Assembly (NCBI GenBank): GCA_025451355.1
Contig: JANWKN010000153.1
Coordinates: forward strand, 1 to 35,828
Direction: 5' to 3'
From: Pseudolabrys sp.
GTDB lineage: Bacteria > Pseudomonadota > Alphaproteobacteria > Rhizobiales > Xanthobacteraceae
Length of the DNA: 35,828 nucleotides
The notes beneath the pieces are model-generated. The model searched no databases. It worked only from the letters and a program-made list of their open reading frames with translations, and had not been told where the DNA came from. Shown here piece after piece: positions 1 through 35,828 of this stretch. The translations under genes were made by a program, and so were the position numbers. The first letter of the stretch is position 1. Each line of letters begins with the position of its first letter.

Positions 1-136
1 CGGCCCAGGCACGGCGGCCCGGTCCGATTTCAATGCGCTTCGGAAACATGCCTTGCTTCTCCAAGCGCCAGATTTGAACTTTGGAATATTGAATGCTCTT
101 GGCGAGCTTTAAGTCGTCACAACAAAGCAGTTTCAT
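1..136 (-). CDS. AlpA-like phage/island regulatory (excisionase-type MerR-like HTH) protein, truncated by the window edge
   Basis: Reverse-strand translation MKLLCCDDLKLAKSIQYSKVQIWRLEKQGMFPKRIEIGPGRRAWA resembles the AlpA family (sR-qi-wRLek-G-FPkri-lg-r-aw); sits beside an integrase; runs off the left edge. Confidence 0.75.
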   Translation of the reverse strand, partial: MKLLCCDDLKLAKSIQYSKVQIWRLEKQGMFPKRIEIGPGRRAWA

Positions 137-225
137 TTTGTGTCCTCACGTTGCGCCGAAGCGAGATTGAGGACACCTATTTATTGAATGCTACCGGATA
201 AGCGGGGACACTAAATACGATTTAA

Positions 226-543
226 TTATTGTCCCGGTTTCCGGGGGCGATTGCTGGCGTCAGTAAGGGCACGGGCGAGGGTAAGGTTTTCTTCTTCGTC
301 AATGGTTCGCTTTAACCGAGCCAGGCGTTTCGGAGCTGTGGTGCGGTCGCCGCCATGTTTGGGCACTGGATAAAAGCCTTTGTTTTCCATGAATCTCACA
401 GTTGGAGTGATGACCTTTTCAAAAGGCCGGCCCGAAGTACGTGCGACCTCCATAGCGACTCTAATTGCCGCAAGATCCTCCTTAGTCCTGCGTTCAACCG
501 TCCCTCTTGGGCGGCCGGGGCCTCTGCTCGCCTGAGCATTCAA
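226..543 (-). CDS. hypothetical protein of the integrative element (TTG start proposed)
   Basis: Within ORF 226..681; proposed TTG at 541-543 preceded by GGAGGT (GGAGGTATTTCTCTTG on the minus strand); basic N-terminus NAQASRGPGRPRGTVERR. Confidence 0.55.
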   Translation of the reverse strand: MNAQASRGPGRPRGTVERRTKEDLAAIRVAMEVARTSGRPFEKVITPTVRFMENKGFYPVPKHGGDRTTAPKRLARLKRTIDEEENLTLARALTDASNRPRKPGQ

Positions 544-712
544 GAGAAATACCTCCAAGAAAAAGCAGTCCGAACTGAGCGAGCATCTGGAGACTGGGGT
601 TTCCTTCGGCATCGAGCTGCAATTCGACGCTATGCCGTTTGCAAAAATCCGCGAAAAAATCTGCCTTCCAAAGATTTTCATAGCCCTTTGACGATGGCCC
701 GTTTGCTTTCAT
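494..712 (-). CDS. hypothetical protein immediately downstream of the integrase
   Basis: ORF 494..718; coding-like translation MKANGPSSKGYENLWKADFFADFCKRHSVELQLDAEGNPSLQMLAQFGLLFLGG...; start next to the integrase stop (715-717). Confidence 0.55.
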   Translation of the reverse strand: MKANGPSSKGYENLWKADFFADFCKRHSVELQLDAEGNPSLQMLAQFGLLFLGGISLECSGEQRPRPPKRDG

Positions 713-714
713 CG

Positions 715-1995
715 TCACGCCCTCGCCGTCTCAAGCTGAACCACGTTAGCCGGCGGTGGTGTAATGATATCGCGCAGGCGTTTGGCCCATAGATCGAGCG
801 CTTGACGCTTTTCATCGAGATAGGTGTGCCGGTCGTAGACCTTGTGAAGCCCTGGTTTTGTGTGTGCGACCACAAGTTCGCGAATCAGATCGGGTACTGG
901 AAGTGCCGACAGTCCGGTCCGCATCGTGCGGCGGATGTCGTGAATGACAAACGGCGGCAAGGGCCGTCGTAGCTCGCCCCGCATTTTCACATCAAGCGCG
1001 TGCTTGGCTTTGGCGAACCCGCCGACGACTGGTCGTACCCCATAGCTTGCCGAGAACAAATAATCGCCTTTAGTGAAACGTGGCAGACTTTCCAAAATTC
1101 TTGCCGCCTCATCCGATAGCGGCACGACATGACCAGCGTCCGATTTCATCCTTTCGGCGGGGATTTCCCAAAGTTTTTTAGCTAGATCGAACTCACTCCA
1201 TCGAGCCTCCGCTACCTCGCTCTTGCGCTGACCCGTAAGTGCGAGCATTTGGAACAGGGCCCCGTAGGGGTAGCCCATGGCCTCGCTCGCCTTCCACAAA
1301 GCCCGCAGCTCGTCTTCATTGAGAACACGTGTGCGAGCCTTTTTGGCACCAATAATTTCCTTCGGCCTCATGCGGTCACAGGGGGAATTTTCCAGACCGT
1401 AAACACCCCTACTAATCGCCCAATTAAAGATGCGGCGGGCATAGCCCAAAACGTTATGCGCCTGATACGGCTTTCCGGCATCGACAAGGCCGTCAACGAC
1501 TGCCAACACGTCACGGCGGGTAATCTCAGTGATCGGGCGAGCCGCCCAGCGCGAAACAAACTCTCGTCGAATGACTCCTTCGGCTTTTTTGAACTGGCGC
1601 GTCTTTGAAAGGTGGCGTTTAAAGAACTCCTCGGTTACAGCCAGAAAGGTGTTTTCCTGCCGCAGCGCGGCGTGCCGGGCCGCTTCCTCCGCCGACTCCG
1701 GGTCGATGCCCTTGGCGATCAATTTAATCCAGCCTCGGGCCTTTTCTCGCGCCTCCTCTAAACTCACCCGGTCGTAAACCCCGAGCTTGCGGCGCGTCGG
1801 GTTCTTGCTGCCGGGATAGCGAGCCGTCAGGACGAATGTTCGTCGTCCGGTGTCGGACACGCGCACTCCGAAGCCCGGAAATCCAAGATCCCAAACGTCC
1901 GTATGAGTGCCGGGCTTTGTCGGCCTTAGACTTTTTAGCGTGCGGTCTGTAAGGTTGCGCTTCATGGCCTGCCCCATTTGGCAACGGGTTGGCAA
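715..1995 (-). CDS. tyrosine-type site-specific recombinase/integrase (P4-like, N-terminal DUF4102-type domain)
   Basis: 426 aa; N-terminal LTDRTLKSLRPTKPGTHTDVWDLGFPGFGVRVSDTGRRTFVLTARYPG; catalytic-like motifs TGQRKSEVAEARW, HDIRRTMRTGL and a C-terminal YDRHTY. The true start may be the internal MKRNLTDRTLK. Confidence 0.95.
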   Translation of the reverse strand: MPTRCQMGQAMKRNLTDRTLKSLRPTKPGTHTDVWDLGFPGFGVRVSDTGRRTFVLTARYPGSKNPTRRKLGVYDRVSLEEAREKARGWIKLIAKGIDPESAEEAARHAALRQENTFLAVTEEFFKRHLSKTRQFKKAEGVIRREFVSRWAARPITEITRRDVLAVVDGLVDAGKPYQAHNVLGYARRIFNWAISRGVYGLENSPCDRMRPKEIIGAKKARTRVLNEDELRALWKASEAMGYPYGALFQMLALTGQRKSEVAEARWSEFDLAKKLWEIPAERMKSDAGHVVPLSDEAARILESLPRFTKGDYLFSASYGVRPVVGGFAKAKHALDVKMRGELRRPLPPFVIHDIRRTMRTGLSALPVPDLIRELVVAHTKPGLHKVYDRHTYLDEKRQALDLWAKRLRDIITPPPANVVQLETARA

Positions 1996-2080
1996 CGAAG
2001 TTGGTGGAATTCAGTGTTGCCAAATCCAAGCCGAAGATACTACAAGAAACGCGATATGCAAGGTTTATAAGGGTTTTTTG

Positions 2081-2419
2081 ATGAGCAATGCAGTGGTGCG
2101 AAATGCCAAATATACGGTAGGACAGATAGTCAAGCACCGGATATATCCTTTCCGTGGCGTCATCTTCGACATCGACCCCGTGTTCAACAACACCGAGGAA
2201 TGGTGGCAGGCGATTCCTGCCGAAATCCGTCCGCGGAAGGATCAACCCTTCTATCATCTCTTCGCCGAAAACTCAGAGACCGAATACGTCGCTTACGTGT
2301 CGGAGCAGAATCTGCTTCCCGACACCTCGGACACGCCGCTTCGTCACCCGGATGTCGCCGAGGTTTTCGAGCAGGATGAAAATGGCGGCTATCGGCCGCG
2401 TCGCACTGGCCTGCACTAG
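2081..2419 (+). CDS. hspQ: heat shock protein HspQ / YccV-like hemimethylated-DNA-binding domain protein
   Basis: 112 aa from ATG 2081: KYTVGQIVKHRIYPFRGVIFDIDPVFNNTEEWW...QPFYHLFAENSETEYVAYVSEQNLLPD is characteristic of HspQ/YccV. Confidence 0.93.
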   Translation: MSNAVVRNAKYTVGQIVKHRIYPFRGVIFDIDPVFNNTEEWWQAIPAEIRPRKDQPFYHLFAENSETEYVAYVSEQNLLPDTSDTPLRHPDVAEVFEQDENGGYRPRRTGLH

Positions 2420-2430
2420 CCAAAAATAAA

Positions 2431-2451
2431 GGCGCGGCCCAGGGCCGCGCC
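2431..2451. terminator. hairpin between convergent hspQ and the ialB-like gene, probable bidirectional terminator
   Basis: GGCGCGGC-CCAGG-GCCGCGCC perfect stem of 8 bp (10 bp palindrome), A-rich on the left (minus-strand T run). Confidence 0.7.
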
Positions 2452-2485
2452 TTCGCGCTTGATCGGACGAAAAAACCGGAAGCGC

Positions 2486-3310
2486 TTATTTTTTCTGCGC
2501 CGGTGCCGGTGCCGTCGGGAACGCCGGAGCCGCGGGTGCCTGGCTCTGCTGGCCCTCGAGCTTCTTGCGTGCTTCGTCGGCTTTCTTCTGGAGCTCTTCC
2601 TGCAACTTGCGTTGCTGCTCCTCGAACGCTTTCGGATCGGTCGCCGGGCCGTCGTACGCTTTGGCAAAATCGCTCAACGGCAGCGGTAGGCTGATCGGCG
2701 TTCCCTGCATATTGATCGCCTGCACGATGATGTTCTGTCCCTTCTTCATCTTGCCGATCAGGTCGTCGGTCACTTGAAAGTCAGCCATGCAGCCCACCGG
2801 GAAGCAGATGCTGTAGGGCGATTGCGCAGGTTGCCCCTGATCGATCAGCATGCGGGTGCCATGCGACAGCTGCATGCCGAGCGGAACGGTCACACGCAGC
2901 ACCTTTTGTCCGCCTTCCGGCTCGAACAGCTGAACGATCGCGACCGGCATGCCGTTTTCCAGCCGGCCATCTTTGGTAATGACGCAGACCTGTTTGTTCT
3001 GGGTATCCGGTCCCTTACCGCAGACCTTCATCCACGGCGAATACATGAGCTGCGGCTGATCACCGCCCGCCTGCTGCTGTCCGGGTTGTCCGGGTTGCCC
3101 TTGCTGACCCTGCTGCGGCGGTTGCGCCGGCTGACCCTGCTGCGCCGCGGGCGCCTGTTTCTGGGCCGGGACCTGTTTCTGCGCAGGCGCTGCGGGGGCC
3201 TTTTGCTGCTGCTGGGCGAGCGCCGGTGCGGCCATGAGCAGCGCCGCCAACGTTCCGGCCACGGTCAGCGCCCGGCCCAAGGGCCGGGTCGAAGCAATCC
3301 GATGATCCAT
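2486..3310 (-). CDS. invasion-associated locus B (IalB) family protein with signal peptide and Q/P/A/G-rich linker
   Basis: 274 aa; signal peptide ...LAALLMAAPALAQ; core WMKVCGKGPDTQNKQVCVITKDGR...MPVAIVQLFEP...LPLSDFAKAYDGPATDP matches the IalB family. Confidence 0.9.
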   Translation of the reverse strand: MDHRIASTRPLGRALTVAGTLAALLMAAPALAQQQQKAPAAPAQKQVPAQKQAPAAQQGQPAQPPQQGQQGQPGQPGQQQAGGDQPQLMYSPWMKVCGKGPDTQNKQVCVITKDGRLENGMPVAIVQLFEPEGGQKVLRVTVPLGMQLSHGTRMLIDQGQPAQSPYSICFPVGCMADFQVTDDLIGKMKKGQNIIVQAINMQGTPISLPLPLSDFAKAYDGPATDPKAFEEQQRKLQEELQKKADEARKKLEGQQSQAPAAPAFPTAPAPAQKK

Positions 3311-3486
3311 TGCGATTGTCCCTTATTCTCCGCGTTCGCGACCAATGGCTGCCGAACGGCGCTTTCAGGCGGCTCTCTCCGTGTGAAATACGGCGGGAGC
3401 GTGACACTCGGGGTGCCTCATACCCGAAATGCCTGCAATAAAGCCACGAATGCACTGAAAATGCCGCCCGGTCGGACCCTGGGCGT

Positions 3487-5376
3487 ATGATAAATTTACA
3501 CAAAATTGGATCAAATCGCATTCGAACGCCTTTCGCGCTGAAACGTGTTCCAACCGCGCTGACGCAGCTGCGGGCGTCCCGGCGTGCAGTGATATTTGGC
3601 ACCCTGCTGGCCGCGACTGGCGGCCTGCGTCTCGCGCGCTCTGAAGCTGCGTCGCACGCTCTAGCCATGCACGGCGAACCTGAATGGGGTTCCAATTTCA
3701 CCCATCCAACCTATGCGAATCCCGCGGCGAGCAAAGGTGGACAGCTTGTGCACGGTGTGCTCGGCACCTTCGATTGCCTCAACCCGTTCATCGTCAAAGG
3801 CATATCCGCAGCCAATATGCGCGGGTATGTCATCGAGAGTCTGCTCGCACGCGGTTATGACGAACCATTCACGCTGTACGGCCTGCTCGCCGAAAGCGTC
3901 GAGACGGATGCTGCCCGCAACTATGTCACTTTCACTCTCAATCCGGCAGCGCGGTTTTCGGACGGCAGGCCGGTAACACCCGCAGACATAATCTTCTCAT
4001 GGGAGCTCCTGCGCGACAGAGGCCGGCCAAATTTCCGCACGTACTACATCAAGGTCGTCAAGGCTGAACAAACCGGAGAACGCACCATCCGGTTTGACCT
4101 CACTGGCGCCGACGATCGCGAGCTTCCGCTCATCATCGGTCTGATGCCGGTGCTAGCAAAGCACGCCATCAATCCCGCGACCTTCGAGGACACGAGCTTC
4201 GACCCGTTGCTCGGTAGCGGACCCTACGTCGTCAGCGCGGTGAAACCCGGCGACACCGTCACATTCAGGCGCGACAACAATTATTGGGGACGCGATCTCC
4301 CAATCAATCGCGGCTTATGGAACTTCGACACTATCCGCTTCGACTATTACCGCGACGGCAACACGCACTTCGAAGCTTTCAAGAAAGGTCTTTACGATTT
4401 GCGCGTCGAGACCGATCCCGGCCGTTGGCAAATGGCTTACGAGTTTCCGGCGCTTCGGGCTGGCCATGTTGTCAAGGAAGACATGCCCTACGGACTGCCG
4501 AAAGGCATGAACGGTCTTGTCTTCAACACGAGACGGGCGATTTTTTCCGATGTACGGGTGCGCGAAGCCATCCTGCAATTGTTCGATTTCGAGTGGATCA
4601 ACCACAATTATTTCTTCGACCTGTACAAGCGTACGGCCAGCTATTTCGACGGCTGCGATCTCTCCGCATACGGCGTCGCCGCTAATGAACGAGAGCGCGA
4701 ACTGTTAAAGCTTTTTCCGGATGCGGTGCGCGCCGACATCATGGACGGTATGTGGTCCCCGCCGGTCACGGACGGATCAGGACGCGATCGTCGCAACCTC
4801 GGCCACGCTTTCGCGCTGTTCAAGGCTGCCGGCTATGAACTCAAAGGCACCCAACTGACCAATGTCGGCACCGGCAGGCCTTTGTCGTTCGAAATCCTCA
4901 CCACGACTCGCGATCAGGAGCGGCTCGCGCTCGCATTTGTGCGCAGCCTGAAGCGGGCCGGAATCGAGGCACGAGTACGGACCGTCGATGCAACCCAGTT
5001 CGAGCGCCGTCGGATCGCTTTTGATTTCGACATGATGGAGTATCGCTGGGAACAATCCCTCTCGCCTGGCAACGAGCAATTGTTCTACTGGGGCTCGGGG
5101 GCAGCCGATCAACAAGGCAGCCGCAACTATATGGGAGTCAAGTCGAAGGCGGTCGACGCAATGATCGCTGCGATGCTTGCCGCCACGGGCCGCACCGATT
5201 TTGTCGCGGCGACCCGGGCCCTAGACCGCATCTTGCTCTCCGGCTTTTACGTCGTCCCGCTCTACTTCCCGCCGGTACAATGGGTGGCTCGCTGGACGCG
5301 AATCGAGCATCCCTCACATACCTCCCTTTTTGGCTACTTGCCGGAAACGTGGTGGCAGACGGATCTGAAGCCTTGA
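3487..5376 (+). CDS. extracellular solute-binding protein family 5 (YejA-like oligopeptide ABC transporter substrate-binding protein)
   Basis: 629 aa; SRRAVIFG signal region (Tat-like); MHGEPEWGSNFTHPTYANPAASKGGQL..GTFDCLNPFIVKG; PADIIFSWELL; C-terminal VPLYFPPVQWVARW. Confidence 0.93.
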   Translation: MINLHKIGSNRIRTPFALKRVPTALTQLRASRRAVIFGTLLAATGGLRLARSEAASHALAMHGEPEWGSNFTHPTYANPAASKGGQLVHGVLGTFDCLNPFIVKGISAANMRGYVIESLLARGYDEPFTLYGLLAESVETDAARNYVTFTLNPAARFSDGRPVTPADIIFSWELLRDRGRPNFRTYYIKVVKAEQTGERTIRFDLTGADDRELPLIIGLMPVLAKHAINPATFEDTSFDPLLGSGPYVVSAVKPGDTVTFRRDNNYWGRDLPINRGLWNFDTIRFDYYRDGNTHFEAFKKGLYDLRVETDPGRWQMAYEFPALRAGHVVKEDMPYGLPKGMNGLVFNTRRAIFSDVRVREAILQLFDFEWINHNYFFDLYKRTASYFDGCDLSAYGVAANERERELLKLFPDAVRADIMDGMWSPPVTDGSGRDRRNLGHAFALFKAAGYELKGTQLTNVGTGRPLSFEILTTTRDQERLALAFVRSLKRAGIEARVRTVDATQFERRRIAFDFDMMEYRWEQSLSPGNEQLFYWGSGAADQQGSRNYMGVKSKAVDAMIAAMLAATGRTDFVAATRALDRILLSGFYVVPLYFPPVQWVARWTRIEHPSHTSLFGYLPETWWQTDLKP

Positions 5377-5380
5377 GGCC

Positions 5381-6655
5381 TTGCCTATGATCCTGGGCGA
5401 AAACCCACGCGCGGTGGGCACGGCGGCGACACTCGACGATCTTTCGTCGCGCCGGGGTGCGTCATCCCGAGTCGCTCGCTCTGGCCGACCCGCCGAACCG
5501 TCAAGGCTTCACCATGGGAGTGCCGCGCACGCTGAGTTTCGCGCAAACCGATCGCGCGATCTCGGCTTTCGCGGCAAGACTACGCGGCCTGGGGCTGCAA
5601 ACCGACAGCGCCGTGGCTATCCAGCTTCCGAACACCGTGGAAAGCGCCATCGCTTTCCTTGGCGTGCTCCGGGCGGGTATGATTCCGGTGCCATTGCCGC
5701 TGCTGTGGCGGCAGGAGGAGATCGTTGCCGCGCTTCGGCAGGTCGGTGCCAGGACCATCGTGAGCAGTTCGCGCATTGGTCAGGTCGCTCAAATCGAAAT
5801 CGCCATGCAGAGCGCGGTCGAATTGTTTTCGATCCGCCATGTCTGCGGCTTCGGGCCTGATCTTCCAGACGGCATTGTCCCGCTTGACGATATATTTCTT
5901 CCCGAAACCACCGAAGCCACCGTGAGCGTTTCGCGGATTGGTCCTGCCGCGGCGCATGTCGCCGCCATTACATTCTACCCAGACCCCAACGGGTTCGCGC
6001 CGATCGCGCGCAGCCACGTGGAGCTGGTTGCGAGAGGAATGGAAATATTTCTCGAGACCGGCGCCACATCCGACACGCCAATATTGTCGACGATACCAAT
6101 CGGATCATTCGCCGGCATCGGGCTCACAGTTGTGCCCTGGCTCTTGTCCGGCGGCGCATTGCACCTGCATCACAGTTTTGATCCTGAGTCTTTCGGTGCG
6201 CAATGCCGCGCAGTTGCCGACGGCACAGTGATCTTGCCTACTGCCGCCGTTGCGGCCATAGCGGAATCGGGGTCACTCAAGGACTCAACACAGACTGTTG
6301 TCGCTCTCTGGCGCACGCCGGAACGCTTTGCAGCCGCCGAGTCATGGGAAGGCCGGTCGAGCCTCGTCGACGTGACGAGCTTCGGCGAAACAGGCCTGAT
6401 CGCCGCTCGTCGTGGCGGAGACGGCCTGCCAGTGCCAATCCCGATCGGTCCCGTCGCTTCGACCTATCGGGCTCCTGGGGCGCCTGTTGTCATTGAAACA
6501 AGTGTCATGCCTGCTGGAACGCTGGCGTTGCGCGGCCGCATGGTCCCCACGCATGCCTTGCAGCCACATGCTGGCCGACCGCTTCCCGATCACACCGGTT
6601 ATGTCGATACCGGCTTTGCCTGCAACCGGGGGCGAAACGCCAAGACATTGATTGT
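5381..6655 (+). pseudogene. AMP-binding (acyl-CoA synthetase-like) gene, frameshifted near 5441 and apparently truncated at the 3' end
   Basis: N-terminus MILGENPRAVGTAATLDDL lies in one frame (ORF 5381..5860); the continuation FRRAGVRHPESLALADPPNRQ...TDSAVAIQLPNTVESAIAFLGVLRAGMIPVPLPLLW lies in another (ORF 5457..7310); runs without a stop into unrelated signalling-protein sequence. Confidence 0.75.
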
Positions 6656-7290
6656 TACGGCTCTGCTGTGCCTGCGGGTCGCCACCTTGTGCGGCCCGGT
6701 CGTACCCGTGATCGCGCGCGTCCGCGGTGACGAGGATGCAGCCGTTCCGATTGCGCTCCCATCTGACGGCGCTCTGCCCGTTGGACGGTTACTTGCGCGC
6801 CTGCAGTTTGCGACGCGCGTCCGTGCCCTGCATGCCACCGTCCTGCGCCGCATCGATCTGTTCGCATCGCACGACGGCAAATTGGCAAATGTTCCCGGTC
6901 GGCGATGCTCTCGACGACGCAACTGTGCCGATCGCCGGACGCGGTCGGCTTTACCCGACCCTCAGTGTCGCAATGGGCGAGCGAGTCAGGATCGCCGGTG
7001 CACTCAGTGTCGAGGCCGCGGCCAGACACCTCAATACCCGGGATATCGATGGCATCGTCGTTGGCGATGGATTCTCCCCGCGCATGGTCGAGGCATTCCT
7101 CACCGTACTCGCGCAAGACCCAAGATTCTGAGACATTCCGGTAGCGGTGATCGGCGAAGCGCCGCCGGATTTCGCCGACGCGCTTCCCAACATCGATCAG
7201 GTTGCCGCGGATCCGCGGCGCCTCGTCGCCCGAATGGTGCCACTGGTGCGAATGCGCGCATTCGAAGGACGCCTCAAGCGAATGCTCAAT
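6656..7290 (+). pseudogene. N-terminal/middle part of a GGDEF-type (diguanylate cyclase-like) response regulator, frameshifted and interrupted
   Basis: VARVRGDEDAAVPIALPSDGALPVGRLLARLQFATRVRALHATVLRR in frame 3, then VGDALDDATVPIAGRGRLYPTLSVAMGERVRIAGALSVEAAARHLNTRDIDGIVVGDGFSPRMVEAFLTVLAQDPRF(TGA)DIPVAVIGEAPPDFADALPNIDQVAADPRRLVARMVPLVRMRAFEGRLKRML in frame 1; matching C-terminus found at 13617. Confidence 0.8.
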
Positions 7291-7535
7291 ACTCTTCCGG
7301 GCGTACTTAGTGAAACGGTATTGTGCCAATCAATATTGTTTTGCTGGCGTTGCTCGATTTGCTGCGCGTGGCCCGTGAGAAGTGTGGGCGCGACGGCAGC
7401 TATCAGTTGAATGGTCTCATTGAAACGCGTGGCCGCTGCCGGGGAAATAGCTTTGCGTTAATCGTGTACTTTAGGCGGCCCGGTTTGCTGGAAATGCGAA
7501 TCAATTTAATTTCGCGCCAATTGGAATGGCGAAAC

Positions 7536-7778
7536 ATGCCGCGCAAACGTGGAGCCAGCCTGTTCATCGGCCTTAACCGTCACCGCGTCAGCGCGACCGA
7601 TCTGAAAAGCAGACTCGCGGAACGTGATCGACGGCAGTTAGCTGATAACAGAACACCAGCGGAAAAATATCTTGGCGATCCGTCGCCGGATCGGTCAGCG
7701 CTGGCACGGGGGCTCCCCACAGGCATCGCGCCGGAGTTTCAAGCACGGGGGCAGCGGGTTGATCTGTGGCGACGGTGA
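7536..7778 (+). CDS. hypothetical protein
   Basis: C-terminal part of ORF 7323..7778 from ATG 7536; coding-like ATDLKSRLAERDRRQLADNRTPAEKYLGDPSPDRSALARG. Confidence 0.4.
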   Translation: MPRKRGASLFIGLNRHRVSATDLKSRLAERDRRQLADNRTPAEKYLGDPSPDRSALARGLPTGIAPEFQARGQRVDLWRR

Positions 7779-7844
7779 CCTATCAAAAAAATAGATCGCA
7801 TCGTAAGATTGATGCGAGCAATAAGCATGAGCCAAGGCTGGCGG

Positions 7845-8213
7845 ATGAAAAAGATATTGATCTTGGGTTTCCTGCTGCCCGGTTTGCAGCCATTATCGGC
7901 TCAACCTTTGCCGTCCTATGATCTCAGTTATTACGACAGCCCACAGTGCATAAAAGAAAAAGCTAATAGCTTTGCAAAGAACACACTAATACTGGACAAA
8001 ACAGACGAAGCCGTCGGCAAATCAATATGCCAGGTAGCGAAGGCTGCCGGGCCGTCGTCACACGAAGACATGGCCAAGCGGTGGGAGACAATTCCATCTG
8101 AGATCCGGTCGAAGTGCATCAACACATTAGAAAATGACCGAAAGACCGGGCGGATACCAACAATGGACTATGTCATGCTTGGCACTTGCATTGACTACTT
8201 GATGAAAAAATAA
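7845..8213 (+). CDS. small secreted hypothetical protein
   Basis: MKKILILGFLLPGLQPLSAQPLPSYDLSYYDSPQCIKEKA... signal peptide plus four Cys in the mature region; within ORF 7809..8213. Confidence 0.65.
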   Translation: MKKILILGFLLPGLQPLSAQPLPSYDLSYYDSPQCIKEKANSFAKNTLILDKTDEAVGKSICQVAKAAGPSSHEDMAKRWETIPSEIRSKCINTLENDRKTGRIPTMDYVMLGTCIDYLMKK

Positions 8214-8281
8214 CGCTAGCTAGATCACTAGCGTCGGCTGGCCCTCCCGCAATTCAGGTTCAACGGTATCGCGCCCGAGAA

Positions 8282-8446
8282 ATGCAGCCGCTTCCGCCTG
8301 TGCTTCCCGTTACAACGGCCCGGCCCTGCTCCGGCGGGTCCGCAATGCCTGATTGGCTCGGTGAACTTACAGCCGAGTGCGCGAAGAAGATTGCCCGCAA
8401 CATGAATGATCCGTGCGGTGCACGGTGCCGGGATTTGGTGCTGTAG
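8282..8446 (+). CDS. short hypothetical ORF (54 aa)
   Basis: Manual translation MQPLPPVLPVTTARPCSGGSAMPDWLGELTAECAKKIARNMNDPCGARCRDLVL; coding-like but short. Confidence 0.25.
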   Translation: MQPLPPVLPVTTARPCSGGSAMPDWLGELTAECAKKIARNMNDPCGARCRDLVL

Positions 8447-8603
8447 CCAGTCATGTCCGCTTTACCGCTTCCGAGAAAGAGCGATGAGTTGGATCAATAC
8501 CGGCGGTCAATCTTGGGTTGATGACCGCAGGCGAAGCGCAACACCTAAACTTACCAAACATTCAAAACTTGTCGGAGGCCGAAGTGCGGCCCCCGACATC
8601 CAA

Positions 8604-8846
8604 TTATCGTTTCTTCTTTTTCGCAAAAATCGCGTTCCAGTTATCCTTATAAGCTTTTGAAACCGGTTTTTGGCCTTCGCCCCGACTATAACCTAAAGGT
8701 GAGTCGGAAGCTTTCTCGCTGCCCTCAGCCTTGGAGAGGTCTGCATCTGACTTGATCTTGTTTTTCGGCTGGCCCTTGTCTTTTTTCACAGCAGTCTCAT
8801 TTTTGGGCGCGGAGCTAGTTTCAGTTTTCTTATCGTCACTGGCCAT
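8604..8846 (-). CDS. small lysine-rich hypothetical protein
   Basis: MASDDKKTETSSAPKNETAVKKDKGQPKNKIKSDADLSKAEGSEKASDSPLGYSRGEGQKPVSKAYKDNWNAIFAKKKKR; internal ATG of ORF 8604..8957. Confidence 0.6.
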   Translation of the reverse strand: MASDDKKTETSSAPKNETAVKKDKGQPKNKIKSDADLSKAEGSEKASDSPLGYSRGEGQKPVSKAYKDNWNAIFAKKKKR

Positions 8847-8985
8847 CGTGTTTCCTAAAGCTGATTTGTCTGAACAATCTGAACAAGATGAACCTCCTCT
8901 GATTAGAGAGCTATTTGGGTTGATACGCCTTGCGACGCGGTGAGAGCAACAGGCCATCGAGCGGACTCTCTCCCGCAGTCGTGGA

Positions 8986-9059
8986 ATGTCTAAATAGGGT
9001 CAATGGCGGACGTTTTGCGTTGCAACTCGGCATGTCCGCTAAGTGCCAATAGCGGACAT
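8986..9059. repeat. double-hairpin intergenic repeat, copy 1
   Basis: Degenerate first hairpin (ATGTCTAAATAGGGTCAATGGCGGACGT) and intact second ATGTCCGCTAAGTGCCAATAGCGGACAT (9032-9059), 46 nt apart. Confidence 0.8.
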
Positions 9060-9190
9060 CGCATCTCTGCCCCTTAGCACTGCTTGAAACGACCGTTGAG
9101 ACTTACGATCACAACCATTCGCGCATGAACGTGGCGTAGGCGACCGCAGTGGCACTCACTTTGTCTTAATCCGGCACTAGTCTTCCGCTT

Positions 9191-9840
9191 TTAAGGAGTC
9201 CGCCGAGGCTGCGGCTTGTTCTTCAGGCTTGGCAGCCTTGGCCCGCAACGCTCCACACTCGCAGCACCGACGACGTTACCCCCAATGTCTTGAAAGACTT
9301 TCTGCCATCCGGGGTTGTCGTCTCGGTACCAGCACCAATGTGTGGCCGAGTAGTTTGCCCAATCGGTGCAGCGTTTTCGACATTGGCGAGCGAGCACGAT
9401 CTGGCGTTGACCGCATGTAAGTCCAGTTCGTTGGTCCTCGGCCCTATTGTGATCGTTTTCAAGAAAGCACGAGAATAATATCGCGTTCGCGGTTAACGCG
9501 TTCAAACATTGATTGATCTTAGCGTCGACGTCTGTTTGTGTCGCAGTTACCGTTTGGCATAGCGGCGCCTGCGCGGGCGGAGAGATCATAGTTCCTCTGG
9601 CAAAGCCGGACGAGCCGCTATTAGAACCCCCACCCCCGCTGGTGGGGGGCAGGCGATTTGAGCGCAGGTGTTCTGGGTACCGTTGTGCACGCACCGATTA
9701 CCGTCTTGCACGCAGCGGTCCGGGCAGCAGACTTGGGCAAATGCAGGCGTGATGACCGCGAATGCTAGAAATACAATTACCACCTTTAAAAACCGAATGA
9801 TGTTTCCCCCTCGTTGCAGGTAGCCAGTTTCGTTAGTCAT
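9191..9840 (-). pseudogene. secreted Cys-rich hypothetical protein split by a frameshift in a G6/C6 run
   Basis: N-terminal half in ORF 9586..9984 (FLKVVIVFLAFAVITPAFAQVCCPDRCVQDGNRCVHNGTQNTCAQIAC), C-terminal half in ORF 9191..9694 (PPTSGGGGSNSGSSGFARGTMI...CGQRQIVLARQCRKRCTDW...); the frames join at 9644-9649. Confidence 0.6.
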
Positions 9841-10076
9841 TCGAAAAGGCGGCCAACGGCCGTTGGTACTCCTCAGCAGTAGCCGAGTGACAAATCCGAC
9901 GACCGGAAACCTCGGTTGCTGTGCGTGTGACTGCAAATGGCCAACACGCCACGGCTGAACCGGCAACGATTTTGATGAACTCACGTCGTCTCATCGCCGC
10001 CCCAAGGACCTCAAGAAATCCTACTCAGTCTTCAGTGTTGTGACGCGTAACTTTGGCCTCAATAACCGCTCCGTGG

Positions 10077-10147
10077 ATGTCCGCTTTGGGTCAAAAGCAG
10101 ACATTTGCGATGCAACAAGGCATGTCCGCTAAGTGCCAATAGCGGAC
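10077..10147. repeat. double-hairpin intergenic repeat, copy 2
   Basis: ATGTCCGCTTTGGGTCAAAAGCAGACAT then ATGTCCGCTAAGTGCCAATAGCGGAC, 45 nt apart. Confidence 0.85.
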
Positions 10148-10308
10148 GAGACCCGTGAGCAAGCGATGGCTGATTTCAGGGCACGGCGGCAATCACTCAC
10201 ACGTTTGTTCTTGCGGTGAAAGCGCGAATCTGACTGGTAACAGTTTATTAAAAAAAGCGCCTCAACCTAAGCAGGTGAGAAAGCTGCGCCAAACACCGAG
10301 GCAGGCTC

Positions 10309-10524
10309 ATGCAAACCGCACCACCGCGTTATCTAGCACCTCCTGGACGACACGCAATCATCGATGCCCTCGCACCAATAGTGCAGTCATGGTTCGCGGA
10401 CACATTAAGTGAGCCGATCCCCGAAGAGCTAGTCGCGATAGTCCAACGGATCGATGTCCAGTCTTTTGCGGATGATCGGCAGGAAGTGCACCGCAAAGAC
10501 GTATTGGCTAACGCATTGGCCTAA
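10309..10524 (+). CDS. small hypothetical protein, possibly NepR-like
   Basis: 71 aa; IVQSWFADTLSEPIPEELVAIVQRID resembles the NepR anti-sigma core (...vvsEPlPerf..LL..Ld). Confidence 0.45.
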   Translation: MQTAPPRYLAPPGRHAIIDALAPIVQSWFADTLSEPIPEELVAIVQRIDVQSFADDRQEVHRKDVLANALA

Positions 10525-10648
10525 CCAAATTTCTGGCTGGTCACGGCTTAAAAGGCGCTCTTAGCGGCAAAGTTATGAGATACGTCTCCGCGAGCATCTG
10601 GTTTGGACTCGGTGCGTTTCAACGGGCCAAGCGATGCGAGCCGAGCCG

Positions 10649-10719
10649 ATGCCCGCTTTACCTCCAAAAACAGACAGTGAGGCCGCAAGCTATGTCCGCT
10701 TTGTGCCAATAGCGGACAT
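10649..10719. repeat. double-hairpin intergenic repeat, copy 3
   Basis: Degenerate ATGCCCGCTTTACCTCCAAAAACAGACAGT then ATGTCCGCTTTGTGCCAATAGCGGACAT (10692-10719), 43 nt apart. Confidence 0.75.
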
Positions 10720-10726
10720 TATGCGT

Positions 10727-11431
10727 TCAGGTAGGCTGGGTTGTAGAGCTATCGGCTCTACCTCTCATTTCGAGGGTTACAAGCCTCGCCAACAACGTGG
10801 CCGGATAAAGTTGACCAATTATGCTTTCGATATTGCACAGGCTCCGCGCGAACGGATGCACTGGAACGACATCACCGTAGCCAGTCGATGTCAGCGTGAC
10901 AAAGCTGAAATAGAAAACCGAACTGGCGAGTGACCGATCGTCTTCAAATGCTATCCCGTTGATCGCACCTGGAAATGATAGGCCGACAAAAATATACAGT
11001 GTTGCAAAGGCCACAGCGATCAACAGGTACACAAGGATCGCTCCGACAATTCGGTGGTATGTGACACGGCCTTGCCTGAACACGGCCTGAGCGACCACGA
11101 TTCCTAGAGTGACCGCGATGACTAACCATGCGCCAGCCAATATGTGGAGGTGGAAGGCCAAGGGGTAATAGATTCGCAGGAGAAATACGGCAAGGTTGGC
11201 AACAAGCGCAATCGACATCAAAACGAGTGCAGTCGGGTTGTCGGAAATGAACAGCATGCTCCCGATGATTGCCAGCAATCCACCAATAGCAAGTCCATGG
11301 AAGACGGAAATACCAACTGCCTGGAGTGTGGCGAAGACAAATATTATAAGCGTCATCACCGCGGTCAGTACCGTGAGTAGCGAGTCGCTACGTGCATGCA
11401 AGCGCAAGTCGCTAATGCGGTTTAGCAACAT
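10727..11431 (-). CDS. two-pore-type (Ion_trans_2-like) potassium channel family protein
   Basis: 234 aa multi-TM protein with selectivity filter SFVTLTSTGYGDVVPVHPFARSL. Confidence 0.88.
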   Translation of the reverse strand: MLLNRISDLRLHARSDSLLTVLTAVMTLIIFVFATLQAVGISVFHGLAIGGLLAIIGSMLFISDNPTALVLMSIALVANLAVFLLRIYYPLAFHLHILAGAWLVIAVTLGIVVAQAVFRQGRVTYHRIVGAILVYLLIAVAFATLYIFVGLSFPGAINGIAFEDDRSLASSVFYFSFVTLTSTGYGDVVPVHPFARSLCNIESIIGQLYPATLLARLVTLEMRGRADSSTTQPT

Positions 11432-11558
11432 CGCCGTTACTCCAATTGCGAAGAATCCAATCGATTATCGCTGACGCGGCTTAATATTTTTCTAATGAAA
11501 ATGAGGCGGATCGCTGGACCGGTGATAAAGGGTCCCAAGTAGATTTATCGACGTGACG

Positions 11559-11629
11559 ATGTCCGCTTTGGGTCAAAAGCGTTAGCGGCATGTCGATGCG
11601 ATGTCTGCTTTACCCCCAAATGCGGACAT
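11559..11629. repeat. double-hairpin intergenic repeat, copy 4 (degenerate)
   Basis: ATGTCCGCTTTGGGTCAAAAGCGTTAGCGGCAT then ATGTCTGCTTTACCCCCAAATGCGGACAT, 42 nt apart. Confidence 0.75.
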
Positions 11630-11640
11630 TGGTCCCCCAG

Positions 11641-11916
11641 TTATTTTCCCGATAAATCCAATTCCAGAACATCGACGGTGCGGAAGTCCGGACCAATGCG
11701 TGTCGTCATTCCGGCGTGACGCAAACGGTGTCCCGCCTTTTCCAACTGAACCGGCAACTGCGATCCTTGCTCGACCTCAATGCGGACGATTTTGCCGAAA
11801 GGTGGTGATGTGACCCAGCCGCCCTGCCCGTGAACGTAGTCACTAATCGCCGTCCACAATCGGCTCCTCGCTGCCGATACTCGGGCGGTCGATTCTGACT
11901 GCGGTTTGTCGGCCAT
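11641..11916 (-). CDS. hypothetical protein, last ORF of the small-ORF array
   Basis: 91 aa MADKPQSESTARVSAARSRLWTAISDYVHGQGGWVTSPPFGKIVRIEVEQGSQLPVQLEKAGHRLRHAG... Confidence 0.6.
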   Translation of the reverse strand: MADKPQSESTARVSAARSRLWTAISDYVHGQGGWVTSPPFGKIVRIEVEQGSQLPVQLEKAGHRLRHAGMTTRIGPDFRTVDVLELDLSGK

Positions 11917-11925
11917 CGGTGGCGC

Positions 11926-12129
11926 TCAATTGATAGTGCCGTTACTACGGTGAAAGTGCGGAGCTACGTTTTTGGCGTGTTCATCCCGTGCGGCTCTTAT
12001 CCGTTGCTCGGTCAGTCCGGTGATCGTTGCAAACTCGCGAAGCTTTTCCTCGTCGAAAAATAACGGCAAAAACATATCCCAGAATTCCGGATTCGACATT
12101 AGCCGCTCATGTTGCTCTGACGAATTCAT
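11926..12129 (-). CDS. hypothetical protein
   Basis: 67 aa MNSSEQHERLMSNPEFWDMFLPLFFDEEKLREFATITGLTEQRIRAARDEHAKNV...; ATG overlaps the stop of the upstream reading frame (CAATGA). Confidence 0.6.
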   Translation of the reverse strand: MNSSEQHERLMSNPEFWDMFLPLFFDEEKLREFATITGLTEQRIRAARDEHAKNVAPHFHRSNGTIN

Positions 12130-12307
12130 TGTGGTTCCTTATCAGGAATCAAACGACCGCGCAGTTTGCGCCAGACAGTTTCTTCGGGGATGTTCGCGGC
12201 TTCGGAAAACTCGCGCACCGTTTTTCGATGTGGTCGGGAGCGTCGGATCGCAACACCTCCCCGAGTGTGTGCCAAGGATCATCCTTCTGCGACTTTGGCG
12301 GCCTCAT
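12126..12307 (-). pseudogene. small HTH-like protein, reading frame broken at an A5 run
   Basis: MRPPKSQKDDPWHTLGEVLRSDAPDHIEK in one frame, TVREFSEAANIPEETVWRKLRGRLIPDKEPQ* in the next, joined at 12221-12225. Confidence 0.5.
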
Positions 12308-12418
12308 CGTCTGGCCGCGCTGACGATCTGACGCCCCGGAAATCTCTGGCGACAAGCGCTCTCATAGCTACCGGCAAGCATTTCGGTGAATAGCGGGTAC
12401 CAAGTCGGTTCGCTTGTT

Positions 12419-12547
12419 TCATCTTCGGTTTGTGACGGTCGCGGAGAAACCGGGCGCACTGATCGTCATTTTCCAGTCACCGCGACTGCCGTGGACCGTA
12501 AAGCCGAATGTAAAAGTGTCGATCTGCACTTCGCCCCGGATAAGCAT
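12419..12547 (-). CDS. tiny hypothetical ORF
   Basis: Manual translation MLIRGEVQIDTFTFGFTVHGSRGDWKMTISAPGFSATVTNRR*. Confidence 0.3.
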   Translation of the reverse strand: MLIRGEVQIDTFTFGFTVHGSRGDWKMTISAPGFSATVTNRR

Positions 12548-12558
12548 CCGTCACCACA

Positions 12559-12808
12559 TCAGGAATTATCTTTAAAAAGCTGGATCGTCACGTAGCTGCA
12601 TTGTCGGTTAACTTGTCGAGGATGATCGCCAACGCGCTCCCCGACCCGCTCGCATCGGAGGCCGAGTTCATTCAACTTCGGAAGGACTTCTTCTCACCTC
12701 GGATTGCGGTAACTCGAACCGGAAAGTCGGTCCGGCAATTACACGGCCGCCCAACTCGGTGACCACGCCTGCGACAGTGCGCGGATCACTAACCGATAGT
12801 TTCGCCAT
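12559..12808 (-). pseudogene. small hypothetical protein with a single-nt frameshift
   Basis: MAKLSVSDPRTVAGVVTELGGRVIAGPTFRFELPQSEVRR then VLPKLNELGLRCERVGERVGDHPRQVNRQCSYVTIQLFKDNS* after a +1 shift near 12685-12694. Confidence 0.45.
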
Positions 12809-13003
12809 CGCCGGTCCTCTGAATTCGCATCTAGTTGCTCTATGGTCCTATTGGGGGTAAAACGTGAACAAATGTCAAATCCTGAGTATTCCCAATGGGG
12901 GACCATGACATGCCAAAGCAGGCTGGCTGGGCAAAAACGAGGACGCGACCCGCATGCCGCATTTCGATCACTCACCCCCAAGCAGCAAAATGAGGAGATG
13001 ACC

Positions 13004-13396
13004 ATGGCCAGCGATGATTTTTACAGTTTCTCCGCACGGCAACGCCTCCAGCAAATTGACGCGGGTCGAGCGCAAGCTCTGCCCGACCTAGAGGCTGCCA
13101 AGGCGAATGCCGATTACGACAGCGCCGGTCAGGCTGTGCAGCAAATCGCCGACCTCGATGCCGAGGCAAGAAATGTCGCCGCGCTCCATGAGCAGTACGT
13201 CGCCAGCCAGACGCCGCCCCCGCAACAGGAACTCAGTGCCGCGGAACGCGCAGCCCGACCTTGGGACAAAATGACTTGGGACGACGCGCTCGATCTTGCC
13301 CGCACCTCTCAATTCGGAAAAGATCTCGACCATAACGATCCGCACGTTCAAGATGGTTATCGCGAAGTCATGCGCCGCCGCGCCTGTGGAGAATGA
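13004..13396 (+). CDS. hypothetical protein
   Basis: MASDDFYSFSARQRLQQIDAGRAQALPDLEAAKANADYDSAGQAVQQIADLDAEARNVAALHEQYVASQ...; GAGGAG 6 nt upstream of ATG 13004; inside ORF 12842..13396. Confidence 0.7.
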   Translation: MASDDFYSFSARQRLQQIDAGRAQALPDLEAAKANADYDSAGQAVQQIADLDAEARNVAALHEQYVASQTPPPQQELSAAERAARPWDKMTWDDALDLARTSQFGKDLDHNDPHVQDGYREVMRRRACGE

Positions 13397-13555
13397 GCAG
13401 TCCAAGCAAGGCTAGGTGAGGCTCTGACAGGCACGGCCACAACCGAGGATGACCGGGGCAGCACCGAGGATCACCGGGCGAGAATTGAGGGAATGTGATG
13501 GTCGCGAAGATTAAATCCGAGTGGCAATCCGGTGGCAATTTCTGATTTTGTTCTC

Positions 13556-13583
13556 ACCGGCCACTGCGTAAGTGGCCGGTTTT
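13556..13583 (+). terminator. Rho-independent-like terminator at the island right end
   Basis: CCGGCCACT-GCGTA-AGTGGCCGG perfect 9 bp stem followed by TTTTG. Confidence 0.75.
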
Positions 13584-13616
13584 GTTATCAAAAACTAAGG
13601 CGACGGTTTGCAGTCG

Positions 13617-14074
13617 AGCGAATGCTTAAATCGCTCGACACCGATGGCATTTTCGATCCCCAGACCGGCTTGCTCACGCGCGATTCATTCTGGCGCGATT
13701 TGAAGAAAGTGATGGCTGAATCGGCTGACCGCAGCCTGCCGCTTTCGGTCGCTCGTTTTTCATTCGCCAGCACAACAGACGAACGTGCCAGACTCGATGC
13801 CACACGATTGATGACCCGCTTGATCCGCAATATCGACTTTGCGGTGCGCGATGAAGATGGCGCCATCCTGATTGTCTTCACCCAGACCGATCTGCGTAGC
13901 ACCAATGTGATCGCGCGTCGCATTGCAGGGATGCTGAGGAACAACATGCTGACGCCGCCCGGCGCAGGAGAGCCTCCAAGTGCCCGCGTTACACTGGCAA
14001 CGTTGAAGATTGGCGACAAGCTCGACACCCTGATGCTGCGCGTGGCCGGCGGCCGGATGGTTGCGGCGGAATAG
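13617..14074 (+). pseudogene. C-terminal fragment of the split GGDEF-type gene (degenerate GGDEF motif)
   Basis: ERMLKSLDTDGIFDPQTGLLTRDSFWRDLKK...LMTRLIRNIDFAVRDEDGAILIVFTQTDLRSTNVIARRIAGMLR; no own start evident at the junction; upstream part of ORF 13532..14074 overlaps the terminator. Confidence 0.75.
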
Positions 14075-14112
14075 CGCTCGGCCTAGGCTGGTTACGCTAA
14101 AGGGAGCCAGTC

Positions 14113-14772
14113 ATGTCCAATCACCAACCCGTTCGCATCGACGTCGTCTCGGATGTGGTTTGCCCGTGGTGCTTTATCGGCAAACGTCGGCTGGAAAAGG
14201 CGATAGAGCTGAGCCCCGACATCCCGGTCGAGGTACATTGGCGTCCTTATTTCCTCAATGACTGGATTCCGCGCGAAGGAATATCGCGTGAACAATATCT
14301 GACGACAAAATTCGGCTCGCCGGAGCGCTATAAAGGCATCGCCCAGCGCGTTGCCGCCGCCGCTTCGGCGGAGGGTCTGACCTATGCCATCGACAAGATC
14401 AGCCGGCAGCCCAATACGCTCGACGCGCACAGACTGATCCGCTGGGCGGAGCGCATCGGCAAGGCAGCCGACATGAAGCAGAAACTGATGGATCTCTATT
14501 TTACGGAAGGCGCCGATCTGACAAATCGTCAGGTGTTGACACGGGCAGCAGCTGATGTCGGCCTCGATGCCAAAGAGATCGAAAAGGCGCTGGCCCGCGA
14601 CGATGATGTTGCCAAAATCGAGCGCGAAGCGCTTTCGGCAAAGGAAGCAGGGATCGAGGGTGTGCCCTGCTTCATTTTCGATGGCAAATTTGCAATATCG
14701 GGTGCGCAGGCGCCGGAATATCTCGCCGAAGCGATCGCGCGTGTGGCACGGTCTGCCGACGCAGCCGAGTAA
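14113..14772 (+). CDS. DsbA family oxidoreductase (FrnE-like)
   Basis: 219 aa; VRIDVVSDVVCPWCFIGKRRLEKAIE (CPWC motif) and GIEGVPCFIFDGKFAISGAQAPEYL. Confidence 0.92.
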   Translation: MSNHQPVRIDVVSDVVCPWCFIGKRRLEKAIELSPDIPVEVHWRPYFLNDWIPREGISREQYLTTKFGSPERYKGIAQRVAAAASAEGLTYAIDKISRQPNTLDAHRLIRWAERIGKAADMKQKLMDLYFTEGADLTNRQVLTRAAADVGLDAKEIEKALARDDDVAKIEREALSAKEAGIEGVPCFIFDGKFAISGAQAPEYLAEAIARVARSADAAE

Positions 14773-14788
14773 TTTCAGGCACATTGCG

Positions 14789-15892
14789 ATGAAGATTACC
14801 GCCGCCCTGGTGCACGAGCGCTCGGGCCCGTTCACTATCGAACAACTCGATCTCTGCGATCCGCGCGAGGACGAGTTGCTTGTCGAAGTCGTCGCTAGCG
14901 GCATGTGCGCTACCGATCTGCACGGACGCGACGCCTATTACCCCACCAAATTTCCCAAAGTGTTCGGCCACGAAGGCGCTGGCATTGTGCGTGCCGTAGG
15001 CAACAAGGTTTCCACCTTCAAGCCGGGTGACCATGTCGTGATGGCTTATCCCTGGTGTGGCGAGTGCCCGAATTGCAAAACGCAAAGGCAAAGCTATTGC
15101 CTGCACGCATTCGATCTGAAGATGAACGGCACACGCGCCGATGGCTCAACATTGCATTCGAAAGATGGAAAGCCTGTCTACAGTGCATTTTTCCAGCAAT
15201 CCTCTTTTGGCAATTTCACAATCGCCAACGAGCGTTTCGCGGTGAAGGTGCGCAGCGATGCGCCGATCGAGAGCGTTGCCGCTCTCGCTTGCGGCGGACA
15301 GACCGGCGCTGGCGCGGTATTCAATGTGATGAAGCCGCGCCCCGGCGACAGTTTCGTCGTGTTCGGCGTTGGCGCGGTCGGCCTCTCGGGTCTGATGGCG
15401 GCGAAGATTGCGGGGTGTGACCCCATCATCGCGGTCGATGTGCACAAGCATCGGCTCGCCTTGGCACGGGAACTCGGCGCCACCCACACGATCAATCACA
15501 ACGAATACAAAGACGTCGTGGCCGAAATCAAAAAGATCACCGCTCTCGGCGCACGATTTACGCTCGAGACGTCCGCGCTGCCGGCCGTATTTCGCGAGGC
15601 GGTCGATTGCCTGGTTCCGGCCGGCACTTGCGTTCTGCTTGGAAGCGCCCGCAAAGGCACCGAGGTGTCATTCGAGACACCGTTTCTGCAAAACGGAAGA
15701 ACCGTCCGTGGGGTGATCCAGGGCGATAGTGTTCCGAAGGAATTCATACCATTGCTGGTGGATCACATCGTCGCAGGCCGTTTCCCGGTCGAGCGCATGA
15801 TCGCATTCTATCCGCTGGCCGACATCAATCGGGCCGCCGTGGAATCGGGCGACGGCAAGACCATAAAGCCGGTACTGCGGATGCCGCACTAG
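14789..15892 (+). CDS. NAD(P)-dependent zinc alcohol dehydrogenase (aryl-alcohol dehydrogenase-like, MDR family)
   Basis: GMCATDLHGRD, KVFGHEGAGIVRAVG, CGECPNCKTQRQSYC, VFGVGAVGLSGLMAAKIAG; ATG at 14789. Confidence 0.92.
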   Translation: MKITAALVHERSGPFTIEQLDLCDPREDELLVEVVASGMCATDLHGRDAYYPTKFPKVFGHEGAGIVRAVGNKVSTFKPGDHVVMAYPWCGECPNCKTQRQSYCLHAFDLKMNGTRADGSTLHSKDGKPVYSAFFQQSSFGNFTIANERFAVKVRSDAPIESVAALACGGQTGAGAVFNVMKPRPGDSFVVFGVGAVGLSGLMAAKIAGCDPIIAVDVHKHRLALARELGATHTINHNEYKDVVAEIKKITALGARFTLETSALPAVFREAVDCLVPAGTCVLLGSARKGTEVSFETPFLQNGRTVRGVIQGDSVPKEFIPLLVDHIVAGRFPVERMIAFYPLADINRAAVESGDGKTIKPVLRMPH

Positions 15893-15899
15893 GCGACAA

Positions 15900-18800
15900 T
15901 CACGCGGCCTCAGCGCGCTCCGCAATCGACGCAAGCTTGCGTAATACGGCGGCCGTGCTCTTCAGACGATCCTGCGGACGCGGCCAATCCTCGAAAAAGA
16001 CCAATTGCTGGCCCTTGGCCGTCTTCGGATCGTTGCGCATGCGGACCGCCGAACCTTGCTCGCGGATGAAGGCAATCAGGCCTTCCGGATTGGCAAAGAC
16101 GTTGTCGCGGAACGAAAGGACGACGCCCTTGGGTCCGGCTTCGACTTTCTCGACATTGGCGCGCCGGCTCAGCGCCTTGATCGCGACGACCTGCAACAGG
16201 TGCTCGACCTCCTGCGGCAGCTTGCCGAAGCGGTCGACCATTTCGGCGGCAAAGCCGTCGATTGCATGTTCGTCCTCGATTTCGGCGAGGCGTCGGTAGA
16301 GCGCAAGTCGTACCGATAGGTCCGCAACATAGTCCTCTGGAATAAGCAGGGCGGTGCCGACGGTAATTTGCGGCGACCAGTGATCGGCGACCGGCGCCGT
16401 GATTCCGGCCTTGAGGCTCATCACCGCTTCTTCCAGCATCTGCTGGTAAAGCTCGAAGCCGACTTCCTTGATGTGACCCGATTGCTCCTCGCCGAGCAGA
16501 TTGCCCGCGCCACGGATGTCGAGATCGTGCGATGCCAGCTGGAATCCTGCGCCCAGTGTATCGAGCGACTGCAATACTTTAAGGCGCCGTTCGGCCTGGA
16601 GCGTGATCGGCTTCTGTGCCGGCAAGGTGAACAACGCATAGGCCCGCAACTTGGCGCGGCCAACGCGGCCGCGAAGCTGGTAGAGCTGAGCCAGGCCGAA
16701 GCGGTCGGCACGATGCACGATCAGTGTATTCGCGGTCGGAATATCGAGACCCGACTCGATGATCGTTGTCGACAGCAGTACGTCATATTTGCCGTCGTAG
16801 AATGTCGACATAATGTCGTCGAGCACGGTGGGCGGCATCTGCCCGTGCACGACTGCAGTACGTACTTCGGAAATGTTCTTATCGAGGAAGTCCTTGGCGC
16901 CGGCCAGGTCCTCGATCCGCGGGCAAACATAGAACGCCTGCCCGCCACGATATTTCTCTCGCAACAGCGCTTCGCGTACGGTGATCGGGTCGAATGGCGA
17001 CACGAAAGTCCGTACGGCCAGCCGATCGACCGGTGGCGACGCGATGATTGAGAGATCGCGTACTCCCGTGAGTGCCAGCTGCAAGGTGCGAGGGATCGGC
17101 GTCGCGGTCAGTGTGAGTACGTGAACTTCCGACCGCAGCGTCTTGAGCTTTTCCTTGTGCGCGACGCCAAAATGCTGCTCCTCGTCGACGACCAACAAGG
17201 CAAGATCCTTGAACTTGATATTCTTGCCGAGCAACGCATGCGTACCGATCACGATGTCCACGTTGCCATCTGCCAGACCCGCCCTGACTTTGGCCAGTTC
17301 TGCCGTCGGCACAAGCCGAGAGGCCTGCGCTACATTCACCGGGAAGCCGCGGAAACGCTCTGAGAACGTCTTGAAATGCTGACGAGCCAGCAGCGTTGTC
17401 GGCACGACAACGGCAGCCTGCTTGCCCCCGATGGCCGCAATGAAGGCGGCCCGTAGTGCCACTTCGGTCTTGCCAAAGCCGACATCACCGCAGACAAGTC
17501 GATCCATCGGGCGTCCCGACCCGAGGTCCTTGATGGTCGCGTCAATGGCAGCCAGCTGATCGTCGGTCTCCTCGTAAGGAAAGCCCGCGCAGAACTCGTC
17601 ATAGGCCCCTGGGCCGACGGTCAGGCGCGTCGCTTCCCGCAACTGCCGTTCCGCCGCGATCTTGATCAATTCGCCGGCAATCTCGCGGATGCGGCTCTTC
17701 ATGCGCGCCTTGCGCGCCTGCCAGTTGCCGCCGCCGAGCCGATCAAGGTCGACGGTCGCTTCCTCCGACCCGTAGCGCGATAGCAGGTCGACGTTTTCGA
17801 CAGGCAGGAAAAGCTTGTCGCCGCCTGCGTAGTGTATCTCAAGGCAATCGTGCGGTGCGCCGACGGCCTCTATGGCCTGCAGCCCCTTGAAGCGCCCGAT
17901 ACCGTGGTCGACATGCACCACCAGATCACCGGGCGTGAGGCTTGTTGCCTCGGCGATGAAATTCTCCGCTCTGCGGGCCGTGCGGTGCGGGCGAACGAGC
18001 CGGTCGCCGAGGATGTCCTGCTCACTAACGATCGCGGTGTCTTCCGTCTCGAATCCGGATTCGATGCCCAAGACGGCGAGCGCGACCGTGGGCTTAGGCA
18101 GCGCGAGCGCCTGCGGCCAGTTGTCGACGGGGTTAAGATTGTGGAGCTTGTGATCGGCCAGAACGTGGCTCATGCGATCGCGCGCGCCTTCGCTCCATAA
18201 AGCGATCGCTACGCGCTTACCCGCGGCCTGTAACGCAAGAACATGCGCGCCGACCGCTTCGAACACATTGGCCCCGGGCTCGGCGCGTTCGGCGGCAAAA
18301 TTGCGACCGCTGCGCGCACCGACATCGAGAGTATCGCTCTCAGGTACTGCGAAAGGTGTGAGCCGGGCGAGCGCGGATGTTTCCAGTCGCTCTTTCCACT
18401 CCGCCTCGCCGAGATATAGCCGCTCGGGCGGCAGCGGCTTGTAGGGCGGTGTGCCGCCCTGCTTCAGCGCGTCGCGGCGCGCGTCATAGTAGTCCGTGAT
18501 CTGCGTAAATCGCTCATGCGCGGCATCCTCGGCGAGATGCTCAAGTGCCAGCGGCGTATCCGGCAAATAATCAAAAATTGTCTCAAGCTTATCGTGGAAA
18601 AGTGGAAGCCAGTGCTCAATGCCCGGATAGCGGCGCCCCTCGCTCACGGCCTCGTACAGCAGGTCGTCGGGAATGGTCGCCCCGAACTGCGCGACATATC
18701 CAATCCGGAAACGGCGAATGGTTTCGGTCACAAGCTGGAATTCCGCAACTGGCACCAGATCAAGCCCGCGCAACTGGTCTTCGCTGATTTGCGTTTGGGC

Positions 18801-19427
18801 GTCGAAGACTCGGATCGTCTCCAGAGCGTCGCCGAAAAAATCGAGACGCACCGGCATGTCCATGCCCGGCGGGAAAAGATCGAGAATGCCGCCGCGCACG
18901 GCGTATTCGCCAGGCTCGCGCACAGTGGAAGCGCGAACAAAACCGTTAAGCTCCAGCCAATCGACAATTCCCTGCATGCCGATGACGTTGCTTGGTGCGA
19001 CCGACAGCGCGTGTGTTGCCACAAAGTCGCGCGCTGGTACGCGCTGGAGCGCGGCATTGACGGTCATCATCAGTACTGAGGGTTTGTCGCGACCGCGCAC
19101 GCGCCCCAGCCGCGACAGCACCGTCATACGTGGTGCTACCAAGGCCGCATTCGGCGACACGCGGTCGTACGGCAGGCAATCCCAGGCCGGAAATTCCAGA
19201 ACCTGGATCTCGGGAGCGAAAAATGTCAGTGCGAGGGACAGTGCCGCCATTCGCTGCCCATCGCGACAGACAACAGCAAGCGAAATTGCCGGCGCGTTTT
19301 TCTTTGCCGCAATCGCGCGCGCCAGATCGGCAAATACAAGCCCTTCGGCGCCATCTGCGACCTGCGAAAGGGTCAGCGGTTTCCCGGGTTTCAACAGATC
19401 GGCGGGTGATTTTCCGGCGGCGATCAC
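15900..19427 (-). CDS. mfd: transcription-repair coupling factor Mfd
   Basis: 1175 aa; RLVCGDVGFGKTEVALRAAF, VVDEEQHFGVAHKEKLK, LTLTATPIPRTLQLAL, QLYQLRGRVGRAKLRAYALF. Confidence 0.98.
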   Translation of the reverse strand: MIAAGKSPADLLKPGKPLTLSQVADGAEGLVFADLARAIAAKKNAPAISLAVVCRDGQRMAALSLALTFFAPEIQVLEFPAWDCLPYDRVSPNAALVAPRMTVLSRLGRVRGRDKPSVLMMTVNAALQRVPARDFVATHALSVAPSNVIGMQGIVDWLELNGFVRASTVREPGEYAVRGGILDLFPPGMDMPVRLDFFGDALETIRVFDAQTQISEDQLRGLDLVPVAEFQLVTETIRRFRIGYVAQFGATIPDDLLYEAVSEGRRYPGIEHWLPLFHDKLETIFDYLPDTPLALEHLAEDAAHERFTQITDYYDARRDALKQGGTPPYKPLPPERLYLGEAEWKERLETSALARLTPFAVPESDTLDVGARSGRNFAAERAEPGANVFEAVGAHVLALQAAGKRVAIALWSEGARDRMSHVLADHKLHNLNPVDNWPQALALPKPTVALAVLGIESGFETEDTAIVSEQDILGDRLVRPHRTARRAENFIAEATSLTPGDLVVHVDHGIGRFKGLQAIEAVGAPHDCLEIHYAGGDKLFLPVENVDLLSRYGSEEATVDLDRLGGGNWQARKARMKSRIREIAGELIKIAAERQLREATRLTVGPGAYDEFCAGFPYEETDDQLAAIDATIKDLGSGRPMDRLVCGDVGFGKTEVALRAAFIAAIGGKQAAVVVPTTLLARQHFKTFSERFRGFPVNVAQASRLVPTAELAKVRAGLADGNVDIVIGTHALLGKNIKFKDLALLVVDEEQHFGVAHKEKLKTLRSEVHVLTLTATPIPRTLQLALTGVRDLSIIASPPVDRLAVRTFVSPFDPITVREALLREKYRGGQAFYVCPRIEDLAGAKDFLDKNISEVRTAVVHGQMPPTVLDDIMSTFYDGKYDVLLSTTIIESGLDIPTANTLIVHRADRFGLAQLYQLRGRVGRAKLRAYALFTLPAQKPITLQAERRLKVLQSLDTLGAGFQLASHDLDIRGAGNLLGEEQSGHIKEVGFELYQQMLEEAVMSLKAGITAPVADHWSPQITVGTALLIPEDYVADLSVRLALYRRLAEIEDEHAIDGFAAEMVDRFGKLPQEVEHLLQVVAIKALSRRANVEKVEAGPKGVVLSFRDNVFANPEGLIAFIREQGSAVRMRNDPKTAKGQQLVFFEDWPRPQDRLKSTAAVLRKLASIAERAEAA

Positions 19428-19714
19428 ACAGCACCCTTGGTATTGAAATTGCGAAGACGAAGAAACAACGCGGTGTCAAAGTCCGACGGGACCGGCTCCA
19501 TTCCGTTCACCCAGGCGAAGATCCGCTGGTCCGGCACGTCGAGCCAGCGCTCAATTTCTTCGACCTCGGTATCGCTCAAGGACGCCATTTTCGCGTCGGC
19601 AAAACGGCCGAGGACGAGATCCATTTCCCGAATGCCGCGATGCCAGCAGCGGAACAGCAGTCGCCGCCGGCGTGCATCCAGCCCTTCGCTCGAGAGGTTC
19701 GTTCCGGTGCTCAC
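19424..19714 (-). CDS. sdhE: FAD assembly factor SdhE (DUF339)
   Basis: RRRRLLFRCWHRGIREMDLVLGRFADAKMASLSDTEVEEIERWLDVPDQRIFAWVNG; GTG start proposed; 4-nt overlap with mfd start. Confidence 0.92.
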   Translation of the reverse strand: MSTGTNLSSEGLDARRRRLLFRCWHRGIREMDLVLGRFADAKMASLSDTEVEEIERWLDVPDQRIFAWVNGMEPVPSDFDTALFLRLRNFNTKGAV

Positions 19715-19844
19715 CCGTGTCTCCAACGCCAAAAACCCGGACGGGGCCGGGGCGGCTTATATAGAGGCTTGGTCGCGCCATGTCAGCCGCCGGTTTGCAC
19801 AGGCCTGCATTGCGCCGGAATTCCACGCACGCCAGCATGGCGTA

Positions 19845-21941
19845 ATGCGGCCGCCCGTACTCAACCCACTGTTTGCTTCGCTCACCAGCCTGCCGGGAGT
19901 GGGACCGAGGCTCGAGAGGCTTTACGCCTCCCTATTTGATCGTGAAGCGCCGCGGGTCGTCGATCTGCTGTTCCACCTGCCGTCAGGAGTTATTGACCGG
20001 CGCTCGCGGCCAAAATTGCGTGATGCTCTGCCGGATCAGGTCGTTACGGTCGCCGTAACGGTCGACAAGCACAGGCCATCGCCACCCCACCGCTCCCGTG
20101 CGCCTTATCGGATCTATACGCATGACGATACGGGCGACCTCACCCTCACCTACTTCAATGCGCGCCGCGACTATCTGGAAACACTCCTTCCCGTCGGCGA
20201 AACACGCTACGTCTCCGGCAAGGTCGAGTTCTATGACGGCATGTTGCAGATGGTGCACCCGGACCGCGTGGTGGATGAGGCCGGCTTTGCTACACTGCCG
20301 CTCGTCGAGCCGACTTATCCGCTCACGGAAGGTCTGGCGCTCGGCAATGTCCGGCGCGCGATGGACGGCGCTCTGGGTCGCCTTCCGGACCTGCCGGAAT
20401 GGCAAGATGAAACCTGGGTTGCGCGCGAGCAGTTTCCGGCCTTTGGCCACGCATTGCGCGGCCTTCACCGACCGGCGGCGCCATCCGATATCGCTCCGGA
20501 GAACCCGGCCTGGACCAGGCTTGCCTACGATGAACTTTTTGCCGGCCAATTGGCGCTTGCGCTGGTGCGCGCACACATGCGTCGTCAGCCAGGCCGCGGC
20601 TCGGCCAGCGAAGGTCGCCTGCGCGCTCGCATCCTCAAGGCGTTGCCTTACGCCCTCACTCACTCGCAGCAAAAAGCGGTGGACGACATCCTCACCGACC
20701 TCGCCCGACCCCAGCGCATGCTGCGGCTCCTGCAGGGTGACGTGGGGTCCGGAAAGACGGTAGTCGCGCTGACGGCCGCCGCCGCTGTGATCGAGGCGGG
20801 ACGACAGGCCACAATTATGGCGCCGACCGAAATCCTCGCGCGCCAGCATCTCGCAACGATCGCCCCACTGGCGGAGGCCGCCGGCCTCCGCATTGCCATC
20901 TTGACCGGCCGCGAACGCGGGGCCGCCCGCAAGGAGATTCTGGATCGTCTCGTGCTTGGCGATATTGACCTTTTGCTCGGTACCCACTCGCTTTTTCAGG
21001 AAGACGTCGCCTTCCATGATCTCGCGCTCGCCGTGGTCGATGAACAGCATCGCTTCGGCGTGCACCAGCGGCTTGCACTCACCCAGAAAGGCGAAGCAGT
21101 CGATGTGCTCGTGCTCACCGCGACACCAATCCCGCGAACGCTTGTCCTGACTTTTTTCGGCGACATGGACATTTCCGAGTTGCGCGAAAAACCACCGGGG
21201 CGCCAACCAATCGACACCCGGACAATCCCTTTGTCGCGTCTTCAGGAGGTTGAGGACGCGGTCGGTCGCGTGATTGCGGAAGGCAAACGCGCCTATTGGG
21301 TCTGCCCCTTGGTCGAAGAGTCGGAGAAAATCGACCTCGCCGCTGCTCAGGCGCGCTTTGAGGCATTGCGTGAAAAATTCGGCGACCAGGTTGACCTCGT
21401 TCACGGCCGCATGAAGGGATCCGACAAGGACGCGGCGATGGCGCGCTTCGCCGTGGGAGAAAGCCGATTGCTCATCGCCACGACCGTGATCGAGGTCGGC
21501 GTCGACGTGCCGGAAGCCACAATCATGGTCATTGAGCACGCCGAACGCTTCGGACTTGCCCAGCTGCACCAACTGCGAGGGCGCATCGGTCGTGGGCCGG
21601 GCGCATCGACTTGCCTCCTGCTCTACAAGGCGCCACTCGGAGAAACCGCAAAAGCGCGTCTCGCCATTCTGCGCGAAACAGAAGACGGCTTCCGCATCGC
21701 CGAGGAGGATCTGCGGTTACGCGGCGAAGGCGATGTGCTGGGAACACGACAGAGCGGGCTTCCCGGTTTCCGGATCGCGCGGGCCGAAATACACGGAAAA
21801 TATCTCGGTGCGGCCCGTGACGACGCTGCCCTTATTCTCGTGCGCGATCCAACTCTCTCGACACCACGCGGCGAGGCGCTGCGGCAGATGCTTTATCTTT
21901 TCGGAAAAGATGAAGCGGTCAAGTTGATCCGCGCAGGGTAA
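19845..21941 (+). CDS. recG: ATP-dependent DNA helicase RecG
   Basis: 698 aa from ATG 19845; LLQGDVGSGKTVVALTAAAAV, VVDEQHRFGVHQRLAL, LTATPIPRTLVLTFFGDMDISELREKPPGR, QLHQLRGRIGRG. Confidence 0.97.
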   Translation: MRPPVLNPLFASLTSLPGVGPRLERLYASLFDREAPRVVDLLFHLPSGVIDRRSRPKLRDALPDQVVTVAVTVDKHRPSPPHRSRAPYRIYTHDDTGDLTLTYFNARRDYLETLLPVGETRYVSGKVEFYDGMLQMVHPDRVVDEAGFATLPLVEPTYPLTEGLALGNVRRAMDGALGRLPDLPEWQDETWVAREQFPAFGHALRGLHRPAAPSDIAPENPAWTRLAYDELFAGQLALALVRAHMRRQPGRGSASEGRLRARILKALPYALTHSQQKAVDDILTDLARPQRMLRLLQGDVGSGKTVVALTAAAAVIEAGRQATIMAPTEILARQHLATIAPLAEAAGLRIAILTGRERGAARKEILDRLVLGDIDLLLGTHSLFQEDVAFHDLALAVVDEQHRFGVHQRLALTQKGEAVDVLVLTATPIPRTLVLTFFGDMDISELREKPPGRQPIDTRTIPLSRLQEVEDAVGRVIAEGKRAYWVCPLVEESEKIDLAAAQARFEALREKFGDQVDLVHGRMKGSDKDAAMARFAVGESRLLIATTVIEVGVDVPEATIMVIEHAERFGLAQLHQLRGRIGRGPGASTCLLLYKAPLGETAKARLAILRETEDGFRIAEEDLRLRGEGDVLGTRQSGLPGFRIARAEIHGKYLGAARDDAALILVRDPTLSTPRGEALRQMLYLFGKDEAVKLIRAG

Positions 21942-22700
21942 TTAGTCGACCGTTTCGGTTTTGCGCGCAACTTGCGCCGCCTTTGCAGTGGCGGCGAGCG
22001 AAGCAAGCTTTTTTTGGGCCTCGTTGTCCGGCTGAACCATACCGGCCGAAATCAACAGGGTCATCGCATTTTCAACCGTAATATCGAGCTCGATCAGGTC
22101 GCTGCGCTTCACGTAGAAAAAGAACCCGGTTGTCGGGTTTGGCGTACATGGCATGAACGCCGAGACGTGTTCACCCTGCGGCAGCTTTTTCACCACATCT
22201 CCGCCAGGCGGCTGCGACAGAAACACGAGCGACCACATTCCCGGCGCCGGAAATTCCACGAGCGCCACTTTACGAAAACTGGAACCGGTCTTCGAGAAGA
22301 GCGACTCGAAGATCTGTTTCATCGTTTTGTAGATTGGTCGCACGATCGGCATGCGGCTGAGCAGACTCTCACCCAGTTCGACCAGTGTCCGCCCGACCAG
22401 GTTGGCAGTCAGGAAACCCAGGAGCGTGAGGACAAGGAACGCGATGATCAAACCCGTTCCCGGGATCGGCCACGGCATATAGCTTTCCGGCCGATAAGTT
22501 GGCGGGATCATTGGCCGCACGAAATCGTCGACCCAGGTGATGATCGACCAAACCAGCCAGACGGTGATCGCCAGCGGTCCGGCGACCACCAGCCCGGTCA
22601 GGAAATAATTGCGAACGCGAGCGGCAAAGCTGGTTTGCGACGCCGAGACTTTCGCAACATCCGCGGCCATTGCATCGCCCGGTTCTTGCATCTCGCTCAT
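21942..22700 (-). CDS. DUF502 domain membrane protein
   Basis: 252 aa; NYFLTGLVVAGPLAITVWLVWSIITWVDDFVRPMIPPTYRPESY...PGTGLIIAFLVLTLLGFLTANLVGR...MPIVRPIYKTMKQIFESL. Confidence 0.93.
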   Translation of the reverse strand: MSEMQEPGDAMAADVAKVSASQTSFAARVRNYFLTGLVVAGPLAITVWLVWSIITWVDDFVRPMIPPTYRPESYMPWPIPGTGLIIAFLVLTLLGFLTANLVGRTLVELGESLLSRMPIVRPIYKTMKQIFESLFSKTGSSFRKVALVEFPAPGMWSLVFLSQPPGGDVVKKLPQGEHVSAFMPCTPNPTTGFFFYVKRSDLIELDITVENAMTLLISAGMVQPDNEAQKKLASLAATAKAAQVARKTETVD

Positions 22701-22709
22701 GGGCGAATC

Positions 22710-24536
22710 CTATTCCACCGTGACCGATTTCGCGAGATTGCGTGGTTGGTCGACGTCCGTCCCGATGGCCGCAGCGGTATGATACGCAATCAGCTGCACC
22801 GGAATTGCGTAGACCAAGGGCGTTACCGTTGACGCCATATCGGGGAGCGACAACGTCTCCAAGGAATTTACTGTCGCCTCACGGGCGCCTTGTGGGTCCG
22901 TGACCAGGATGATCTTGCCGCCTCGCGCGGCGACCTCCTGCATGTTCGAGACCGTCTTGTCGAAAACGCGATCGTGCGGCGCGATCACGATCACTGGCAT
23001 GGTCTCGTCAATGAGCGCGATCGGCCCATGTTTGAGCTCGCCGGCGGCGTAGCCTTCGGCATGGATGTAGGAAATTTCCTTGAGCTTGAGCGCACCTTCC
23101 AGCGCAATCGGAAAGCTCGTGCCGCGACCGAGATAGAGAACGTCGCGCGCCTTGGCGAGATTTTGCGCAAGCTTTTCAATCTGCGGTTCGAGCGTGAGCG
23201 CCGTCGCCATCAAACGTGGCACCTCGATCAGCGCGCGTACCAGGTTCTGCTCGTCCGCTTCGGACAAATGACCACGCGCGCGGCCGGCGGCAACCGCCAG
23301 ACAGGCAAGCGTGCTGAGCTGGCACGTGAAGGCTTTGGTGGATGCGACGCCTATTTCCGGTCCGGCGAGGGTCGGCATCACGACGTCGCTTTCTCTTGCA
23401 ATCGTCGAGGTCGGCACGTTGACCACGGACAGAATATGCTGCTTGTTTTCCCGCGCGTAGCGCAACGTTGCCAACGTGTCTGCGGTCTCACCCGACTGCG
23501 AGATGAAAATCGCAAGATCGCCTGCTTTGAGCGGCGCACCGCGATAGCGGAATTCCGAGGCGATATCGATTTCGACCGGCAGTTTCGCAAAGCGTTCGAA
23601 CCAGTATTTCGCGACGAGCCCCGCATAGAAGGCCGTCCCGCATGCCGAAATCGACAGTCGTTTGAGTTTTGCCCAATCGAACGGAAGGGTCCCAGGCAAC
23701 GCGACCCGTTCGTTCACCATGTCGATATAGTGGGCAAGGGTATGGCCAACAACTTCCGGCTGTTCGTGGATCTCCTTGGCCATGAAGTGCTTGTGATTGC
23801 CTTTGTCGACCAATTGCGCCGAGGCGGTGGATTTGACAATCGTGCGCTCGACGCTGCGGCCACCCTCGTCGCGGATGTCAGCGCCCTTGCGCGTGAGCAC
23901 TGCCCAATCGCCGTCCTCGAGATAAGCGATGGTGTCCGTAAATGGCGCAAGCGCGATCGCGTCCGATCCAAGATACATTTCACCTTTGCCGTACCCGATA
24001 GCGAGTGGCGATCCTTTGCGCGCGCCGATCAGCAGATCGTCGTTTCCAGTGAAGAGGAACGCCAAGGCGAACGCGCCACGCAATTGTTTGAGCGCAGCCG
24101 CGACCGCATCGGCGGGCGCCTTGCCGTTCTTGATCTCCAGCGAGACCAGATGCGCGACGGCCTCAGTGTCGGTTTCACTGACGAATTTGCAGCCCTTTTT
24201 CGTCAGCTGTTCGCGCAACTCGCGAAAATTTTCGATGATGCCGTTGTGAACGACCGCGACGACGTCGGTCGCATGCGGATGAGCATTGTCTTCTGTGGGA
24301 CGGCCATGCGTGGCCCAGCGTGTGTGACCGATCCCGATATTGCCCCCCAGCGGCTCACGGTCGAGCCGCGTTTCAAGCGAACGCAATTTGCCTTCGGCGC
24401 GACGACGGCCGAGTACGCCGTGGTCGAGCGTGGCGACACCCGCGGAGTCATAGCCGCGGTACTCGAGACGTTTCAGGGCGTCGACCAGCTGCTCCGCAAC
24501 CGGCTTGGTTCCCAAAATTCCGACAATCCCGCACAT
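22710..24536 (-). CDS. glmS: glutamine--fructose-6-phosphate aminotransferase (isomerizing)
   Basis: 608 aa; MCGIVGILG N-terminal Cys amidotransferase, GHTRWATHGRPTEDNAHPH, SQSGETADTLATLRYA, C-terminal QPRNLAKSVTVE. Confidence 0.98.
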   Translation of the reverse strand: MCGIVGILGTKPVAEQLVDALKRLEYRGYDSAGVATLDHGVLGRRRAEGKLRSLETRLDREPLGGNIGIGHTRWATHGRPTEDNAHPHATDVVAVVHNGIIENFRELREQLTKKGCKFVSETDTEAVAHLVSLEIKNGKAPADAVAAALKQLRGAFALAFLFTGNDDLLIGARKGSPLAIGYGKGEMYLGSDAIALAPFTDTIAYLEDGDWAVLTRKGADIRDEGGRSVERTIVKSTASAQLVDKGNHKHFMAKEIHEQPEVVGHTLAHYIDMVNERVALPGTLPFDWAKLKRLSISACGTAFYAGLVAKYWFERFAKLPVEIDIASEFRYRGAPLKAGDLAIFISQSGETADTLATLRYARENKQHILSVVNVPTSTIARESDVVMPTLAGPEIGVASTKAFTCQLSTLACLAVAAGRARGHLSEADEQNLVRALIEVPRLMATALTLEPQIEKLAQNLAKARDVLYLGRGTSFPIALEGALKLKEISYIHAEGYAAGELKHGPIALIDETMPVIVIAPHDRVFDKTVSNMQEVAARGGKIILVTDPQGAREATVNSLETLSLPDMASTVTPLVYAIPVQLIAYHTAAAIGTDVDQPRNLAKSVTVE

Positions 24537-24638
24537 CCGTTCGGATGGCCCCTTTGCCTATCATTCATGGTTTAGCGGCCCAAGGCCGACTAATGGAAAT
24601 CACAACGCATTTCGGCGTGTGATGGTTGTCCTGCAAAC

Positions 24639-26012
24639 TCAGGATTTTTTGCGTTTCTTTCCAGCCAGGTTTTTGCCCAAGGCTTTGACCTGCCGCAAGC
24701 GCTTTGCCCAACCTTCCTTAACCGTCTGTTTGGCGCGCGCTATCGCCAGCGCGCCCGCGGGAACGTCCCGTGTTAGCACGGTGCCGGTGCCGACATAGGC
24801 GCCGTCGCCTACCTTGATCGGCGCAACCAGGGCGGAATTCGACCCGATGAAGGCGCCTTTGCCGATATCGGTTCGGTGCTTGGCCACGCCGTCATAGTTG
24901 CAGGTGATGGTGCCTGCCCCAATATTGGCACCCTCGCCGATCCTTGCATCGCCGATATAAGTAAGGTGATTGGCCTTGGCGCCAGCCTCGATCGTCGCCT
25001 CCTTGACCTCGACGAAATTGCCGATGTGCACCTCTTTGCCGAGATCGGTACCCGGACGCAGCCGGGCGAAAGGACCGACGCGGGCGCCTTTGCCCACATG
25101 CGCGCCTTCGAGATGCGAGAACGAACGGATCGTCGCGCCATCTTCAACCGAGACGCCCGGGCCGAACACCACATGCGGCTCGATCGTAACGTCCTTTCCG
25201 AATTTGGTGTCGGCCGACAAATACACCGTTTCCGGCGCGACGATGGTTACGCCGGCTTCAAGTGCTGCCATGCGCAGGCGCTGCTGAAGCACAGCTTCGG
25301 CTTCGGCGAGTTGCAGCTTTGTGTTGATGCCGCGCACGTCATCCTCCGGGGTTTCGATCGCTACGGCCGTCAGGCCCATATCGCGGGCAACGGTCACAGC
25401 ATCGCTGAGATAGTATTCGCCTTTGGCATTTGCATTGCCGATGCGATCAAGGATGGCGAGCGCCTGCTTTCTATCCAACGCCATCAGGCCACCATTGCAA
25501 AGAGCGATCTTGCGTTCTTCGTCCGTCGCATCGCGTTCCTCGCGAATGGCGGCAAGTTCATTTCCACGCATCAAAAGCCGCCCGTAGCCAGTCGGGTCGG
25601 CTGGCTCGAAGCCGAGGACCGCTACCGCCGCGCCGTTGGCCAAGGCACCACGCAGTTTCGACAAAGTCTCAGCCCGCACCAACGGCGTGTCACCGAACAT
25701 CACCACAACGTCGTCGACGTGACGGGCGATAGCCTCGCGGGCAGCCAGCACGGCGTGGGCGGTTCCGCGCCTTTCGTGCTGCTCAAAGATCTGCGCCTTG
25801 GGCGCGTACGTGCATGCATCGGCCTTGACCGCCTCGTGGCCAGGCCCGACCACGATCGCGAGATCGTCGCTTCCCGCGGCACGCGAGGCGACGATCGCGT
25901 GGCCGAGCAACGAACGGCCACCGAGCGCGTGGAGCACTTTCGGCATTTGCGACCGCATGCGCGTGCCTTCGCCGGCCGCGAGAATAATCGCAAGGCATGT
26001 TCGAGAAGGCAT
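24639..26012 (-). CDS. glmU: bifunctional GlcNAc-1-P uridyltransferase / glucosamine-1-P acetyltransferase
   Basis: [26 protein letters not shown] and left-handed beta-helix hexapeptide repeats ...[36 protein letters not shown]; internal ATG at 26012. Confidence 0.97.
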
Positions 26013-26167
26013 TCGCGGTTGCTCGGGTTTTTCTGAGGTCCGAAGCATCCCATACCCCAGCCGGGCCACAGGCAAAAGGCCGCGGCGTCGATCAACGCAA
26101 CCAAGGTGAAAGGCAAGAGGTGCCGGATTCTACTAATGTTTTCAATGATTCGGCTACCGAGGGGGCT

Positions 26168-27037
26168 ATGGCGACCGAGCGAACGCAGCCGGAACTCGCT
26201 TCACGCGACGACCGCAGGCGTCGGCGCGAATTTAACTCGCTTTTCTGGCTATGCGGATGAGGCGGCGTGACGGCCTTCGCATTGATCGCTCTTACGATCA
26301 CCAGCCAGACAGAAACCGCCAATGAACGGCTACGGCGCATTTTCGCTTCTGGCGAAACATCCGCGATTGCCGGAATGCCGCCGCGGGTCGCTCAGCTTGA
26401 ATCCGAAACCCAATTGCTAGTGGCCCAGGTACGCGCACTGACTACTGAACGCGATCGCCTCTCAGGCCGTATCGCTTTGCTCGAAAGCAGTATCGACGAC
26501 ATGTCTGGTGCGATCAAAAAACAGGCGGCTGCGACTGCGGCCCTACTCGCAGCAAGAGTCAATCCGCCGACTACGAGCCCGACAGTCACCTCAACGCCAA
26601 TCGCAACGAACCCGCCGACAATAAACGCCGACCGCGACACCACTACTGCGTCGATCCCACCCAATCCAACGCCAAAGACTGACACCCCCGCGTTGGCCAC
26701 ACCAATGCCGCCTGCCCGCATTGCCAATGCATCGGCGATTGACATCGAACAGCCCGCTTCAAGGCAAAGCGAGTTCGGCATGGACCTTGGCGGCGGAGTG
26801 ACGATCGAGGGGGTGCGCCAGCGTTGGACAACGGTCAAAGCGAATTTCGGCCCCGTGTTGAACGGATTGCGTCCGCTTGCCACGCGCGACCATCGTCCCG
26901 GCGCGAACGGATTTCGCCTTATCGTAGGCCCCTTGCCTAACAGCGCGGCGGCGACCGGCCTCTGCGCCCACTTTGTCGCAGCGCGCACGGCGTGCCGTGC
27001 CGTCAAGTTCGAGGGCGAGCAGATCGCGCAGCACTAA
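26168..27037 (+). CDS. membrane-anchored coiled-coil protein with SPOR-like C-terminus; reading frame contains an in-frame TGA at 26258-26260
   Basis: MATERTQPELASRDDRRRRREFNSLFWLCG(TGA)GGVTAFALIALTITSQTETANERL... in one continuous frame; C-terminal FRLIVGPLPNSAAATGLCAHFVAARTACRAVKFEGEQI. Annotated ORF restarts at GTG 26267. Confidence 0.65.
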
Positions 27038-27072
27038 TTGTCGAGGCAACGGCGTGACGGCATACTGATCGC

Positions 27073-27447
27073 ATGAAATTGTTTTTGCCAAACGCACGCG
27101 CCACCAACTGGCTATTGATCGTCGGGTTCTGTTCGATCGGATATGCGCTCTACATGCGATACCTGGCGGTCGAGCAATCTACGATTGGACTTGCCTGTCA
27201 GGCGGGGCTGAACACCTGGCTGTGTTTCACACGCCAGGTCACCATCGTTTTGTTCACTTATTCGGTTTTCGGATGGGTCGCGCTGATTGTCGCCACACTC
27301 AATCTTTTGCGTCCGTCGCTTGTGCTTTTTGCCCTGGCACTCGCGGCGGCAAGCTGCGGGGTCGTGCTTTACAATGTAGGTCTATCTTCGTTTGCCGCCG
27401 GACTTCTGGTTCTCAGCCTGGCGCGTCGCGCACCCGAGCCAGACTGA
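27073..27447 (+). CDS. small integral membrane protein (about 4 TM), hypothetical
   Basis: 124 aa hydrophobic translation MKLFLPNARATNWLLIVGFCSIGYALYMRYLAVEQSTIGLACQAGLNTWLCFTRQVTIVLFTYSVFGWVALIVATLNLL... Confidence 0.75.
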   Translation: MKLFLPNARATNWLLIVGFCSIGYALYMRYLAVEQSTIGLACQAGLNTWLCFTRQVTIVLFTYSVFGWVALIVATLNLLRPSLVLFALALAAASCGVVLYNVGLSSFAAGLLVLSLARRAPEPD

Positions 27448-29008
27448 AAGAAAGTGCCGCCAGCGTCGCGCACAACCAGAGCGACTGCCAGTTAGCGAAG
27501 CCTTCGTTGAACAGAATGTAGATCACCGAAAGCGCGAGCACGACGGCGCCGGCGATTTCCGCCGTCGGACGCGTTCCTTTCGGTTGTGCAACCACAAAAC
27601 GGTGTACGACAAATGGCACGACCGCGGCCGTGAGCGGTGCAAACGGAAAATCGCGATAACGTGGGTCGAACACCAAAGCGAGGGCAACCACGAAGGCGAG
27701 CAGCATCGTGGCGATCAGAATGACCCCGGCTGAGGTCGCAACCGGGTTTTGCATCCGCTCGTTCTTCGGGCCCAGGATGCGGAAGAAGGCTGGCACGGGA
27801 GTGCCGCAGATCGTTGCAACGCTGAGAACGATTGGCGCGGCTATGGCCACCGCGGCGAGTGAGAGCGAGCGCGACCAGCCTCCCAGTCCGAGACTCTCTA
27901 TCGATACATTCTCGACCGTCCAGCCGATCAGGATGCCGCCAACGAGCGCGTTCATACTGACGGCAAGCCAGAGCGAGGGTGGCGTGTCCTTTGTCCTGAC
28001 GCTCGTGGCTACAGCGAAAATTATGACCGTGAAAATGATTCCGCCGACACCTTGCCAGATCCAGAGCGGATGATTGGACACAGCCTGTGCGCCGGCGAAC
28101 TTCGGCGCGCGTGTCGCGGCATCGAAGAGTCCCCAATGTCCGCCTACTGTGCCCTCAAGCGCACGCTTCCACGGCTGGTCGAACGCTTCGATAATGTTGA
28201 CGTTGAATTTCTCGCGCTTGCTTAGGGCAAGCACGTCCTGGACAACACGCGTTTGGTTGACCGGCGATGGCAGCGCGCCTTCCCGCATGCGCCCCGCGCT
28301 GGGCCAGCCAACTTCGCCGATCAGCACCTCTTTGCCCGGAAATGCTGCAACGACCTGACGGCGAATGGACTCGATATGCGGTAAGGCAACGCCAGCGCGG
28401 ATCGGGAAATCCTCCCAATACGGGAGGATATGAATGGTTATGAAGTCAACGGCGTTCGCGACGTCGCGATTGCGCAGCCAGAATTCCCAGACATCGGCAT
28501 AGGTCACAGGCACGTGCACCCGCGCCTTGATCGCCCGGATCGTGTTGGCGAGGTCGGTTGCGGTCATATCGCCGCGCAACAGGACCTCATTACCAACCAC
28601 AACCGAACGGATGGTGCCTGGGTATTTGTTGGCGAGCGCGACCGCTGTCTCGATCTGGTAGTGGCTCTTTTCCAAGCTGCTCGACAGCCACAGGCCCTGC
28701 ATAACCTTCAGACCGTGTTTGGCGGCTATGCCCGCTATCTGGTCGAGGCCGAAATCCACCGAGTAGGTCCTTATGCAGTCCGTCACCGCACTCAGGCGCG
28801 TCAGATCGTCCTCGATTTGGGCCGCGGGAATCATGGTCGAAGGATCCAGAGGCGTCTGGGAGCCTCGGAACGGTGTGTAGGATACGCAATAGAGCTTTTC
28901 GCCTCGACCCAGCTGGGACGGCATAAGTAGCGCCGGGCTGCCGAGCCAAGTCCAGACACCGGCAACGGCTGCGGCCGTGAGGACCAGGAAGGCTAAGGCA
29001 TGGCGCAT
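27413..29008 (-). CDS. ndvC: GH17-like membrane protein, probable NdvC-type beta-(1,6)-glucan synthesis protein
   Basis: MRHALAFLVLTAAAVAG start; GH17-type motifs VVVGNEVLLRGD and VLIGEVGWPSAGRMREG; C-terminal TM helices; close to an NdvB-like gene. Confidence 0.75.
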   Translation of the reverse strand: MRHALAFLVLTAAAVAGVWTWLGSPALLMPSQLGRGEKLYCVSYTPFRGSQTPLDPSTMIPAAQIEDDLTRLSAVTDCIRTYSVDFGLDQIAGIAAKHGLKVMQGLWLSSSLEKSHYQIETAVALANKYPGTIRSVVVGNEVLLRGDMTATDLANTIRAIKARVHVPVTYADVWEFWLRNRDVANAVDFITIHILPYWEDFPIRAGVALPHIESIRRQVVAAFPGKEVLIGEVGWPSAGRMREGALPSPVNQTRVVQDVLALSKREKFNVNIIEAFDQPWKRALEGTVGGHWGLFDAATRAPKFAGAQAVSNHPLWIWQGVGGIIFTVIIFAVATSVRTKDTPPSLWLAVSMNALVGGILIGWTVENVSIESLGLGGWSRSLSLAAVAIAAPIVLSVATICGTPVPAFFRILGPKNERMQNPVATSAGVILIATMLLAFVVALALVFDPRYRDFPFAPLTAAVVPFVVHRFVVAQPKGTRPTAEIAGAVVLALSVIYILFNEGFANWQSLWLCATLAALSFSLARVRDAPG

Positions 29009-29275
29009 CGGATACCTGGTTAGGAACGTCGCTAGGCTGGCAACCGGCTTATCGTGCACCGCCGCCCCTGCCAAGTTTGACCGTCTTAAGCAAGGAACGT
29101 GGTTACTCTGGACAAAATTCGCAGGTTGAGGGCAAGTCTTGCGTTTAGAAAATACAGTTAAAGACGCGACAGGACCCAAAGGCGCAGTCGGTCACCCACC
29201 GCCGTATTAGCGTCCCAATCGCGTCGCACATCTTAGGACGAGCGCACGCTCCAAGAGCAACATCCGACGGGGACA

Positions 29276-29776
29276 ATGCGGTTTTCTCTCAAGTTGCGTC
29301 AGTTTTCTGCCGTGCTGTGTTGTGTAGCCGGCATAGGCCTTACCATTCCGGTCGCCTACGCGCAGAGCGGCGGGAATGGCAAACCACCCGAACCGCAAAA
29401 ACCGGCCGCCGACGCGGTTAAGGAAACCCAGAAAAAGATCGATGAAATTGCCGAAGCGACGCGGGTCCTGAATGGCCCGGCCGGCAATCCGGAATGCGTC
29501 TGGCTTGGCCGCCGCGTCGTTAACCTGCTTTGGCGCGACGACCTCGATACGGCCTTTCGCCACCTCGACCTTTACGACCGCTTCGGCTGCCCAAGCGCCC
29601 ATATCCAGGCCACGTTCCGTTGCCTTGTCCGGCAGGGAAACATCGATCCCAAGGCCCAGGAAACGCTAAACGGGCGCGTCCACGCCTGCTGGCTTAACCC
29701 TGGGCTGGAGCCGGCGCCCGCGGAAGCCGCCGTCCAGCCTCCGGCTTCAACTTCGGGCGGAACAACTCAGCGTTAA
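29276..29776 (+). CDS. secreted hypothetical protein between ndvC- and ndvB-like genes
   Basis: 166 aa; signal peptide FSAVLCCVAGIGLTIPVAYAQ; CVWLGRRVVNLLWRDDLDTAFRHLDLYDRFGCPSAHIQATFRCLVRQ. Confidence 0.8.
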   Translation: MRFSLKLRQFSAVLCCVAGIGLTIPVAYAQSGGNGKPPEPQKPAADAVKETQKKIDEIAEATRVLNGPAGNPECVWLGRRVVNLLWRDDLDTAFRHLDLYDRFGCPSAHIQATFRCLVRQGNIDPKAQETLNGRVHACWLNPGLEPAPAEAAVQPPASTSGGTTQR

Positions 29777-29961
29777 TTTGCGTTTCCATTAAGGAAATTC
29801 ATTAGGACGCCATGCGCGTGCCAAGGATTTGCCATGTCGCCTAGTTACTTGAATCTCCACCTTACGCCGAGCTACGCTGCACCCTTGCAGACGAAGTTTC
29901 GGCTGAGCCCAGGGGACGGGCTCAAGGGTCTGCCATCCTGCCCCACTTGGTTTTGAGTACC

Positions 29962-32616
29962 ATGCGCACCGTCGCTGCCGTCGTCGCCCTTGTGGCGTGC
30001 GTGCATGCTGGGATGTGGGTATTGCTCCGCGATGATGCTCGCGCGCCCAACTTCGGCGGCCAGTTGGCCAGCGTTTCTTACGCACCCTTTGAGGGTTCGG
30101 CACATCCGGACTCAGGCGCTTTCGCCCGCGCTGCGCAAATCCGTGCCGACCTCAAACTGCTGGCTCCGCTGACTCGTGCCATCCGTACATATTCCGCAAC
30201 GGGTGGCGTTGAGCTCGTGCCTGGCATCGCGACGGAATTCGGACTGCGAGTCACCGCGGGCGCGTGGATCGACAAAAACCGGGATCGCAACGAGCGTGAA
30301 ATTCGTTCGGTGATCGAGCAGACCAAGCGCCACAGCAATATCAACGGCGTCATCGTCGGGAACGAGACCATCTTCCGCGGCGAGCAGAAGGTCAGCGATC
30401 TCATCGGAATGATTCAGCGCGTCAAGCGCTCTACCAACGTTCCGGTGACGACGGGCGAAATCTGGCACGTGTGGATCGAGCATCCCGAGCTTGTTTCCGC
30501 CGTCGATTATATCGCCGCCCACATTCTTCCCTACTGGGAAGGATTCTCGGAAACGCAGGCTGTTGATCAGGCCGTCGTGATTTACGACAAGCTTCGCAAG
30601 GCATATCCGGGCAAGCGCATCGTCATCGCCGAGTTCGGCTGGCCGAGCGCTGGCTACAATTACAAGAACGCCAACCCGGGTCGCATCGATCAGGCTGTCG
30701 TGTTGCGCGATTTCGTCACGCGCGCCGAGGCGTATGGCATCGATTACAACATTGTCGAAGCGATCGACCAACCATGGAAGATCTTCGAAGGTGGCGTCGG
30801 CCCCTATTGGGGAATTTTCGACGCCGCGCGTCATCCGAAGTTCGAATGGACCGGACCGATCACGGATCCGGATCACTGGCGACTTGCGGCGATCGCGCTC
30901 CTGGTCAGCATTCTGTTGTCGCTGCCTCTCCTGGCGATGAGCGCCGTCACCGTCTGGCAAGCCGTGATGTTGGCGGCCTCGGCCAATTTCGTCGGTGCCT
31001 GGTTTGCCGCCGTGTTCGGCTACTGGAACGGCCACTATTTTGTCCCGGGCGCTGCTTTCGCGCTCGGACTCGGAATCGTACTCCTCGTGCCGCTGATCGT
31101 CATTGCGCTCGCGCGCATCGAAGAAATCGCGGCGATCGCTTTCGGCCGCAAGCCGCTTCGGCTGGTTGCTAGCCCGCCGCTTGCTCCCGACGTCTACGCA
31201 CCGAAAGTCTCGATTCACCTTCCGGCTTACAATGAACCGCCGGAAATGCTGAAGCAGACGCTCGATGCAATCGCCCGCCTCGACTACCAGAATTACGAAT
31301 GCATCGTCGTTATCAACAACACGCCCGATCCGGCGCTGTGGCTGCCGATCGAGGAACATTGCCGTACGCTCGGTGAGCGTTTCAAATTCGTACGTGCCGA
31401 CAACCTCGCCGGTTTCAAAGCGGGCGCGCTGCGCCTTGCTCTGGTCCATACGGCTGCCGACGCGGAGGTGATTGGGGTCCTCGATGCCGACTATGTGGTG
31501 CACCAGGACTGGCTGAAAGACCTTGTGCCCCTGTTCCGCGATCCGACGGTTGGCCTGGTGCAGGCGCCCCAGGATCACCGCGACAGCGAGCGTAGCGTCA
31601 TGCACCATGCGATGAACGGCGAATATGCCGGGTTCTTCGACATCGGCATGGTGCAGAGGAACGAGGCCAACGCGATCATCGTCCACGGCACGATGTGCCT
31701 GATTCGACGCGCCGCGATCGAAGTCGCGGGCGGCTGGTCGAGCGATACAATTTGCGAGGACACTGATCTCGGTCTGACTCTGCTCGAACTTGGCTGGCAA
31801 GCCCACTACACCAACACGCGCTATGGGCATGGCCTGCTGCCCGATAGTTTCGATGCCTACAAGAAGCAAAGACATCGCTGGGCTTATGGTGGGTTCCAGA
31901 TCCTCAAGAAACACTGGCGTCGTTTTCTGCCCGGCGGCAGCCGGCTGACGCGCGAGCAGAAGCGTGAATTTACGCTCGGCTGGCTCAACTGGCTGGGCGC
32001 GGAAAGCATTGGCGTCGCGGTGGCCATACTCAATATCGTATGGGTACCTGTTGTGGCCTTCCTTGATATTGCCGTGCCTGACCGCATCCTGACCGCGCCG
32101 ATCTTCGTCAGCTTTATCGTGTCAGTCGCGCATTTCGTGACGCTTTACCGGTTGCGCGTGCGGCCTCGCGCTGGTCAACTGCTCGGCTCGGTGTTGGCGG
32201 CAATGTCTGTGCAGTGGACTGTCGCGCGCGCAGTGGGCTTCGGCGTCGTCAAGGACCACCTACCCTTCGTTCGAACTTCGAAAGGCGGAATGCGACATTC
32301 GACCGATTTCCATGCCTTCTGGGAAGCCGTGCTGGCGGGATTGCTGATCTGCGGTTCGGTCATCCTGGTTTCCACGAACTACAAGGAAATCCGCGAGATC
32401 AATATTTTTGCGGTCGTGCTCCTGATCCAGAGTCTGCCGTTCGTCGCCGCGGTCGGATTGGCCGTCATCGAGCGCACACGGCTCAATGAGTTTGCATATT
32501 GGCGCAGTCTCGAAGCGCAGGTGGCCGAATTGCTGCCGATCATGCGGCGGAACGCAACCGTGGCGGAAGCCACGCGGACTGCACCGGCGCCGAAACCCGG
32601 TGAACTTGTTCAGTAA
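29962..32616 (+). CDS. ndvB: GH17 plus GT2 fusion, probable NdvB-type beta-(1,3)-glucan synthase
   Basis: N-terminal GH17-like VIVGNETIFRGE and IVIAEFGWPSAG; GT2 motifs VGVLDADYV-type DxD, ICEDTDLG, QRHRW; multiple TM helices. Confidence 0.85.
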   Translation: MRTVAAVVALVACVHAGMWVLLRDDARAPNFGGQLASVSYAPFEGSAHPDSGAFARAAQIRADLKLLAPLTRAIRTYSATGGVELVPGIATEFGLRVTAGAWIDKNRDRNEREIRSVIEQTKRHSNINGVIVGNETIFRGEQKVSDLIGMIQRVKRSTNVPVTTGEIWHVWIEHPELVSAVDYIAAHILPYWEGFSETQAVDQAVVIYDKLRKAYPGKRIVIAEFGWPSAGYNYKNANPGRIDQAVVLRDFVTRAEAYGIDYNIVEAIDQPWKIFEGGVGPYWGIFDAARHPKFEWTGPITDPDHWRLAAIALLVSILLSLPLLAMSAVTVWQAVMLAASANFVGAWFAAVFGYWNGHYFVPGAAFALGLGIVLLVPLIVIALARIEEIAAIAFGRKPLRLVASPPLAPDVYAPKVSIHLPAYNEPPEMLKQTLDAIARLDYQNYECIVVINNTPDPALWLPIEEHCRTLGERFKFVRADNLAGFKAGALRLALVHTAADAEVIGVLDADYVVHQDWLKDLVPLFRDPTVGLVQAPQDHRDSERSVMHHAMNGEYAGFFDIGMVQRNEANAIIVHGTMCLIRRAAIEVAGGWSSDTICEDTDLGLTLLELGWQAHYTNTRYGHGLLPDSFDAYKKQRHRWAYGGFQILKKHWRRFLPGGSRLTREQKREFTLGWLNWLGAESIGVAVAILNIVWVPVVAFLDIAVPDRILTAPIFVSFIVSVAHFVTLYRLRVRPRAGQLLGSVLAAMSVQWTVARAVGFGVVKDHLPFVRTSKGGMRHSTDFHAFWEAVLAGLLICGSVILVSTNYKEIREINIFAVVLLIQSLPFVAAVGLAVIERTRLNEFAYWRSLEAQVAELLPIMRRNATVAEATRTAPAPKPGELVQ

Positions 32617-32623
32617 GAACCGA

Positions 32624-33790
32624 TCACGCTGGCAAGGCCGTCTCGACCAATCTCACCCAATATGACGTCCCGAATGGAATAGCGTCGTCGCTGAAGTTGT
32701 ACGAGGGGTGGTGCAAGCCTGCGCTGTCGCCATTGCCAATCCAGATAAACGCGCCGGGCCGCGCATTCAGCATATAAGAGAAGTCCTCTGCGCCCATCAT
32801 TGGTGGCAATGATGTGTCGACCTTGTCCTGGCCGGCAATCTGGCTTGCGACCGAGGCCGCGAACTCCGTCTGGTTTTCGTGGTTGACCAGCACCGGGTAG
32901 CCACGCTTATAGGTGAGCTTGGCCTTGGCGCCATAGGCCGCCCCCGTGCTCTCCACCAGCACATGCAACCGTTTCTCGAGAAGGTCGCGCACGTCGGGAG
33001 CAAGGCTACGAGCCGTGCCACGCAATTGAACGGTCTGCGGAATGACATTATCGGCATTGCCGGCGCGGAACATGCAGATCGACACCACGGCAGACTTCAA
33101 AGGGTCGATATTGCGCGAAACGACCGACTGAATGGCGTTAATGATTTGTGCGCCGATCAGAACCGTATCGATTCCGAAATGCGGTCGTGCCGCATGCGCG
33201 CCGACCCCCTCGATGTCGATGGTCAGAGCATCCGCCGCCGCCATCATCCGGCCGGGCCGGATGCCAAACGTACCGAGCGGCATGCCGGGATAATTGTGCA
33301 TGCCATAAACCTCGCCAATGCCGAAGCGATCCATCAGGCCATCGTCGACCATCTCCCTGCCACCGCCGCCGCCCTCTTCCGCGGGCTGAAAAATCACCAC
33401 GGCCGTGCCGGCAAAGTTGCGTGTTTCGGTCAGGTAACGCGCAGCGCCAAGGAGCATGGCCGTGTGGCCATCATGACCGCAGGCGTGCATTTTTCCGGGC
33501 ACAGTTGATTTGTACGGAAGGTCGCTTGCCTCTTCGATCGGCAGCGCATCCATGTCCGCACGCAGCCCGATCGTCTTGCCGGTGGAGCCCTTGCGTCCAT
33601 GGATCACGCCGACAACGCCGGTGCGGCCGAGACCCGTCACAACTTCGTCACAGCCGAAATCCTTGAGCTTTTCGGCAACCGTGCCGGCCGTACGTTGAAC
33701 ATCAAACAGCAGCTCCGGATGTGCGTGCAGGTCGCGCCTCCAGGCGGTGATGTCATTGTGCAAGTCAGCGACGCGGTTGACGACTGGCAT
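32624..33790 (-). CDS. M20 family metallopeptidase / amidohydrolase (hippurate hydrolase-like)
   Basis: 388 aa; RRDLHAHPELLFDVQRTAGTVAEKL, GLRADMDALPIEE, MHACGHDGHTAMLLGAARYL, MMGAEDFSYML. Confidence 0.95.
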   Translation of the reverse strand: MPVVNRVADLHNDITAWRRDLHAHPELLFDVQRTAGTVAEKLKDFGCDEVVTGLGRTGVVGVIHGRKGSTGKTIGLRADMDALPIEEASDLPYKSTVPGKMHACGHDGHTAMLLGAARYLTETRNFAGTAVVIFQPAEEGGGGGREMVDDGLMDRFGIGEVYGMHNYPGMPLGTFGIRPGRMMAAADALTIDIEGVGAHAARPHFGIDTVLIGAQIINAIQSVVSRNIDPLKSAVVSICMFRAGNADNVIPQTVQLRGTARSLAPDVRDLLEKRLHVLVESTGAAYGAKAKLTYKRGYPVLVNHENQTEFAASVASQIAGQDKVDTSLPPMMGAEDFSYMLNARPGAFIWIGNGDSAGLHHPSYNFSDDAIPFGTSYWVRLVETALPA

Positions 33791-33978
33791 GGTATTCTCC
33801 GGGCGGTACGGGCCGCACCGTCAGTCTAGCAAATCCCGAGCGCTGAAGTTCAAGAAGGCTGGGGGCGCCTATTGACCGGACCACGAAGCGCCCCTACACC
33901 GGCCTCCGCGCATACTCCTTTTTGCCGGACCGACCTGCTGCGCTGGTCGCACATTAGGCGAAGAAATTTCTGGAGAAT

Positions 33979-34053
33979 GGGCCGGTAGCTCAGTGGTAGA
34001 GCACTTGACTTTTAATCAAGTGGTCGATGGTTCGATCCCATCCCGGCTCACCA
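33979..34053 (+). tRNA. tRNA-Lys (anticodon TTT), CCA encoded
   Basis: GGGCCGGTAGCTCAGTGGTAGAGCACTTGACTTTTAATCAAGTGGTCGATGGTTCGATCCCATCCCGGCTCACCA folds as a cloverleaf; anticodon stem CTTGA/TCAAG with loop CTTTTAA. Confidence 0.96.
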
Positions 34054-34366
34054 GAAAGTCACTGTAAGACAAGCACCTTTAACAATTCGCCAATTCGCTC
34101 TGAGTTTGTGCTAATGCCGTGTACTAGGCATGTACCAAACGCGGGATATTTAGGCCGGATCGGTGTTGCACGATGCCAGCCGCGCCACGTCGCTAACGTC
34201 GCTGTCGGTGAAATGACCATAACCGCGCATTCGCAGCATCGCGCCGACGCGTTCCAGAAAAACAGAACGGCGCTCAACCGGCACCGTTTGCCGAGAGTCA
34301 GCCAAGAGAAATGTACTTGGTGAAGGGCACTACACCCGCTTGTAATGGTCTACAGACTTTATGAGG

Positions 34367-35299
34367 TCAGCCGTGACGGTATTTTTCCTCCACGGAACGA
34401 GCGGCAATTGCGTGTTGGCCGAACCATTTCTTTCGCATCGCTTCTCGGACCAGCGCGCCGACGCCGGGTGAATAGGGACGACCCCTGACGGTCACAAGAT
34501 TGACCTCACGCCAAAACTCCGGATCCACAATTGGGACTCCGATCACATCGGGATGTTTGATCGCATTTTTTGGCATGAACGCGAAGCCTAGCCCGGCAGC
34601 GACCATGGCCAACGTCCAATCGTCGCGTTCGCTCCAATAGCTCGGCGTGCAGGTGACGCCTTTCTCCTTGAGAATGTGATCCGCATAACCGGCAAACTCG
34701 CAATTAACCCGATGGATATAGCGTTCGCCGTCCATTTCTTTCACCGGAAATCCGACCTGATTCGCAAGCCTGTGCGCTCGATTGACCGCGATCACCATTC
34801 GCTCTTTGAAAAGTGGCATGACATGGGTGCGATCATCAAATTTTTTGCCAGGCAACGCATAGATGACGACCTCGAGGTCGCCGTTGAGCAAACGGTCGTG
34901 CAGTTCGCGGGCGCTTGCATCGCAGAGTCGCAGCTCCAAACCCTTGTGTTGCGTTTCGAGCGGGGCAATAAGATCAACGATTTCGTCCGGTGAGATGGTG
35001 CTCATAATGCCAAGTTTAAGCGGCGGTACCTTCTTCATTTGCGTGAGGTCATTGGATACTAGCTTTGCTTTTGCGGCCGCTTGGTGGAGCGTTTCAAGGT
35101 GCGGGCGGATCATTTGGCCAAGATCCGACAAATGCGTGCGACTGTGCTCCCGCCGAAACAGATCGCCGCCGAATTCGAACTCGAGCATTTTTATGGCACG
35201 GGACAATGAGGGCTGAGACACATTGCACTTCTCCGCCGCGCGCGTGAAGTTGAGCTCATCGGCAACCGCGAGAAAATAGCGGACCTGGTGCATTTCCAT
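34367..35299 (-). CDS. LysR family transcriptional regulator
   Basis: 310 aa; MEMHQVRYFLAVADELNFTRAAEKCNVSQPSLSRAIKMLEFEFGGDLFRREHSRTHLSDLG. Confidence 0.96.
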   Translation of the reverse strand: MEMHQVRYFLAVADELNFTRAAEKCNVSQPSLSRAIKMLEFEFGGDLFRREHSRTHLSDLGQMIRPHLETLHQAAAKAKLVSNDLTQMKKVPPLKLGIMSTISPDEIVDLIAPLETQHKGLELRLCDASARELHDRLLNGDLEVVIYALPGKKFDDRTHVMPLFKERMVIAVNRAHRLANQVGFPVKEMDGERYIHRVNCEFAGYADHILKEKGVTCTPSYWSERDDWTLAMVAAGLGFAFMPKNAIKHPDVIGVPIVDPEFWREVNLVTVRGRPYSPGVGALVREAMRKKWFGQHAIAARSVEEKYRHG

Positions 35300-35554
35300 G
35301 GAAGTACTCTTCTGTGCCCCGATGCCGGAGCAGCGATCAGCTACTCTCGGTTCGTCTAATCACGCTGCAATCGTAACACGCTCCTCCCAGACCACGATTG
35401 TGAGCGTAATCAATACGCTGTGATCCGTCTGCAATGATGTGTAGCCGCATCCGCTTGCCGGACGATTTGCTCGATATGACAAGGATGGCTTCACGTTTAC
35501 ATGCCGCCTTCCGTGCTCACGTGCGCGGACGAAGTGATCGAATAAGCCGGGCCA

Positions 35555-35673
35555 ATGTCCGCCTCTGGCACAAAGCGGACATGGGCTAGTGCACCGCACA
35601 TGTCCGCTTTTGGAGTAAGAGCGGACATGCCGTTTTGCGGTGCAAATGTCCGCTTATGACCCAAAGCAGACAT
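35555..35673. repeat. triple-hairpin intergenic repeat, copy 5
   Basis: ATGTCCGCCTCTGGCACAAAGCGGACAT (35555), ATGTCCGCTTTTGGAGTAAGAGCGGACAT (35600), ATGTCCGCTTATGACCCAAAGCAGACAT (35646); start spacing 45 and 46 nt. Confidence 0.88.
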
Positions 35674-35828
35674 GCGACCGACAAAGCGTAGGCGCCGGAT
35701 GATACGGGGGCAGCGAAGCCACAACAGCTAGTTGGACCCCGGGTCCGGTGAATTTTTGGGTTGCGCAACATCGATCTTGCTTGTTTTACTTGTGAGCCCG
35801 CCGGAAGCGGGCCCAACCACGGGGGGAC

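Follow-up and report, generated by a model that had tools for sequence, protein, structure and literature searches.

A 6.3-kb stretch of a Pseudolabrys sp. contig is foreign DNA lying within a regulator gene that is intact in all 19 related genomes examined. The stretch is likely what is left of a site-specific tyrosine-integrase element that entered this protein-coding gene, lost its integrase and decayed, and so came to resemble a cis-mobilizable element (CIME). The insertion, the direct repeat that bounds it, a short signature at its right end and the absence of an integrase were all observed directly. By the window we mean the whole 35,828-nucleotide stretch of DNA that was analysed.

7287..13616, no strand assigned: inserted island (empty site in 19 relatives and composition)

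The boundaries of the island were defined by comparison with relatives. When 7.7 kb around the island was searched in 61 genomes, DNA similarity to congeners broke off at about 7289 and restarted at about 13614, and the left and right matches abutted in the target genome with an overlap of 11-16 bp, a pattern seen repeatedly across same-genus genomes. Inspection at the single-base level revealed an uninterrupted junction in 19 of 19 congeners, each with a single ORF spanning it (...AFEARLKRMLKSLD...). Relative to this empty site the insert is clean, with 6330 bp between the repeat copies, and its G+C content is 54% vs about 61% on either flank. The initial annotation had placed an element within the KRML codons of a gene intact in relatives and had set as a test the presence of a collinear intact site in related genomes; the 19 empty junctions and their spanning ORFs bear this out. 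The join error that it named as a refutation is unlikely, because the two halves of the gene and the two copies of the repeat follow one another on a single contig in the expected order.

In relatives, the gene order comprises a family-5 solute-binding protein, an AMP-binding protein, a regulator of about 420 aa and a DsbA-like protein, and this order is kept in the window.

5391..6662, + strand: AMP-binding (acyl-CoA synthetase-like) gene with its C-terminal part deleted (PF00501, E 3.2e-22)
6664..7286, + strand: left half of the regulator, residues about 72-275 of about 420 (tblastn with intact relatives)
13617..14074, + strand: right half of the regulator, degenerate GGDEF end (similarity to relatives)

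The AMP-binding gene is homologous up to residue 436 of 515 of a separate gene in one relative (L149). Since this homology stops at 6662 and that of the regulator begins at 6664, at residue 72, the alignments indicate that the two genes are fused through a deletion of about 1.4 kb relative to L149. The fusion (5391-6664) forms one hybrid ORF, which annotation would list as a single protein. The left half of the regulator is further damaged: its reading frame shifts near 6890, and a TGA interrupts it at 7129-7131 (tblastn with intact relatives). With the insertion and three further lesions at the locus, the regulator gene is dead. The earlier description of a split GGDEF-type gene read as one protein therefore needs some revision: a regulator of about 420 aa is indeed cut by the island and is a single ORF in all 19 relatives, but the AMP-binding part belongs to a separate upstream gene and the GGDEF label is tentative, with a match in the right half of 13.8 bits vs a cut-off of 23.8.

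The ends of the island carry the following features.

7277..7286, + strand: left 10-bp repeat copy AGCGAATGCT, attL (sequence and empty-site comparison)
13617..13626, + strand: right 10-bp repeat copy (sequence and empty-site comparison)
13613..13639, no strand assigned: attR core GTCGAGCGA-ATGCTTAAA-TCGCTCGAC, a 9-bp perfect inverted repeat (inverted-repeat scan)
13556..13580, + strand: terminator-like hairpin of 10 pairs (hairpin scan)
13521..13539, + strand: integrase-end signature GTGGCAATCCGGTGGCAAT (motif searches of the genome collection)

The direct repeat consists of 10 identical bases, and no third copy is present on either strand of the window. When a register slack of three bases was allowed, 33 of 200,000 randomly drawn pairs of sites shared a run of equal length. 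In its extended form, TC[A/G]AGCGAATGCT[C/T]AA, the repeat is identical at 14 of 16 positions. The repeat may originally have spanned 13 bp, with a mutation in the right copy accounting for the mismatch, as many relatives carry CTC at the mismatching codon. At the right junction, the arms of the 9-bp perfect inverted repeat surround 9 bp, and arms of this length occur at 0.017% of the positions in the window; the inferred empty site with the same centre has five contiguous pairs and 7/9 in total. Tyrosine integrase sites usually consist of inverted core sequences flanking a short overlap. The island core may also resemble an anticodon stem-loop. Regarding the right-end terminator that the element had been proposed to bring along, a terminator-like hairpin was found there, yet shuffles yield 0.7 such sites by chance.

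A 10-bp direct repeat flanking a simple insertion is also the typical product of a transposase, and we therefore considered a transposon or IS-type insertion with a 10-bp target-site duplication whose transposase was later lost. The island has no terminal inverted repeats, with a score below the shuffle mean, and no transposase in any of its six frames. Such an event would furthermore leave the inverted attR core and the integrase-end 19-mer unexplained, and we regard it as unlikely.

The exact 19-mer GTGGCAATCCGGTGGCAAT, a motif selected after inspection of the island end, occurs once in the source genome and at 16 other loci in the genome collection. It lies directly 3' of a tyrosine-integrase ORF end at five of these 16 loci (L124, L128, L129, L131 and L134), and a tRNA gene is found less than 100 bp beyond it at seven (L123, L124, L128, L129, L131, L135 and L136); several other exact matches fall within ordinary genes and look like chance. 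Allowing one mismatch in 300 family genomes produced 11 additional matches vs one for the reversed control. Within this set, the order integrase end, motif, tRNA was present in L138, L139, L140, L147 and L148, the motif was found with tRNA-Thr in L115 and L143, and 7/11 matches had a tRNA 30-60 bp onward, although the exact and one-mismatch sets overlap (e.g. L143/L123 and L115/L135) and are not fully independent. In the congeners L143 and L115, the 19-mer stands 32-33 bp before tRNA-Thr without a preceding integrase, which suggests further integrase-less island ends. A light search of the literature found no description of the 19-mer.

The spacing around the motif was also compared. Seven distances from the integrase stop to the motif were measured, of which six are 20-22 bp and one is 10 bp. 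From the motif end to the anticodon, tRNA-linked elements span 65-89 bp, and the island spans 77 bp from the motif end to the direct repeat; the second end of motif-linked tRNA elements (L152-L154) was not located within the contigs, so that their core position is presumptive. Contig C16 of the same MAG also encodes an intact integrase of 416 aa that shares 60% identity with the L148 enzyme; tRNA-Thr comes next, together with a less strict version of the motif.

A looser motif, TTGCCA-N5-TTGCCA, was rejected as a signature because it has many matches inside ordinary genes of the genus, and the full 19-mer was used instead. The looser sequence is present 15 bp before the start of an intact tyrosine integrase ORF of the window (715-1995, - strand), and on contig C103 (L082) it recurs ahead of an integrase that is truncated. 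The ORF at 715-1995 ends beside an HspQ-like gene, and positions 1-2060 of the window, which contain it, are the end of another, distinct integrative element; DNA similarity of the window to relatives starts only at about 2097.

The position of the 19-mer also bears on the illegitimate repair of a staggered break, in which foreign or rearranged DNA would have been captured, the repeat would represent fill-in, and the 19-mer would have arrived by chance with the island DNA. The locus is rearranged in other ways too, and repeats and partial genes make up a mosaic insert. However, the 77 bp between the 19-mer and the precise boundary fall in the range found in integrase elements, and the orientation is theirs as well. 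This would have to be a coincidence, and we regard the scenario as highly improbable.

In the preferred reading, a tyrosine integrase would have recombined a short core on the element, AGCGAATGCT and probably as much as AGCGAATGCTCAA, with its identical counterpart in the regulator gene, leaving two core copies as attL and attR. Elements with such a right end normally carry an integrase gene that reads outward to the attachment site and ends about 20 bp before GTGGCAATCCGGTGGCAAT. This gene would then have been lost, both attachment ends would remain without a recombinase, and the cargo would have broken down, most of it being lost. We infer that a tyrosine integrase was responsible, that the island once carried its gene and lost it by deletion, and that the island is now immobile.

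Besides the selection of the motif after inspection of the island end and the unlocated second end of the motif-linked tRNA elements, two observations count against the tyrosine-integrase account: the element entered a protein-coding gene instead of a tRNA, and the island has no detectable integrase trace. Six-frame Pfam scans of the island with stops read through gave no PF00589 match, in agreement with the initial annotation, which had recognised no recombinase gene inside, and a DNA profile of integrase 3' ends gave no match in the island. A frame reading TEDDRGSTEDHRARIEGM and then a stop, which ends 22 bp before the 19-mer at the usual spacing, was tried as an integrase remnant and rejected, as the 3'-end profile does not match it. 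The missing recombinase had been called unusual. It is absent, but given the 19-bp signature retained at the right end, which at other loci comes after tyrosine-integrase genes, its absence does not point to a novel type of element.

The presence of both ends without an integrase trace would also fit a non-autonomous element that never had its own integrase and was moved in trans by a resident one, such as that at the tRNA-Thr gene on C16, and a compatible-looking integrase is indeed resident in the genome. Against this, no second copy of the island exists in the source genome or its relatives, and the cargo appears decayed, so that we give such an element little chance. We consider it most improbable that the island is an active non-autonomous element with attachment ends only, borrowing the integrase of tRNA-resident islands; if true, this would allow it to enter those protein-coding genes that imitate an anticodon stem-loop in their sequence.

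The contents of the island are mostly short or broken ORFs and repeats.

7352..7432, + strand: small CxxC-type ORF, first half (homology to an intact copy)
7824..8213, + strand: orphan ORF between the CxxC-type halves, predicted secreted small protein (prediction)
8350..8443, + strand: small CxxC-type ORF, second half (homology to an intact copy)
8604..8846, - strand: lysine-rich 80-aa ORF (DNA relatives in three congeners)
10076..10147, 10649-10720 and 11559-11629, no strand assigned: three island copies of a dispersed palindromic repeat of about 70 bp (many copies in the genome)
10727..11431, - strand: ion-channel protein, Ion_trans_2 (Pfam E 5e-10)
11641..12129, - strand: two small hypothetical ORFs (distant relatives for the 91-aa one)
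13004..13393, + strand: orphan 130-aa ORF (protein searches)

The ion channel is the sole Pfam match above cut-off in the six-frame scans with stops read through, and its ORF has DNA relatives in Bradyrhizobium-like genomes. Two Bradyrhizobium-like genomes contain distant relatives of the 91-aa ORF, one copy being located 7.5 kb from a tyrosine integrase. The 130-aa ORF at the right end has no relative in 44 congeners, genome contigs, viral contigs or plasmids. About 0.9 kb separates the halves of the CxxC-type ORF, indicating that the island is itself interrupted. An intact homologue lies on contig C157 of the same genome, adjoining a broken integrase. There, at 2446-3530 (L071), a frameshifted integrase fragment adjoins an enolase gene and the intact CxxC-type ORF, an arrangement that we read as another decayed island.

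Apart from the short repeats and the ion channel, the whole island has no DNA relatives in plasmids, phages, 44 congeners or 398 genomes of the order. As to phage structural or replication genes that would mark a prophage, nine ORFs tested gave no PHROG match of note, and the island had no phage DNA match. Six ORFs tested for defence cargo had no PADLOC match, and NCBIfam likewise gave none. The repeat of about 70 bp is composed of two GTCCGC...GCGGAC palindromes, with a further copy at 35554-35673, dozens elsewhere in the genome and others in further families of the order. It may be undescribed, because the consensus parts of Br-REP1 and Br-REP2 (PMC5082802) read differently.

Among known systems, CIMEs share with the island the retention of attL and attR, the absence of a recombination module, small size and decayed cargo. 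A CIME would also be mobilised in trans by, or derive from, a related element whose att sites match; the source genome contains a resident integrase of the motif-linked family (C16). In contrast to CIMEs, the island has no tandem partner element and lies in a protein-coding gene, and any mobilisation of it is hypothetical. The tRNA-targeting tyrosine-integrase islands of Xanthobacteraceae (L124, L128, L129, L131, L138, L140 and L147, together with C16) carry the 19-bp signature near their outer end at a similar distance from the attachment core, but they keep an integrase and adjoin tRNA genes, neither of which applies here. The usual tRNA targets of islands are described in the Islander study (PMC4383910), and tyrosine-integrase islands inside protein-coding genes are known as well. 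The dusA-associated genomic islands (PMC4482086), for instance, are tyrosine-integrase islands that enter a conserved site within a protein-coding gene; unlike the present island, they use another target gene and have the integrase as their one universal feature.

Apart from its end signature, the island is a case of unremarkable decay in the genome of an uncultured species of Xanthobacteraceae. We regard it as old and probably stranded, one more instance of a known and common type of enzyme-driven mobile island, and the signature is its only less expected feature. Through this short signature, a recombinase-less island can be assigned to a mechanism. In Xanthobacteraceae, GTGGCAATCCGGTGGCAAT and its near variants mark integrase 3' ends and the tRNA-side ends of islands, and they could help to locate other integrase-less islands.
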